Source of the DNA: Shinella zoogloeoides
GTDB taxonomy: Bacteria; Pseudomonadota; Alphaproteobacteria; Rhizobiales; Rhizobiaceae
Direction of reading: 5' to 3'
NCBI RefSeq assembly: GCF_030733845.1
Contig: NZ_CP132311.1
Span: forward strand, 1,243,501-1,307,500
DNA length: 64,000 bases
Below the pieces are notes generated by a model. That model made no database searches. It was not told where the DNA came from and saw nothing but the letters and a program-made list of their open reading frames with translations. Numbering within the stretch: the stretch's first letter is position 1; every line of letters begins with the position of its first letter. Shown one piece after another: positions 1 to 64,000 of the stretch. The position numbers and the translations under genes are program-made.

Positions 1-125
1 GCGATGCTGCGGCCTGGCCGATCCAGGGCCTGATCCGCAACTTCCGCCCCGAGATCGAGGCGCGCATCGACCAGTACACGGCCAACGCCATGGCGCACGG
101 CGCCGTGCTGGAAGCGGCGGAGTAA
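1..125 (+). CDS. nuoF: NADH-quinone oxidoreductase subunit F, C-terminal end (partial)
   Basis: The first 41 codons (reading frame from base 3) are the tail of a protein that begins before the window. The residues around [18 protein letters not shown] match what I know of the NuoF C terminus, and the gene directly precedes the nuoG-N series. NuoF carries the FMN and NADH site of the peripheral arm of complex I; those motifs lie outside the window. The stop codon is at 123-125, four bases before the next start, so the two genes are probably co-transcribed. Confidence 0.85.
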
Positions 126-129
126 GACG

Positions 130-756
130 ATGAAGAAGCCGGTGGGACAGGAAGCGCATGCAACCGACACCCCGCCGGCGACAGCCGCCGGCGACGACCC
201 GTTCGGTCTGGCGCCTTGGCTGAAGGAAATGCCGGATGTGCGGCTGCACCCGCTGATGACCCACCCGGTGGCGGCAATGGTCGCGACCAGCGCCATCGGC
301 TTCGGCATCGCAGGCCAGATGGCCGGGGCGATGCTGGGCGTGATGCAGAGCGCCGCGGAGCGGACGAAGGTGATGTTGGACGATGCGGCCGAACGGGCCG
401 CAGGGGTCGAAGCCGCAGAGGGGATGGCAGCGCCGGTGAAGGCGAAGCCGGAACTGCGGGTGGTTCCGAAGGCCGATCTGCCGGCCGTGGAACCGAAGGT
501 GAAGGTGGCGCGCGAGAAAAGCGCGACGCCGAGGGCGGAGAAAGCCGTCAAGGCCGATGACCTGAAGGCGATTTCGGGCATCGGGCCGAAGCTGGAGCAG
601 GTGCTGAACGGCATGGGGCTCAAGCGTTACGCCGACATCGCGGCCCTGACGGACGCGGATGCGGCAAGGATCGAAGCCGAACTCGGGTTCAGCGGGCGCA
701 TCGCCCGCGACGGCTGGGTGGAGCAGGCAAAGGCGCTGGGTAAGGGCAGGGGATAA
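130..756 (+). CDS. helix-hairpin-helix protein encoded inside the complex I operon
   Basis: A 208-residue protein. Residues about 38-70 form a small hydrophobic, Ala/Gly/Met-rich segment that could be a short membrane-associated helix. Residues about 80-140 are a charged Lys/Ala/Pro-rich linker. The C terminus (about 142-205) holds a helix-hairpin-helix fold with the ISGIGPKLEQVLNGMG signature, a motif usually tied to DNA binding or protein contacts. The gene lies between nuoF and nuoG; similar proteins are known at this position in rhizobia and are sometimes loosely named NADH-ubiquinone dehydrogenase. Rhizobial NuoE proteins can carry a similar C-terminal extension. Its role in complex I is not established; assembly or accessory function is an inference. 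Confidence 0.75.
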   Translation: MKKPVGQEAHATDTPPATAAGDDPFGLAPWLKEMPDVRLHPLMTHPVAAMVATSAIGFGIAGQMAGAMLGVMQSAAERTKVMLDDAAERAAGVEAAEGMAAPVKAKPELRVVPKADLPAVEPKVKVAREKSATPRAEKAVKADDLKAISGIGPKLEQVLNGMGLKRYADIAALTDADAARIEAELGFSGRIARDGWVEQAKALGKGRG

Positions 757-874
757 CCCGCCGGACCCGGCAGAGAAACAAAGGCCGACGGAAAGGGCAG
801 GGCCCGGACCGGACGCCGGAGAGAATGGCGCTGGCGCGACGCGGGGTTCCCACGTCAAAAGCGGGAATTGAGAT

Positions 875-2953
875 ATGGCAAAGCTGAAAGTCGACGGAAA
901 AGAAATCGAAGTCCCGGATCACTTCACGCTGCTTCAGGCGTGCGAGGAGGCCGGCGCCGAAGTTCCGCGCTTCTGTTTCCACGAGCGGCTGTCGGTTGCC
1001 GGCAACTGCCGCATGTGCCTTGTCGAGGTGAAGGGCGGCCCGCCGAAGCCGGCGGCCTCCTGCGCCATGAGCGTGCGCGATCTTCGCCCCGGCCCGAACG
1101 GCGAGTCGCCGGAAGTCTTCACGACCACGCCGATGGTCAAGAAGGCGCGCGAAGGCGTGATGGAGTTCCTGCTCATCAACCACCCGCTGGATTGCCCGAT
1201 CTGCGACCAGGGCGGCGAATGCGACCTGCAGGACCAGGCGATGGCCTTCGGCATCGATAGCTCGCGCTACGCCGAGAACAAGCGCGCGGTCGAGGACAAG
1301 TATATCGGCCCGCTCGTCAAGACGATCATGAATCGTTGCATCCACTGCACGCGCTGCGTCCGCTTCACGACGGAAGTGGCCGGCATCACGGAGCTTGGCC
1401 TGATCGGCCGCGGTGAGGATGCCGAGATCACCACATATCTCGAACAGGCGATGACCTCCGAACTGCAGGGCAATGTGGTCGACCTCTGCCCGGTCGGCGC
1501 GCTCACCTCCAAACCCTTCGCCTTCACGGCCCGCCCGTGGGAGCTGAACAAGACCGAATCCATCGACGTCATGGACGCCGTCGGCTCGGCGATCCGCGTC
1601 GATACGCGCGGCCGCGAGGTCATGCGCATCCTGCCGCGCGTCAATGAAGAGATCAACGAGGAGTGGATCTCCGACAAGACCCGCTTCATCTGGGACGGCC
1701 TGAAGACCCAGCGCCTCGACCGTCCCTATGTCCGCAAGGACGGCCGTCTCCAGCCTGCAAGCTGGGCCGAAGCCTTCGGCGCCATCAAGGCTGCCGTTGC
1801 CGGCAAGCCGGGCGACCGCCTCGGCGCGATCGCCGGCGACCTTGCCTCTGTTGAGGAAATCTATGCGCTGCGCGAACTGATGACCGCGCTCGGCTCCACG
1901 AACGTCGACTGCCGCCAGGACGGCTCGGCGCTCGACCCGTCGCTCGGCCGCGCTAGCTACCTCTTCAACCCGACCATCGAAGGCATCGAGCAGGCCGACG
2001 CGCTGCTCATCGTGGGCGCCAATCCGCGCCTCGAAGCCGCCGTGCTCAACGCCCGCATCCGCAAGCGCTGGCGCATGGACAATTTCCCGATCGGCGTGAT
2101 CGGCGAAGAGGGCGAGCTGCGCTACGGCTACGAATATCTCGGCGCCGGTACGGACACGCTCTCCGGCCTCATCGACGGTTCGGTCAAGTTCGCGGCCAAG
2201 CTGAAGAAGGCCGAGCGCCCGATGATCATCGTCGGCCAAGGCGCTCTGTCGCGCGCCGACGGCCTTGCCGTTCTTTCGGCCGTCTCCGCCCTGGCGGAAA
2301 AGGTCGGCGCGGTGAAGGCGGAGTGGAACGGCCTTGCCGTGCTGCACACCGCGGCTGCCCGCGTCGGCGGCCTCGACCTCGGCTTCGTGCCGGGCGAGGG
2401 CGGCAAGACGGCGGCGGAGATGCTCACCGGCACGGACGTGCTGTTCCTGCTCGGCGCGGACGAGATGGACTTCTCCCGCAAGACCGCCTTCACGGTCTAT
2501 ATCGGCTCGCACGGCGATAACGCGGCGCATGTCGCCGACGTCATCCTGCCGGGCGCGACCTATACCGAGAAGTCCGGCACCTGGGTCAACACGGAAGGCC
2601 GCGTCCAACTCGGCAACCGCGCCGGCTTTGCGCCGGGCGATGCCCGCGAGGACTGGGCGATCCTGCGCGCTCTGTCCGACGTGCTCGGCAAGAAGCTGCC
2701 CTTCGATTCGCTCGTGCAGCTGCGCGCAAAACTGTACGCAGCCCACCCGCATTTCGCCGAGATCGACGCGATTGCAGCCGGCGACAGTGCCGATCTTTCC
2801 GCCCTTGCGAAAAAAGGCGGGAAGATGGCGAATTCCGGGTTTGCGTCTCCGATCAAAGACTTCTATTTGACGAACCCGATAGCGCGCGCCTCCGCGGTCA
2901 TGGCCGAATGCTCGGCTCTGGCCCGCAACAATTTCAAAGTCGCGGCGGAATGA
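875..2953 (+). CDS. nuoG: NADH-quinone oxidoreductase subunit G
   Basis: A 692-residue iron-sulfur subunit of the complex I peripheral arm that passes electrons from the NuoF flavin towards NuoI. A 2Fe-2S ferredoxin domain uses C34, C45, C48 and C63. It is followed by the His/Cys cluster ligands H103, C107, C110 and C116, then a 4Fe-4S site starting at C155, C158 and C161 with a later Cys in DLCPVGAL. The remainder is a molybdopterin-oxidoreductase-like domain, as usual for the family. The length fits rhizobial NuoG. The ATG follows a GGGAATTGAG stretch. nuoH begins 20 bases downstream, consistent with one operon. Confidence 0.96.
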
Positions 2954-2973
2954 GCGCGAAGGGATAAAGCATT

Positions 2974-4020
2974 ATGGACGCTTTCATTTCGACCTACGTT
3001 TGGCCTGCCGTGATCATGGTCGCCCAGTCGCTGCTGCTTCTGGTCGCGCTCTTGGTCTTCATCGCCTACGTGCTCCTTGCCGACCGCAAGATATGGGCAG
3101 CCGTCCAGTTGCGCCGCGGCCCGAACGTCGTCGGCCCCTGGGGCCTGTTCCAGTCCTTCGCCGACCTTCTGAAGTTCGTCTTCAAGGAGCCGGTGATCCC
3201 GGCTACCGCCAACAAGGCGATCTTCCTGCTCGCCCCGCTCGTCTCCGTGACGCTGGCGCTCGCCACCTGGGCGGTCGTGCCGCTCAACAACGGCTGGGTG
3301 ATCGCCAACATCAATGTCGGCATCCTCTACATCTTCGCGATCTCCTCGCTCGAAGTATACGGCATCATCATGGGCGGTTGGGCTTCGAACTCGAAGTACC
3401 CGTTCCTCGGTGCCCTGCGCTCTGCCGCGCAGATGGTCTCCTATGAAGTGTCGATCGGCTTCGTCATCGTCACGGTCCTGCTCTGCGTCGGCTCGCTGAA
3501 CCTGACGGACATCGTCATGTCGCAAAGCGACGGCCTCGGCACGCGCCTCGGCCTGCCGGCCTCCTTCCTCGACTGGCACTGGCTGGCGCTGTTCCCGATG
3601 TTCGTGGTGTTCTTCATCTCGGCGCTCGCCGAGACGAACCGCCCCCCCTTCGACCTGCCGGAAGCCGAATCCGAACTCGTCGCCGGCTTCATGGTGGAAT
3701 ACGGCTCGACCCCGTACATGATGTTCATGCTCGGCGAATATGCCGCCATCTGCCTGATGTGCGCCCTGACGACGATCCTCTTCCTCGGGGGCTGGCTCCC
3801 TCCGGTGGACGTCTGGTTCCTCAACTGGGTGCCGGGCATCATCTGGTTCGTCCTGAAGGCGTCCTTCGTCTTCTTCATGTTCGCGATGGTGAAGGCCTTC
3901 GTGCCGCGCTACCGCTACGACCAGCTCATGCGTCTCGGCTGGAAGGTCTTCCTGCCGATCTCGCTGGCCATGGTCGTCATCGTTGCATTCGTGCTGAAGC
4001 TCACGGGCTGGTCCGCATGA
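2974..4020 (+). CDS. nuoH: NADH-quinone oxidoreductase subunit H
   Basis: A 348-residue membrane subunit at the junction between the peripheral arm and the proton-pumping arm of complex I; it forms part of the quinone chamber. It has about eight hydrophobic helices. The strongly conserved family motifs are present, including [19 protein letters not shown] near residues 36-54 and the [20 protein letters not shown] loop near 215-234. The length is normal. It lies between nuoG and nuoI with short spacers. Confidence 0.97.
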
Positions 4021-4056
4021 GGACCGCCCTGACCCTCAGCAGCATTGGAGCTTGAA

Positions 4057-4548
4057 ATGGCTAGTCTTTCGCAAGCCGTAAATTCGCTGTTCCTCAAGGA
4101 ATTCGTCGGCGCATTCTTCCTGTCGATGCGCTACTTCTTCCGCCCGAAGGCGACGGTGAACTATCCCTTCGAAAAGGGCCCGGTCTCTCCGCGCTTCCGC
4201 GGCGAGCATGCGCTGCGCCGCTACCCGAACGGCGAGGAACGCTGCATCGCCTGCAAGCTGTGCGAAGCCATCTGTCCGGCTCAGGCCATCACCATCGAGG
4301 CCGGCCCGCGCCGCAACGACGGCACGCGCCGCACGGTGCGCTACGACATCGACATGGTGAAGTGCATCTATTGCGGCTTCTGCCAGGAAGCCTGCCCGGT
4401 CGACGCCATCGTCGAGGGACCGAACTTCGAGTTCGCGACCGAGACGCGCGAAGAGCTCTACTACGACAAGCAGAAGCTCCTTGAGAACGGCGATCGCTGG
4501 GAGCGGGAAATCGCCCGCAACATCGCTATGGATTCGCCTTACCGCTGA
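4057..4548 (+). CDS. nuoI: NADH-quinone oxidoreductase subunit I
   Basis: A 163-residue ferredoxin-like subunit with two 4Fe-4S clusters: C63-C66-C69-C73 ([14 protein letters not shown]) and C103-C106-C109-C113 ([14 protein letters not shown]). It hands electrons to the terminal cluster of NuoB near the quinone site. I chose the ATG at 4057, preceded by GGAG six bases upstream, over an in-frame TTG at 4045, because family members start with MASL-like residues. A 102-base spacer with a hairpin separates it from nuoJ. Confidence 0.96.
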
Positions 4549-4580
4549 TCTGCAGCGGGAAGGAAAAATGAAAGCACGTG

Positions 4581-4600
4581 CCTGACGAACGGTCGTCAGG
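4581..4600 (+). other. 8-bp hairpin in the nuoI-nuoJ spacer
   Basis: CCTGACGA (4581-4588) is a perfect inverted repeat of TCGTCAGG (4593-4600) with a four-base ACGG loop. No T-run follows, so it is not a typical terminator. It could be an mRNA processing or stability element inside the operon; that role is inferred only. Confidence 0.45.
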
Positions 4601-4650
4601 CTTCGACGGGGGAGGGGATCCTTCTCCGGGGAAGACGAAAAGGCACCAAA

Positions 4651-5265
4651 ATGGGTCTGCAGGCTCTATTCTTCTATCTGTTCGCCTTCGTGGCGGTGGC
4701 GTCCGCCTTCATGGTGATCGCGTCCAGGAACCCGGTCTATTCCGTGCTGTTCCTGATCCTCACCTTCTTCAATTCGGCGGGCCTGTTCCTTCTGACGGGC
4801 GCCGAGTTCCTGGCGATGATCCTGCTGGTCGTCTATGTCGGCGCCGTCGCGGTTCTCTTCCTCTTCGTCGTCATGATGCTCGACATCGATTTCGCCGAGT
4901 TGCGTGCGGGTGCTCTCGAATACGCACCGGTCGGCGCGCTGATCGGCGTCATCCTGGCGATCGAGCTTGTCGTCGTGGTCGGCGGCTCGACGCTCTCGCC
5001 GGAGATCGCCGCCAATGCCTCGATGCCGATCCCCCCGGTCGCCGAGCGCCAGAACACGGCCGCCCTCGGCGACGTGCTCTACACGCATTACGTCTACTTC
5101 TTCCAGATCGCCGGCCTCGTGCTGCTCGTCGCCATGATCGGCGCCATCGTGCTGACGCTGCGCCACAAGCCACACATCAAGCGCCAGAACATCTCGCAGC
5201 AGGTCGCCCGCACGCCGGAAACCGCCGTCGAGGTCGTCAAGGTGAAGCCGGGACAGGGCATCTGA
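4651..5265 (+). CDS. nuoJ: NADH-quinone oxidoreductase subunit J
   Basis: A 204-residue membrane subunit of complex I with five predicted hydrophobic helices in the first ~165 residues, followed by a soluble tail. The segment [20 protein letters not shown] and the third-helix region [19 protein letters not shown] are typical of NuoJ; the latter carries the pi-bulge helix important for conformational coupling in the family. nuoK starts 25 bases downstream. Confidence 0.96.
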
Positions 5266-5290
5266 GGCCGCGCGGACAAGGAAAAGCATC

Positions 5291-5599
5291 ATGGAAATCG
5301 GTATTTCCCACTATCTCACCGTCAGCGCCATCCTCTTTACCCTCGGCGTCTTCGGCATCTTCCTGAACCGGAAGAACGTCATCGTCATCCTGATGTCGAT
5401 CGAGCTCATCCTGCTTTCGGTCAACATCAACATGGTCGCGTTCTCGCACTTCCTGAACGACATCGTCGGCCAGGTCTTCGCGCTGTTCATTCTGACCGTC
5501 GCGGCTGCGGAAGCGGCCATCGGTCTTGCAATTCTCGTCGTCTTCTACCGTAACCGCGGTTCGATCGCCGTCGAAGACGTCAATATGATGAAGGGCTGA
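5291..5599 (+). CDS. nuoK: NADH-quinone oxidoreductase subunit K
   Basis: A 102-residue, three-helix membrane subunit related to the MrpC antiporter subunit. Family features are visible: the [11 protein letters not shown] segment with a conserved glutamate in the second helix, and the [10 protein letters not shown] segment with a second membrane glutamate. Both take part in proton translocation. Size and position, between nuoJ and nuoL, are canonical. Confidence 0.97.
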
Positions 5600-5606
5600 T
5601 CGGGTC

Positions 5607-7604
5607 ATGGATACCATCATCAAGGCAATCGTCTTTCTTCCGCTGATCGGCTTCCTGATCGCCGGCATCGGTGGCAACGCCATCGGCGCCAAGGCGTCGG
5701 AATACGTCACGTCCGGCTTCATGATCATCGCCGCCGCGCTCTCCTGGATCGTCTTCTTCGACGTCGCCATGGGCGAGACGGAAGTGATCAAGGTCAGCGT
5801 GCTGCGCTGGATCCAGTCCGGCAGCTTCGATGTCGAATGGGCGTTCCGCGTCGATACGCTGACGGCCGTCATGCTCGTCGTCGTGAACTCTGTCTCGACG
5901 CTCGTGCATATCTATTCGATCGGCTACATGCACCACGACCCGCATCGGCCGCGCTTCTTCGCCTATCTCTCGCTCTTCACCTTCGCCATGCTGATGCTGG
6001 TGACGTCCGACAACCTGCTCCAGATGTTCTTCGGCTGGGAAGGCGTGGGTCTCGCGTCCTACCTGCTGATCGGCTTCTGGTACAAGAAGCCGTCGGCCTG
6101 CGCTGCCGCCATGAAGGCCTTCATCGTCAACCGCGTCGGCGACTTCGGCTTCGCGCTCGGCATCTTCTCGGTCTTCGTGCTGTTCGGCTCGATCAATTTC
6201 GAGACGATCTTCGCGACGGCTGCGACCTACCTGCCGGCGGAAGGCGCGGCGGATGCCGCCGAGCCCGTCATCAACCTCTTCGGCATGAGCCTCGACAAGT
6301 CGCATGCGCTGACCGCCACCTGCCTCCTGCTCTTCATGGGCGCGATGGGCAAGTCGGCGCAGTTCTTGCTGCACACCTGGCTGCCGGACGCCATGGAAGG
6401 CCCGACCCCGGTTTCGGCCCTCATCCATGCCGCGACCATGGTCACCGCCGGCGTCTTCCTCGTCGCCCGCATGTCGCCGCTCTTCGAACTGTCGCATACC
6501 GCCCTGATGGTCGTGACGCTCATCGGCGCCATCACCGCCTTCTTCGCGGCCACCGTCGGCCTCGTGCAGAACGACATCAAGCGCGTCATCGCCTATTCGA
6601 CCTGCTCGCAGCTCGGCTACATGTTCGTGGCGCTCGGCATCGGCGCCTATGGCGCGGCGATCTTCCACCTGTTCACGCACGCCTTCTTCAAGGCGCTGCT
6701 GTTCCTCGGCGCCGGTTCCGTTATCCACGCCGTCGATGGCGAACAGGACATGCGCTACATGGGCGGTCTCAGGAAGCATATCCCGATCACCTTCTGGATG
6801 ATGACGATCGGCACGCTGGCGCTGACCGGCGTCGGCATCCCGGGCACCGTCATCGGTTTTGCCGGCTTCTTCTCGAAGGACGCGATCATCGAGAGCGCGT
6901 TCGCCTCGCACAGCCCGGTCGCCGGCTTCGCCTTCGTGCTGCTGGTCATCGCCGCGCTCTTTACGAGCTTCTACTCCTGGCGCCTGGCCTTCATGACCTT
7001 CTTCGGCAAGCCGCGCGCCTCCGCCGACGTCATGCACCATGTGCACGAATCGCCGGCCGTGATGCTGATCCCGCTCTATCTGCTGGCCGCCGGCGCGGTC
7101 GTTGCGGGCGTGATCTTCGTGGAATACTTCTACGGCCACCACTACGACGAATTCTGGCAGGGCGCGCTCTTCACGCTTCCCGACAACCACCTCGTGCACG
7201 AATTCCACAATGTGCCGAAGTGGGTGAAGTGGAGCCCGTTCGCCGCCATGGCCATCGGTTTCGTCACTGCCTGGTACATGTACATCCGTTCGCCGGAAAC
7301 GCCGAAGGCCCTCGCGGAGCAGCACCGAGGTCTCTACCAGTTCCTGCTCAACAAGTGGTACTTCGACGAGCTGTACGACTTCATCTTCGTCCGCCCGGCC
7401 AAGGCGTTCGGCCGCTTCCTCTGGAAGAAGGGTGACGGCGCCGTCATCGACGGCTTCGGCCCGAACGGTGTCGCCGCCCGCGTCGTGGATGTCACCAACC
7501 GCGTCGTGCGCCTCCAGACCGGTTACCTCTATCACTACGCATTCGCGATGCTGCTGGGTATTGCAGCACTCGTCACCTGGATGATGCTCGGGAGTTCCCT
7601 CTGA
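5607..7604 (+). CDS. nuoL: NADH-quinone oxidoreductase subunit L
   Basis: A 665-residue antiporter-like proton-pumping subunit at the distal end of complex I. It has about 16 hydrophobic helices. The NADH-Ub oxidoreductase antiporter core includes [38 protein letters not shown] and the [19 protein letters not shown] segment. The C terminus contains the lateral amphipathic helix region expected of NuoL. Its TGA stop overlaps the nuoM ATG in an ATGA arrangement at 7602-7606, which suggests translational coupling. Confidence 0.97.
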
Positions 7605-9115
7605 TGACCGATTGGCCCATTCTTTCAGCGGTCACCTTCCTCCCGCTCGTCGGCGTGGCGCTCCTGCTGCTGACCCGCGAGGACAGCCCCTACGGTCGCC
7701 GCAACATCCTGAACGTCTCGCTGCTGACGACGGTCTTCACCTTCGTGCTGTCGCTCTTCATCTGGTTCGGCTTCGACTATTCGAACCCGGGCTTCCAGAT
7801 GGTCGAGAAGCATGAATGGCTCGGCACCGGCATCTCCTACCACCTCGGCATCGACGGCATTTCCATGCTGTTCGTCATCCTGTCGACCTTCCTGATGCCG
7901 TTCTGCGTGCTCGCGAGCTGGAACACCATCGAGAAGCGCCTGAAGGAATACATGATCGCCTTCCTGCTCCTGGAAGTGTTCATGGTCGGCGTCTTCGTGT
8001 CGCTCGACATCGTCCTCTTCTACGTCTTCTTCGAAGCGGGCCTCATTCCGATGTTCATCATCATCGGCGTGTGGGGCGGCAAGGATCGCGTCTACGCCTC
8101 CTACAAGTTCTTCCTCTACACGCTGCTCGGCTCGGTACTGATGCTGCTCGCCATCATGGCGATGTACTGGCAGGCCGGCACGACCGACATCACGGAACTG
8201 CTCGCCTACAACTTCCCGGCCCATATGCAGACCTGGCTGTGGCTCGCCTTCTTCGCCTCCTTCGCGGTGAAGATGCCGATGTGGCCGGTGCACACCTGGC
8301 TTCCGGACGCGCACGTCCAGGCGCCGACGGCCGGCTCGGTCATCTTGGCCGGCGTTCTCCTGAAGCTCGGCGGCTACGGCTTCATCCGCTTCTCGCTTGC
8401 CATGTTCCCGCTGGCCTCCGACTATTTCGCGCCCTTCGTCTTCGCGCTGTCGGTTATCGCCATCATCTACACCTCGCTGGTGGCGATGATGCAGGACGAC
8501 ATCAAGAAGCTGATCGCCTATTCGTCGGTCGCGCACATGGGCTATGTCACCATGGGCATCTTCGCGGCAAACGCGCAGGGTCTCCAGGGCGCCATCTTCC
8601 AGATGCTCTCGCACGGTATCGTCTCCGGCGCGCTCTTCCTCTGCGTCGGCGTGGTCTACGACCGGCTGCACACCCGCGAGATCTCGGCCTATGGCGGCCT
8701 CGTCAACAACATGCCGAAATACGCCGTCGCCTTCATGATCTTCACCATGGCCAATGTCGGCCTGCCCGGCACTTCGGGCTTCGTCGGTGAAATCATGACG
8801 CTGGTCGGTGCCTTCCGCGCCAACACCTGGGTCGCGCTCTTCGCCACCACGGGCGTCATCCTTTCGGCCTCCTATGCGCTCTGGCTCTACCGCCGGGTGA
8901 TCTTCGGTGCGCTCGAGAAGGAAAGCCTGAAGGCGCTGCTCGACCTTTCCGGCCGCGAGAAGCTGCTGCTCTATCCGCTCGTGATCCTCACGATCTTCTA
9001 CGGTGTCTATCCGGCGCCGGTCTTCGACGTGACGGCGGCTTCGGTCGACGCGCTTCTCAACCAATACTCCGCGGCTCTGCAGGCGGCGCAATCCGTTGCG
9101 CTTTCGGCGAACTGA
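7604..9115 (+). CDS. nuoM: NADH-quinone oxidoreductase subunit M
   Basis: A 503-residue antiporter-like membrane subunit with about 14 hydrophobic helices. Conserved segments include [20 protein letters not shown], which holds the key glutamate of the family, and [20 protein letters not shown]. The start overlaps the nuoL stop by one base. nuoN follows 18 bases after its stop. Confidence 0.97.
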
Positions 9116-9133
9116 CGAGGGGACTAGAAGACA

Positions 9134-10576
9134 ATGACTGCTGATACAATCCTCGCCAGCCTTCAGCTCTCGACGCCGGAGATCATCCTCGCCGTCGGCG
9201 CCCTGGTCCTGCTGATGATCGGTGTTTTCTCGGGCGAACGGTCGGGCACGACCGTCACCGGGCTTGCCGTCGCGCTGTTGATCATCGCCGGCCTCTGGCT
9301 GGTTCTCGCCACGGGCGAGGGCCAGGCCTATGGCGGTGCCTTCGTCTCCGATGCCTTCGCCAAGTTCATGAAGGTGCTGTCGCTGATCGGCTCCATCACC
9401 GCCATGGTGATGACCGTCGGCCATGCCCGTTCCGAGCAGCTCGACCGTTTCGAGTTCCCGGTGCTGATCGTCCTGTCGACGCTCGGCATGCTGCTGATGA
9501 TCTCGGCCAACAGCATGCTGTCGCTGTACCTTGCGCTGGAACTTCAGTCGCTCGCCCTCTACGTGGTCGCCGCCATCAACCGCGACAGCCTGCGCTCCAC
9601 CGAAGCGGGCCTCAAGTACTTCGTGCTCGGTGCGCTGTCCTCGGGCATGCTGCTCTACGGCATGTCGCTGGTCTACGGCTTCACCGGCCATATCGGCTTC
9701 CAGGAAATCGCCGCGGCCCTGACGGCCGAGGGCCGCTCGCTCGGCCTCGTCTTCGGCCTGGTGTTCATCCTCGCCGGTCTTGCCTTCAAGATCTCGGCCG
9801 TGCCGTTCCACATGTGGACGCCGGATGTCTATGAAGGCGCGCCAACCCCGGTCACCGCCTTCTTTGCTGCCGCCCCGAAGGTCGCCGCCATGGCCATGCT
9901 GGTGCGCATCGTCATCGACGCTTTCGAGCCTGTCGTCGCAGACTGGCAGCAGGTCGTGGTCTTCATCTCGGTCGCCTCGATGCTGCTCGGCTCCTTCGCG
10001 GCCATCGGCCAGCGCAACATCAAGCGCCTGATGGCCTATTCGTCGATCGGCCACATGGGCTACGCGCTCGTCGGCCTCGCCGCCGGCTCCATGGCGGGCG
10101 TGCGCGGCGTCGCGCTCTATATGCTCATCTACATGGTCATGACGCTCGGCACCTTCGCCATCATCCTCGCCATGCGCCGCAAGGAAGGCGGCAATGTCGA
10201 GAATATCGACGATCTCGCCGGCCTTTCCTCGACCAACCCGTTCATGGCGACCGTCATGACGATCCTGATGTTCTCGCTAGCCGGCATTCCGCCGATGGCA
10301 GGCTTCTTCGCCAAGTACTTCGTGTTCATGGCGGCCATCGAGGCGCAGCTCTATACGCTCGCCATCATCGGCGTGCTCTCCTCGGTCGTCGGCGCCTACT
10401 ACTACCTGCGCATCATCAAGGTGATGTGGTTCGACGAGGCGACCGGCGAATTCGCCCGCACCTCGGGCGAACTGAAGCTGGTCTTCGGTCTTTCCGGTCT
10501 CTTCGTCGTCGGCTACGTGCTGATCGGCGGCCCGATCGGTGCGGCCGCGGAAGCCGCGGCGCGGACCTTCTTTTGA
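9134..10576 (+). CDS. nuoN: NADH-quinone oxidoreductase subunit N
   Basis: A 480-residue antiporter-like proton-pumping subunit, the last complex I gene of the cluster. About 14 helices are visible, with [20 protein letters not shown] near residue 137 and the [20 protein letters not shown] segment typical of NuoN. The stop codon overlaps a TTG that is the likely birA start, so birA may be read through from this operon. Confidence 0.96.
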
Positions 10577-11349
10577 GCAGGTCCGAAAACCCGGGCCGGT
10601 TGTCGCTTGACGATTTCCGGCACGAGGCGCTCGATGCGGTCGGCTCGACCAATACGGAATGCCTGGAGCGCGCCCGAAAGGGCGCGCTTTCCGGTCTCTG
10701 GATCACGGCTGTTCGCCAGACGGGCGGGCGTGGGCGGCGCGGCCGTGCCTGGTTCTCCGAGCCGGGCAACCTCTACGCCTCGCTGCTGATGATCGATCCC
10801 GCGCCGATGGACCGGCTCGGCTCCCTGCCGCTTGCCGTCGCCGTCGCCGTGCAGGATGCGGTCAGCCGCATCATGCCGCTTGACGCGCCGGAGGTCGTGG
10901 TCAAGTGGCCGAACGACATCCTGGTGGACCGCCGCAAGGTCTGCGGCATCCTGATCGAGGGCGAGACGCTGCCGGATGGCCGCCACGCGCTGGTGATCGG
11001 CTGCGGCATCAATGTCGCCGTCGCGCCCGATGCCGGCCTCTATCCCGTTGCGACGCTGCGCGATTTCGGGGCGTCGGCTTCCCCTGACGAGCTTTTCGCC
11101 TATCTCTTCCAGTCCATGGCCGAAACGCTGTCCTTGTGGAGCCGCGGGCGCGGCATTGCCGCCGTCATGGAGCGCTGGAAACAGGTGGCGGGCGGCATCG
11201 GGGAAAACATTACGGTCAATCTGCCCGACCGTTCGATTTCCGGGCGCTTTGCCGGAATTGATGATACAGGTCTCCTGAAACTGGAGACGGATGACGGCGG
11301 CACGCGACTGATCGCGGCCGGCGACGTTTTTTTGGATAGGACTTTTTGA
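10573..11349 (+). CDS. birA: biotin-[acetyl-CoA-carboxylase] ligase
   Basis: A 258-residue biotin protein ligase that activates biotin with ATP and attaches it to the biotin carrier protein (AccB, also in this window). The catalytic core is clear: [14 protein letters not shown] near residue 20, the [15 protein letters not shown] adenylate-binding loop near residue 45, and the [20 protein letters not shown] signature. There is no N-terminal DNA-binding helix-turn-helix, so this is a ligase-only form, not the E. coli repressor type. I chose the TTG at 10573, which overlaps the nuoN stop; longer frames upstream run inside nuoN. Confidence 0.9.
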
Positions 11350-11354
11350 ACCCA

Positions 11355-13022
11355 ATGGCAAAAGAAGACGAACTGGTGTTCCTGCCGCTCGGCGGCGTCG
11401 GCGAAATCGGCATGAATTTGGCACTCTACGGCTACGGGCCGAAGGCGAACCGCCAGTGGATCATGGTCGATTGCGGCGTCACCTTCCCCGGGCCGGACCT
11501 GCCGGGCGTCGATCTGGTGCTGCCCGACATCCGCTTTCTCGCCAAGGAGCGGGAAAAGCTCAAGGGCATCATCATCACCCACGCGCACGAAGACCACTAT
11601 GGCGCGCTGAACGAGCTCTGGCCCGGCCTCAATGTCCCCGTCTATGCCTCGCCCTTCACGGCCGGCATGCTCGAGGCCAAGCGTGACTACGAGCGCAGCC
11701 GTACCGAAATCCCGGTGACGATCTTCAAGCAGGGCGACCGCATCAATGTCGGTCCCTTCGAGATCGAGGCGATCGGCGTCAACCACTCCATTCCCGAGCC
11801 CATGTCGCTGGCGATCAAAACGCCGCTCGGCACCGTTATCCACACCGGCGACTGGAAGATAGACCTCGACCCGTCGCTCGGGCCGCTGACGGACGAGACG
11901 CGCTTCCGCAAGCTCGGCGACGAGGGCGTGCTGGCGCTGATCTGCGACAGCACCAATGCGGTGCGCGACGGCGTCTCGCCGTCCGAGCGCGAGGTGTCGG
12001 AAAGCCTCACCAAGATCATCGAGGCCGCCGAGGGCAGGGTGGGCATCACCACCTTCTCCTCGAACGTCGGCCGCATCCGCTCCATTGCGCAGGCCGCGGA
12101 AGCTGCCGGCCGCGAGGTGCTGCTGCTCGGCAGCTCCATGAAGCGCGTGACGAATGTGGCGCGCGATATCGGCCTCATGGAAGGCTTGAAGCCGTTCATC
12201 GAGGAAGACGAGTTCGGCTACATCCCGCGCGACAAGGTCGTCGTCATCCTGACGGGCAGCCAGGGCGAGCCGCGCGCCGCGCTCGCCAAGATCGCCCGCG
12301 ACGAGATGCGCAACGTCGCCTTCACCGATGGCGACACGATCATCTTCTCCTCGCGCGCCATTCCGGGCAACGAGAAGGCGATCAACGACATCAAGAACGG
12401 CCTGGTCGAGCAGGGCATCAACATCATCACCGACGCCGAGGCGCTGGTGCACGTCTCCGGCCACCCGCGCCGCCACGAGCTGCAGCAGATGTACGGTTGG
12501 ACGCGCCCGAAGATGGTCGTGCCCGTGCATGGCGAGGCGGTGCACCTGACGGCCCATGCCGAGCTTGCCGAACAGTCCGGCATTGCCGAGGTGCCGCGCG
12601 TGCGCAACGGCGATGTGCTGAAGCTCGCCCCCGGCGCGCCCGAGGTCGTTGACCAGGTGCCGCACGGCCGCATCTTCAAGGACGGCAGTCTCATCGGCGA
12701 TTACGAGGAGATGGGCATCGGCGACCGTCGCAAGCTCGCCTTCGTCGGCCATGTCGCCGTCAGCATCCTGCTCGACAGCCGCTACGATTTCCAGGGCGAC
12801 CCGGAGGTCGAGCCCTTCGGCCTGCCGCAGTTCGACGACGAGGGCGAGGACATGGGCGACACGCTCTACGACGCCGTGCTGGGCGCCGTCGAAAGCATCC
12901 CGCGCGCCCGCCGCAAGGACCTGGAGATGGTGCGCGAGGCCGTGCGCCGCGCCGTGCGCTCCACGGCGAACGAGATCTGGGGCAAGAAGCCTGTCGTCAC
13001 GGTGTTCCTGACGAAAGTCTGA
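11355..13022 (+). CDS. rnj: ribonuclease J
   Basis: A 555-residue metallo-beta-lactamase/beta-CASP nuclease with 5'-3' exonuclease and endonuclease activity, used for rRNA and mRNA maturation. The metal site THAHEDH is at residues 75-81. Further family motifs are present (HTGDWK, CDSTNA, a VSGHPRRHEL histidine segment, PVHGE). The ATG at 11355 gives the usual MAKEDELVFLPLGG start. An in-frame TTG at 11346 overlaps the birA stop and has closer spacing to an AGGA, so the start is slightly uncertain. A repeat element follows the gene. Confidence 0.94.
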   Translation: MAKEDELVFLPLGGVGEIGMNLALYGYGPKANRQWIMVDCGVTFPGPDLPGVDLVLPDIRFLAKEREKLKGIIITHAHEDHYGALNELWPGLNVPVYASPFTAGMLEAKRDYERSRTEIPVTIFKQGDRINVGPFEIEAIGVNHSIPEPMSLAIKTPLGTVIHTGDWKIDLDPSLGPLTDETRFRKLGDEGVLALICDSTNAVRDGVSPSEREVSESLTKIIEAAEGRVGITTFSSNVGRIRSIAQAAEAAGREVLLLGSSMKRVTNVARDIGLMEGLKPFIEEDEFGYIPRDKVVVILTGSQGEPRAALAKIARDEMRNVAFTDGDTIIFSSRAIPGNEKAINDIKNGLVEQGINIITDAEALVHVSGHPRRHELQQMYGWTRPKMVVPVHGEAVHLTAHAELAEQSGIAEVPRVRNGDVLKLAPGAPEVVDQVPHGRIFKDGSLIGDYEEMGIGDRRKLAFVGHVAVSILLDSRYDFQGDPEVEPFGLPQFDDEGEDMGDTLYDAVLGAVESIPRARRKDLEMVREAVRRAVRSTANEIWGKKPVVTVFLTKV

Positions 13023-13059
13023 TTTCCGGCTTGCGGTTCCGATGATACCGGAGGGGCAT

Positions 13060-13174
13060 CCCCCTCATCCGGCCCTTCGGGCCACCTTCTCCCCGAGGGG
13101 AGAAGGGAAGTGGAAGCGTCTCGTTTTCCCCTTCTCCCCAGCGGGGAGAAGGTGCCGGCAGGCGGATGAGGGGG
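13060..13174. repeat. RIME-like palindromic intergenic element
   Basis: About 115 bases bounded by CCCCTCATCCGG at the left and CGGATGAGGGGG at the right, in inverted orientation. Inside are two further self-complementary blocks, CCTTCTCCCCGAGGGGAGAAGG and CCTTCTCCCCAGCGGGGAGAAGG. The layout of two nested palindromes matches the Rhizobium-specific intergenic mosaic elements known from several rhizobia. It could act as a bidirectional RNA hairpin after rnj. It ends 35 bases before mce. Confidence 0.8.
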
Positions 13175-13208
13175 CGATTCCCAAGGACGGCCATAAGGAG
13201 AGAACAGC

Positions 13209-13613
13209 ATGCTCGGAAAGGTCAACCACATCGCCATTGCCGTGCCGGACCTTGCCGCCGCCACGGCGACTTATCGCGATACGTTGGGCGCAAGGGTCTC
13301 CGCGCCGCAGGCCCTGCCGGAACATGGCGTGACGGTGGTTTTCGTGGAGCTGCCGAACACCAAGGTGGAACTGCTGGAACCGCTCGGTGAGGCTTCGCCG
13401 ATCGCCACCTTCCTCGAAAAGTCGCCCGCCGGCGGCATGCACCATATCTGCTATGAGGTGGACGACATCCTCGCCGCCCGCGACCGGCTGGTGGCGAGCG
13501 GTGCGCGCGTGCTCGGCGACGGCAATCCGAAGACCGGTGCCCATGGCAAGCCGGTGCTGTTCCTCCACCCCAAGGATTTCCTCGGCACTCTGGTCGAACT
13601 CGAACAGGTGTGA
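13209..13613 (+). CDS. mce: methylmalonyl-CoA epimerase
   Basis: A 134-residue vicinal-oxygen-chelate enzyme that interconverts (R)- and (S)-methylmalonyl-CoA in propionyl-CoA metabolism. The paired glyoxalase-like modules begin with the metal histidine in VNHIAIAVPDL (H7) and include the GGMHHICYEV segment and the final FLHPKDFLGTLVELEQ with the metal-binding Glu. The ATG is preceded by AAGGAG. Length is normal for the family. Confidence 0.93.
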   Translation: MLGKVNHIAIAVPDLAAATATYRDTLGARVSAPQALPEHGVTVVFVELPNTKVELLEPLGEASPIATFLEKSPAGGMHHICYEVDDILAARDRLVASGARVLGDGNPKTGAHGKPVLFLHPKDFLGTLVELEQV

Positions 13614-13689
13614 CAGCACGCCGCCTTTTCGGCGTTTGAACTTCCCGCGCGACCGGCGTACAAGACGCGCTGTCGCACGAGGACCGTCC

Positions 13690-13959
13690 ATGCAGTTGTT
13701 TTCCTACTTCGCCGTCTATTTCATCGTCTGGTGGATGACGCTTTTCGCCGTCTTGCCCTTCGGGCTGAAGACGCAGGCGGAAGCCGAAGAGGTCGTTCCC
13801 GGCACGGTCGAGAGCGCGCCGGCGCGCTTTCGCGGCGGGCGCGTGGTGCTGATGACGACGGCCATTTCCGCCATCATCTACGTCGCCTGGTACATTTTGT
13901 CGGTGCGCCTTGGCTACGGCATCGACTCGATCCCGCAATTCATGCCGGACTTCAGGTAA
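13690..13959 (+). CDS. DUF1467 family small membrane protein
   Basis: An 89-residue protein with two transmembrane helices (about residues 4-23 and 53-70) flanking a short loop rich in Glu and Ala. It matches the DUF1467 family, which in Rhizobiales is commonly found between mce and proS. Function is unknown. I chose the ATG at 13690 because upstream in-frame starts lie inside mce. Confidence 0.85.
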   Translation: MQLFSYFAVYFIVWWMTLFAVLPFGLKTQAEAEEVVPGTVESAPARFRGGRVVLMTTAISAIIYVAWYILSVRLGYGIDSIPQFMPDFR

Positions 13960-14240
13960 GCGCCTGCCATAGAGATTAAGGGTGGCGCCTAAGCCGCAGG
14001 CAAGCCATTCCCTGTTTTCGGGCTGCTTTGGAAAAGTCTTCCGTTGGCCCGTTCTCCCGGTTGCTGTCCGAAAACCCGTTTCAACCGTATTTCGCGCGTG
14101 GTCCCGCACGTCTAACGAGGTTTTCCTTACCTAGCGTGAGGCGGAGTGTCGCAGAGAGAAGGATGTGCGCGGCTTTGACGCATGGACCCCCATGCGCAAA
14201 TCGGCGAAGAAGCGGGGGCGGTCGGCAAAAGGCAAAAAAA

Positions 14241-14264
14241 AACAAGGCCAAAAGCCTTGTTTTA
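14241..14264 (+). terminator. intrinsic terminator-like hairpin with flanking A and T tracts
   Basis: AACAAGGC (14241-14248) pairs with GCCTTGTT (14254-14261) across a CAAAA loop, followed by TT and preceded by a run of A. It could terminate transcripts on either strand. It lies about 280 bases after the DUF1467 gene, too far to be its simplest terminator, which raises the possibility of a small RNA upstream. Confidence 0.6.
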
Positions 14265-14351
14265 CAGGTATCGCGTGATCTCTATCCGTTGTGCGGTGGC
14301 AGCGTCTGCGCGCGCCAAAGATCTGATCCTCCCAAGACTTGACCGCGAAAT

Positions 14352-14380
14352 GGCAAGAATTTGTACTTCTTGCCTGTTTT
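14352..14380 (+). terminator. second terminator-like hairpin in the proS upstream region
   Basis: GGCAAGAA (14352-14359) is a perfect inverted repeat of TTCTTGCC (14367-14374) with a 7-base loop, followed by TGTTTTG. A further short palindrome, GCCCAA-AGC-TTGGGC, sits at 14395-14409. The two hairpins are 88 bases apart in a gene-free region. Confidence 0.45.
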
Positions 14381-14461
14381 GTGGACTGAAACTAGCCCAA
14401 AGCTTGGGCGTTGTCATCCGCTTTTTTTGCATTTTTGCTACAGTGGAATAAAATTTTTCCG

Positions 14462-14490
14462 TTGACAGGAGGCGCGCAATTTCCGTTATT
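14462..14490 (+). promoter_or_regulatory. candidate proS promoter
   Basis: A perfect TTGACA at 14462-14467 is followed after 17 bases by GTTATT (14485-14490), a weak -10 element. It would leave a long 5' leader of about 180 bases before the proS ATG. This is pattern matching only. Confidence 0.35.
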
Positions 14491-14676
14491 GGCGCCCCCA
14501 TTTTTCTGCCACATTTGTCCGGGCTGCCGCAGAGTCGTGGACGGTGCTTCGCGGCTTGGCTCCGTCGTGGCCAGCCGGGTTTCCTTCCTCCGGCGAAGCG
14601 TTTATGAACGCGTGAAAATCAACGTCATTTTGCCCGATTCCCCGAATAGGGCGGATCAGTCACCCTGGAACCCGAT

Positions 14677-16005
14677 ATGCGCCTTTCCCGCTTCTTCCTG
14701 CCCATCCTCAAGGAAAACCCCAAGGAGGCCGAGATCGTCTCCCACCGGCTCATGCTGCGTGCGGGCATGGTCAAGCAGCAGTCCCAGGGGATCTATACCT
14801 GGCTGCCGCTCGGCAAGCGCGTCCTCGACAAGGTGAACGCCATCATCCGCGAGGAGCAGAATCGCTCCGGCGCCGTCGAGCTTCTGATGCCGACGCTGCA
14901 ATCCGCCGAACTCTGGCAGGAAAGCGGGCGCTATGACGCCTACGGCAAGGAAATGCTGCGCATCAAGGACCGGCAGGAGCGCCCCATGCTCTACGGCCCG
15001 ACCAATGAGGAGATGATCACGGATGTCTTCCGCTCGTTCGTGAAGTCCTACAAGGACCTGCCGCTCAACCTCTACCATATCCAGCTCAAGTTCCGCGACG
15101 AGATCCGCCCGCGCTTCGGCACCATGCGCTCGCGCGAATTCCTGATGAAGGACGCCTATTCCTTCGACCTTAACCGCGAGGGCGCCGAGCACGCCTACAA
15201 CCGCATGTTCGCGGCGTATCTCCGCACCTTCTCGCGCATGGGCCTGCGCGCCATTCCGATGCGTGCCGATACCGGCCCGATCGGCGGCAACCTCAGCCAC
15301 GAATTCATCATCCTTGCCGATACGGGCGAGTCGGAGGTCTTCTGCCACAAGGACTTCCTGAATTTCGACGTTCCGGGCGTGGATACCGATTTCGAGGACG
15401 TGGCGGGCCTGCGCGGCATCTTCGACAAGTGGACCTCGCGCTACGCCGCGACCTCGGAAATGCACGACGCGCCGGCCTTCGAGGCTATCCCGGAAGGCGA
15501 GCGCCTGTCGGCCCGCGGCATCGAGGTCGGCCACATCTTCTATTTCGGCACGAAATATTCCGAAGCCATGGGCGCCAAGGTTCAGGGCCCCGACGGCAAG
15601 GAGCACACGGTGCACATGGGCTCCTACGGCATCGGCCCGACGCGCCTCGTGCCGGCGATCATCGAGGCCTCGCACGACGAGAACGGCATCATCTGGCCGA
15701 AGGCCGTCGCGCCCTTCGAAGCGATCGTCATCAACATGAAGTCGGGCGACGCGGCCTGTGACGCGGCCTGCGAAACCATCTACGGCGCGCTGCAGAAGGC
15801 CGGCGTCGATGTGCTCTACGACGACAAGGACGAGCGTGCGGGCGCGAAGTTCGCGACCGCCGATCTCATCGGCGCCCCGGTGCAGGTCATCGCCGGCCCG
15901 CGCGGCGTTGCCAATGGCGAAGTCGAGATCAAGGACCGCAAGACCGGCGAACGCGAGACGCTGACCATCGAAGCGGCCATCAACCGCCTGACATCAGGCA
16001 ATTGA
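14677..16005 (+). CDS. proS: prolyl-tRNA synthetase
   Basis: A 442-residue class II synthetase that charges tRNA-Pro. Visible features are the class II motif 1 region near residue 30-60, motif 2 ([21 protein letters not shown]) near 140-160, the Pro-specific [12 protein letters not shown] motif 3 region, and a C-terminal anticodon-binding domain. At 442 residues it lacks the large editing insertion present in E. coli ProRS; this short form is typical of alphaproteobacteria. A long leader of over 200 bases precedes it, and lolC follows 27 bases downstream. Confidence 0.96.
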
Positions 16006-16032
16006 TGCGGACCGGGGGCAACGGGAGGAACC

Positions 16033-17337
16033 ATGGCTGACGCAGCGAGCGGTGTATCTGCAACGGAGGCGCCTGCCTTCACGAAAAGCCGCCCGTTCTC
16101 CGCTTTCGAGCGGATGGTCGCCTGGCGATATCTGCGCTCGCGGCGCAAGGAAGCCTTCATTTCGGTCATCGCCGGCTTCTCCTTCATCGGCATCATGCTG
16201 GGCGTTGCCACGCTCATCATCGTCATGGCGGTGATGAACGGTTTCCGCACCGAGCTGATCTCGCGCATCCTCGGCATCAACGGCCACATGATTGTCCAGC
16301 CGATCGACACGCCGCTGAACGACTATGCCAAGCTCGCCGAGCGGCTTTCCGCCGTTCCCGGCGTCACGATGGCGATCCCGCTCGTCGAGGGCCAGACGCT
16401 GGCCTCCGGCACGGCCGGGGCGGGCACGGGCGCGCTGGTGCGCGGCGTGCGCGCCGATGACCTCGCCAAGATGAAGGCCGTTTCCGATCACATCAAGGAA
16501 GGCGACCTCGTGGGCTTTGCCACGGGCGGGGTCGCGATCGGCGCGCGCATGGCCGAATCCCTTGGCCTCAGCGCCGGCGGCCAGATCACGCTCGTCGCGC
16601 CGGAAGGCGACGTCACGCCGCTCGGCGTGAACCCGCGCGTGAAGACCTACACGGTCTCCGCGGTCTTCGAGATCGGCATGTCGGAATATGACGCGTCGAT
16701 CATCTACATGCCTCTGGAAGAGGCGCAGCTCTATTTCAACGCCGAAGGCATCGTGCAGTCGATCGAGCTGTTCGTCTCCAACCCCGACGATGTCGATGCG
16801 CTTCGCCAGCCGATCGAGGCGGCGGCCGAGCGGCAGATCTTCGTGACGGACTGGCGCCAGCGCAACCGCACCTTCTTCTCGGCGCTGGAAGTCGAGCGCA
16901 ACGTCATGTTCATGATCCTCACGCTGATCGTGCTCGTCGCCGCGCTCAACATCATTTCGGGCCTCATCATGCTGGTGAAGGACAAGGGCAGCGACATTGC
17001 GATCCTGCGCACCATGGGCGCGACATCCGGCGCCATCATGCGCATCTTCTTCATGACCGGCGCGGCGATCGGCACGGTCGGCACCTTTGCCGGCGTCCTG
17101 CTCGGCGTCATCGTCTGCCTCAATGTCGAATCGATCCGGCAGTTCTTCTCCTGGATCTCGGGCACGACGCTGTTCAATCCGGAACTCTACTTCCTGAGCC
17201 AGCTTCCGGCCGACATGAACGTTGGCGAGACGGTTTCGGTCATCCTCATGGCGCTCGCGCTTTCCTTCATCGCGACGATCTTCCCCGCCTGGCGCGCCTC
17301 CAAGCTCGATCCGGTCCAGGCCCTGCGGTACGAATAG
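16033..17337 (+). CDS. lolC: lipoprotein-releasing ABC transporter permease (LolC/LolE family)
   Basis: A 434-residue MacB/FtsX-type permease: one N-terminal transmembrane helix (about residues 35-65), a periplasmic MacB-like domain of about 220 residues, and three C-terminal helices (about 290-425). It works with LolD to extract lipoproteins from the inner membrane for transfer to LolA. Only one permease gene is present beside lolD, so the complex probably uses a homodimer of this protein instead of the LolC/LolE heterodimer of gammaproteobacteria. lolD starts 11 bases later. Confidence 0.92.
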
Positions 17338-17348
17338 GAAAGAACGCC

Positions 17349-18035
17349 ATGAACGCGCGCCTCGCTCTGGAACTCAAGGGCATCGAACGGCACTACGGCC
17401 AGGGCGAGACCCTGCTGACGATCCTCAAGGGGGCGGATTTCGCGCTGAGGAGCGGCGAGACCGTCGCGCTCGTCGCGCCCTCCGGCACCGGCAAGTCGAC
17501 GTTGCTCCACATTGCCGGCCTGCTCGAAAAGCCGGATGCCGGCGAGGTTCTGGTCAACGGCCATTCCTGCGCCGCGCTTTCCGACGACCAGCGCACCACG
17601 ATCCGCCGCGGCGAGATCGGCTTCGTCTACCAGTTCCATCACCTGCTGCCGGAATTCACGGCGCTGGAAAACATCATGATGCCGCAACTGATCGGCGGCC
17701 TCTCCAGGGCGGATGCGCGCGAGCGCGCCGCCCAGCTTCTCGACTACATGCGCATCGGCCACCGCGCCGATCACCGCCCCTCGGAACTATCCGGCGGCGA
17801 GCAGCAGCGCGTGGCCATCGCGAGAGCCGTCGCCAATGCCCCGCTCGTCCTTCTCGCCGACGAGCCGACCGGCAATCTCGATCCCGAAACCGCCGGCTAC
17901 GTCTTCGAGGCGCTTGAGGCGCTTGCCCGGCAGTCGGGCCTTGCCGCGCTGATCGCCACGCACAATCACGAACTTGCCGGCCTGATGGATCGTCGCGTGA
18001 CGATCGAGGACGGCCTTGTGCGCGAGCTCGCCTGA
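17349..18035 (+). CDS. lolD: lipoprotein-releasing ABC transporter ATP-binding protein
   Basis: A 228-residue ABC ATPase that powers lipoprotein release. Walker A is PSGTGKST at residues 44-51, the signature is [14 protein letters not shown], and Walker B is [12 protein letters not shown], followed by the H-loop histidine in ATHNHE. It is the partner of the permease gene just upstream. The next gene is convergent, 35 bases away. Confidence 0.95.
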
Positions 18036-18070
18036 GCCCGCGCCGCCTGCCTCGTCACCCGCCTGTCTGA

Positions 18071-18649
18071 CTAGTTGTCGAGCCCGCAGATCGAGCGGCC
18101 GATATCGTCCTTCCAGTCCTTGAGCAGCACGAACTGCGCCTTGCCGGCGACAGGGCCGCCGCTCGTCTTGCCCTTGCCCGTCAGGACATTGAGGTCGCAT
18201 TCGGCCCCGGCGTCCGGGTCGGTCGTGTCGTAGGAGGAGAAGGTGTAGCCCGCGACGATGAAGTCGAAATTGCGGTAGGCGATGGTCAGCGACTGCCGCC
18301 AGCGCTCCCGGCCGATCGAATCGTTCTTCGTCGTCAGCGTGAAGGAGCCGTTGGCGAGCGCCGTCAGCTCCGGCTCCTGCCCGTACAGCGTCAGGCTGCC
18401 CCAGACGCTGTTCGGCAGGGATAGGGCGAGCGTCAGCCGGTTTTCCTCGGGCTTGGCGACATAGACATAGATCCCGTTATCATCGCCGCCGTCGTCGCCG
18501 GGCGTCGCCACCACGGCAAGATCCGGCGTGCCGTCCTTGTTCCAGTCGCCGCTCGCCATGGCGATGATGCGGTCCGCCGGAAAGTCGGCCGCCACCGCGG
18601 CAGCGGGCAGGGTGGCCGAAAGCAGAAGGGCGGCAATCCAAGGTTTCAT
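18071..18649 (-). CDS. hypothetical periplasmic protein with a VCBS/FG-GAP-like N-terminal segment
   Basis: A 192-residue protein with a clear signal peptide (residues 1-21, hydrophobic core AALLLSATLPAAAVAA). Right after it the ASGDWNKDGTPDLAVV stretch resembles the calcium-binding VCBS/FG-GAP repeat. Two cysteines near the C terminus could form a disulfide. I do not recognise a characterised family beyond that. It converges on lolD. Confidence 0.7.
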   Translation of the reverse strand: MKPWIAALLLSATLPAAAVAADFPADRIIAMASGDWNKDGTPDLAVVATPGDDGGDDNGIYVYVAKPEENRLTLALSLPNSVWGSLTLYGQEPELTALANGSFTLTTKNDSIGRERWRQSLTIAYRNFDFIVAGYTFSSYDTTDPDAGAECDLNVLTGKGKTSGGPVAGKAQFVLLKDWKDDIGRSICGLDN

Positions 18650-18724
18650 TCTCTTTTCCTCCGTGTGGTGGACGCGACCTTATTGCGCGCGACGACGTCG
18701 GTCCAGAGGGCCTGTGGAAAGCTG

Positions 18725-18753
18725 TTGACATGGGAACAATAATAGAACAAAAT
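18725..18753 (+). promoter_or_regulatory. promoter-like sequence overlapping a LexA box
   Basis: TTGACA at 18725-18730 and CAAAAT at 18748-18753 are 17 bases apart. Between them lies GAACAATAATAGAAC (18734-18748), a perfect match to the alphaproteobacterial LexA operator GAAC-N7-GAAC (the reverse complement of GTTC-N7-GTTC). A LexA dimer there would block RNA polymerase. The only gene downstream on this strand before dnaE is the 28-residue peptide at 18781. Confidence 0.7.
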
Positions 18754-18780
18754 GAAAACATAATAGGAAAGGGAGCCACA

Positions 18781-18867
18781 ATGACCGATTTTCTTCGTGA
18801 TCTTGCTGCATTCACCTCCATGGCCATGTTCGTCGCCACCTTCTCCGTCATCCTCTTCGGAATCTGA
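18781..18867 (+). CDS. 28-residue membrane peptide, probably SOS-controlled
   Basis: An 87-base ORF with a good ribosome-binding site (AGGAAAGGGAG ending 5 bases before the ATG). Residues 1-9 are charged (MTDFLRDLA), and residues 10-28 form one hydrophobic helix rich in Phe, Met, Val and Ala. The ORF sits 32 bases after a perfect alphaproteobacterial LexA box. In Caulobacter, the SOS-induced division inhibitor SidA is a 29-residue single-helix membrane protein. The parallel in size, topology and regulation is suggestive, but no sequence homology can be claimed from here. Another possibility is a leader peptide for dnaE, 137 bases downstream. Confidence 0.65.
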   Translation: MTDFLRDLAAFTSMAMFVATFSVILFGI

Positions 18868-18901
18868 CGGTCACCATTCAATCCCGCAACACTGCGACCG
18901 G

Positions 18902-18922
18902 CCACGCGCGTCCTGCGCGTGG
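18902..18922 (+). other. 8-bp hairpin upstream of dnaE
   Basis: CCACGCGC (18902-18909) and GCGCGTGG (18915-18922) are perfect inverted repeats around a five-base loop. There is no T-run after it. It lies 35 bases after the small SOS-type ORF and might end or stabilise its transcript. Confidence 0.4.
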
Positions 18923-19004
18923 AAATCGGTTACAACATGTAGAGATCTCTGGACGAGCCGGGTCCGAATCCGCTTAAGCTTCCAGCCTTGACCGGAAGGA
19001 AGAC

Positions 19005-22000
19005 ATGATGGCGGACGAAGCGCGGATGACGGACGGCGAGACGATTGGGCAAACGCCGGAATTCGTGCACCTGCGCGTGCATTCGGCCTTCTCGCTTCTT
19101 GAGGGGGCTCTGCCTATCAAGAAGATCATCGGAAAGGCGACGTCCGACCAGCAGCCGGCGATCGCCATCACCGACACGAACAACCTGTTCGCGGCGCTCG
19201 AATTTTCGCAGAAGGCGATCGGCGAGGGCATTCAGCCGTTGATCGGCTGCCAGCTGTCGATCGACATGGAGGACGAGGGCGACGGCGAGCGGCGCGGGCC
19301 TCAGGCCCAGCTTGCAAAGCTGCCCTCGATCGTCCTGCTTGCGGCGACCGACGCCGGCTATGCGCGTCTCGTCGATCTCGTCAGCCGGGCCTATCTCGGC
19401 GGCGAGGGCGGCCAGTCGGTTCGCATCGCGCAAAGCTGGCTCGAGGAAGAGGGTTCCGAGGGGCTTATCGCGCTGACCGGCGCGCGCGGCGGGCCTGTCG
19501 ACATGGCCTTCCTCGCCGGGCAGCCCGCCGTGGCGCGGGCGCGTCTCCAGGCATTGAAGCGCGTCTTCGGCGACAGGCTCTATATCGAACTGCAGCGGCA
19601 CGGGCGCTACGACAAGCAGCACGAGCGGCGCATGGTCGAGCTTGCCTATGCGCAGGACGTGCCGCTGGTCGCGACCAACGAACCGTTCTTCCCGGCGCCG
19701 GACGATTACGATGCGCATGACGCGCTGATGGCGGTGGCACACAATGCGATGGTGTCGGACGACAACCGCTTCCGCCTGTCGCCCGACCATTACCTCAAGA
19801 GCCGCAAGGACATGGCGAAGCTCTTTGCCGACCTGCCCGAGGCGCTGGAGAACACGATCGAGATCGCACGGCGCTGCTCCTTCGTGCTGAAGACGCGCGG
19901 CCCGATCCTGCCGCGGTTCACCGGTGCGACGGACGATCCGGAGGAGGCCGAGCGCGCCGAATCGGCGGAGCTGCGCCGGCAGTCGGTGGAAGGGCTCGAA
20001 AGCCGCATGGCGCTGCTCGGCCTGACGCCGGGCTATACCGAACAGGACTACCGCGAGCGGCTGGATTTCGAACTCAGCGTCATCGAGCGCATGAAGTTCC
20101 CCGGCTACTTCCTCATCGTTGCCGACTTCATCAAATGGGCCAAGCAGCAGGACATTCCCGTCGGGCCGGGCCGCGGCTCGGGTGCGGGCTCGCTCGTCGC
20201 CTATGCGCTCACCATCACCGATGTCGATCCGCTGCGCTTCTCGCTGCTCTTCGAGCGCTTCCTCAACCCGGAACGCGTCTCGATGCCGGACTTCGACATC
20301 GACTTCTGCCAGGACCGCCGTGAAGAGGTGATCCGCTACGTGCAGCAGAAATACGGCCGCGAGCAGGTGGCACAGATCATCACCTTCGGTTCGCTGCAGG
20401 CGCGCGCCGCGCTGCGCGATGTCGGCCGCGTGCTGGAAATGCCCTATGGCCAGGTCGACAAGATCTGCAAGCTCGTGCCGAACAATCCGGCCAACCCGAC
20501 GCCGCTTCATAAAGCAATCGAGGAAGAGCCGAAGCTGCAGGAAGAGGCGGAGAAGGAGCCGGTCGTCGCGCGCCTGCTCGACATCGCCCAGAAGATCGAG
20601 GGCCTCTACCGCCACGCCTCGACCCACGCCGCCGGCATCGTGATCGGCGACCGGCCGCTCTCCAAGCTCGTGCCGATGTACCGCGATCCGCGCTCCGACA
20701 TGCCGGTCACGCAGTTCAACATGAAATGGGTGGAGCAGGCGGGCCTCGTCAAGTTCGACTTCCTCGGCCTGAAGACGCTGACGGTCCTGAAGACGGCGGT
20801 CGATTTCATCCGCAAGCGCAACATCGAGGTGAAGCTCGAAAGCCTGCCGCTCGACGATCAGCTAAGCTACGAAATGCTCTCGCGCGGCGAAACGGTCGGC
20901 GTGTTCCAGGTGGAAAGCGCCGGCATGCGCAAGGCGCTGATCGGCATGCGGCCCGACTGCATTGAGGACATCATCGCGCTGGTGGCGCTCTACCGTCCGG
21001 GCCCGATGGAGAACATCCCGGTCTACAACGCCCGCAAGCACGGCGAGGAGGAGATCGAGTCGATCCATCCGATGATCGACCACCTCCTGAAGGAAACGCA
21101 GGGCGTCATCGTCTACCAGGAACAGGTGATGCAGATCGCCCAGGTCCTGTCGGGCTATTCGCTCGGCGAGGCCGACCTTCTGCGCCGCGCCATGGGCAAG
21201 AAGATCAAGGAGGAGATGGACAAGCAGCGCGCCCGCTTCGTCGAGGGCGCGGTGAAGAACGGCGTGTCCAAGCCGCAGTCCGATCTCATCTTCGACCTCC
21301 TCGCCAAGTTCGCGAACTACGGCTTCAATAAGTCGCACGCCGCCGCCTACGCCATCGTCTCCTACCAGACGGCCTATCTGAAGGCGCATTACCCGGTCGA
21401 ATTCCTCGCCGCGTCGATGACCTACGATATGTCCAATACGGACAAGCTGAACGATTTCCGGCAGGATGCCGGCCGTCTCGGAATCGAGGTCATCCCGCCC
21501 TCCATCCAGACGTCCTTCGCCCATTTCGAGACCGGCGAGAACCGCATCTACTATGCGCTCGCGGCCATCAAGGGCGTGGGCGAGGCGGCGGTGCAGCACA
21601 TCGTGCAGATCCGCGGCGATGCGCCTTTCAAGTCGCTCGAGGACTTCTGCACGCGCATCGACCCGAAATTCGTCAACCGCCGCGTCTTCGAAAGCCTCAT
21701 CGTCGCCGGCGCCTTCGATTGTTTCGGCCATGACCGCGCCGCCATGATCGCCGGCCTCGACCGCCTGCTGGGCGCCGCCCAGCGCGCGCAGGAGAACAAG
21801 GCGAGCGGGCAGGGCGATATTTTCGGCATGGGCGCTGCGACAGGGCCGGAGGTGATCACGCTGCCCGCCTACACGCCCTGGCTCGCCTCGGAGAAGCTGC
21901 ACCGCGAATTCCAGGTGCTTGGCTTCTACCTGTCGGCGCATCCGCTCGATACCTATGCGCCGATCCTCGCCAAGATGCGCGTGCAGACCTTCGGCGACTT

Positions 22001-22505
22001 TTCCGCCGCGGTGAAGCGCGGCGCCACCGCCGGCCGCCTTGCCGGCACGGTAACCTCGAAGCAGGAGCGCAAGACGCGCACCGGCAACAAGATGGGCATC
22101 GTCGCCTTCTCGGATTCCTCCGGCCAGTTCGAGGCGGTGCTGTTTTCCGAAATGCTCAACCAGTACCGCGACCTGCTCGAGGCGGGCAAATCGCTGGTGA
22201 TGACCGTGCAGGCGGAAGAGCGGCCGGAGGGCATCGGCCTGCGCATCCAGACGCTGCGCTCGCTTGAGGAGGAATCGCTTCACACCCAGAAGGCGCTACG
22301 CGTCTATGTCCGTGATTCTGGCCCGCTGCGCTCCGTCGCGGCCCATCTCAACACCAAGGGCGACGGCCTCGTCTCCTTCATCGTCATCAAGGACAGCGGC
22401 CAGCGCGAAATCGAGGTGGAGCTGAACGAACGCTTCCGCATCTCCCCCGAAATCGCCGCCGCCATGCGCTCGACGCCGGGCGTGCTGGATGTGGAACTGG
22501 TCTGA
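19005..22505 (+). CDS. dnaE: DNA polymerase III subunit alpha
   Basis: A 1166-residue replicative polymerase. An N-terminal PHP domain opens with VHLRVHSAFSLLEGA near residue 21. The polymerase core carries the catalytic aspartates in MPDFDIDFCQD, preceded by the GPGRGSGAGSLVAY motif. Helix-hairpin-helix and OB-fold (residues about 1000-1080) regions follow. Length and the absence of ImuB-type neighbours indicate the main DnaE1, not the error-prone DnaE2. The start is ATG 19005; ATG 19008 is equally possible. GGAAGGAAG lies just upstream. Confidence 0.96.
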   Translation: MMADEARMTDGETIGQTPEFVHLRVHSAFSLLEGALPIKKIIGKATSDQQPAIAITDTNNLFAALEFSQKAIGEGIQPLIGCQLSIDMEDEGDGERRGPQAQLAKLPSIVLLAATDAGYARLVDLVSRAYLGGEGGQSVRIAQSWLEEEGSEGLIALTGARGGPVDMAFLAGQPAVARARLQALKRVFGDRLYIELQRHGRYDKQHERRMVELAYAQDVPLVATNEPFFPAPDDYDAHDALMAVAHNAMVSDDNRFRLSPDHYLKSRKDMAKLFADLPEALENTIEIARRCSFVLKTRGPILPRFTGATDDPEEAERAESAELRRQSVEGLESRMALLGLTPGYTEQDYRERLDFELSVIERMKFPGYFLIVADFIKWAKQQDIPVGPGRGSGAGSLVAYALTITDVDPLRFSLLFERFLNPERVSMPDFDIDFCQDRREEVIRYVQQKYGREQVAQIITFGSLQARAALRDVGRVLEMPYGQVDKICKLVPNNPANPTPLHKAIEEEPKLQEEAEKEPVVARLLDIAQKIEGLYRHASTHAAGIVIGDRPLSKLVPMYRDPRSDMPVTQFNMKWVEQAGLVKFDFLGLKTLTVLKTAVDFIRKRNIEVKLESLPLDDQLSYEMLSRGETVGVFQVESAGMRKALIGMRPDCIEDIIALVALYRPGPMENIPVYNARKHGEEEIESIHPMIDHLLKETQGVIVYQEQVMQIAQVLSGYSLGEADLLRRAMGKKIKEEMDKQRARFVEGAVKNGVSKPQSDLIFDLLAKFANYGFNKSHAAAYAIVSYQTAYLKAHYPVEFLAASMTYDMSNTDKLNDFRQDAGRLGIEVIPPSIQTSFAHFETGENRIYYALAAIKGVGEAAVQHIVQIRGDAPFKSLEDFCTRIDPKFVNRRVFESLIVAGAFDCFGHDRAAMIAGLDRLLGAAQRAQENKASGQGDIFGMGAATGPEVITLPAYTPWLASEKLHREFQVLGFYLSAHPLDTYAPILAKMRVQTFGDFSAAVKRGATAGRLAGTVTSKQERKTRTGNKMGIVAFSDSSGQFEAVLFSEMLNQYRDLLEAGKSLVMTVQAEERPEGIGLRIQTLRSLEEESLHTQKALRVYVRDSGPLRSVAAHLNTKGDGLVSFIVIKDSGQREIEVELNERFRISPEIAAAMRSTPGVLDVELV

Positions 22506-22557
22506 GGGAGCGCCTCCGCTTTTGGACAATTCTCGGCACGATTGGAAGAAAGCCGGC

Positions 22558-23082
22558 ATGCAGCGTGGTCGCATCATTCTATTGAACGGCACTTCGAGTT
22601 CGGGGAAAACAACGCTCGCCAAGGCTCTCCGGGCGGCAATGGCTGAACCCTTCTGCTACTACGCTTCGGACCAGCTCGCAGAGGGCGGTTTCCGGGCCAT
22701 CAGACAAAAGGCGCGGGACGCCGGACTTCGGGATGAACGCGCCAGGTTCTTTGACGGCTTTCATCGCTCGATCGTCTCTTTTGCCGAAGCGGGCAATGAT
22801 ATCCTCGTCGAACATATCGTCGAGGAGTCCCACTGGGCTCAGCAGCTAAAGAACCTGTTCACGCCCTTTGATACTTTCTGGGTGGGCGTGCATGCCCCTC
22901 TTGCCGAGATAGAGCGGCGTGAGCGCGAGCGTGGCGACCGCGCGATCGGTGAAGCCCGGTATCACCTGAAAACGCACGACTACTGCCAATACGACATCGA
23001 GGTCGATACGACACAGCCGAGTGATTCCGTCGTGGCAACAATAATCGAGGCATGGCGCTCGCGCCCGTTGGCGTCCTCATAG
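22558..23082 (+). CDS. chloramphenicol phosphotransferase-like P-loop kinase
   Basis: A 174-residue P-loop kinase with Walker A GTSSSGKTT at residues 11-19, a DILVEHIVEE segment (probable Walker B-like strand) and a basic lid region RRERERGDRAIGEA. This arrangement matches the CPT family, whose Streptomyces venezuelae member phosphorylates chloramphenicol; many homologues have unknown substrates, so resistance should not be assumed. Codon use is less GC-biased than in neighbouring dnaE, suggesting acquisition. The ATG at 22558 has GGAAGAAAG upstream; an in-frame TTG at 22522 is an alternative. Confidence 0.75.
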   Translation: MQRGRIILLNGTSSSGKTTLAKALRAAMAEPFCYYASDQLAEGGFRAIRQKARDAGLRDERARFFDGFHRSIVSFAEAGNDILVEHIVEESHWAQQLKNLFTPFDTFWVGVHAPLAEIERRERERGDRAIGEARYHLKTHDYCQYDIEVDTTQPSDSVVATIIEAWRSRPLASS

Positions 23083-23105
23083 GGCGCGAGGCTTTACCCT
23101 CGATT

Positions 23106-24416
23106 TCAGTTCACAACCGTAACTGAAGACTTCTTCTTTTTCTTCTTCTTTACCCTCTGCACCGCCGAGGCATCGGCCTTCTGCACCTTTCGCGTCACGG
23201 TGATGAAATCCGTGCCGTCGCCGGTTTCCGGGCCGAGGCCTATGTCGGAGATGGAGAGGGAGGCGCCTTCGCCCATCAGGCTGGAAATGCGGGTGCGCAT
23301 GTCCTGCGGAATGTCGAAGCGGTCGAGCGTCCTGGCAATGGCGTCCGGTGCGGCTGCATCCGCCTCGGTGGTGATGCCGAGGCGCTTCAGCGTCGCGGGC
23401 GAAAGCTGGTTGTCCATGCTCACGCCATACCATTCGGCCTTGCCCTTGTCGGCATCGACCTCGCGGGCGAGCAGGAAATGGGTGCCTAGCGCGATGTGCG
23501 GATCACGGATGGTGATCGGCTCCTCGACGACGGGCTTGAACTTCTGGCGCACGAGGATCTGGCCGTTCGGCGGCGTGCCCTTGCCGGCCTTGGCATAGAC
23601 GGCGGCGAGAAGTTCCGGCGTCACCATGCCGTCTTCCTTGAGGCCTTCGGCAAGCTGGAATGCGCGGATGGCCGTGACGGTCTGCTTGCCATGGCGCCCG
23701 TCCGGCACGCCGGCATCATAGCCGAGCGAGGTCAGCAGCGTCTGCAGGTCGATCAGCATCTCGCGTTCGCCGCGGCGGGTGATGAGGATGCGGATGGGGT
23801 CCTGCTCGGTTCTCTGGACGATCGGCGTCAGCACCGACGGCTTCGGATCGGTCATCGCCACTTCGACGCTCTTGCCGCCCGCCTCGATCAGGGCCGGGCG
23901 CAGGCCGGCATTAAAGAGCAGCGGCGTATCCGGCACCACGACGGAGGGCTTGAACAGCAGGGCATGCACGATGCGCTGCGGCGCGATCTCGCGGTCCGTG
24001 ATCAGCACATGGCCGCCGCGCCGCGTGAGGCCGAACAGCGATTTGGCAAAATCGTTCGGCAGGCGGACACATCCGTGTGAGGCCGGATAGGACGGCACGC
24101 TGTTGGAGGCGTGCAGCGCTATGCCCGACCAGGTCAGCCGCTGCATGAAGGGCATCGGCGCGTTGTCATAGATGTTAGAAAAGTGCGAACGCTTCTTCTC
24201 GAGGATGGAGAAGATGCCCGTCGGCGTCGAATGACCGGCCTTGCCGGTGGAAACGCGCGAGGTGGCCACCACCACGCCGCCATCATAGATCTTCAGCTCC
24301 TGCAGGTCCTTCGAGACCATGATCTGCAGCGGGCCTTCCAGCGTTCCCCCGAGCGCGGTGGCGCAGCTCAGCATCAGGCCCAATATGCTCATGCCAGTCG
24401 CAAGGCGAAACTTCAT
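23106..24416 (-). CDS. L,D-transpeptidase with peptidoglycan-binding domain
   Basis: A 436-residue secreted or membrane-anchored enzyme of the YkuD family, which makes 3-3 peptidoglycan cross-links or attaches proteins to the wall. Signal peptide about residues 1-23. The catalytic domain holds H102 and the SHGCVR motif with nucleophile C116. A PG_binding_1 module follows near residues 215-275 (LQTLLTSLGYDAG...AIRAFQ). The C terminus ends in a run of seven lysines then SSVTVVN, an unusual basic tail. I chose the second Met (24416), after GGATGGG, as start. Confidence 0.88.
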   Translation of the reverse strand: MKFRLATGMSILGLMLSCATALGGTLEGPLQIMVSKDLQELKIYDGGVVVATSRVSTGKAGHSTPTGIFSILEKKRSHFSNIYDNAPMPFMQRLTWSGIALHASNSVPSYPASHGCVRLPNDFAKSLFGLTRRGGHVLITDREIAPQRIVHALLFKPSVVVPDTPLLFNAGLRPALIEAGGKSVEVAMTDPKPSVLTPIVQRTEQDPIRILITRRGEREMLIDLQTLLTSLGYDAGVPDGRHGKQTVTAIRAFQLAEGLKEDGMVTPELLAAVYAKAGKGTPPNGQILVRQKFKPVVEEPITIRDPHIALGTHFLLAREVDADKGKAEWYGVSMDNQLSPATLKRLGITTEADAAAPDAIARTLDRFDIPQDMRTRISSLMGEGASLSISDIGLGPETGDGTDFITVTRKVQKADASAVQRVKKKKKKKSSVTVVN

Positions 24417-24548
24417 GCTACCCATCCGTACGCAATACAAACCGGCAGGGAGCGTAGTGCATCTCGCTTAAAGAAGGCTTGATGCGTTTGGGTTACTGCC
24501 TGATCCCATGCCATCCCGATGCAGGGAAGAACGCCGGCTTGCCGGGAT

Positions 24549-25895
24549 TTATTCGGTGGGATCGTCGATTTTTCCGGCGGTCTTGAATGTCAACTTTCCG
24601 TGAAAGCGCTCGGGGCCGGATTTGCCGAACGTATAGCCCGTCTCGACGCTCGCCTTGCCGAATTTGTCGCGCAGCATGTTCATTGCGGCCTCGGCCGCGG
24701 CGCGCCGGGCGGCGGCGGGATCGACAAGGTCCGGCGGGTCGGCGCGATCGGGATCGGCAAGATCGCTGACGCCGATGCCGATCAGCCGATACTTCGTGCC
24801 GTCCACCTCCTTGCGCAGCAGCTCCAGGCCGGTGCGGAAGATCCTGTCGGCAAGCATGGTCGGGTCTTCCAGCTTGCGGTTGCGCGTGCGGCTCTTGAAG
24901 TCGGCGGTCTTCAGCTTGAGCACGACCGTATGGCCCGAAATGCCGGATTTGCGCAGGCGTGCGGCGACCTTTTCACTAAGCCGGCGCAGATGCGTGACCA
25001 GTTCGTCATAGCCGCCGATATCGTCGAAGAAGGTGGTTTCCGCCGAAACGCTCTTGGCCGGGTCGTTCGGGTGCACCTCCCGGTCGTCCTGCCCGCGCGA
25101 GAGGTTGAAAAGCCGCTTGCCCATGATGCCGTAGCGGCGCATCAGGTCGGTTTCCTCCATGGTCTGGAGCTGGCCGACGCTGCGGATGCCGTCGCGCTCC
25201 AGCGTTTCGGCGAAGGCCTTTCCGACGCCCCAGATGAGGCGCACCGGCTTGTCACGCAGGAAGCCGAGTGCCTCGGCCTCGCCGATGACGGAAAAGCCGC
25301 GCGGCTTGTTGAGGTCCGAGGCGACCTTGGCGAGGAACTTGCAATAGGAAAGCCCTACCGAGAGGGTGATGCCGACCTCCTTCTCCACCCGCTGGACGAA
25401 CCGTGCGAGCACGCGGGCAGGGGGATCGTGGTGCAGCCGCTCCGTGCCCTTCAATTCGAGGAACGCTTCGTCGATGGAGAGCGGCTGCACGAGCGGCGTC
25501 AGCTCCTGCATCATCGTGCGCACCTGGCGCCCGACGGTGACGTATTTCTCCATGTCCGGCTTGATGACGACGGCGTTCGGGCAGGCTTCCAGCGCCTTGA
25601 ACATCGGCATGGCCGAGCGCACGCCGTGAATGCGCGCGACGTAGCAGGCCGTGGAGACGACGCCGCGCTTGCCGCCGCCGATGATGACCGGCTTGTCGGC
25701 AAGGTCCGGATTGTCGCGCTTCTCGATCGAGGCGTAGAAGGCGTCGCAATCGATATGGGCGAGCGTCAGGCTGTAGAGCTCGTCATGATAGACGAGGCGC
25801 GGGCTGCCGCAGGCCCGGCAACGGCGCAGGCCGGCGGGCTGCCCGGCAAGGCAGTCGCGACAGAAGCCCGGAAAACGCGTGGCGGCGATGCTCAT
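24549..25895 (-). CDS. dinB: DNA polymerase IV
   Basis: A 448-residue Y-family translesion polymerase. The catalytic acidic residues are in [11 protein letters not shown] (D49, D51) and LSIDEAFLE. An N-terminal extension carries four cysteines (C12, C15, C26, C29) that look like a zinc knuckle, a form common in rhizobia. The ATG at 25895 is only seven bases from a perfect LexA box, so the mRNA must have a very short leader. An in-frame TTG at 25907 lies inside the box and is less likely. SOS control is inferred from the box. Confidence 0.92.
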
Positions 25896-25901
25896 GGTTG
25901 G

Positions 25902-25916
25902 GAACAAATATTGAAC
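25902..25916 (-). promoter_or_regulatory. LexA box of dinB
   Basis: On the plus strand this reads GAACAAATATTGAAC; on the dinB strand GTTC-N7-GTTC, the alphaproteobacterial SOS operator. Within it CAATAT could serve as the -10 element, with TTACGC 17 bases upstream as a poor -35. Binding here would directly cover the dinB promoter and start. Confidence 0.82.
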
Positions 25917-26018
25917 ATCGCGACATTACTGCGTAAGTTCGTGAGTCTCAATAGTCGCTCGGGTCGAACGCATGACAGTACACAGGCAGGCATGGAGCCG
26001 CCTCGCGCGGCCGGCATA

Positions 26019-26318
26019 TCAGAAATCGTCGTCGCCGGCAGGGCCGGAAAGCACCGCATGGGCGCGCACGACGGCCTCCGGCGTGACGCCCGTCGCCGCG
26101 CTGAAGGCAAGCAGCGTCGGCTCGTGTTCCATCAGGAAATCGACGAGGCCGGCGAGGAAGCCGGGATCGCCGACAGCATGGCGCACTTCCGACGGCGCGA
26201 CGCCGGTGAGGGCGAGGAAACGGGAAAGCAATTCGGGTTCGCCCGCAAGCCAGCCGAGGATGGCGACGGCAGTTGCTTCCGCGTCCTGCAACGCGGGTGT
26301 ATCTTTTTGGCTTTTCAT
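26019..26318 (-). CDS. DUF3572 family protein
   Basis: A 99-residue, mostly helical, acidic protein ending in GDDDF. It matches the DUF3572 family found in Rhizobiales next to divK and dinB. No catalytic or metal motif is visible and no function is known. It is divergent from divK with a 140-base gap, and its stop is about 100 bases from the dinB operator. Confidence 0.8.
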   Translation of the reverse strand: MKSQKDTPALQDAEATAVAILGWLAGEPELLSRFLALTGVAPSEVRHAVGDPGFLAGLVDFLMEHEPTLLAFSAATGVTPEAVVRAHAVLSGPAGDDDF

Positions 26319-26458
26319 CGTTTTTCCTCGGGAAATTTACCTTTTAATCAACCAAGTGACGCTAACGTGACTGCGGTCGGGCTGGGTGATTTCGGCTTGC
26401 CGCAACTTATCTATCTTAGGGCAGGTTGCAAGGCCGGTCAGAGGGACAGGGACAAACG

Positions 26459-26830
26459 ATGCCCAAACAGGTCATGATTGTCGAGGACAACGAGCTCAAC
26501 ATGAAGCTCTTCCGGGACCTCATCGAGGCGTCCGGCTATACGACCATCCAGACCCGGAACGGTATGGAAGCCCTTGATCTCGCACGCAAACACCGGCCGG
26601 ACCTGATCCTGATGGACATCCAGCTTCCGGAGGTTTCGGGCCTGGAAGTCACCAAGTGGCTGAAGGAGGACGACGAGCTGCACGTCATCCCGGTGATCGC
26701 CGTCACGGCCTTCGCGATGAAGGGCGACGAGGAGCGGATCCGGCAGGGCGGCTGCGAGGCCTATGTCTCCAAACCGATTTCGGTGCCGAAATTCATCGAG
26801 ACCATCAAGACCTATCTCGGCGACGCATGA
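26459..26830 (+). CDS. divK: cell-cycle response regulator DivK
   Basis: A 123-residue single-domain receiver. The phosphorylated aspartate is D53 ([13 protein letters not shown]), with acidic residues E9/D10, the conserved Thr in AVTAFA and the Lys in VSKPIS. In alphaproteobacteria DivK is phosphorylated by PleC/DivJ-type kinases and controls CtrA through DivL and CckA. The start ATG is fixed by the conserved [14 protein letters not shown] opening. pleD begins 14 bases downstream, the canonical divK-pleD operon. Confidence 0.96.
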
Positions 26831-26843
26831 GGCGAAGAAGGGC

Positions 26844-28211
<1,368 letters not shown>

Positions 28212-28639
28212 AACCGCCTCCGACCCCGGTTGTCCACAGGCCCGGGCGAACTTAGGCATTTACCTTAAATTTCGGGCGGTTGCCCCTGAGTGCCGATCTC
28301 CGGATGCCGTTGCGAAGCCATTTTTTCTTCGCTGCCGCTGTGGCGAAATTTAGCTATAAATCGTACCATTTATTTTTGACGATACTTATCAATGCGTTGT
28401 GTCTTATGCAACCTCGCCGCGTGCTGTCTCGCCATTTATAGAGGTTGCGAAGGTGATCGCTTAATGGTTGCAATCGATCGACGCGGTATTGTTGTCTTCT
28501 ATAACGTAAATGCTGCTGTCTGGCACAGTTACAACCTTCCCGGTTAACTATGAGACAAGGAGCGGGGGCGTGAGCGTTAAGAATTCGTTGATTTTTTTTC
28601 TTTTTGGCGCGATGCTCAACTCATGGGCGGCAAATGAGC

Positions 28640-28793
28640 CCGCACAACCGGTTACCCCATGATGCTAGGTCCGCCGCATCTCCTGGGTCGTGGGGTCGGT
28701 CGGTCAGCTACGATAAAAACGGAATCCTCGTGCCGTCGTCGTGCCTGACCGACCCCCATTCGACGCCGCTCCCGGCAAGGGGGCGGCGTTTTT
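28640..28793 (+). ncRNA. candidate trans-encoded small RNA
   Basis: A long inverted repeat (GGTCGGTCAG near 28696-28711 against CTGACCGACC near 28744-28753) encloses about 35 bases. It is followed by an intrinsic terminator, ACGCCGC-loop-GCGGCGT plus TTTTT, at 28763-28793. No ORF explains this terminator. The 5' end is a guess. From memory, the S. meliloti alpha-r9 family sRNA lies near pleD/rpmG; I cannot confirm that this is the same RNA. Confidence 0.5.
28763..28793 (+). terminator. intrinsic terminator, plus strand
   Basis: ACGCCGC (28763-28769) pairs with GCGGCGT (28783-28789), followed by TTTTT. It lies more than 550 bases after pleD and points away from it, consistent with ending the candidate small RNA. 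Confidence 0.7.
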
Positions 28794-28833
28794 GATTCGG
28801 ACCCGAATCGAAAATGCGAACCATTGCCAAACG

Positions 28834-28867
28834 AAAAGGCGCCGGACGTTTCCGTCCAGCGCCTTTG
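28834..28867 (-). terminator. rpmG terminator
   Basis: AAAGGCGC (28835-28842) pairs with GCGCCTTT (28859-28866), extended by GGACG/CGTCC inside, with a TTTTC run on the minus strand. It is placed 23 bases after the rpmG stop. Confidence 0.75.
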
Positions 28868-28889
28868 CGAACCTGTCAGGCTTCCAAGA

Positions 28890-29057
28890 TTACTTGATCT
28901 TGGTTTCCTTGAATTCGACGTGCTTCTTGACGACCGGGTCGTACTTCGTCTTGGTCATCTTGTCCGTCATCGTACGGCTGTTCTTCGTTGTTACGTAGAA
29001 GAAACCGGTGTCGGCCGTCGACAGCAGCTTGATCTTGATGGTGGTAGCCTTGGCCAT
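28890..29057 (-). CDS. rpmG: 50S ribosomal protein L33
   Basis: A 55-residue basic protein beginning [20 protein letters not shown] and continuing through the YVTTKNSRT and [14 protein letters not shown] segments of bacterial L33. It lacks the CxxC pairs of zinc-binding L33 variants, so it is the zinc-independent form. It has a clear terminator immediately downstream. It is the last gene of the minus-strand series that begins at topA, though it may have its own promoter. Confidence 0.95.
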
Positions 29058-29150
29058 GGTCGTCCTGCCTTTATCAAAAACGAAGCCGCGGACAGCCAGT
29101 CTGCTCTACGGCTTAAATCTGCGCGGAAACTACAAATCGCGCCCGAAAAG

Positions 29151-30335
29151 TCAACCCCGTTTCGGGCGGAAAACAATCCGGGCGAGAGAAAGTACGAGGT
29201 AAAAGCCGAAGAAGGCGACGATCGCCCAGGCAAAACCGTCATTGCCGGAGACATCCATCGCTGCGCCGATCGCCTGCGGTCCGATCACCGTGCCGACCGC
29301 ATAGCAGAAGATGAAGGCGGCGTTGGCGGCGGCGAGGTCCGCGCCGACGAGGCGCGAGCCGAGATGGCTGAGGCCGACGGTATAGAGGCCGGCCACGCAG
29401 CCGCCCCAGACCAGCAGCACGCAGGCCATCAGCAGCCAGTTGTGCGATATGACGGGCAGGGAAAGCGATCCAAGCAGGCCGATGGCGGCCATGATCGTAA
29501 GAAGCCGCCTGCGGTCGCGCATGCGGTCGGAGAGCATGCCGAGCGGAATCTGGAAGGCCATGTTGCCGATGCCCATGACCGTCAGCAGCAGCGCGGCCTG
29601 CGCCTCGGAGAAGCCGGCGCGGGTGGCGTAGATCGGCAGGAGCGAAAGACCGCCGACCTGCACCGCGCCGAAGATGAAGACCGCCGCGGTCGCTGTCGGC
29701 ACGAGAAGGATGTAGCGCATGAAATGCAGCTCCGGCTTCTCGTCGATGATCGGGCTCTCATCGCGTGCGATGAAGATGGGGATGGCGGCAAGCAGGATGA
29801 TGATCGCGCCGACCACGAAGGGCAGCGCGCCCTCGCTGCCGATCAGTGAGAAGAGCAGGGGGCCTGTCGCAAAGCCGAGCGACAGCACGGTGGCGTAGAT
29901 GCCCAGCACGAGCCCGCGCCGGCGCGGTGGCGCTGCGGCGTTGATCCAGAATTCCGACAGGATGAAGAGCATGGTGGTCGCGCCGTGAAAGACGAGACGG
30001 AGCGGAAACCAGAGCCAGAAGTTCTCGATATAGTAGAAGCCGAGCCCGCTGATCGCGGCGAGCACGATGGCGCCGAGCATGATCGTGGAGGTGCCCCACG
30101 CATGGGCAAGGCGCGTCGTGCAGGGTGCCGCGACCATGGCTGCGACACCGGCCATGGCCGAGTTGATGCCGATGAGCGTCGAGGAGATGCCGCGCTTTTC
30201 CATGATGATGGAGAGAAGCGGAAGGCCGAGGCCCATGGCGATGCCGACTGCGGAAATGGCGGCGATGGCCGCAATGAGAGACCGCCGGTGAATTTTCTCC
30301 CCCGGGCCGGAAGTGCCGGATTGCGGCTGCGTCAT
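29151..30335 (-). CDS. MFS transporter
   Basis: A 394-residue major facilitator with 12 predicted helices in two halves split by a cytoplasmic loop near residue 195-210. The loop between helices 2 and 3 is TTRLAHAWGTSTI, and the PLGMLSDRMRDRRRLL segment in the second half is the typical MFS RxxDRxxRR loop motif. The substrate cannot be predicted. It is 13 bases downstream of the Nudix gene and likely in the same transcript. Confidence 0.85.
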   Translation of the reverse strand: MTQPQSGTSGPGEKIHRRSLIAAIAAISAVGIAMGLGLPLLSIIMEKRGISSTLIGINSAMAGVAAMVAAPCTTRLAHAWGTSTIMLGAIVLAAISGLGFYYIENFWLWFPLRLVFHGATTMLFILSEFWINAAAPPRRRGLVLGIYATVLSLGFATGPLLFSLIGSEGALPFVVGAIIILLAAIPIFIARDESPIIDEKPELHFMRYILLVPTATAAVFIFGAVQVGGLSLLPIYATRAGFSEAQAALLLTVMGIGNMAFQIPLGMLSDRMRDRRRLLTIMAAIGLLGSLSLPVISHNWLLMACVLLVWGGCVAGLYTVGLSHLGSRLVGADLAAANAAFIFCYAVGTVIGPQAIGAAMDVSGNDGFAWAIVAFFGFYLVLSLARIVFRPKRG

Positions 30336-30348
30336 ATGCGGTTGATCC

Positions 30349-31011
30349 TCAAAGCAGATCTCTCAGGAAGCGCCCGCGCTGGGTATAGTACAGCGGCACG
30401 GCTCTTCCAAAGGGTAAAGTCCTGTCTTCCTGAATGCTTTTTTGAAGCTCTTCAAGGATCAATACGGTTATGTCGGGCATCTCGATGCCCTTGTGGTCAA
30501 AAATATCGACCCAGCGCAAATCTTCCAGCTCATGGCTGGCGGTCGCGCCGGCCGGATCGATGTCGGCTTCGTCGGTGAAAAGCGTGAAGAAGCGCGTATC
30601 GAACCGCCGCACCATGCCGGCGGGTGTGATGGCGCGTGCAAGGAAGCGGAGGTGGGAGAGATCGGGCTGGAAGGGAAGCGCGCCCGCGGCGGGTTCGGCC
30701 AGCGGCGTGCCGACCGTGATGCCGGCTTCCTCGTAGAGTTCGCGGATCGCCGCAACGCCGAGCGCGCGCAGGCGCGAATCGGAACAGCGCGTCCCTGTCT
30801 TCAGGGCCAGCCTCTCGCAGGCGAGCGCGTTCAGCGGCTGGGCGACGGGAACGAGGCGGTCGGTAGCGTCGCGCCGGCCGCCGGGAAAGACATAGACGTC
30901 GGGCATGAAGACATGCTTGCTGCTGCGCCGACCGACGAGCACCCGCACGCTTGCGCCCGACCGGTCGAGAAGCAGGATGGAGGCCGCATCGACGGGCCGG
31001 ACCGTTGTCAT
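30349..31011 (-). CDS. Nudix hydrolase (NUDT19-like layout)
   Basis: A 220-residue Nudix protein. The usual Nudix box is split: the GG of VYVFPGGRRDATD is followed by an insertion of about 50 residues before AAIRELYEEAGI, which holds the metal-binding Glu residues. This split layout resembles NUDT19-type CoA-diphosphate or related hydrolases; the substrate is unproven. Start ATG 31011 overlaps the stop of the DUF983 gene (ATGA), indicating translational coupling. Confidence 0.85.
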   Translation of the reverse strand: MTTVRPVDAASILLLDRSGASVRVLVGRRSSKHVFMPDVYVFPGGRRDATDRLVPVAQPLNALACERLALKTGTRCSDSRLRALGVAAIRELYEEAGITVGTPLAEPAAGALPFQPDLSHLRFLARAITPAGMVRRFDTRFFTLFTDEADIDPAGATASHELEDLRWVDIFDHKGIEMPDITVLILEELQKSIQEDRTLPFGRAVPLYYTQRGRFLRDLL

Positions 31012-31484
31012 GCCGTCCGGTCGCCGTAGGTGGTTGCCGCGTCCGTGTCCGGCTCCCCCGGCTTGTCGCCGAAGCCGTGCATCTTCAGCGCCCATTGCAG
31101 GCCTATGGCGCCGCCCTTGATGGGCTGCAGGAGCAGGAGTGACAGGACGATGGTGATCGGCGCCCAGATCGCCAGATGCTGCCAGGTAGTGAGCGGCCAG
31201 ATGAGGTCCGTCGCCATGTAGCCGCCGAGGACGATGTGTCCGACGATGGTGATGACGAGATAGGGCGGCAGGTCGTCGGCGCGCTGGGGCGTATAGTCCT
31301 CGCCGCAGGCCGCGCAATGATCGACGGGCTTCACGAAGGAGCGGAAGAGGCGGCCGGTGCCGCAGGCCGGGCAGCGGTTCAGCATGCCGCGCTTGATGGC
31401 GCGGCCGAGCGGGCGTTCGGCCGGCGCGGGGGCGTTGGTGTCGCCGAAATGCACCGGGCTGCCGGTGGTCTCGTTCGCCTGCAT
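31008..31484 (-). CDS. DUF983 family membrane protein
   Basis: A 158-residue protein with a rubredoxin-like four-cysteine site (CPACGTGRLF and CAACGEDY) followed by two transmembrane helices (about residues 78-98 and 106-126). This is the DUF983 layout. Function is unknown; the Cys pairs suggest metal binding. ATG 31484 is preceded by GGAAGGA, better than upstream alternatives. It sits between rnr and the Nudix gene. Confidence 0.85.
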   Translation of the reverse strand: MQANETTGSPVHFGDTNAPAPAERPLGRAIKRGMLNRCPACGTGRLFRSFVKPVDHCAACGEDYTPQRADDLPPYLVITIVGHIVLGGYMATDLIWPLTTWQHLAIWAPITIVLSLLLLQPIKGGAIGLQWALKMHGFGDKPGEPDTDAATTYGDRTA

Positions 31485-31518
31485 TGTCGTTCCTTCCTGC
31501 CGGCGCATCTGCACCGGC

Positions 31519-33870
31519 CTAGCGTCTTCCCCTGGGCGGGCGCGTGCCCGGCTGGCGATGCGCCACGCTGCCCTTGCGTCGGCCTGACTTGTGGAAGGAG
31601 CGCACCGCCGTCGGCATCTTGCGCCCCTCGCTGATCATGTCGAACCGGAGCGCGCCGGCAAGCGGCACCGCTTCTGCGAGCTTCACGCGCACCTCATCGC
31701 CAAGACGGTAACCGAGCCCGGTCTTTTCGCCGGACAGCGCCTGATGGGCCTCGTCATAGATGTAGTAGTCGCGTCCGAGCATGGATATAGGCACGAAACC
31801 GTCGGCACCATAGGCGGGCAGGGTGACAAAAAGTCCCGCCTTGGTGACGCCGGAGACGCGTCCGTCGAACTCCTCGCCGATGCGCCCGGCAAGATGGTGC
31901 GCGATGAGGCGGTCCACCGTGTCGCGCTCGGCCGCCATGGCGCGGCGCTCGAAGGTCGAGATTTCCGCCGCGATATCGTCCAGCACGGCCTCTTCGTCCG
32001 GCGTGATGCCGCCTTCGCCGAAGCCGAGCGAGCCCACCAGCGCCCGGTGTACGATCAGGTCCGCATAGCGGCGGATCGGCGAAGTGAAGTGGGCGTATTT
32101 CATGAGGTTGAGGCCGAAATGGCCGATGTTCTCCGGGTTGTAGATCGCCTGGCTCTGCGAGCGCAGCACCATCTCGCTCACCATCTGCTCGAAGGGCTTG
32201 TCCTTCGCCTGCGAGAGGATGCCGTTGAAATGGTTGGCGCGCATGTTGCCGCCCTTCACCAGCGAGATGTCGAGCGTCTGCAGGAACTCGCGCAGCGTCT
32301 CCTGCTTGGCGAGCGAGGGCGCGTCGTGCACGCGGTAGACCAGGGCCTGCTTCTTCTTCTCCAGCGTCTCGGCGGCCGCGACGTTCGCCTGGATCATCAT
32401 CTCTTCGATGAGCTTGTGCGCATCGAGCCGCGGCGGCACGACGACCCGGTCGACGGTGCCGTCCTCCTTGAGGAGGATCTTGCGCTCGGGCATGTCGAGC
32501 TCGAGCGGCTGGCGACGGTTCCGGCCGACCGTCATGATGCGGTAGGCTTCCCACAGCGGCTTCAGGATCGTCTCGAGGATGGGGCCGGTCTTGTCGTCAG
32601 GCGCGCCGTCGATGGCGGCCTGCGCCTGTTGGTAGGAGAGTTTCGCCGCGCTCTTCATCATGATGCGGTGGAAGGTGTGGCTCGCCTTGCGGCCTTCCTT
32701 CGAGAAGACCATGCGCACGGCGAGCGCCGGACGATCCACGCCCTCCTTGAGGGAGCAGAGGTCGTTCGAGATGCGCTCCGGCAGCATCGGCACGACGCGG
32801 TCCGGGAAATAGACCGAGTTGCCGCGCTTCAGCGCCTCGCGGTCGAGCGCCGATTTCGGCCGTACATAGTAGCTGACATCGGCGATGGCGACGGTGACGA
32901 TGACGCCACCGGGATTGTCGGGCGACGTGTCCGGCTCGGCGAAGACGGCGTCGTCATGGTCCTTGGCGTCGGCCGGGTCGATGGTGATGAGGGGGAGGCT
33001 CCGCCAGTCCTCGCGGTGCGACATGGTCGCGGCGCCGGCGGCCTCCGCCTCGCGGATCACCGCATCGGGGAAGATGTAGGGAATGCCGTGGGCGTGGATG
33101 GCGATCATCGAGATCGCCTTTTCCGAAGCGACCGAGCCGATCACGCCCTTGATCTGCGCGCGCGGCAGGCCGAAGCGGCCCATGCGCACGACGTCGATCT
33201 CCACCAGGTCGCCGTCCTTGGCGCCCGCCGTGAACTCGGCATCGACCTCCATCTCCTCGCCGCGCCGGTCGATCGGCATGATGCGCCCGCCGCCGCCCGG
33301 CTGAGCGCGGAAGACGCCCATGCCGGAATTCTTCTTCTTGTCGAGAACCTTGATGATCCGCGCCGTATAGGCCGGCCCGCCACGCTCCTTCGCCGGGAAA
33401 ATCTTTGCGAGCACCCGGTCGCCGAGCCCGCCGACGGGCGCCTTGTCCTTGCGCGCGCCGCCCGACTGGCGGATCAGCACGGCGGGCGCGACGCCGGCAT
33501 CGTCGAGCCATTCCGCCGGGCGGCCGATCAGTTCGCCGTCGACGTCGCGCGTCGTGATGTCGAGCACGGCGACGGGGGGCAGGGCGCCGGGGCGAACGAG
33601 CGACTTGCGGCGCTTTTCCAAGAGTCCGTCTTCCTCGAAGGACTTCAGCAGCGCCTTCAACTCGACGCGCGCCTCGCCTTTCAGGCCGAACGCCTTGGAA
33701 ATCTCGCGCTTGGACGCCTGTTCCGGATGATCCGCGATGAAGCGCAGCAGCACGTCGCGCGGCGGGACGACACCGTGGATGATCGGGCTATTGTCTGCCG
33801 GCGGCAGGTCACGATCCGCGCGGCCGGGCCGCTTGGAGTGTCCTGCCCGGCCGCGTGGTTCTCTTGTCAT
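31519..33870 (-). CDS. rnr: ribonuclease R
   Basis: A 783-residue 3'-5' exoribonuclease of the RNB family. In order: N-terminal helix-turn-helix-like region (about residues 35-90), cold-shock domains, the RNB catalytic domain with the metal-binding aspartates in DPADAKDHDDAVF, and an S1 domain (about residues 640-725). The C-terminal tail is strongly basic (RKMPTAVRSFHKSGRRKG onwards). It degrades structured RNA and defective rRNA and tRNA. It starts four bases after the topA stop, so the pair is co-transcribed. Confidence 0.94.
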   Translation of the reverse strand: MTREPRGRAGHSKRPGRADRDLPPADNSPIIHGVVPPRDVLLRFIADHPEQASKREISKAFGLKGEARVELKALLKSFEEDGLLEKRRKSLVRPGALPPVAVLDITTRDVDGELIGRPAEWLDDAGVAPAVLIRQSGGARKDKAPVGGLGDRVLAKIFPAKERGGPAYTARIIKVLDKKKNSGMGVFRAQPGGGGRIMPIDRRGEEMEVDAEFTAGAKDGDLVEIDVVRMGRFGLPRAQIKGVIGSVASEKAISMIAIHAHGIPYIFPDAVIREAEAAGAATMSHREDWRSLPLITIDPADAKDHDDAVFAEPDTSPDNPGGVIVTVAIADVSYYVRPKSALDREALKRGNSVYFPDRVVPMLPERISNDLCSLKEGVDRPALAVRMVFSKEGRKASHTFHRIMMKSAAKLSYQQAQAAIDGAPDDKTGPILETILKPLWEAYRIMTVGRNRRQPLELDMPERKILLKEDGTVDRVVVPPRLDAHKLIEEMMIQANVAAAETLEKKKQALVYRVHDAPSLAKQETLREFLQTLDISLVKGGNMRANHFNGILSQAKDKPFEQMVSEMVLRSQSQAIYNPENIGHFGLNLMKYAHFTSPIRRYADLIVHRALVGSLGFGEGGITPDEEAVLDDIAAEISTFERRAMAAERDTVDRLIAHHLAGRIGEEFDGRVSGVTKAGLFVTLPAYGADGFVPISMLGRDYYIYDEAHQALSGEKTGLGYRLGDEVRVKLAEAVPLAGALRFDMISEGRKMPTAVRSFHKSGRRKGSVAHRQPGTRPPRGRR

Positions 33871-33874
33871 GCCG

Positions 33875-36529
33875 TCAGGCCTTCTTTGCCTTGGATGCGG
33901 TTTTCGGTTTCGCCGCGGCTTTCGCCTTCGGTTTCGTCGCCTTGGCGTCGTCCGACTTGGCGGCCTTGGTGGTCTTCGCCGCTTTCGCCTTGCCCTTGGT
34001 CGGCGTCTTGCCGGCCTTGTCGGCGATCAGAACGAGCGCTTCCTCCATCGTGACGCTGTCGGCGGCCTTGCCCTTCGGCAGGGTCGCATTGACCTTGCCC
34101 CAGTTCACATAGGGACCGTACTTGCCGTCCCGCACCGTGATCGGGCCGCCGTCCGGATGATCGCCGAGCGTCTTCAGCGCGGCCGGCGTGCCGCGCGAGC
34201 GTCCGCCCGGTCCCTTCGACTGCTTGTCGGCAATCACGGTCACGGCCCGGTTGAGGCCGATCGAGAACACGTCCTCGACGGTTTCGAGATTAGCGTAGCC
34301 GCCGTCATGCAGCAGGAACGGCCCGTAGCGGCCGATGCCGGCGGAGATCATCTTGCCGCTTTCCGGATGCTGGCCGATGTCGCGCGGCAGCGAGAGCAGG
34401 GCGAGCGCCTTCTCATGGTCGATGCTTGCCGGCGTCCAGCCCTTGGGCAGGCTGGCGCGCTTGGCCTCCTTGCCGTCGCCGCGCTGGACATAGGGGCCGA
34501 AGCGGCCGGAGCGCAGGGTGATCTCTTCGCCCGTATGCGGGTCCTTGCCGAGGCTCTGCGGCTCGTTCGAGGCGGCGGCCTCCGCATCCGAGCCGTTGTC
34601 GGCGGAAAGCTGGCGGGTGAAGTTGCATTCCGGATAGTTCGAGCAGCCGACGAAGGCGCCGAACTTGCCGAGTTTCAGCGACAGCTTTCCGGTGCCGCAG
34701 ACCTGGCAGACGCGCGGATCGCTGCCGTCTTCCCGCTTGGGGAAGACGAGCGGCGCGAGTTCCTCGTTGAGCGCGTCGAGCACGTTGGTGACGCGCAGTT
34801 CCTTGGTGTCCTCGATCTGGGAGAAGAAATCCTTCCAGAAGTCGCGCAGAACCTGCTTCCAGTCGAGTTCGCCGGCCGAGATCTTGTCGAGCTTTTCCTC
34901 GAGATCCGCCGTGAAGTCGTATTCGACATAGCGGGTGAAGAAGCTTTCGAGGAAGGCCGTGACGAGCCGGCCCTTGGCTTCCGGGATAAGCTTGCGCTTG
35001 TCGATGGTGATGTATTCGCGATCGCGCAGCGTGGCGAGCGTCGCGGCATAGGTCGACGGGCGGCCGATGCCGAGCTCTTCCATCTTCTTGATGAGCGAGG
35101 CTTCGGAATAGCGCGGCGGCGGCTCGGTGAAGTGCTGCGTGGCATTCACCTTCTGCTTGGCGACCGCTTCGTTGGCGTTGATTTCCGGCAGGCGGCCGTC
35201 CTCGTCACCGTCGTCGGACTGTTCGCCGTCTTCCTTCTGGTCCGTATAGGCGGCAATGAAGCCGTCGAAGCGGATGACCGAGCCGGTGGCGCGCAGGCCC
35301 GCCCTGTCCTTGCCGTTTGCCGCCTCGATCTCGACCGTCGTGCGCTCGATTTCGGCAGAAGCCATCTGGCTGGCGATGCCGCGCTTCCAGACGAGGTCGT
35401 AGAGCCGCAGCTGGTCCGGATCGAGATAGCGCTTCACCTGGTCGGGCGTGCGGTCGAAGGAAGTCGGGCGGATCGCCTCGTGCGCTTCCTGGGCGTTCTT
35501 CGCCTTGGTGGAATAGAGGCGGGGCTTTTCCGGCACGTAGCGCGCGCCGAACTGTTCGGCGACGGCGCGGCGGGCCGCGTCGATCGCCTCGGGCGCCATC
35601 TGCACGCCGTCGGTACGCATATAGGTGATGAGACCCACCGTCTCGCCGCCGATGTCGATGCCCTCATAGAGCTTCTGCGCGACCTGCATGGTGCGCGAGG
35701 CGGAGAAGCCGAGCTTGGACGAGGCCGCCTGCTGCAGGGTGGAGGTCGTGAAAGGCGGCGACGGGTTGCGCCTGGTCGGCTTGGCCTCGACGCTTTCGAC
35801 GCGATAGGAAGCGCCGTCGAGCAGCGTCTTCAGGCGGTTCGCCTCCTCGCCGTTGCCGATCGCCTTCGGCGCCAGGCGCTTGCCGTCGGCCGAGACGAGG
35901 CGGGCCTCGAACTCATCGCCGCGCGGGGTCTTCAGCAGGGCGGAAAGGTTCCAGTATTCCTCCGAGACGAAACGCTCGATTTCCGCTTCCCGGTCGCAGA
36001 CGAGGCGCAGCGAAACCGACTGCACGCGGCCGGCCGAGCGGGCGCCCGGCAGCTTGCGCCAGAGCACCGGCGACAGGTTGAAGCCGACGAGATAGTCGAG
36101 CGCACGGCGGGCGAGATAGGCATCGACCAGCGCGATGTCTATGTCGCGTGGATTGCGCATGGCATCGAGCACCGCCGACTTGGTGATGGCGTTGAAGACG
36201 ACGCGCTGGACCGGCTTGTCGCCGAGCACCTTCTTCTTCTTGAGCACATCCAGAACATGCCAGGAGATCGCTTCACCCTCGCGATCCGGGTCGGTTGCGA
36301 GAATGAGGCCGTCGGAGGATTTCACCGCGTCGGCGATATCCTTGATGCGCTTGGCCGAGGCGCTGTCCACTTCCCAGGACATTTCGAAGTCTTCGTCCGG
36401 ACGAACGGAACCGTCTTTGGCCGGCAGGTCGCGGATATGCCCGAAGGAGGCGAGCACCTTGTAGCCGGGGCCAAGATATTTGTTGATCGTCTTGGCCTTG
36501 GCAGGCGATTCCACAACTACAACATTCAT
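33875..36529 (-). CDS. topA: DNA topoisomerase I
   Basis: An 884-residue type IA topoisomerase that relaxes negative supercoils. The N-terminal Toprim domain begins VVVESPAKAKTINKYLG and has the DPDREGE acidic motif. The active-site tyrosine lies in LITYMRTDGVQM. The C terminus has one four-Cys zinc module (CQVCGTGKLSL...CSNYPEC) and several repeated GRFGPYVQRGDGK-type modules, ending in a Lys/Ala-rich tail typical of alphaproteobacteria. I favour ATG 36529 over 36535 because of spacing to AGAGA. Confidence 0.95.
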   Translation of the reverse strand: MNVVVVESPAKAKTINKYLGPGYKVLASFGHIRDLPAKDGSVRPDEDFEMSWEVDSASAKRIKDIADAVKSSDGLILATDPDREGEAISWHVLDVLKKKKVLGDKPVQRVVFNAITKSAVLDAMRNPRDIDIALVDAYLARRALDYLVGFNLSPVLWRKLPGARSAGRVQSVSLRLVCDREAEIERFVSEEYWNLSALLKTPRGDEFEARLVSADGKRLAPKAIGNGEEANRLKTLLDGASYRVESVEAKPTRRNPSPPFTTSTLQQAASSKLGFSASRTMQVAQKLYEGIDIGGETVGLITYMRTDGVQMAPEAIDAARRAVAEQFGARYVPEKPRLYSTKAKNAQEAHEAIRPTSFDRTPDQVKRYLDPDQLRLYDLVWKRGIASQMASAEIERTTVEIEAANGKDRAGLRATGSVIRFDGFIAAYTDQKEDGEQSDDGDEDGRLPEINANEAVAKQKVNATQHFTEPPPRYSEASLIKKMEELGIGRPSTYAATLATLRDREYITIDKRKLIPEAKGRLVTAFLESFFTRYVEYDFTADLEEKLDKISAGELDWKQVLRDFWKDFFSQIEDTKELRVTNVLDALNEELAPLVFPKREDGSDPRVCQVCGTGKLSLKLGKFGAFVGCSNYPECNFTRQLSADNGSDAEAAASNEPQSLGKDPHTGEEITLRSGRFGPYVQRGDGKEAKRASLPKGWTPASIDHEKALALLSLPRDIGQHPESGKMISAGIGRYGPFLLHDGGYANLETVEDVFSIGLNRAVTVIADKQSKGPGGRSRGTPAALKTLGDHPDGGPITVRDGKYGPYVNWGKVNATLPKGKAADSVTMEEALVLIADKAGKTPTKGKAKAAKTTKAAKSDDAKATKPKAKAAAKPKTASKAKKA

Positions 36530-36849
36530 CGTCATTTCTCTGATACCGGGTGCCGCGCGGTTGGATGGGCGGCGAAAGAGGGGCGTTCTGCGCCGAAAAG
36601 TCGTGTTTCGACATGAACAGGGAAAGCGTTCGGGTCAAGAGGTAGGGGTGAAATAAGTGGATACAACGCGATACAACCAAAAAGAGCTAAATTAATGGAT
36701 GCACTTATTGGTGCAATTGACATATGATAAAATACAACCAAAGAGAGTGAATTGGGTTGTTGCAATTATAAATAATCGTTGTATCGTCTTTGGGGTACAG
36801 GAATCACAACTTGCGGATGATTCCAAGTCATGGATGCAACGGGGAAGCC
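36530..36849. promoter_or_regulatory. divergent control region with repeated GATACAAC motifs
   Basis: The spacer between topA and the DUF gene at 36850 is AT-rich. It holds GATACAAC at 36660-36667 and again at 36670-36677 (exactly 10 bases apart), AATACAAC at 36731-36738, and an inverted copy GTTGTATC at 36778-36785. Copies two and three share a longer ACAACCAAA..AGAG context. Such phased, partly inverted repeats look like a regulator's operator cluster. The regulator is unknown, and either flanking gene could be the target. Confidence 0.5.
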
Positions 36850-37104
36850 ATGAACCCAAAACCAACCAAGCCCGCCCTTCCGCCACACACGGCCGAAGAG
36901 AACATTGCCTACATTCGTCAGATGCTGGGCGAGTTGCGTACCGTCGCGCATAATGAAGGTGCCGACATGCTGCGCTACTTTATAGAGATGGCTTATGTCG
37001 AAGCCGGCGATATCCTGGCCGGCTTCCGGCCTGTCTCACTCCGGAACGATCGAGACGCCCCCGCTGGCATGTCGCTGAAGCCGACCGGCAAGGTCAAGCT
37101 CTAG
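36850..37104 (+). CDS. conserved rhizobial hypothetical protein
   Basis: An 84-residue protein with a helical core (TAEENIAYIRQMLGELRTVA and GADMLRYFIEMAYVEAGDI). Similar short proteins are common in rhizobia, but I know no assigned function. ATG 36850 follows GGGGAAG. The gene runs opposite to topA and converges on dprA, overlapping its 3' end by 69 bases antisense. Base composition is less GC-rich than neighbours at the 5' side. Confidence 0.7.
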   Translation: MNPKPTKPALPPHTAEENIAYIRQMLGELRTVAHNEGADMLRYFIEMAYVEAGDILAGFRPVSLRNDRDAPAGMSLKPTGKVKL

Positions 37105-38187
37105 GAGAACGAGATAAACGGTCGCGGCCGCGATGCCGGTATGGCGGATGATCTCGTCTATTTCGGCCGGCACCTGGCTCAGCGCCTCCGCGATCCGCTC
37201 CCGCTCGCCCTCGCTGGGCGGGAGCCGCAGGGCAGGGGAAATGTCCTCATCCGGTTCGCCGGCACCCGGGCGAGGGGTAAAGAGATCCGGCTGCGAGAGC
37301 GGCCGTAAGCCTTCCAGCACATCGTCGGGCGTCGTGGTGATCGTCGCGCCGTCCTTTAGAAGGCCGTTCGTTCCCTCGCAGCGCGGATCGAGCGGCGAGC
37401 CCGGCACCGCAAAGACCAGCCGGCCGAAATCCGCCGCATTGCGCGCTGTGATCAAGGAGCCGGAGCGCAATGCGGCTTCCACCACAGCCAATCCGAGCGA
37501 CATGCCGGCGATCAACCGGTTGCGGCGGGGAAAATCCCGCGCCCGAGGCTCCCAGCCGAAGGGCATTTCGCTGACGGCGAGGCCCTGGCCGTCGGTCAGT
37601 TCGTCCAGCAGGTGGATATTTTCGGGCGGGTAGGGCTTGTCCAGGCCGCCGGCCATTGCCGCGATCGTGCCGGTGTCGAGGCTGGCACGGTGGGCGGCCG
37701 TATCGATGCCGCGGGCGAGGCCGGAGACGATGGAATAGCCGACGCGGCCGATCTCCCGCGCCAGCAGGCCTGCGAACTTCATGCCGGAGATCGAAGCATT
37801 GCGCGCGCCGACGATGCCGACCGCCGGTGCCGCTGCCACCTTGAGGTTGCCCTTGACGGCGATGAGCGGCGGGGCGCCGTCGATCTGGCGCAGCAGCGGC
37901 GGATAGTCCGGCTCGCCGATGCCGACGAAGGCCGCGCCGTGACGTTCGGCGATTTCCAGCTCCCGCTCCGCATCCGCCTTGCCGGCGACGCGGATGTTGC
38001 GCGAAGCGCCGCCGCGGCGTGAAAGTTCCGGCAGCATTTCCAGCGCCGTCTCCGCACTGCCGAAATGATTGATGAGTTCGCGGAAGGTGACCGGCCCGAC
38101 ATTGTCGCTGCGGATGAGGCGCAGCCAGGCGATCCTCTGTCTTTCCGTCAGCGCAATTCCCCGTGTCCCTGCGCTGCGGTCGTCCAT
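37036..38187 (-). CDS. dprA: DNA processing protein DprA
   Basis: A 383-residue protein that loads RecA on incoming single-stranded DNA during transformation. The Rossmann-like core shows VGIVGARNASISGMKFA, SGLARGIDTAAHRASL, GGLDKPYPPEN, and SEMPFGWEPRARDFPRRNR. A C-terminal winged-helix (DML1-type) region occupies the last ~60 residues. DprA is widespread even in non-competent rhizobia. The start is two bases after the plsY stop, so they are coupled. Confidence 0.94.
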   Translation of the reverse strand: MDDRSAGTRGIALTERQRIAWLRLIRSDNVGPVTFRELINHFGSAETALEMLPELSRRGGASRNIRVAGKADAERELEIAERHGAAFVGIGEPDYPPLLRQIDGAPPLIAVKGNLKVAAAPAVGIVGARNASISGMKFAGLLAREIGRVGYSIVSGLARGIDTAAHRASLDTGTIAAMAGGLDKPYPPENIHLLDELTDGQGLAVSEMPFGWEPRARDFPRRNRLIAGMSLGLAVVEAALRSGSLITARNAADFGRLVFAVPGSPLDPRCEGTNGLLKDGATITTTPDDVLEGLRPLSQPDLFTPRPGAGEPDEDISPALRLPPSEGERERIAEALSQVPAEIDEIIRHTGIAAATVYLVLLELDLAGRLQRHASGGVSIVPE

Positions 38188-38189
38188 GG

Positions 38190-38804
38190 CTACCCCTTGC
38201 TGCCGATCTTGCTTTCCGTGCCGCTCATCAGGCGGCTGATATTGGCGCGGTGTTTCCACCAGGTGATCAGCGTGAGGACGGCGAACAGCAGTGCCACCTT
38301 CTCGTGACCGGTAAACCACAATACAACCGGAGATACGAAAGTTGCAACCAGCGCCGAAAGGGAGGAATAGCGCGTCAGAAAGGCAAGCCCGATCCAGACG
38401 ACGGCGAACACGGCGACCATCACAGGCACGAGGCCGAGCAGCACGCCGACATAGGTCGCAACGCCCTTGCCGCCCTTGAAGCCGAGCCAGACCGGGAAGA
38501 GATGGCCGAGGAAGGCCGCGAAGCCCGCGGCGATGCCGGCTTCGAGCCCCCATCGCGAGGCGATCGCCGCCGCCGCTGTGCCCTTCAGGGCGTCGAGCAG
38601 CAGCGTCGCTGCGGCCAGTTTCTTGTTGCCGGTGCGCAGCACGTTCGTCGCACCGATATTGCCGGAACCGATCTTGCGCACATCGCCGAGCCCCGCCATG
38701 CGGGTGAGGATCAGGCCGAAGGGGATGGAGCCGAGAAGATAGCCGAAGGCGAGGGCGGCGAGCGTCGGCATCGCGCCGAGCTGCCAGGTGAAGATGTCGG
38801 ACAC
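38190..38804 (-). CDS. plsY: glycerol-3-phosphate acyltransferase PlsY
   Basis: A 204-residue membrane protein with five to six helices that transfers an acyl group from acyl-phosphate to glycerol-3-phosphate, the first step of phospholipid synthesis. Conserved loops are [11 protein letters not shown], the [16 protein letters not shown] segment and [18 protein letters not shown]. It lies between the pyrC-like gene and dprA in one minus-strand series. Confidence 0.95.
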
Positions 38805-38880
38805 GTTTGTTCTCCCCCGGAACCATGCTTCAGTGCCGCCCGCCGGGACTGTCCCTTCCAGCGAGCGGCGGTGCAGACGC

Positions 38881-40173
38881 CTAGCTCAGCGAATGCACCC
38901 GTTTGCCGGCAACATAGGTGCTAACTGCGCGCCCCGTAAAGCGGGCATCTTCGAAGGGCGTGTTCTTCGAGCGCGAGACGAAGCGGTCCTTGGTGGCGAG
39001 CCACGGCTCGTCGGGATCGATCAGCACGATGTCGGCGCGCGCGCCCGGCGCCAGCGTGCCGGCATCGAGGCCGAAGATTTTCGCAGGGCGCGTCGAGAGC
39101 GCATCGATCAGCCGCATCAAGGAGACTTCGCCGCTGTGGTAGAGGCGAAGCGCCGCCGCCAGCATGGTTTCAAGGCCGATGGCGCCATCCGCTGCGTCCG
39201 CGAAGGGCAGGCGCTTGGTATCGACGTCCTGCGGGTCGTGCGAAGAGACGATGATGTCGATCTCGCCCCTTGCGAGCGCATCGACCATCGCCTTGCGGTC
39301 GTCCTCGCCGCGCAGCGGCGGGGAGAGCTTGAAGAAGGTGCGGTATTCGCCGATGTCGTTCTCGTTCAGCGCCAGGTGGTTGATCGAGATGCCGCAGGTG
39401 ACGTTGGCGCCGCGCTCGCGGGCGATCTTCACCGCCTCGGCCGATTCCGGCACGGAAATCTGCGCGGCGTGATACTTGCCGCGGGTCAGGCCCGCGATGC
39501 GCAGGTCCCGTTCGAGCGGGATCAGCTCCGCCTCGCGCGGGCTTCCGGAAAGGCCGAGCCAGCTTGCCAGCAGGCCCTCGTTCATCACGCCGCCCGCGCC
39601 AAGATGCTTGTCGCGGGTTTCGAGCGCGATGACGCTGCCGAATTCGCGCGCATAGGTCATGGCGCGGCGCAGCACCTGCGCATTGTGCATGGGGTTGCGG
39701 CCATTGGTGAAGGCGACGGCACCGGCGGCCTGGAGCAGGCCGAACTCGGTCATCTCGTCGCCCGCTAGGCCCTTGGTGAGGGCGGCGGCCGGGTGGATGT
39801 TGACGATCGCCTTGTCGCGAGCGTTCTTCAGCACAAATTCGACCAGTGCGATGTCGTCGATCACCGGGTCCGTGTCCGGCATGGTGATGAAGGTCGTCAC
39901 CCCGCCGACGGCGGCCGCGCGCGAGGCGGATTCGATCGTCTCGCGGTGTTCGGCGCCCGGTTCGCCGACGAAGACGCGGGCATCGACGAGGCCGGGGGCG
40001 GCGATGAGGCCGCGGCCGTCGATCACTTCGGCGCCTTCAGGCGCGCCCTGGTTCTGCGCGCCGCTGCCGATGGCGGCGATCTTCCCGTTCTCGATGACGA
40101 TGGCCCCGTTCTCGTCGAGGTCGCGGGAGGGATCGAGGATACGAAGGTTCTTGAGGACGGTCGTGCGGGTCAT
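38881..40173 (-). CDS. pyrC: dihydroorotase-like protein, probably non-catalytic (PyrX type)
   Basis: A 430-residue amidohydrolase of the class I dihydroorotase family, encoded with pyrB. The usual HxH metal motif and substrate Arg (DxHVHxREPG) are changed: residues 64-73 read [10 protein letters not shown], so R66 and F68 replace the two histidines and G70 the arginine. The later DHAPH-type segment also differs (SSHDPQDV). Such proteins (pyrX/pyrC') are inactive partners needed for aspartate carbamoyltransferase assembly in pseudomonads. Annotation pipelines would call it dihydroorotase; a catalytic enzyme is expected elsewhere. Start overlaps the pyrB stop. Confidence 0.85.
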
Positions 40174-41111
40174 GCGCGGGGTCCCTGGTTCTGCGATAGG
40201 AGAAGCGTTTCCATCACGGCCATGCGGACGGCGACGCCCATCTCGACCTGCTGCTCGATCACGCTCTGCGGGCCGTCGGCGATCTCCGAGGCGATCTCAA
40301 CGCCACGGTTCATCGGGCCGGGATGCATGACGAGCGCATCCTCCTTCGCCGCCTTCAGCTTTTCGGCGTCGAGGCCGTAATAGTGGAAATATTCGCGCAC
40401 CGACGGCACGAAGGCGCCGGACATGCGCTCGCGCTGGAGGCGCAGCATCATCACGACATCCGCGTCCTTCAGGCCTTCCTCCATGGAGTGGTAGACCTCC
40501 GCGCCCATGTCCGCGATGCCGGAGGGCAGCAGCGTGGCCGGCGCGACGACGCGCACCCGCGCGCCCATGGCGTTGAGAAGCAGGATGTTCGAGCGCGCGA
40601 CGCGCGAATGCAGCACGTCGCCGCAGATGGCGACGATGATGCGCGAGAGCTTGCCCTTGGCGCGGCGGATGGTCAGCGCGTCGAGCAGGGCCTGTGTCGG
40701 GTGCTCGTGCTGGCCGTCGCCCGCATTGACCACCGCGCAGGAGACCTTTTGCGCAAGGAGCGCGGCGGCACCGGCGGAGGAATGGCGCACCACCAGCACG
40801 TCGGGGTGCATGGCGTTCAGCGTCATCGCGGTGTCTATCAGCGTTTCGCCCTTCTTCACCGAGGAATTGCCGACCGACATATTCATCACGTCGGCGCCGA
40901 GGCGTTTTCCCGCGAGCTCGAAGGAGGATTGCGTTCGGGTGGAGGCTTCGAAGAAGAGATTGATCTGCGTCAGGCCGCGCAGCGTCGACGTTTTCTTCTC
41001 CCGCTGCCGGGAGATTTTCACCGCCTCGTCGGCGCGGTCGAGCAGGAGGGTGATTTCCTGCTCGGTCAGACCCTTGATGCCGAGAAGGTGGCGATGCGGA
41101 AAGAAGTCCAT
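40170..41111 (-). CDS. pyrB: aspartate carbamoyltransferase catalytic subunit
   Basis: A 313-residue enzyme joining carbamoyl phosphate and aspartate in pyrimidine synthesis. The carbamoyl-phosphate loop [19 protein letters not shown] and the [12 protein letters not shown] and [11 protein letters not shown] motifs are intact. No pyrI regulatory gene is present. The four-base overlap with the dihydroorotase-like gene fits a physical ATCase-PyrX complex. Confidence 0.95.
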
Positions 41112-41283
41112 GGGGGCTCCGCCTCAACTGTCGTGGATACGCGCGGTCTATAGAGCGTCGATCCCACGCGGGCAAGGCGAAGAGGGCCGGCATTCGTTCC
41201 TTCCCACTCTTTTGTGATGATCCTGGCGTCGCAGGCCGCAACGCCCCGTTTCGCGGCGTCGCGACTTGGGCTAGAACCCGCTC

Positions 41284-42930
41284 ATGACTCGCGACACCGA
41301 ACAGAAACTCGCCGATCTCAACCAGCCGCCGCTCTGGTCGGGCATCAACGCCTATCGCTCCGACCCGCTGCTGGTCGACGCCACCGACGCCATGCCGAAG
41401 GGGCTGCGCGACGAGTTCGACGCGATCGGCCGCTACGTCACCTCGCCGGAGGCGCAGGAGCTCGCCCGCATGGCCAATGAGGGCGTGCCGAAGCTGCGCA
41501 CCCACGGGCCGCGCGGCGAGCGCATCGATGTCGTCGATTTCCACCCCGCCTGGCACGCGCTGATGCGCCGCTCCATGGCGAGCGGCCTGCATTCCTCGCT
41601 CTGGGAAAACGTCGCCGAGGAACAGGGCAGGGCGCACAAGGCGCGCGCCGTGCGCTTCTACCTGACGGCCCAGCTCGAATGCGGGCATCTTTGCCCGCTG
41701 ACCATGACGAGCGCATCGGTCGCCGCCCTTTCCACCTCGCCGCAGGTGCAGCGCGAGTGGGGCCGGAAAATCCTGTCGCGCAAATACGATTCGGCGAACA
41801 AGCCGGCCATGCAGAAGAGCGCCATCACGCTCGGCATGGGCATGACGGAAAAGCAGGGCGGCACGGATGTGCGTGCCAACACCTCCACGGCCGAGCGCGT
41901 CGGCGAGGGCATCTACCGGCTGACGGGCCACAAATGGTTCATGTCGGCGCCGATGAGCGACGGTTTCGTCATGCTGGCGCAGACCCGCGAGGGCGTCGGC
42001 TGCTTCCTCGTGCCGCGCCTCCTGGAGGACGGCTCCAGCAACGGCCTGCGCTTCCAGCGCCTCAAGGACAAGATCGGCAACCGCTCCAACGCGTCGTCCG
42101 AGGTCGAGTTCTCCGATACGTTCGGCTTCCTGCTCGGCGCGCCGGATGCCGGCATCCGCACAATCCTCGACATGGTGACGCTGACGCGGCTCGACTGCGC
42201 GCTGGCATCGGCCGGCATCATGCGCGCCGCGCTGGCCGAAGCCGTGCACCATACCCGCGGCCGCCATGTTTTCGGCAAGCCGCTCGTCGCCCAGCCGATC
42301 ATGACGCGCGTGCTCGCCGACATGGCGCTTGACGTCGCCGGCGCGACCGCGCTTTCCCTGCGCCTCGCGGAGGCCTTCGACAAGGCGCGCGACAGCGCGG
42401 AGGATGCCGCCTATGCCCGCATCATGACGCCGGTCACGAAATACTGGTGCTGCAAGATCGCCCCCGCCCTCATCTACGAGGCGATGGAATGCATCGGCGG
42501 CAGCGGTTATGTCGAGGAACGCCCCATCGCGCGGCACTACCGCGAGGCGCCGGTCAATGCGATCTGGGAAGGCTCCGGCAATGTCATGGCGCTCGACCTG
42601 ATGCGCGTCATCGGCCGGGGCCGGGACCTGTTCGAAACGCTCTTCGCCGGGCTTGCCCGCGATCTCGGCCCGGCCGGCAAGAAGACGGTCGACGTGCTGC
42701 GCGCCTGCCTGTCGCTGTGCGAGCGCGACGAGGGGGCCGCCCGCATGCTGGTCGAGCAACTGGCGCTCGCCGCCGCCGCCGCCGAACTCTACCGGGCCGG
42801 TGCCGGCCGCATCGCCGATGCCTTCCTGGAAACGCGCCTCGCCTCCGGTTGGCGGTCGACCTACGGCATGCTCGATTCGCGCTTCGATTCGGCCTACATC
42901 GTCGATCTGCTCTACCCGCCGGCGAGATAG
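41284..42930 (+). CDS. aidB: acyl-CoA dehydrogenase family protein, AidB type
   Basis: A 548-residue flavoprotein with the acyl-CoA dehydrogenase fold: FAD-contacting TEKQGGTDVRANTS near residue 188 and the C-terminal YEAMECIGGSGYVEERPIARHYREAPVNAIWEGSGNVMALD region. The long form with the N-terminal ~170 residues ending in CPLTMTSASV is characteristic of AidB/isovaleryl-CoA dehydrogenase-like proteins linked to the adaptive alkylation response in E. coli. The role here is inferred. It is divergent from pyrB and converges with the next gene, overlapping it by 19 bases. Confidence 0.88.
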   Translation: MTRDTEQKLADLNQPPLWSGINAYRSDPLLVDATDAMPKGLRDEFDAIGRYVTSPEAQELARMANEGVPKLRTHGPRGERIDVVDFHPAWHALMRRSMASGLHSSLWENVAEEQGRAHKARAVRFYLTAQLECGHLCPLTMTSASVAALSTSPQVQREWGRKILSRKYDSANKPAMQKSAITLGMGMTEKQGGTDVRANTSTAERVGEGIYRLTGHKWFMSAPMSDGFVMLAQTREGVGCFLVPRLLEDGSSNGLRFQRLKDKIGNRSNASSEVEFSDTFGFLLGAPDAGIRTILDMVTLTRLDCALASAGIMRAALAEAVHHTRGRHVFGKPLVAQPIMTRVLADMALDVAGATALSLRLAEAFDKARDSAEDAAYARIMTPVTKYWCCKIAPALIYEAMECIGGSGYVEERPIARHYREAPVNAIWEGSGNVMALDLMRVIGRGRDLFETLFAGLARDLGPAGKKTVDVLRACLSLCERDEGAARMLVEQLALAAAAAELYRAGAGRIADAFLETRLASGWRSTYGMLDSRFDSAYIVDLLYPPAR

Positions 42931-43847
42931 GCGGTCGCCGCGAGCACGATCGGGATGGTGAAGAAGGACGCGATCGTCTGCAGCGTCGCGACGGCCGCAT
43001 AGAGCGGCGCATCGCCGCCCATCTGCTTGGCCAAGACATAGCCGTTCATCGCCGTCGGCACGCTGGCGCCCATGGCGATGGTCAGGAGCGGTTCGCCGCG
43101 CATGCCGAGGGCGTAGGCCGCGCCCGTCATGATCAGCGGCATGAAAATCAGCTTCAGGACGACGGGCAGAGCGGCAAGCGGGCGCGGTTTCAGCGCGTCG
43201 GCGAGCTTCAGGCCCGCGCCGACCATGATGAGGCCGAGGCTGAGGGAGGTGCCCGCGACCAGTTCCGCCGCCTGCATCAGCGGCTGGTAGATCGGGATTT
43301 CGAAGAGGTTGACCGCTACGCCCAGCATCGAGCCGATGATCATCGGGTTGGTGAGGATCTTCTGCGCGAAGGTCTTCAGGCTCCGCGTGCCCCCGCCGAA
43401 CCAGACGAGCACGCCGATGTTGTAGAAATTGATCGGGATGATGATCAGCGTCGCCACCAGCGCGACGAGCGCGAGGCTCTGCGGCCCGTAGAGCTTTTCG
43501 GCGATCGCCAGCGCGATGAAGGCGTTCCAGCGCGTCGATGTCTGGAAGACGGAAGTATAGGCGGGCGCCGAGACGCCGGCCGAGCGGAAGAGGGGCCAGG
43601 CGAGCGCCAGAAACAGCGCGATGAGCGTCACCGACCCGATGGAGCCGATCGCGATGTCGCCCGCGGCGATGCCGGAGAATTGCGCATTGGCGAGCGTCGT
43701 GAAGAGCAGGGAGGGGAAGAGCACGAAGAAGCCGAGCTGTTCGAGCCCGTTCCACATGTCGCGGTCGATCAGCCGCCAACGCTTGAGCAGCGCGCCCAGC
43801 ACGACGAGCAGGAAGACGGGGAGGATGCTTTCGAAGATGGGGAGCAT
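42912..43847 (-). CDS. AEC (auxin efflux carrier) family transporter
   Basis: A 311-residue membrane protein with about ten helices, in two five-helix halves as in the AEC/BASS-like fold. Segments such as NPMIIGSMLGVAVNLF and SLSLGLIMVGAGLKL are typical of the family, which moves malonate, malate or unknown solutes in bacteria. I chose the Met at 43847 with the MLPIFESILPVFLLVVLGAL opening. Its 3' end overlaps aidB. Confidence 0.85.
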   Translation of the reverse strand: MLPIFESILPVFLLVVLGALLKRWRLIDRDMWNGLEQLGFFVLFPSLLFTTLANAQFSGIAAGDIAIGSIGSVTLIALFLALAWPLFRSAGVSAPAYTSVFQTSTRWNAFIALAIAEKLYGPQSLALVALVATLIIIPINFYNIGVLVWFGGGTRSLKTFAQKILTNPMIIGSMLGVAVNLFEIPIYQPLMQAAELVAGTSLSLGLIMVGAGLKLADALKPRPLAALPVVLKLIFMPLIMTGAAYALGMRGEPLLTIAMGASVPTAMNGYVLAKQMGGDAPLYAAVATLQTIASFFTIPIVLAATAYLAGG

Positions 43848-43942
43848 GGAACCGGATCGGCTGGAGTGGAACTGCCGCTCATTCCATGTCGGGGCGGGCA
43901 AGGCAAGGGTGGTCTCGTCGGCGGGCCATGTGGAAATTAACC

Positions 43943-43957
43943 TTAATGCAGGGTTTA
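43943..43957 (+). promoter_or_regulatory. CtrA-like box 1
   Basis: TTAA (43943-43946), seven bases, TTTA (43954-43957) followed by C: one mismatch to the CtrA consensus TTAA-N7-TTAA(C). It lies about 75 bases before the small ORF at 44030. Short consensus, so chance occurrence is possible. Confidence 0.4.
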
Positions 43958-43992
43958 CGTTGCGCGATCAGGGTTAACGGGCAAAGGTGATG

Positions 43993-44008
43993 TTTACCTG
44001 GTGTTAAC
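43993..44008 (+). promoter_or_regulatory. CtrA-like box 2
   Basis: TTTA (43993-43996), CCTGGTG, TTAAC (44004-44008): one mismatch to the CtrA consensus. It is 22 bases before the start of the 52-residue membrane protein gene. Two such boxes in one 128-base spacer of GC-rich DNA make chance less likely. Confidence 0.45.
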
Positions 44009-44029
44009 CATGTGAAGCGAGTGCGTGAT

Positions 44030-44188
44030 ATGGCCAGGACGGCCCGGATTTCGGTCATGACGACCCTGTTTTCCTTCGCGGCGGTGGATATCGTCGTGCC
44101 GCTCATCGTGCTCGCCGCGGGCATTGCCGTCAGCGAAGCGATCTTCGCCGCCGGCGACCTGCTTGCGATCGACAGGAGGGCGGCATGA
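44030..44188 (+). CDS. 52-residue membrane protein
   Basis: A short ORF beginning MARTARISVMTTLFSFAAVD with one hydrophobic helix (about residues 19-44) and a basic DRRAA end. Its stop overlaps the start of the next gene in an ATGA arrangement, which strongly supports translation. The upstream spacer has two CtrA-like boxes. No family recognised. It would be missed by gene finders with a 60-codon cutoff. Confidence 0.65.
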   Translation: MARTARISVMTTLFSFAAVDIVVPLIVLAAGIAVSEAIFAAGDLLAIDRRAA

Positions 44189-44508
44189 AGTGGTTCCTGA
44201 TTCTCTGGGCGTTTCCCATCGCGCTGCTCGGCAGCTGGTACGGGCTTTCCTACTACGACATGAATTTCGGCATCTTCATGCTGACGCGCGATGCGCATGA
44301 CCTGGTGTTCCAGATCTACGGCAACATCCTCGGTATCCCGCCGGAGAGCATTCCGCCGCTGGTAGCGCGCGCCATCGTCGTCGACAGCTTCATCGTGCTC
44401 GGCATCGTCGCCTTCCGCCGCCGCAGGCAGATACTCGCCTGGTGGCAGGCCCGCCGTCAGTCGTCGCCGGCTCTCGCCAGAGACGAAAGCCTGTCGAGCG
44501 CGCCCTGA
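44185..44508 (+). CDS. DUF6105-like membrane protein
   Basis: A 107-residue protein with an N-terminal helix ([20 protein letters not shown]) and a second helix near residues 60-78, followed by a basic RRRRQ stretch. It resembles a small family found in rhizobia beside ruvX that I believe is DUF6105; function is unknown. It starts within the stop of the 52-residue gene and ends 52 bases inside the 3' end of ruvX on the other strand. Confidence 0.75.
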
Positions 44509-44939
44509 AGGATGAAGGAGGCGGCGGCCGAATCGATGCGTTCGGCCCGCTTCTTGCGCGACACGTCCATCTCGATCAGCGTGCGCTCCGCTGCCACCGT
44601 CGACAGCCGCTCGTCCCAGAACACGAAGGGAATATCGGTCTTGTCCGCCATGGAGCGCACGAAGGCGCGGGTCGCCTGGACGCGCGGGCCGGCGCTGCCG
44701 TCCATGTTCATGGGCAGGCCGATGACGAAGGCGGCGACCTTCTCCTTCGCCGCGAAGGCCAGCAGGACCTCGGCATCCTGCGTGAACTTCACGCGCTTCA
44801 GCACCGGCCGCGGCGTCGCCAGCCGCCGGCCGAGGTCGGACACCGAAAGGCCGATCGTCTTCGTGCCGAGGTCGAGGCCCGCGACCGGCTGGCCGGGCAG
44901 GAGCGTTTCGGCGAGTTCTTCCAGTGTCAGCGTTGCCAT
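44457..44939 (-). CDS. ruvX: Holliday junction resolvase-like / pre-16S rRNA nuclease RuvX (YqgF)
   Basis: A 160-residue RNase H-fold nuclease. The first catalytic strand is [16 protein letters not shown] near residues 20-35, and the [14 protein letters not shown] segment with the conserved Asp/Glu follows at about 110. In E. coli YqgF matures the 16S rRNA 5' end. It is 11 bases downstream of the PhnA-like gene, and its 3' end overlaps the opposite DUF6105-like gene. Confidence 0.92.
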
Positions 44940-44950
44940 GGGAAAACCTC

Positions 44951-45247
44951 TCAGCGCTTGCGCACGAATTCCGTGCGCAGCACCAGGCCCTTGATAGCGT
45001 CGTGCCGGCAGTCGATCTCTTCGGGATTGTCGGTCAGGCGGATCGTCTTGATGACGGTGCCCTGTTTAAGCGTCTGGCCGGCGCCCTTCACCTTCAGGTC
45101 CTTGATCAGCACGACCGAATCGCCGTCTTCAAGCACGGTGCCGGATGCATCGCGCACCACGTTCTGCGCGGCCTTGTCCGCCGCGATTTCGGAGGCAGGA
45201 CGCCATTCGCCGGTGGCTTCGTCGTAGATGTAATCGTCGTCGCTCAT
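44951..45247 (-). CDS. PhnA/YjdM-like domain protein
   Basis: A 98-residue acidic protein. Residues about 30-95 match the PhnA C-terminal domain ([24 protein letters not shown] split over two strands, [19 protein letters not shown]). The zinc-ribbon N terminus of full-length YjdM is absent; instead there is an acidic lead [15 protein letters not shown]. The name alkylphosphonate uptake protein used in databases is historical and not supported by mechanism. Confidence 0.85.
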
Positions 45248-45358
45248 CGCGCGGTTCCTTCAATATGGTGTAAGCCACGCTTATAACGTCCCGGCCATGG
45301 ATGGAAACGGCCTTCGTCGCTTCTATATTGCGACAGGCAATCAATCGGGAGAACACGC

Positions 45359-46063
45359 ATGAAAATCACCTGGCTCGGCCATTCCGCCTTCCGGATCGAA
45401 ACGGCGAAGGCCAGAATCCTCATCGACCCGTTCTTCACCGGCAATCCCGCCTTCGACGACGCGACCCGCAAGGATGCCGTCGCCGGCCTCACCCATGTGC
45501 TGCTGACCCACGGCCACGGCGATCATGTCGGCGACACGATCCAGATCGCGAAGGAAACGGGCGCGACCGTTCTTGCCAATGCCGACCTCGCCGCCTGGCT
45601 CGGCGCGAAGGGCGTGGAGAAGGTCGACATGGGCAATACCGGCGGCACCGTGCATTTCGACGGTTTCTCCACCACCTTCGTCAATGCGCTGCATTCCTCC
45701 GCGCAGATCACCGAGGACGGCGTTTCCCATTCGCTCGGCAATGCCAACGGCCTCGTCCTGCATTTCGAGGACGATCCGACGCTCTACCATATGGGCGACA
45801 CGGACATCTTCTCCGACATGGCGCTGATCAACGAACTGCACCAGCCGGAGATCGGCCTCGTGCCGATCGGCGACCGCTTCACCATGGGCGGTGCCGTGGC
45901 CGCGCTCGCCTGCCAGCGCTTCTTCACGTTCGACACGGTCATTCCCTGCCACTACGGCTCCTTCGGCATCATCGACCAGACGGCCGATCTCTTCGTCAAG
46001 GCGATGGATGGCGCGGCCACGAAGATCGAGGTACCGAAGCCCGGCGGTTCCGTCTCGCGCTGA
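45359..46063 (+). CDS. UPF0173 metal-dependent hydrolase
   Basis: A 234-residue metallo-beta-lactamase-fold protein with the metal motif [12 protein letters not shown] near residues 48-59, an N-terminal HSAFRIE segment, YHMGDTDIF near 143, and the final [10 protein letters not shown]. This combination defines UPF0173 (YtkL-like). The substrate is unknown. It is divergent from the PhnA-like gene with 111 bases between. Confidence 0.9.
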
Positions 46064-46168
46064 GCGGCCGGAAAACGGGCGAGGGGGCGTGGAAGGGACC
46101 ATTCCCCCGTTGCGCCCCTTGGGCTGGGTCATTATAGCGGGTAGGAAATTTCCTATCGGAGACCATCC

Positions 46169-46456
46169 ATGTCCGTAGATCTAGCCACCGTGAAGCGCGT
46201 CGCGCGCCTTGCCCGCATCGCCGTCAGCGAGGAAGAGGCAAGCCGCATGACCGGCGAACTGAACGGCATCCTCGGTTTCGTCGAGCAGCTTTCGGAAGTG
46301 AATGTCGAGGGCGTCGAGCCGATGACCTCTGTGACGCCCATGGCGATGAAGAAACGCGAGGACGTCGTCAACGACGGCAGCAAGGCGGACGACATCGTCG
46401 CCAATGCCCCGGCGTCCGACCGCAATTTCTTCCAGGTTCCGAAGGTTGTGGAGTAA
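46169..46456 (+). CDS. gatC: Asp-tRNA(Asn)/Glu-tRNA(Gln) amidotransferase subunit C
   Basis: A 95-residue protein that stabilises the GatA-GatB complex. The conserved opening [18 protein letters not shown] and C-terminal [14 protein letters not shown] are typical. GatCAB converts misacylated Glu-tRNA(Gln) or Asp-tRNA(Asn) by transamidation. A GNAT gene is wedged between gatC and gatA. Confidence 0.95.
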
Positions 46457-46459
46457 TCC

Positions 46460-46924
46460 TTGACCGTCACCATCGCCGTCGAAAGCCCGTTGCAGGATGA
46501 GGTTCGCACGCTGATCGCGGAGCTGAACACGGTTCTGCTCGCGCTCTCGCCGCCGGAGGCCTGCTATCACCTCACCGTCGAACAGATGGCCGAGCCGACC
46601 GTCACGGTCTGGATCGCCCGCGACGGCGACACGGTCGTCGGCTGCGGCGCGCTGAAACGCCATTCCGAGACGGTGGGCGAGGTGAAGCGCATGTTCACCC
46701 GGCCGGACTGGCAGGGGCGGGGCATCGGCCGGCGCATCCTCGGCGAAATCCTAGCGACGGCCGAACGGGAGGAACTGGAAACGCTCGTCCTCGAAACCGG
46801 CGACCAGCATCCGGCGGCATGGGCGATCTACGAGAAGGCGGGCTTTTCCCGCTGCGGCCCCGTGCTCGACTACCCGGCCTCACCCTATTCCGTATTTTAC
46901 CAAAAGCAGCTTCTTGCTGCCTGA
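46460..46924 (+). CDS. GNAT family N-acetyltransferase
   Basis: A 154-residue acetyltransferase with the acetyl-CoA loop RPDWQGRGIGRRILGEIL near residues 77-94 and the ETGDQHPAAWAIYEKAGF segment. The start is a TTG at 46460 preceded by GGAG at six bases spacing, three bases after the gatC stop. It is co-transcribed with gatC and gatA in this order, which I recall from other rhizobia. The substrate is unknown. Confidence 0.88.
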   Translation: MTVTIAVESPLQDEVRTLIAELNTVLLALSPPEACYHLTVEQMAEPTVTVWIARDGDTVVGCGALKRHSETVGEVKRMFTRPDWQGRGIGRRILGEILATAEREELETLVLETGDQHPAAWAIYEKAGFSRCGPVLDYPASPYSVFYQKQLLAA

Positions 46925-46942
46925 CCCGAAGTGACCGAAGCC

Positions 46943-48424
46943 ATGACCGACCTGACCCGCCTGACCATTGCCGAAGCCCGCGAAAAGCTCGGCGCCAAGG
47001 AGATCACCGCCGTCGAGCTGACGGACGCCTATCTCGGCGCGATCGAAGCGGCCAACCCGGCGATCAACGCCTATGTCACCGTGACGCCGGACAAGGCGCG
47101 CGAGATGGCGAAGGCCTCCGACGGCCGCATCGCCGCCGGCAAGGCCGGTGCGCTGGAAGGCATCCCGCTCGGCATTAAGGACCTCTTCGCCACCGAAGGC
47201 GTGCACACGCAGGCCTGCAGCCACATCCTCGACGGCTTCCAGCCGAAATACGAATCGACCGTCACGCAGAACCTGTGGAGCGACGGCGCCGTCATGCTCG
47301 GCAAGCTGAACATGGACGAGTTCGCCATGGGCTCCTCCAACGAGTCGTCCTACTACGGCCCGGTCAAGAACCCGTGGCGCGCGAATGGCTCCAACGCCGA
47401 CCTCGTGCCCGGCGGCTCGTCCGGCGGCTCGGCCGCGGCGGTTGCCGCTTACCTGTGCGCCGGTGCGACGGCGACGGATACCGGCGGCTCGATCCGCCAG
47501 CCTGCCGCCTTCACCGGCACCGTCGGAATCAAGCCGACCTATGGCCGCTGCTCGCGCTGGGGCATCGTCGCCTTCGCCTCCTCGCTCGACCAGGCCGGCC
47601 CCATCGCCCGCGACGTGCGCGATGCGGCGATCCTCCTGAAATCCATGGCCAGCGTCGACGCCAGGGACACGACCTCCGTCGATCTGCCGGTGCCGGATTA
47701 CGAAGCCTCGCTCGGCCAGTCGCTGAAGGGCATGCGCATCGGCATTCCGCGCGAATACCGTCTCGACGGCATGCCGGAGGAAATCGAGGCGCTCTGGCAG
47801 AAGGGCATCGCCTGGCTGAAGGATGCCGGCGCCGAGATCATCGACATCTCCCTGCCGCACACGAAATACGCCCTGCCGGCCTATTACATCGTGGCGCCCG
47901 CCGAAGCCTCCTCGAACCTCGCCCGCTACGACGGCGTGCGCTACGGCCTGCGCGTCGACGGCAAGGACATCGTCGACATGTACGAGAAGACCCGCGCTGC
48001 CGGCTTCGGCACGGAGGTCAAGCGCCGCATCATGATCGGCACCTATGTGCTCTCGGCCGGCTACTACGACGCCTATTACCTTCAGGCCCAGAAGGTGCGC
48101 ACGCTCATCAAGCGCGATTTCGAGCTGGCCTTCAATGCCGGCGTCGATGCGATCCTGACCCCCGCCACGCCGTCCTCCGCCTTCGGCATCGCCGACGAGG
48201 ACCTGGCCTCCGATCCGGTGAAGATGTACCTCCAGGACATCTTCACGGTCACGGTCAACATGGCGGGCCTGCCGGGCCTCTCCGTGCCGGCCGGTCTCGA
48301 CCACAAGGGCCTGCCGCTCGGCCTCCAGCTCATCGGCAAGCCGTTCGAAGAGGAAGTCCTCTTCAAGACGGCGCATGTCATCGAGCAGGCCGCCGGCCGC
48401 TTCTCGCCCGCCAAGTGGTGGTAA
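46943..48424 (+). CDS. gatA: Asp-tRNA(Asn)/Glu-tRNA(Gln) amidotransferase subunit A
   Basis: A 493-residue amidase that releases ammonia from glutamine. The Ser-cis-Ser-Lys triad is visible: Lys in [10 protein letters not shown] (near residue 79), cis-Ser in [15 protein letters not shown] and nucleophile Ser in [14 protein letters not shown] 46943 gives the usual [13 protein letters not shown] start; a GTG at 46931 would add four residues. After this gene the gat series is interrupted by about 5 kb of accessory DNA. Confidence 0.95.
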
Positions 48425-48468
48425 GGGGCGCACTTTAGCCCCGAACAAACGCGTGCGCCAAAACGTGT

Positions 48469-48493
48469 CGTAACGGCAACACTTGCCGTTACG
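48469..48493. other. 11-bp perfect palindrome downstream of gatA
   Basis: CGTAACGGCAA (48469-48479) and TTGCCGTTACG (48483-48493) are perfect inverted repeats with a CAC spacer. No T-run follows directly (a TTTTT occurs 18 bases later), so it could be a weak terminator of gatA or an operator for the tRNA-like cluster. It does not have sigma-54 spacing. Confidence 0.55.
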
Positions 48494-48662
48494 GGAGCCT
48501 GCGCCTGCGTCTTTTTGCTTGATCCTCCCGAAAGTTGAGAATAAACGCGCCCTCCCGGTCGTTCAGCCGGTGCGGATGTCAACGGATGGAGTTTTCCGCT
48601 CCTCCCGCGCGGGGCGGCCCTGCCGTCGTCGTGTACGGATGCCGCGCCGAGAAGACCGGTTT

Positions 48663-48736
48663 GCGGACCTAGCTCAGTGGTAGAGCGCCGGACATTCCTC
48701 CGGAGGTCGCGGGTTCGATTCCCGTTGTCTGCTCCA
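48663..48736 (+). ncRNA. tRNA-like element 1 (tRNA-Gly-like body, abnormal anticodon loop)
   Basis: A 74-base tRNA-shaped sequence. Acceptor GCGGACC pairs with TGTCTGC with one C-T mismatch and one G-U, then T and CCA (48733-48736). D-arm GCTC/GAGC and T-arm GCGGG-TTCGATT-CCCGT are normal. The anticodon arm is not: CCGGA/TCCGG encloses only six bases (CATTCC), and there is no U at the usual position 33, so it should not decode. Acceptor and U73 resemble tRNA-Gly. It heads a tandem cluster leading to a Band-7 gene. Confidence 0.72.
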
Positions 48737-48803
48737 TTGGATAGCTCAGTGGTAGAGCATCAGACCATTACTCTGACTGTGGAAGGTTCGAATCCTTCTC
48801 CAA
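48737..48803 (+). ncRNA. tRNA-like element 2 (short acceptor stem)
   Basis: It begins at the base after the CCA of element 1. TTGGA/TCCAA gives a five-pair acceptor instead of seven. D-arm GCTC/GAGC, anticodon arm TCAGA-CCATTAC-TCTGA and T-arm GAAGG-TTCGAAT-CCTTC are perfectly paired. The loop has C at position 33 instead of U, unlike normal decoding tRNAs. The shortened acceptor would not be a good substrate for ordinary aminoacylation. Perfect pairing of all three arms argues against a decaying pseudogene. Confidence 0.7.
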
Positions 48804-48807
48804 AAGT

Positions 48808-48824
48808 GCTGACTCGAAATCAGC
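48808..48824 (+). ncRNA. isolated anticodon arm, tRNA-Ser(CGA)-like
   Basis: GCTGA-CTCGAAA-TCAGC: five paired bases, a seven-base loop and five paired bases, exactly the size of an anticodon arm. The loop is identical to that of bacterial tRNA-Ser with anticodon CGA. There is no D-arm, T-arm or acceptor around it. It follows element 2 after four bases. Confidence 0.65.
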
Positions 48825-48825
48825 G

Positions 48826-48846
48826 ACAGCCTTCCAAGCTGTTTTC
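48826..48846 (+). ncRNA. isolated anticodon arm, tRNA-Gly(UCC)-like, with T-run
   Basis: ACAGC-CTTCCAA-GCTGT (48826-48842): again five pairs around seven bases. The core CAGC-CTTCCAA-GCTG is the same as the anticodon arm of E. coli tRNA-Gly(UCC). It is followed by TTT, so the arm could also work as the intrinsic terminator of the tRNA-like transcript. It follows the Ser-like arm after one base. Confidence 0.65.
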
Positions 48847-49177
48847 AATCCGGTCCGGGGACCGGACTGCGGACGGCAGACCGGGGTGGGGCCGAAAGGC
48901 CCTTTCCCGGAAAGCCCGATGCCTGACGTTTGCGGTCCGGTTCTCGGTGACGATCAAGCCGCCTCCCGGCCAGCAAGGGACCGCACGGTTCCCGCGCCCG
49001 CCCGGACGCTGCGCGATCCTCTCCCGAAAACCCGCCGCCGATGGCCGTCAGCCGGTTCCCGGATCATCTATCGAATACCCCGCCCGCAGGTTCCCCGGGC
49101 GATCAGGGTTCCCCAGGGAACGGACAACGAAAGGACGATCGGTTCATGACGTAGCGTATGACCGAAGGAGTAGAAGA
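48847..49177 (+). other. GC-rich structured leader between tRNA-like cluster and slipin gene
   Basis: No gene is seen. Several hairpins are visible: TCCGGTCC/GGACCGGA at 48849-48866; CCGG-A-CTGC...GCAG-A-CCGG near 48862-48883; and GGGCC-GAAA-GGCCC followed by TTTC at 48889-48905, which is terminator-like. If transcription runs from the tRNA-like cluster into slipin, these could attenuate it. The slipin ribosome-binding site GAAGGAG lies at the end. Confidence 0.45.
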
Positions 49178-50323
49178 ATGACGATGTTTCTCGATATGAT
49201 TTTGGGGCGCACGCGCGTCCTCGTGAAGGCCAACGAGCGCGTGCTCGCGCTCTACAGGGGAGAAGTCCTCGGCATTTTCGGCGCGGGCGAACACAGCCTG
49301 CCGAACCGCCGCGGCATGCTCGAACTGGAGCGTCACGACGTGAACCGGGCGGCCTTCGTCTCGGCCTACGAGAAGCCGTTGTTCGATACGCTTCCGGAGG
49401 TCGCACGCCGCGAACTGGTGGTCTTCCGCACGAACGCGCGTGAAATCTCGGTCGTCGAACGCGACGGCGAGCTTCACACGGTGCTCGCGCCGAACCAGAA
49501 GCTCGTGGTGTGGAACGCTGCCGGTCCGTGGGCCGAGACGCGCATCGACCTGACTGAGCGGCTCGACGTCGATCCGGAGCTGATGCGCCGGCTGACGCGG
49601 GCACGCCGGACGGAACTCGTCACGGCCTTCATGGTCAATGACGGGCAGGTCGGCCTGCTTTTCGTCGACGGAACGCACCAGCGCATGCTGGAGCCGGGCC
49701 TGCACGCCTTCTGGAACGTCGGCAAGACGATCCAGGTGCGCGTGGTGGACCTGAAGCGCCAGTCGCTCGACGTGACCGGCCAGGAACTGCTCACCCGCGA
49801 CAAGGTCACGATCCGGGTGAACATTTCGGCCGAATACCGCGTCGTCGATCCGCTGAGGGCCGTCTCGGAGGTCAAGGACTTCGCCGATGCGCTCTACCGG
49901 GCGCTACAGTTCGCCTTCCGCCAGACGCTCGGCACGCTGACGCTCGACCAGATCCTTGAACGCAAGGTGACGGTCAACGCGGAAGCCGCCGAGAAGGTGC
50001 GGGCCGACATGGCGGCCATCGGGGTCGAGGTCTCGGCCATCGAGCTCAAGGACGTGATCCTGCCGGGCGAGATGCGCGATATCCTCAACCAGGTCGTCGC
50101 GGCGGAAAAGCAGGCCGAGGCCAACGTCATCCGTCGCCGCGAGGAAACGAACGCCACCCGTTCGCTCCTCAACACGGCCAGGGTGATGGCGGAAAATCCG
50201 GTCATGCTGCGGCTGAAGGAGCTTGAAGCTCTCGAAGCCATCGCCGGGAAGGTCGAGCGCCTGACCATCCACAACGGGACGGCGGGCCTGATGAACGACC
50301 TCGTCCAGCTCCGCGACAAGTAG
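49178..50323 (+). CDS. slipin / SPFH (Band-7) domain protein
   Basis: A 381-residue protein with the Band-7/SPFH fold. It has the central LTRDKVTIRVNISAEYRVVDP strand region (split here over family positions near 215-235), VKDFADALYRALQFAFRQTL and the ELKDVILPGEMRDILNQVVAAEKQAEANVIRRREE coiled-coil segment at about 290-330. Unlike stomatins it lacks an obvious N-terminal membrane hairpin, so it may be soluble. SPFH proteins of this type occur in bacterial RNA-repair gene sets with RtcB and a tRNA-like RNA. Here the tRNA-like cluster is upstream but no rtcB or rtcR is nearby. ATG 49178 follows GAAGGAG. Confidence 0.85.
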   Translation: MTMFLDMILGRTRVLVKANERVLALYRGEVLGIFGAGEHSLPNRRGMLELERHDVNRAAFVSAYEKPLFDTLPEVARRELVVFRTNAREISVVERDGELHTVLAPNQKLVVWNAAGPWAETRIDLTERLDVDPELMRRLTRARRTELVTAFMVNDGQVGLLFVDGTHQRMLEPGLHAFWNVGKTIQVRVVDLKRQSLDVTGQELLTRDKVTIRVNISAEYRVVDPLRAVSEVKDFADALYRALQFAFRQTLGTLTLDQILERKVTVNAEAAEKVRADMAAIGVEVSAIELKDVILPGEMRDILNQVVAAEKQAEANVIRRREETNATRSLLNTARVMAENPVMLRLKELEALEAIAGKVERLTIHNGTAGLMNDLVQLRDK

Positions 50324-50327
50324 GGGA

Positions 50328-50360
50328 CCGCCCGGCCGAAAGGCCGGGCGATTCTCTTTT
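50328..50360 (+). terminator. terminator of the slipin gene
   Basis: GCCCGGCC (50330-50337) pairs with GGCCGGGC (50342-50349) around a GAAA tetraloop, followed by GATTCTCTTTT. It lies directly after the slipin stop. Confidence 0.8.
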
Positions 50361-50452
50361 GCGCCTTCCCCATCATCGCCGTGGATGGCCGATTTCCCTC
50401 TCTCGCCAATCGCCCCGCGCGATGCTTTCATAGGGGTGGAGAGAACCGCCCC

Positions 50453-50965
50453 ATGATCACCGTCCGCAATGCCCGTCAGGAGGATGTCAACGCCCTTGTC
50501 GAGATCGGCGTCAGGGCGTGGGAGCAGGCCGTCGTCGGCGTCGCCGACCTCCAGGTGCGGCGCGACTATGCGCGCAACGCCTTCCAGCAGTTCCTCGTCA
50601 GTCATTGGCTGCGCGTGACGGTCGCCGAGTTCGACGGCGCGCTCGCCGGCTGGGCGTCCCGCGAGGCGCTGGACGACGAGATCAGCGATCTGTGGGTCGA
50701 GCCGCAGCACCAGAAGATGGGCCTCGGCGCGGCCCTGCTCGCCGCCATGGAGGCGGAGATCGTCGCGGCCGGTTTCGAGGCGGCGCGGCTTCAGACCCAT
50801 GCCCGCAATGTCGCCGCCGTGGCTTTCTTCCAGAAGCATGGCTATGCGGTGAACTGGCTTTCCGTCGATTATTCGGCCCGCCTCGACCGGGATGTGGAAT
50901 CGGTCGGCCTGCGCCGGCAGCTCGTGGCGGACGAGCCGTCCGGCTACGGACCGGGCGGGTTTTGA
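50453..50965 (+). CDS. GNAT family N-acetyltransferase next to yjhX
   Basis: A 170-residue acetyltransferase with WVEPQHQKMGLGAALLAAME as the acetyl-CoA loop and HARNVAAVAFFQKHGY as the final GNAT motif. It converges on a YjhX-type gene 34 bases away. In E. coli, YjhX (TopAI) is neutralised by YjhQ, which is also a GNAT-type protein, so a toxin-antitoxin relationship is possible; here, however, the genes are convergent and not in one operon. Start ATG 50453. Confidence 0.82.
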   Translation: MITVRNARQEDVNALVEIGVRAWEQAVVGVADLQVRRDYARNAFQQFLVSHWLRVTVAEFDGALAGWASREALDDEISDLWVEPQHQKMGLGAALLAAMEAEIVAAGFEAARLQTHARNVAAVAFFQKHGYAVNWLSVDYSARLDRDVESVGLRRQLVADEPSGYGPGGF

Positions 50966-50999
50966 GGGGAGGCGCGTGCTCGCCGCGCCTCCCGCTCCG

Positions 51000-51257
51000 T
51001 CACTGGTTGTCCTGCTGCGATCGCACCAGTTCGAGCCCGCGCTGGGTGATGCGGTAGGGCCTGCCACCGGACGAGGCGATGTAGCGCCGGCGCTTCAGCT
51101 TGCGGAAGAGCTCGATGTCCAAGCCGCCCGCCCGCCAGCCCTCCCGGGTGACGCAGGCGACGGTGACGATCTTCCTGGTTTCGTCTTTTTCGATTTCGAT
51201 CCTGCCGCCCTGGGCGAGCAGGTGGAGTATGCGCTGTTCGGCGCGGGAAATGTCCAT
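51000..51257 (-). CDS. YjhX / UPF0386 family protein (TopAI-like)
   Basis: An 85-residue protein matching UPF0386 over its whole length: MDISRAEQRILHLLAQGG at the start, a central VTREGWRAGGLDIELFRKLKRR and the final SSGGRPYRITQRGLELVR. E. coli YjhX was reported to inhibit topoisomerase I (TopA), hence TopAI. Activity here is inferred from family only. Upstream is GAACG-CAAAAAAA-CGTTC, a palindrome that may hold the promoter or operator. Confidence 0.85.
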   Translation of the reverse strand: MDISRAEQRILHLLAQGGRIEIEKDETRKIVTVACVTREGWRAGGLDIELFRKLKRRRYIASSGGRPYRITQRGLELVRSQQDNQ

Positions 51258-51291
51258 GGTCCTGAAGATCCGTCTGGCGTTCGAATGAACG

Positions 51292-51321
51292 CAAAAAAAC
51301 GTTCCGCCACCCGATGGTGGC
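51292..51321 (-). terminator. possible terminator after the oxidoreductase gene
   Basis: On the minus strand GCCACC-ATCG-GGTGGC (51321-51306) is followed after about seven bases by a TTTTTTT run. The gap between stem and T-run is longer than ideal. The same T-run is part of the palindrome upstream of yjhX. A larger GACCCTGC/GCAGGGTC inverted repeat is at 51340-51371. Confidence 0.35.
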
Positions 51322-51447
51322 AGGGTTCATCGTTTTTCCGACCCTGCACGCAAGCTGTTGCGGGCAGGGTCCTCAGCGGGCCTCAGACGAGCTAGACATC
51401 AAAACTCCATTGCGGATGCCCCGAAATAACCGGGACACCCCGAAAGG

Positions 51448-52350
51448 TCAATGCGACGGCCAGATCAGCGAATGGTGCAGGAAGACGCCGGTCTTCACGC
51501 CATTGGCCGAAGCCAGCGAGATGTTCGCCGCCCCGAGCGCGATATCGCCGGCCGCATAGAGGCCGGGCAGGGAGGTCTGGCCGGTGTCGTCGGTGTGGAG
51601 GATGGTGCCGACAGGCGTTTCCTTCAATTCGAGGCCGCGATCGGCCGGAATGGTGCTGCGTACCCGCGCCTCCGGCATGACGAAGAGCGCCTTGATCAGC
51701 GTCGGGATGCCGGGGCCGGTCTCGACGGAGAGCATGCCGTCCGGTCCGTCGGCGATCGCCGTGACACGGCCCGGCCGCAGTTTCACATTGCGCTGAGCAA
51801 GCAAGGCAAGCGCTTCGTCGTCCGGTTCCGGCGTCATGTTGGTGAAGAGCGTCACATTGCCCCAATCGGCGACAACCGCCGCGAACCGGGCGGCGTCCGC
51901 CGTGCGGGCCAGCACGCCGACTTCTCCGCCGCCGACCTCGTAGCCGTGGCAATAGGGGCAATGCAGCACCGTCTTGCCCCAGCGCTCCGCAAGGCCGGGT
52001 ATGGCCGGCAACCGGTCCTCGAAACCGGTGGCAAGCAGCACGCGCCTTGCATCGAGACGCCCGCCATCACCGGTGATGACGGAGAAGGCATCCTTCTCGC
52101 CCTCGAGCCGCTCGGCCGGCGCGTCGCGGAAGGTGACGGTCCCGTAGGCGGCGAGCTGACGGCGGGCGTCCGCGAGGATGTCGCCGCCCGGTCGGCCGTC
52201 CTGCGCGAGGAAACCGTGCGAATGCGCGGCGAAGCGGTTGCGTGGTTCGCCGGTGTCGAGGATGGTGATGCGGCGGCGGGCGCGGGCAAGCTGCATGGCT
52301 GCGGAAAGGCCGGCAAAGCCTCCGCCGATGATGATGGCATCTTCGGTCAT
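51448..52350 (-). CDS. NAD(P)/FAD-dependent oxidoreductase (thioredoxin reductase-like)
   Basis: A 300-residue flavoprotein. The FAD-binding Rossmann motif IIGGGFAGLSAA starts at residue 7, a redox CPYCHG motif is at C131/C134, and the second FAD segment GLYAAGDIALGAANISLA is near the end. This is the layout of thioredoxin-reductase-like oxidoreductases; the usual CATC of true TrxB is replaced by CPYC, so the partner is uncertain. It lies 82 bases downstream of an Rrf2 gene on the same strand and is probably its target. Confidence 0.88.
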   Translation of the reverse strand: MTEDAIIIGGGFAGLSAAMQLARARRRITILDTGEPRNRFAAHSHGFLAQDGRPGGDILADARRQLAAYGTVTFRDAPAERLEGEKDAFSVITGDGGRLDARRVLLATGFEDRLPAIPGLAERWGKTVLHCPYCHGYEVGGGEVGVLARTADAARFAAVVADWGNVTLFTNMTPEPDDEALALLAQRNVKLRPGRVTAIADGPDGMLSVETGPGIPTLIKALFVMPEARVRSTIPADRGLELKETPVGTILHTDDTGQTSLPGLYAAGDIALGAANISLASANGVKTGVFLHHSLIWPSH

Positions 52351-52432
52351 GGTTCATCCTTTCTGGTGGGCATGAGGCATCGTTCGCCCGGCGGCTGCCG
52401 GTCGTTCGATGCAGATGTTGGCGTGACTGCCG

Positions 52433-52876
52433 CTAGCCGGTTTCGGGCCGGCAGCTTTTGGCAGCGGCGCGGAAATCGACCGCAAGGTCCGCCAGCGTGG
52501 TGCTGGCAAAGCGCGCCATCAGGATCGCTTCCGCATCCTTCAGCGCGTCGCCGATCACCCGGTTGACGGATTTCTCGACCACGCAGCCCGGCATTTCCGT
52601 GGCCGGGCCGATCTGGAAGAGGATCGGCTCCCCGAGCGCGTTGTAGATGTCGAGCAGCGAAATCTCGGCGAGCGGCTTGGCGAAATGCCAGCCGCCGCCA
52701 TGGCCGCGCCCGGATTGCACGATGCCGGCCTCGCGAAGCCCGGCCATGGTGCGCCGGACGACGACGGCATTGGTGTCGAGGCAGAGCGCGAGATCGTCCG
52801 AGGTCATCGGCTCCTCGCGTTCCGCCATGTGCATGAGTGCATGAAGCACGGCGGAAAGGCGGCTGTTTCTTTTCAT
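52433..52876 (-). CDS. Rrf2 family transcriptional regulator
   Basis: A 147-residue winged-helix repressor with the [26 protein letters not shown] helix-turn-helix and wing region (residues about 44-68, split) and the [13 protein letters not shown] segment. Cysteines are only at 32, 98 and 142, not the three-Cys cluster of IscR or NsrR, so iron-sulfur sensing is doubtful; it resembles cofactor-free or thiol-sensing Rrf2 proteins. It probably controls itself and the adjacent oxidoreductase through the palindrome at 52877. Confidence 0.88.
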
Positions 52877-52893
52877 GTAACAATAATAGTTAC
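52877..52893 (-). promoter_or_regulatory. probable Rrf2 operator
   Basis: GTAAC (52877-52881), AATAATA, GTTAC (52889-52893): a perfect five-base inverted repeat immediately upstream of the Rrf2 start codon. The position would block ribosome-site-proximal transcription and suits autorepression. Confidence 0.6.
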
Positions 52894-52933
52894 GAATATC
52901 GCTGCATGTCAACACGCGCTGTCTGAAGGCATG

Positions 52934-53239
52934 TCAGCCGGCGTGCAGCGTCCGGTAGAGGGAAGCCGCAAAGACGAGAGCGGCCGGGATCAGCGCCGCA
53001 TGCAGAATCAGGATCGCCATCAACTGTGTGCGGAACGGCTCCTTGCGGGTCTTGTGCCGCAGCAGTCGTTGCGCGGCAAAGGCGCCCAGGCTGCCGCCGA
53101 GGAGTGCGAACTGCAGCGGACGCGCTTCGGAAACGCGCCAATGGCCGTCACGCGCGGCTTCCTTGTCCCACCAGAAGACACAGAACGTCACCAGGTTGAA
53201 GAGAAGAAAAATGATGAGAAGCGTCGTCGTCGTGCCCAT
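52934..53239 (-). CDS. DUF1294 family membrane protein
   Basis: A 101-residue protein with helices at about residues 5-23, 43-57 and 73-95, and the conserved WWDKEAAR near residue 23 and LALLGGxxGA-type segment ([23 protein letters not shown], split). This fits DUF1294, which often occurs alone or fused to a cold-shock domain. Function unknown. It is divergent from gatB. Confidence 0.85.
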
Positions 53240-53368
53240 CGCACCCTTTTAGCCGGTCATCCTTGCGACTTGGCTAATGGCGGCGGGTCGCACCCGCTGA
53301 AAACCTTGCGCCGCCTGCCCATATGTTCTACCGAGACAGCACCGAAGACACCACAGCAAGAGCCTAAA

Positions 53369-54871
53369 ATGACCCTCGTCGACGTCCGCACCCCCGATCC
53401 GAAACGCTTCATCCCCGGCGCCACCGGCGATTGGGAAGTCATCATCGGCATGGAGGTTCACGCCCAGGTCCTGTCCAATTCCAAGCTCTTCTCCGGCGCC
53501 TCGACGGAATTCGGCAAGGCGCCGAACGCCAACGTCTCGCTCGTCGATGCCGCCATGCCGGGCATGCTGCCGGTCATCAACGAGGAATGCGTCCGCCAGG
53601 CGGTGCGCACCGGCCTCGGCCTGAAGGCCGAGATCAACCACCGCTCGATCTTCGACCGCAAGAACTACTTCTATCCCGACCTGCCGCAGGGCTACCAGAT
53701 ATCGCAGTTCAAGGACCCGATCGTCGGCGAGGGCAAGATCGTCATCTCGCTCGGCCCCGATCGTCAGGGCAATTTCGAGGATATCGAGATCGGCATCGAG
53801 CGCCTGCACCTCGAGCAGGATGCCGGCAAGTCGATGCACGACCAGCACCCGACCATGTCCTATGTCGACCTCAACCGTTCGGGCGTCGCGCTGATGGAGA
53901 TCGTCTCCAAGCCGGACATGCGCTCGTCGGACGAGGCCAAGGCCTATATGACGAAGCTGCGCTCCATCGTGCGCTATCTCGGCACCTGCGACGGCAACAT
54001 GGACGAGGGCTCCATGCGTGCCGACGTCAACGTCTCCGTGCGCCGCCCGGGCGAAGCCTTCGGCACGCGTTGCGAGATCAAGAACGTCAACTCCATCCGC
54101 TTCATCGGCCAGGCGATCGAATACGAAGCCCGCCGCCAGATCGGCATCCTGGAGGACGGCGGCTCGATCGATCAGGAAACCCGCCTCTTCGATCCCGGCA
54201 AGGGCGAGACGCGCTCGATGCGCTCGAAGGAAGACGCGCACGACTATCGCTATTTCCCCGACCCGGACCTTCTTCCGCTGGAATTCGACAACGAATTCGT
54301 CGGCAAGCTGCTCGCCGACCTGCCGGAACTGCCTGACGACAAGAAGATCCGCTTCGTCAAGGACCTCGGCCTCTCGGTCTACGACGCCTCGGTGCTCGTT
54401 TCCGAAAAGGCGATCGCCGACTATTACGAGGCGGTTGCTGCCGGCCGCGACGGCAAGATTGCCGCCAACTGGGTCATCAACGATCTCCTGGGCGCCTTGA
54501 ACAAGGACGGCAAAGCCATTGAAGAGACACCGGTTTCGCCCGATCAGCTCGGCGGCATCATCGATCTCATCAAGGACGGCACGATCTCCGGCAAGATCGC
54601 CAAGGACCTCTTCGAGATCGTCTGGAACGAGGGCGGCAACCCGGCCGAGATCGTCGAGGCGCGTGGCCTGAAGCAGGTCACGGATACTGGCGCAATCGAG
54701 AAGGCCGTGGACGAGATCATCGCCGCGAACCCCGATCAGGTCGAGAAGGTCAAGGCCAAGCCGACGCTCGCCGGCTGGTTCGTCGGCCAGGTGATGAAGG
54801 CGACCGGCGGCAAGGCCAACCCGCAGGCCGTGCAGGCCTTGGTCAAGGCCAAGCTCGGCATCGAGGACTGA
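53369..54871 (+). CDS. gatB: Asp-tRNA(Asn)/Glu-tRNA(Gln) amidotransferase subunit B
   Basis: A 500-residue subunit that phosphorylates the misacylated Glu or Asp and performs transamidation. Family features: [20 protein letters not shown] near residue 24, [18 protein letters not shown] near 98, and [12 protein letters not shown] near 292, with a C-terminal YqeY-like helical domain that contacts tRNA. ATG 53369 is fixed by the conserved N terminus; the frame is open far upstream but inside other genes. Confidence 0.96.
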
Positions 54872-54876
54872 TCCCG

Positions 54877-55377
54877 ATGTTTTTCGTCCGCACAGCTTCC
54901 GAGCGCGATCTGGCGAAAGTCAGCGCGCTTCTGGGCGAGACGTGGCACGCGACCTATGACGCGCTTTACGGCGCGGACAAGGTGAGCGAGATCACCGCGC
55001 GCTGGCATTCCGTGCCGGCGCTAAAGGCCCGGCTGGCGCGCAAGGACAGCGAGTTCGTCGTTGCCGACAACGGCAGGGAACTGGGCGGCATGGGTTATGC
55101 CGCCATGGCGAAGGACCGGCCGAAGACGGCGTTCCTGCATCAGCTCTACGTGCTGCCGCGCTACCAGAGGCAGGGCATCGGCCGCGACCTGTTCGCCGAG
55201 CTCGAAACCTGCTTCCCGGATGCCAATGCCATGCTGCTGGAGGTCGATCCGCGCAACGAGGCGGCCGTCGCCTTCTATGGTGCGCACGGCTTCGTCAAAG
55301 TCGGTGAGACGCAGCACACAGCGGACGGCATCTCCGGTGTGCCGCTCCATGTCTACGAGAAGCCGCTCGGCGGCTGA
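54877..55377 (+). CDS. GNAT family N-acetyltransferase
   Basis: A 166-residue acetyltransferase with LYVLPRYQRQGIGRDLFAEL near residues 90-109 and the VDPRNEAAVAFYGAHGF motif. It starts five bases after the gatB stop and is probably co-transcribed. The acceptor is unknown; no rimI-specific residues are evident. Confidence 0.87.
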   Translation: MFFVRTASERDLAKVSALLGETWHATYDALYGADKVSEITARWHSVPALKARLARKDSEFVVADNGRELGGMGYAAMAKDRPKTAFLHQLYVLPRYQRQGIGRDLFAELETCFPDANAMLLEVDPRNEAAVAFYGAHGFVKVGETQHTADGISGVPLHVYEKPLGG

Positions 55378-55530
55378 CCGCGGCGAAAAGCCGTGGGCGA
55401 AGGCGTGGGAATCGCTGGACATTCCGGCGGTGTCGCGCCATAAGCGAAAGAAAATATCACCCGCTTCATGCGGGCGAACCATCAGTCTCGGGCCGCGCTT
55501 CCGGCATGGCCCTGCCAAGGACGCCAGCCC

Positions 55531-55929
55531 ATGAACCTTCTCAAGCAGATTTTCACCTGGTGGAACGGTCAGACGATCGGCACCCGCTTTCACACCTGGC
55601 GCTTCGGCACGCGGGTCGGCGAGGACGAGTTCGGCAACGTCTACTACCAGGGCGGCGCCAAGGATTCCGAAGGCCGAACCCGCCGCTGGGTGATCTACAA
55701 CGGTTATGCCGAAGCCTCTGCCATCCCGCCGGGCTGGCACGGTTGGATGCACCACCGCACCGACGTTTCCCCGGCCGACGAGGACTACAAGGCGCGTGAG
55801 TGGCAGAAGCCGCACCGCCAGAACCCGACCGGCACCTCGCAGGCCTACCGCCCGCCGGGCTCGCTTGCCGCAACCGGCGAACGTCCCCGCGTGACCGGCG
55901 ACTATGACGCCTGGACGCCGGGTAGCTGA
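55531..55929 (+). CDS. NDUFA12-family complex I accessory subunit
   Basis: A 132-residue protein matching the NDUFA12/B17.2 family: TIGTRFHTWRFGTRVGEDEFG near residue 16, NVYYQGG, RRWVIYNGYAEASAIPPGWHGW near 52, and a proline-rich C terminus with YDAWTP. In mitochondria and alphaproteobacteria this is a supernumerary subunit of complex I. Here it is encoded about 45 kb from nuoN. The ATG at 55531 gives the conserved MNLLKQIFTWW opening. Confidence 0.93.
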   Translation: MNLLKQIFTWWNGQTIGTRFHTWRFGTRVGEDEFGNVYYQGGAKDSEGRTRRWVIYNGYAEASAIPPGWHGWMHHRTDVSPADEDYKAREWQKPHRQNPTGTSQAYRPPGSLAATGERPRVTGDYDAWTPGS

Positions 55930-56005
55930 TACCGATTTGGCCACATTTCGCCGGTAGCTGGAAGCCACCGGCGAGCGCCGGAGCGGATCGCAGGAGACGG
56001 CATTC

Positions 56006-56461
56006 ATGACATCAGGGTTTTCACGGGCAAACGCCGGACGGCGCCTTCTTTCCGTCGCGCTTGCAGCGACGGCCGCCGGCCTTGCCATGGCGCCGGTGGC
56101 AGCAAAGGCCGCGCGCATGGAAAATCCGGTCGCGGTGTTCTCCGGCATCGACAAGATCACCGGCCGCATCACCAATTTCGACGTCTATATCGGCGAGACC
56201 GTGCAGTTCGGCGCGCTTCAGGTGACGCCGAAGGTCTGTTACAGCCGCGACGATACCGAAGCGCAGAAGGTGACGTCCTTCGTCGAGGTCGACGAGATCA
56301 CGCTCGACCGCAAGATCCGCCGCATCTTCACCGGCTGGATGTTCGCAGACAGCCCCGGCCTCAACGCCGTCGAGCACGCCGTCTATGACGTGTGGCTGAC
56401 GGAATGCAAGGCCAAGTCCGACGTGCCGCCGCCGGAAGACGGCGAAGCGGCGGCGCAGTAA
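56006..56461 (+). CDS. DUF2155 family exported protein
   Basis: A 151-residue protein with a signal peptide (about residues 1-36, ending AAKAA). The conserved DUF2155 segments are ITGRITNFDVYIGETVQFGA and LTVxxCYSR-like VTPKVCYSRDDTE, with FTGWMFADSPGLNAVEHAVYDVW after that. Function is unknown; in alphaproteobacteria it commonly follows the NDUFA12 gene, as it does here. Confidence 0.9.
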   Translation: MTSGFSRANAGRRLLSVALAATAAGLAMAPVAAKAARMENPVAVFSGIDKITGRITNFDVYIGETVQFGALQVTPKVCYSRDDTEAQKVTSFVEVDEITLDRKIRRIFTGWMFADSPGLNAVEHAVYDVWLTECKAKSDVPPPEDGEAAAQ

Positions 56462-56475
56462 CGTTCTTCAACCCC

Positions 56476-57090
56476 TCAAAACGGCAGGTGCGGTGACGCC
56501 AGCGCGTTCGCCAGCATGTCCTCGTATTCGATCTTCGGCACGTCGATCGCGCCGAACGACTTCAGATGCTCGGTGGTGAACTGCGTGTCGAGCAGCCGGA
56601 AGCCGTTCGCCTTCAACCGCTCCACCAGCGCCACGAGGCAGATTTTCGAGGCATCCGTGCGCCGGGAGAACATGCTTTCCCCGAAGAAGGCCGCCCCCAA
56701 AGAGACGCCGTAGAGCCCGCCGACGAGTTTTTCGCCTTCCCAGGCTTCAACCGAATGGGCGTGGCCCATGCGATGCAGGGTGCCGTAGAGGGACCGGATC
56801 TTCTTGTTGATCCAGGTCGACGGGCGGTCCGGCGCGGCCTCGGCGCAGGCCGCGATCACCGCGTCGAAGGCGGTGTCGAACCGGATGTCGAACGGTTTCT
56901 TGCGGACCGCCTTGGCGAGACTGCGCGAGACGTGGAATTCATCGAGCGGGATGACGCCCCGCATGTCCGGCTCGACCCAGAACAGCTCCGGGTCGTCTGC
57001 CGAATCGGCCATCGGGAAAAGCCCGATGGAATAGGCGCGCAGCAACAGTTCCGGCGTTATCTCCGGGTGGCGGCTGCGACGCCCTGCCAT
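56476..57090 (-). CDS. aat: leucyl/phenylalanyl-tRNA-protein transferase
   Basis: A 204-residue enzyme that adds Leu or Phe to proteins with N-terminal Arg or Lys, marking them for ClpS/ClpAP degradation. Typical motifs are [15 protein letters not shown] near residue 13, the [20 protein letters not shown] segment, and [21 protein letters not shown] with GESMFSRR. It converges with the DUF2155 gene and follows accC by 12 bases. Confidence 0.95.
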
Positions 57091-57102
57091 GACCGGCGCC
57101 CC

Positions 57103-58449
57103 TCAGGCGTCGGTCTTGTCGGCCAGATAGTTTTCCAGCCAGTGGATGTCGTAATCGCCGTTGGCGATGTCCTGGTTGCCGATCAGGTCCTGGAAGAGCG
57201 GCAGCGTCGTCTTGATGCCGTCGATGACGAACTCATCCAGCACGCGGCGCAGGCGCATCATGCATTCGACGCGGGTGCGGCCGTGCACGATGAGCTTGCC
57301 GATCAGGCTGTCGTAGTAGGGCGGGATCTTGTAGCCCTGATAGGCGCCCGAATCGACGCGCACGCCAAGGCCGCCTGGCGCATGGAAATGCGTGATCGTT
57401 CCGGGCGAGGGAACGAAGGTGCGCGGGTCTTCGGCGTTGATGCGGCACTCGATGGCATGGCCGGAGAACACGATGTCCTCCTGCCGCACCGACAGGCCGG
57501 CGCCGGAGGCGACGCGGATCTGCTCGTGCACGAGGTCGATGCCGGTGATCGCTTCGGTGATCGGGTGCTCCACCTGCAGGCGGGTGTTCATTTCGATGAA
57601 ATAGAACTCGCCGTTCTCGTAGAGGAATTCGACCGTGCCGGCGCCGCGGTATTTCAGCTTCATCATGGCGTCGGCGCAGATCTGGCCGATCTTCATGCGC
57701 TGCTCGACATTGAGCGCCGGGGAGTTGGCTTCTTCCCAGACCTTCTGGTGGCGGCGCTGCAGCGAGCAGTCGCGCTCGCCGAGATGCACCGCATTGCCCA
57801 TGCCGTCGCCGACGACCTGGATTTCGATGTGGCGCGGCTTGCCGAGATACTTTTCCATGTAGACGGCATCGTTGCCGAAGGCGGCGAGCGCCTCGGAACG
57901 GGCGGTCGAGACGGCTTCCTCGAGATCGGCTTCGGATTTTGCGACCTTCATGCCACGGCCGCCGCCGCCGGCGGTGGCCTTGATGAGCACGGGAAAACCG
58001 ATCTGGCGGGCGACTTCCAGCGCGTTCTCCGGCTTCACCTCGCCGTCGGAGCCGGGAACGACGGGGATGCCGAGTTCCTGCGCCGTCTGCTTGGCGGTGA
58101 TCTTGTCGCCCATGATGCGGATGTGTTCGGCCGTCGGGCCGATGAAGGTGATGCCGTGCGCGTCGAGGATTTCCGCGAACTTGGCGTTCTCGGACAGGAA
58201 GCCGTAGCCCGGATGCACGGCGTCGGCGCCGGTGATCTCGCAGGCCGCGACGATCTGGTGGATGTTCAGGTAGCTTTCGCGCGACGGGGGCGGGCCGATG
58301 CATACGCTCTCGTCTGCAAGGCGCACATGCATGGCGTCGGCATCCGCCGTCGAATGCACGGCAACCGTGGCGATGCCCAGCTCCTTGCAGGCCCGAAGGA
58401 CCCGAAGGGCGATTTCGCCGCGGTTGGCAATGAGGACTTTGGAGATCAT
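57103..58449 (-). CDS. accC: acetyl-CoA carboxylase biotin carboxylase subunit
   Basis: A 448-residue ATP-grasp enzyme that carboxylates biotin on AccB. Visible are the N-terminal [20 protein letters not shown], the glycine-rich ATP loop [10 protein letters not shown] near residue 163, the [22 protein letters not shown] catalytic region (split) and the biotin-carboxylase C-terminal domain. It is ten bases downstream of accB in the canonical aroQ-accB-accC order. Confidence 0.96.
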
Positions 58450-58459
58450 GGGGGCCGCC

Positions 58460-58921
58460 TTATTCGATGACGATCAGCGGTTCGCCGTATTCGACCGGGC
58501 TTGCATCCGAAACGAGGATTTCGGTGACCTTGCCGGAGCGCGGCGCCGGAATCTGGTTCATCGTCTTCATGGCTTCGATGATGAGGATGGTCTGGCCTTC
58601 CTTGACGGTGGAGCCGACCTCGATGAAGGGGCGGGCGCCCGGCGCCGGGGAAAGGTAGGCGGTGCCCACCATCGGCGCGGTCACGGCGTTCTTGTTGCTG
58701 CGGGCGTCGGCGACAGGGGCGGCGGCCGTTGCGGCCGGGGCAGCGAAGGCGGGAGCCGGGGCGGCGATCGGCGCCTGGACATATTGCGGCGTGCCGGCGC
58801 GCGAGACGCGGATGCGCAGGTCGTCCTGCTCCACTTCGATCTCGGTCAGGTCCGTCTCGTTGAGGATGTTGGCGAGATCGCGGATCAAGACCTGATCGAT
58901 GCCGTTTTTCTTGTCAGCCAT
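58460..58921 (-). CDS. accB: acetyl-CoA carboxylase biotin carboxyl carrier protein
   Basis: A 153-residue protein with an N-terminal helix region, an Ala/Pro-rich linker (about residues 48-72) and a C-terminal biotinyl domain. The biotin is expected on K119 in EAMKTMN, put there by BirA (encoded at 10573). It works with AccC in malonyl-CoA synthesis. Confidence 0.96.
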
Positions 58922-58942
58922 GGAATGAGCCTCTGGTTCTTC

Positions 58943-59380
58943 TTATGTCGTGATGGACGAAAGCGCATGAAGCGCAAGGACATAGCTTTGCGCGCCAAAG
59001 CCGCAGATGACACCCTTGACGGCGGGTGCGATCATCGACTTGTGGCGGAATTCCTCGCGGGCATGCACGTTGGAAAGGTGCAGTTCGACCACCGGGATCT
59101 TCACGGCGCGGATGGCGTCGTGCAGGGCGATCGAGGTGTGGGTATAGGCGCCGGCATTGATGGCGACGCCGGCGGCGACATCGCCGGCCTCATGAATCCA
59201 GTCGACCAGGTCGCCTTCGTGATTGGACTGGCGGAATTCGACGGCAAATCCCAGCTTCCCGCCCTCCGCCTTGCAGAGCGCTTCGATATCGGCGAGCGTC
59301 TGGCCGCCATAGATACCGGGCTCGCGCTTGCCGAGGGCGTTCAGGTTGGGGCCGTTGAGCACGAAAAGGGTTGAAGCCAT
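58943..59380 (-). CDS. aroQ: 3-dehydroquinate dehydratase, type II
   Basis: A 145-residue type II dehydroquinase of the shikimate pathway. Conserved features are FVLNGPNLNALGKREPGIYG with the flexible-loop Arg and catalytic Tyr (near residues 6-25), the VEFRQSNHEGDLVDWIHEA segment, GVAINAGAYTHTSIALHDA, and the ELHLSNVHAREEFRHKS region. It is 21 bases upstream of accB. Confidence 0.95.
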   Translation of the reverse strand: MASTLFVLNGPNLNALGKREPGIYGGQTLADIEALCKAEGGKLGFAVEFRQSNHEGDLVDWIHEAGDVAAGVAINAGAYTHTSIALHDAIRAVKIPVVELHLSNVHAREEFRHKSMIAPAVKGVICGFGAQSYVLALHALSSITT

Positions 59381-59529
59381 TCGTCATTCCGCATGCTGGA
59401 TGGAGGATTACCTATAGACCGGCGGTTCCCGCAGGGAAAGCCCCAAGGGCAGGGGCTTTTCCGGTCGAAAGGGCTGTCCACAAGCAGCAGAGGCTGAACA
59501 CGGCCAGCATGGCAGGAAGATGGCGATTG

Positions 59530-60288
59530 TCAGCAGGTCGCCTTGCCGCAGGAGCGCACATTGGCGATCTTCTCGCGCAGATCGTCGGCGCCGACGGCGC
59601 CGAACACCATCTCGTTGCCGAGCACGTAGGACGGCGTGCCGGTGATGCCGAGGTCGTTTGCCAGCGAATAGGCCTCGCGCACGGCGTCGTCATGCGGCTT
59701 GTCGGCCATGGTCTTGCGGATGTCCACTTCGGAGATACCCATGCCGACGGCAAGCGCGATGGCGCTCTCTTCCGTCGCGCGGCCTTCGCCGCCGAGCAAG
59801 GTCCGGTGGAATTCGCCGTACTTTTCCGGCGAAAGGTCGCGCACGGCGGCGCTCACCTTGTGGGCGGCGAGCGAATCGGGGCCGAGGATCGGCAGTTCCT
59901 TCAGCACGAAGCGGACGTTCTTGTCTTCCTTCAGGATATCGTCCATGTCGGAGAGCGCGCGCTTGCAGTAGCCGCAATTGTAGTCGAAGAACTCGACGAT
60001 GGTGACGTCGCCCTTCGGGTTGCCGAGCGCGATGTCGTAGGGCGAGGAGAAGATCGCCTTCTCGTTGTCGGTGATGGCCGACTGGGCCTTGGCCTGCTGC
60101 TGGGCTTCCTGCTTCTTCTGCAGCGCCTCCTGCACGTCAACAAGGATTTCCGGGTTCTCGACGAGATATTCCTTGATGAACTCGCCGATCTCCTTCTTCT
60201 GCGCATCGTCGAGGGCGAGGGCCGGAAGGGGGGCTGCGACCGCGATGGTGAGAGCGACGGTGGCCGCGAGCTTCGTCTTGAATGTCAT
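59530..60288 (-). CDS. DsbA family periplasmic thiol-disulfide protein
   Basis: A 252-residue exported protein with a signal peptide of about 26 residues. A helical, Gln/Lys-rich region (residues 29-80) precedes a thioredoxin-fold domain with the active site C105-G-Y-C108. An inserted helical domain and the cis-Pro TGTPSYVLGN follow. This layout is shared with BdbD/Com1-type DsbA proteins. Two extra cysteines lie at the extreme C terminus (SCGKATC). It may oxidise or isomerise envelope proteins. Confidence 0.88.
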   Translation of the reverse strand: MTFKTKLAATVALTIAVAAPLPALALDDAQKKEIGEFIKEYLVENPEILVDVQEALQKKQEAQQQAKAQSAITDNEKAIFSSPYDIALGNPKGDVTIVEFFDYNCGYCKRALSDMDDILKEDKNVRFVLKELPILGPDSLAAHKVSAAVRDLSPEKYGEFHRTLLGGEGRATEESAIALAVGMGISEVDIRKTMADKPHDDAVREAYSLANDLGITGTPSYVLGNEMVFGAVGADDLREKIANVRSCGKATC

Positions 60289-60493
60289 GTCTGTCCTGTC
60301 CTCGTCGTGATGCGCCGCTGAAGTGCCATTGGCAGCGCCCGCGCGTCAATGCGCCTGCGGTCGCTTTCAACGACCTTATGGTCGCTCCCGCGCAAACGAT
60401 AGGGCAAAAGCGGCGGATTTTCGGCCCTCGCGGGATTGTGAAGGGGCAAGTCTTGCGGCAGGAAGGCACAACGAAGAACTGGAAGCAAAGCCC

Positions 60494-61645
60494 ATGAAAC
60501 TCTCCCGCCGCGGCGCCGTCGAACCCTTCCACGCCATGGACGTGCTCGCCGAAGCGACGAAACGGCGGGCGACGGGTCGGCCGGTCATTTCCATGGCCGT
60601 CGGCCAGCCGGTGCACCCCGCGCCGGACGCCGCCCGTAAGGCGGCCCGCCGGGCCCTGGAGATCGGCCGCATCGGCTATACGGATGCGCTCGGCCTCATT
60701 TCCCTCCGTCGCGCCATTTCGGATTTTTACCGGGAGCATCACGGGGTTTCGGTCGATCCGGGCCGCATCGCCATCACGACGGGCTCCTCCGCCGGCTTCA
60801 ACCTCGCCTTTCTCGCGCTGTTCGACGCCGGCGACCGCGTCGCCATCGCGCGTCCCGGCTATCCCGCCTATCGCAACATCCTCGCCGCGCTTGGCATCGA
60901 GACGGTGGAAATCGAGGTGAGCGCCGAAAACGGCTTCACGCTGACGCCGGAGGCCCTGGAGACGGCTGCAGCCACTCATGGACGCATCGACGGCGTGCTG
61001 CTGGCAAGCCCCGCCAATCCGACCGGCACCGTCACCGGCCGGGCCAGACTTGCGGCGCTCTCAAACTATTGCCGGGAGAACGGCATCGCCTTCATCTCCG
61101 ACGAGATCTATCACGGCCTCACCTTCGTCGGCGAGGAGGCGACGGCGCTGGAATTCGGCGACGAGGCTGTCATCATCAATTCCTTCTCGAAATACTATTG
61201 CATGACCGGCTGGCGGATCGGCTGGATGGTGCTGCCGGAGGCGCTGGTGCGCCCGGTCGAGCGCATCGCCCAGAGCCTCTACATCTCCGCGCCGGAACTC
61301 TCGCAGATCGCGGCGGAAGCGGCGCTCGGGGCAGAGGCGGAGCTCAACGTCTACCGTGACGCCTACCGCGTGAACCGCGACTTCCTCGTCAAGCGCCTGC
61401 CGGAACTCGGCTTTTCCATCGCCTCGCCGATGGATGGTGCCTTCTATGCCTATGTGGATGTCAGCCGGTTCACCAATGACAGCATGGCCTTTGCCCGCCG
61501 CATGCTGGCCGAGACCGATGTCGCGGCGACACCCGGCATCGACTTCGACCCGAAGGACGGCCACCACACGATGCGCTTCTCCTATGCCGGCGCCTTCGAG
61601 GAGATGAGCGAGGCGGTCGACCGCCTCGAAGCCTGGCTCGCCTGA
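60494..61645 (+). CDS. PLP-dependent aminotransferase (class I/II fold)
   Basis: A 383-residue aminotransferase. Conserved are AVGQPVHPAP near residue 35, TTGSSAGFNLAFLALFD, SPANPTGT, SDEIYHGL and the PLP-lysine segment NSFSKYYCMTGWRIGW with Lys near residue 232; the final Arg is in HHTMRFSYA. Substrate is not predictable; aspartate/aromatic and alanine-type enzymes look similar. ATG 60494 is preferred over upstream in-frame starts that lie in a low-complexity stretch without homology. Confidence 0.9.
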   Translation: MKLSRRGAVEPFHAMDVLAEATKRRATGRPVISMAVGQPVHPAPDAARKAARRALEIGRIGYTDALGLISLRRAISDFYREHHGVSVDPGRIAITTGSSAGFNLAFLALFDAGDRVAIARPGYPAYRNILAALGIETVEIEVSAENGFTLTPEALETAAATHGRIDGVLLASPANPTGTVTGRARLAALSNYCRENGIAFISDEIYHGLTFVGEEATALEFGDEAVIINSFSKYYCMTGWRIGWMVLPEALVRPVERIAQSLYISAPELSQIAAEAALGAEAELNVYRDAYRVNRDFLVKRLPELGFSIASPMDGAFYAYVDVSRFTNDSMAFARRMLAETDVAATPGIDFDPKDGHHTMRFSYAGAFEEMSEAVDRLEAWLA

Positions 61646-61649
61646 TTGC

Positions 61650-61694
61650 GAAAAACGATTCCGTTCCAGGACCTTGAGGCCGGAAACGGAATCG
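61650..61694 (-). terminator. terminator between convergent aminotransferase and SDR genes
   Basis: CGATTCCGTT (61656-61665) and AACGGAATCG (61685-61694) form a ten-pair stem. On the minus strand it is followed by TTTTTCGC, so it serves the SDR gene; the plus-strand transcript could use it less well. Confidence 0.6.
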
Positions 61695-61720
61695 GAGTTT
61701 CAGGAACCTGAATCCCTTTC

Positions 61721-62485
61721 TCAGGCCCGGTTGATCGAAACGCCGCCATCGACCAGCATCGCCGTGCCGGTGGTGAAGCTGGAGGCGTCCGAGCAGAGGA
61801 AGAGCGCGGCTTCGGCGATTTCCTCCGGCTCGGCGATGCGCTTGAAGGCATTGAGCCCGGCAACGAATTGCCGCGCTTCCGGCGTGTTCGCCACGTCCCG
61901 GCCCATCGGCGTATCCGTCGCGCCCGGCAGCAGGGCGTTCACGCGGATGCCCTTGGGGCCATATTCCGAGGCGAGCACCTGCACGAGGCCGACAAGACCG
62001 GACTTCGACGCCGCATAGGCGGCAAGCCCCGGAAATCCCGCCGTATAGCCGACGAAGGTCGAGGTGAAGACGATGCTGCCGCCGCCGCGCGCCTCCATGG
62101 CCGGCAACTGGTATTTGGCCGCGAGAAAGCCGCTGGTCAGGTTGATGCCAAGCACTTCCTGCCATTCCTCCATGGAAAGGTCCGGCAGGGCGCCGACCGG
62201 CCCGGTCGTGCCGGCATTGTTGAAGGCAATGTCGAGGCCGCCGAATTCCTTCTGCGCGGTCGCGATCAGGGCCTGGTGATGGGCTTCCTCGCTGACGTCG
62301 CCGGGAACGGCGATGGACATTCCGCCTTCCGAGCGAATCTCTTCCGCAACCGCATCGAGCCGTTCGCGTCCGCGGGCTGAAAGAACGAGTTTTGCCCCCT
62401 GCCGGGCAAAGAGCAGGGCGGCGGCCCGACCGATGCCGGAGCTTGCACCGGTGACGATGGCGACCTTGTTGTCAAGACGGGTCAT
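61721..62485 (-). CDS. SDR family oxidoreductase
   Basis: A 254-residue short-chain dehydrogenase. The coenzyme motif VTGASSGIGRAA starts near residue 11, NNAG is near residue 90, and the catalytic YAASKSG (Tyr-xxx-Lys) near 157-163 follows a TSTFVG serine region. The C terminus LVDGGVSINRA is typical of classical SDRs of the FabG-like group; substrate unknown. Confidence 0.9.
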   Translation of the reverse strand: MTRLDNKVAIVTGASSGIGRAAALLFARQGAKLVLSARGRERLDAVAEEIRSEGGMSIAVPGDVSEEAHHQALIATAQKEFGGLDIAFNNAGTTGPVGALPDLSMEEWQEVLGINLTSGFLAAKYQLPAMEARGGGSIVFTSTFVGYTAGFPGLAAYAASKSGLVGLVQVLASEYGPKGIRVNALLPGATDTPMGRDVANTPEARQFVAGLNAFKRIAEPEEIAEAALFLCSDASSFTTGTAMLVDGGVSINRA

Positions 62486-62564
62486 GAGGTCTTTCCCTTA
62501 CTGGTTTCCGACGACGCGGATGTCGCAGAAGGGCGCAGGCGGAACCACCCGATTCCCGCTTGCC

Positions 62565-62593
62565 AAGAAAAAGGCCCGGTCGAACCGGGCCTT
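62565..62593 (-). terminator. rne terminator
   Basis: AGGCCCGGT (62572-62580) pairs with ACCGGGCCT (62584-62592) around CGA; on the minus strand it is followed by TTTTTCTT. It sits just after the rne stop. Confidence 0.8.
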
Positions 62594-62621
62594 CTCAATT
62601 TCCTGACTATGAGCGGGCTTT

Positions 62622-64000
62622 TTAGAAGAAGCCGCGGCGCTGCCACCAGCCGCCCTTCTTGGGCTTTTCGGCGTCGTCTTCGGGCGCGGCTTCCTTGGCC
62701 GTCGAGGACTTCACCACCGGCTGCGACGCGATCTTGGAGATGTCGCGGTTGGCGCGGACCGGCTTGGCCGGCTCCTCGAGATCGGCGGATGCCTGCTCGA
62801 CTTCCGGTTCGGCCGGCGTGGCGTTCTCTTCGACGGCAACCGGAGCTGGCTGCGCTTCGATCTCGCTGCGGGCGGCCTCGTCGGTCGCGGCTTCTTCCAC
62901 GACCTTTGCGCGGCTGCGGCGGGCACGCTTCGGCTTTGCCGGCGCTTCCTCGGCAACGGCTTCGACGGGTGCTTCCTCGGCAGCGGCAGCCACTTCGGCA
63001 ACCTCGACCTCGACAGCCACTACCTCTTCGGCAGCATCGCCCTCTTCGGCATCGCCGTCCGCCTCGTCGCCCTCGGCGCCGGCTTCGACCGAGCCATCCT
63101 CGGGACGATTGCGGCGGCCACCGCGCTTGCCGCGACGGCGGCGCTTGCGGCGCTGCTCGGCGGTCTCGTCGGCCTGGGCCTGCGTTTCTTCCGCGCCCTC
63201 GTCGCCTTCGGCATCGTCGTCGTCGAGCGCGTCTTCGTCACCCGGCTGCTCGCCGCCGAAGGAGGCGGTGTCAGTGCCTTCGCCATTCTCGCGGCCACGA
63301 CCACGGCGACGGCGGCGACGCTTGCGCTTGTTGCGGCCGTTCTCGTCGGAGGTGGAAGCGGACGGCGCGCTCTGAGCGGCGGCGGCCGGACGGGCTTCGT
63401 CCTCTTCCTCGTCGATCTCGTCCTCGATCACGACGTCGTCGTCTTCCGGTTCCGGCTCGAAATGCAGGATCTGCTCGATCTTGACCGGGTTCTCGACGGC
63501 TTCGCCGCGGTCGATCGCAAAATGCTGCGCACCGACATGGGCATCCGCCTCGATGATGATCTGGACGCCGAAGCGGCCTTCATAGTCGATGATCGTGCCG
63601 CGCTTGTGGTTGAGCAGGTAGAGCGCGATGTCGGGCGTCGTGCGCACGACGATGTTGTGCGTCGTGTTCTTGAGGAGGTACTCCTCGATGCCGCGCAGGA
63701 CGTGCAGCGCGACCGACGACTGCGAGCGGATATGGCCCGTGCCGTTGCAGTGCGGGCAGGTCTGCATGGTCGATTCGAGGACCGAGGCGCGGATACGCTG
63801 GCGCGACATTTCGAGCAGGCCGAAATGCGAGATGCGGCCGACCTGGATGCGCGCGCGATCGTTCTTGAGGTGGTCCTTCAGGCGCTTCTCGACGGAGCGG
63901 TTGTTGCGCTTCTCCTCCATGTCGATGAAGTCGATGACGACGAGGCCGGCAAGGTCGCGGAGGCGAAGCTGGCGCGCCACTTCCTCGGCGGCTTCCAGGT
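62622..64000 (-). CDS. rne: ribonuclease E, C-terminal part (partial)
   Basis: The last ~459 residues of RNase E; the N terminus is beyond the window edge. Present are the end of the DNase I-like catalytic domain (DLAGLVVIDFIDMEEKRN), the zinc-link cysteines in CPHCNGTGHI, and the small domain (GTIIDYEGRFGVQIIIEAD). A long disordered scaffold tail follows, with alternating acidic tracts and Arg-rich tracts ([29 protein letters not shown]), ending in GGWWQRRGFF. The basic tracts are RNA-binding, and the tail should recruit degradosome partners. It has its own terminator. Confidence 0.95.
   Translation of the reverse strand, partial: LEAAEEVARQLRLRDLAGLVVIDFIDMEEKRNNRSVEKRLKDHLKNDRARIQVGRISHFGLLEMSRQRIRASVLESTMQTCPHCNGTGHIRSQSSVALHVLRGIEEYLLKNTTHNIVVRTTPDIALYLLNHKRGTIIDYEGRFGVQIIIEADAHVGAQHFAIDRGEAVENPVKIEQILHFEPEPEDDDVVIEDEIDEEEDEARPAAAAQSAPSASTSDENGRNKRKRRRRRRGRGRENGEGTDTASFGGEQPGDEDALDDDDAEGDEGAEETQAQADETAEQRRKRRRRGKRGGRRNRPEDGSVEAGAEGDEADGDAEEGDAAEEVVAVEVEVAEVAAAAEEAPVEAVAEEAPAKPKRARRSRAKVVEEAATDEAARSEIEAQPAPVAVEENATPAEPEVEQASADLEEPAKPVRANRDISKIASQPVVKSSTAKEAAPEDDAEKPKKGGWWQRRGFF

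Follow-up and report, generated by a model that had tools for sequence, protein, structure and literature searches.

SPFH/Band-7 modules with a novel tRNA-like molecule were reportedly described in RNA-repair systems by Burroughs and Aravind (2016). The locus considered here lies in a 64,000-nt stretch of the Shinella zoogloeoides genome (contig NZ_CP132311.1, positions 1,243,501 to 1,307,500), which we call the window. As in that system, and judging from its sequence, the locus appears to combine an SPFH gene (Pfam Band_7 match at 2.8e-30) with an adjacent gene for a tRNA-like RNA, and its relatives in other classes adjoin genes for RtcB and RtcR. Unlike that system, the window's genome contains no match to RtcB (PF01139) or RtcR (PF06956). 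Since SPFH proteins and a tRNA-like molecule had reportedly already been paired by these authors, we call the locus a variant of their system; the absence of RtcB, the large scaffold, the variable triplets, and the bare anticodon arms are features that the literature searched did not bring up.

The YrlA Y RNA of rsr-yrlBA-rtcBA operons also mimics tRNA and belongs to an RNA-repair operon, and inhibition of a nuclease has been suggested as its role (PMC7790460). Hughes et al. suggest inhibition of an anticodon nuclease as a possible role of a tRNA-like RNA from an rtc operon, an RNA that the nuclease itself did not cut (PMC7790460). Unlike YrlA, whose model (RF02553) matched below the cut-off (26.1 versus 69 bits), the RNA of our locus contains whole tRNA bodies together with bare anticodon arms, and its partner gene encodes an SPFH protein. 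The predicted model of this protein, a slipin, appears to share the SPFH region and helix with the eukaryotic vault (MVP and vault RNA), and its N-terminal part was also matched in one of ten vault rows. In contrast to the vault, the slipin has 381 residues versus about 800, the RNA is tRNA-like, and a particle is hypothetical. The Bacillus cereus pseudo-tRNA tRNAOther, compared by description, is likewise a tRNA-like RNA with a role outside translation; unlike our RNA, it is said to flank a genomic island (PMC3399842). No description of a variable anticodon display was found in the open-licence papers searched.

A conserved RNA with tRNA-like bodies and isolated anticodon arms

The RNA-encoding stretch is flanked by an open reading frame at 46931–48424, labeled gatA in the original prediction, and by the SPFH/Band-7 (slipin) gene at 49178–50323 on the + strand. 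ARAGORN called two elements on the + strand, at 48663–48736 (unassignable, with a 6-nt loop) and at 48734–48807 (Asn ATT), and the Rfam tRNA model scored the two bodies at 53.0 and 50.2 bits, with a cut-off of 29. In body 1 (48663–48736), the anticodon stem (48688–48692/48699–48703) closes a 6-nt loop (48693–48698), the seventh acceptor pair is mismatched, and the encoded CCA (48734–48736) overlaps the start of body 2 at 48735. Body 2 (48735–48807) has a 5-bp acceptor, TTGGA/TCCAA (48737–48741/48799–48803), and the loop CCATTAC with C at position 33. A functional tRNA has a 7-bp acceptor and a 7-nt loop with U33; body 1 departs from this in its 6-nt loop and body 2 in its 5-bp acceptor and C33. 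ARAGORN, the Rfam scores, and our reading of the sequence thus confirm the two predicted tRNA-like bodies with non-decoding loops.

Two isolated anticodon arms follow on the same strand, both recognized by sequence and by a hairpin rule. Arm 1 (48808–48824) has the stem GCTGA/TCAGC and the loop CTCGAAA, and arm 2 (48826–48842) has the stem ACAGC/GCTGT, which includes a covarying pair (48829–48839), and the loop CTTCCAA. These are the exact 7-nt loops of tRNA-Ser(CGA) and tRNA-Gly(TCC) of the same genome, in agreement with the Ser(CGA) and Gly(UCC) identities proposed originally. Arm 1 is present only in the window and in one genome of the same genus among 11 rows compared; in the latter, its loop is CTCAAAA, a Leu CAA loop that differs by one base from the Ser CGA loop of the window.

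The bodies and arms (48663–48842) make up approximately one third of a conserved structured RNA of ~510 nt (about 48553–49065), and in alignments of 22 and 61 sequences, conserved blocks begin near 48518 and extend to approximately 49065. When the larger alignment (effective number 32.6) was analyzed for mutual information, covarying pairs emerged in the 5′ domain, in both bodies, in the second isolated arm, and in a long 3′ helix. The 5′ domain (48553–48655, + strand, ends approximate) has conserved sequence and covarying pairs at 48588–48602, 48590–48600, 48608–48633, 48610–48631, and 48612–48630. The conserved 3′ domain (48850–49065, + strand, 3′ end approximate) carries the long helix, with covarying pairs from 48925–49045 to 48983–48988. 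Complementarity of at least 75% was observed in 35 of the 100 best mutual-information pairs versus 10% of all pairs, and several isolated pairs are probably noise. When the window was scanned against Rfam 15 between 47000 and 51000, tRNA alone reached its family cut-off, and the leaders of nine relatives' loci also gave only tRNA at cut-off. At one of the relatives' loci (L070, 9907–10026), a match to the Rhizobiales sRNA Atu_C8 lies downstream of slipin.

Covariation in the two cloverleaves was counted over 38 pairs in 28 of 43 prepared stretches and compared with 500 shuffles, none of which reached the observed values. Paired cells made up 96.2% (89.0% in shuffles), 18 pairs were changed on both sides (7.8 in shuffles), and compensatory double changes occurred in 64 cells (14.0 in shuffles). 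The body 2 acceptor is a weak helix, with 86.2% pairing and no double change, and the D stem of body 2 is invariant in the 28 sequences. A lack of compensatory change in relatives had been named beforehand as an observation that would overturn the idea of functional mimics; the stems do covary.

We then turn to the segment following body 2, which was searched in 60 nonredundant upstream regions for hairpins with at least four Watson-Crick pairs and compared with 100 dinucleotide shuffles. The search returned 89 hairpins (shuffles: average 31.6, maximum 45), among which 60 had 7-nt loops (average 5.4, maximum 12), 51 had the form YUNNNRH (average 0.25, maximum 2), and 19 had a loop that also occurs, base for base, among 39 tRNA loops of the window's genome (average 0.03, maximum 1). 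Thirty-one RNAs have one hairpin in this segment, 26 have two, two have three, and one has none. U33 is present in 54 of the 60 isolated 7-nt loops. The stems differ among relatives (e.g., CAGC/GCTG, CACC/GGTG, and TGGC/GCCA), as do the loops, which match, for example, Gly UCC, Ile GAU, Pro UGG, Arg CCU, Asp GUC, Tyr GUA, and Ser UGA. Under a strict rule, an anticodon-like isolated loop is found in 42 of the 60 RNAs (one in 33, two in 9) and is absent from the other 18. All arms were assigned by automatic rules; three rows with a misread or uncertain body 2 (L156, L053, and L077) were retained, and L021, which yielded no arms, was left out of the 60. Two other parts of the RNA served as controls: 5 of 45 7-nt loops in the 3′ domain and 18 of 36 in the 5′ domain fit YUNNNRH, and one and none, respectively, equal a host loop. 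The YUNNNRH form is, therefore, weaker evidence than the exact loop matches. The same anticodon never occurred twice within one RNA (0 of 38, 1.7 expected), an avoidance that is not significant (P = 0.14).

An origin as tRNA genes in decay, or as a tRNA array of a phage, would account for the non-decoding bodies and for weak matches to phage tRNA pairs. The compensatory changes contradict decay, and the same RNA-slipin module is found across families and in several different gene neighborhoods. No slipin relatives were present in viral contigs, and phage and plasmid records gave matches at the tRNA level only, none covering 80% of the query. With covariation at 64 cells versus 14.0 and hairpin loops in excess over shuffles, we rejected decay or chance, and we regard this origin as extremely improbable.

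Variability of the anticodon loops

Sequence changes were mapped on the slipin tree in 52 Mesorhizobium-group genomes, where recombination could inflate the counts. The ten anticodon-stem positions of body 2 did not change at all, and loop positions 32 to 38 changed 12, 6, 18, 17, 8, 6, and 5 times. For comparison, the 114 fourfold sites of slipin changed 4.0 times on average, with a 99th percentile of 16 and a maximum of 22; approximately 1 of these 114 sites reaches or surpasses the counts seen at body 2 positions 34 and 35. All 46 Mesorhizobium-group sequences that have the second isolated arm keep its U33, and positions 34 to 36 of this arm changed 9, 12, and 9 times. Invariant body 2 anticodon stems around hypervariable triplets, together with the compensatory changes, support the earlier view that these are not decayed tRNAs.

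The body 2 loop has 7 nt in 59 of 61 nonredundant sequences, which hold 21 different triplets. U33 is found in 47 and A37 in 53 of the 59, and G37 accompanies G36 (Fisher p = 0.0013). Relative to these sequences, the loop of the window, with C33 and A34, is off-pattern. Loops of the form YYNNNRH were compared with the anticodons of the window's genome (a set of 40 in which GAT and TGC were assumed rather than found). A host anticodon was present in 99 of 108 such loops versus 86.1 when positions were permuted, and in 43 of 51 distinct loops versus 36.8 (P = 0.004). Body 2 triplets favor real anticodons (P = 0.005 for distinct loops); the distinct loops of the isolated arms alone gave 23 of 27 versus 21.4, which is not significant (P = 0.28).

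These data bear on neutral drift of loops in a structural RNA, with the likeness to anticodons inherited from ancestral tRNAs. Many loop sequences are tolerated, some are off-pattern, and the isolated loops show no significant preference for real anticodons, as drift would have it. Drift fits poorly, however, with the constancy of position 33 in the second isolated arm in 46 sequences while positions 34 to 36 vary, with body 2 positions 34 and 35 changing more than nearly all fourfold sites, and with the preference of body 2 triplets for real anticodons. We consider it very improbable.

Body 1 behaves differently. Its loops range from 4 to 7 nt (4 to 6 nt in 39 of 56), none of the 56 equals a host tRNA loop, and 2 have an anticodon-like form. 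In two relatives (L077 and L150, the latter the same locus as L063), GAAA replaces the anticodon loop of body 1. The original prediction of a designed set of tRNA mimics or baits is supported for mimicry, given the covariation, the hypervariable triplets, and the isolated arms in relatives, and body 1 bears little resemblance to a bait.

The slipin gene and the leader

The product of the slipin gene was identified as an SPFH/Band-7 protein by Pfam, by alignment, and by a predicted model with fold matches. In all 20 loci fetched at 10 to 15 kb, slipin has the same orientation as the RNA, and 438 to 587 nt separate its start from that of body 1. Of 21 genomes of the genus, 10 contain close copies of a 221-base query from the RNA (E no higher than 1e-48), and at 1e-12 the query matches 18 of 394 family genomes and 13 of 297 order genomes, with the window's own genome included in each count; the distribution across family and order is, therefore, patchy. 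Slipin is present at 27 of 28 distinct family and order loci, and the one locus without it, L055, was matched through body 1 only. In the opposite direction, starting from slipin, 336 relatives were reduced to 80; with one that lacks upstream sequence (L129) set aside, ARAGORN called at least one tRNA-like element upstream of slipin in 77 of 79. Of the remaining two, L144 has two Rfam tRNA matches and L155 was read only by the arm finder. A conserved third gene of the module was considered and dropped: the genes common to three loci resemble, by eye, FabF-type synthases and a dehydrogenase, so the RNA and slipin were treated as the module. In Mesorhizobium ciceri biserrulae WSM1271 (L151, 6001–7138), the slipin frame, followed from the point where the match begins, runs into a stop after 36 residues, and both tRNA-like bodies are still called.

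Upstream of the RNA, a promoter-like block on the + strand (48518–48545), with CTTG at 48518–48521 and TAAA at 48542–48545, is suggested by its conservation in the alignments of 22 and 61 sequences. A scan of 48420–49260 with the Escherichia coli sigma-70 consensus found no promoter of this type, and no E. coli–type terminator was found in the same region, the interval between the RNA and slipin included. Slipin is preceded on the + strand by AAAGGA and a conserved two-codon mini-ORF, ATG ACG TAG (49146–49154; the whole feature spans 49130–49154), and by its own conserved Shine-Dalgarno motif, AGGAG (49166–49170). A start-codon-stop arrangement with a Shine-Dalgarno–like motif occurs before slipin in 51 of 61 sequences versus 2.2% after mononucleotide shuffling, with ACG or ACT the most common second codons in relatives. 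Read by eye, the mini-ORF lies within a possible hairpin, TCGGT/ACCGA (49139–49143/49161–49165). Beyond slipin, a perfect GC-rich inverted repeat at 50329–50350 is followed by a T-rich stretch and is probably the slipin terminator; Rfam lists it weakly, below cut-off, as CRISPR-DR9.

A cis-acting damage sensor is the main rival of the decoy reading considered below. The RNA would then be a long leader of the slipin mRNA, a cut in any exposed loop would refold or trim it, and the mini-ORF hairpin would switch slipin translation. Its placement upstream of slipin in the same orientation at 20 of 20 loci, the finding of no terminator-like site between the two in the window, and the mini-ORF in 51 of 61 sequences all agree with this; the turnover of triplets, however, requires a further cause, such as varying nucleases. 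We judge a sensor of this kind unlikely, and note that a leader position with a mini-ORF suits cis-regulation and a decoy equally well and that the two could be combined. The RNA might also assemble or guide a vault- or stomatin-like particle, its loops binding tRNA partners (modifying enzymes, synthetases, or broken tRNAs) rather than nucleases, which we find distinctly unlikely.

RNA-repair genes beside relatives and a possible decoy function

When the slipin alignment was searched against 398 genomes sampled across the phylum, 23 had a match at 1e-50; of these, 14 belong to other classes, with values of 9e-87 to 4e-110. In all 14, RtcB is encoded in the same orientation as slipin and no more than 4 kb away, and in 12 it lies directly downstream within 1 kb. 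In the exceptions, RtcB is 0.6 kb upstream (G1147) or 3.8 kb upstream with a second match downstream (G1162). RtcR is found on the slipin contig in 8 of the 14 and is divergent, within about 730 nt of slipin, in six. In 10 of the 14, ARAGORN called a tRNA-like element upstream of slipin, and two loci (L220 and L221) hold further tRNA calls; one RtcB-linked relative (L241) has three tRNA-like elements in a row before slipin. We compared 20 leaders, 13 from other-class genomes with slipin near RtcB and 7 from the window's class. An anticodon-like isolated arm passing the strict rule was found in 11 (5 of 13 and 6 of 7, respectively), and sigma-54–like sites lie 523 to 567 nt before slipin in 5 of the 20, as a raw count.

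Within the window's class, RtcB was encoded on the slipin contig in none of 29 carriers, some of whose assemblies are fragmented. An RtcB-family match was present elsewhere in 11 carriers and in none of the other 18, the window's genome included, and RtcR was found on other contigs in 2 of the 29. In the literature, the Pseudomonas aeruginosa SPFH protein PaFlo8 sits within the rtc locus (PMC13086221), and an Anabaena slipin shares one gene table with RtcB in a section on TrcR regulation (PMC10272220).

Anticodon loops are the target of colicins E5 and D, PrrC, and VapC, and nucleases of this kind are widespread as weapons, both against phages and between rival bacteria. The loops are anticodon-like yet change fast, and repair genes stand beside relatives; the best fit is an RNA that acts as a decoy for anticodon nucleases and is retained by an assembly of the SPFH protein, and we give this reading an even chance of being right. 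The structured RNA would present mimics of anticodon arms, one within body 2 and in most cases one or two more as bare hairpins, with body 1 perhaps a scaffold, and would be a decoy for tRNA-cutting toxins or defence enzymes. Together with the RNA, the SPFH protein could assemble into an oligomer resembling stomatin or the vault, which would retain the decoy or set its position. Where RtcB shares the gene cluster, as in relatives of other classes, it could seal cut decoys again; in the rhizobial branch, no RtcB lies beside slipin. We infer transcription of the RNA, its binding by slipin, cleavage of the loops, and protection; a role as bait or damage sensor, as first proposed, is likewise an inference. 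Counting against a decoy are the off-pattern body 2 loop of the window, the non–anticodon-like loops of body 1, the 18 of 60 RNAs without a strict isolated arm, the nonsignificant preference of distinct isolated loops for real anticodons, the uncut tRNA-like RNA of Hughes et al., and the window-class carriers without linked RtcB.

More tentatively, and with doubt prevailing, the locus may encode a bacterial vault-like ribonucleoprotein whose anticodon loops are specific to a lineage, diversify rapidly, and bait toxins that cut tRNAs, with RtcB, where it is encoded, allowing the baits to be renewed. Immunity would then be based on RNA, and the identity of the loops would mirror the nucleases that a lineage has encountered. 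If the decoy reading is true, an RNA that is linked to slipin and shows several loops, with a turnover above that of almost every silent site in the partner gene, would give hosts an answer to anticodon nucleases that can be put to the test. It would also hint at what SPFH proteins do in gene clusters for RNA repair, and the loop identities might predict the nucleases met by each lineage.
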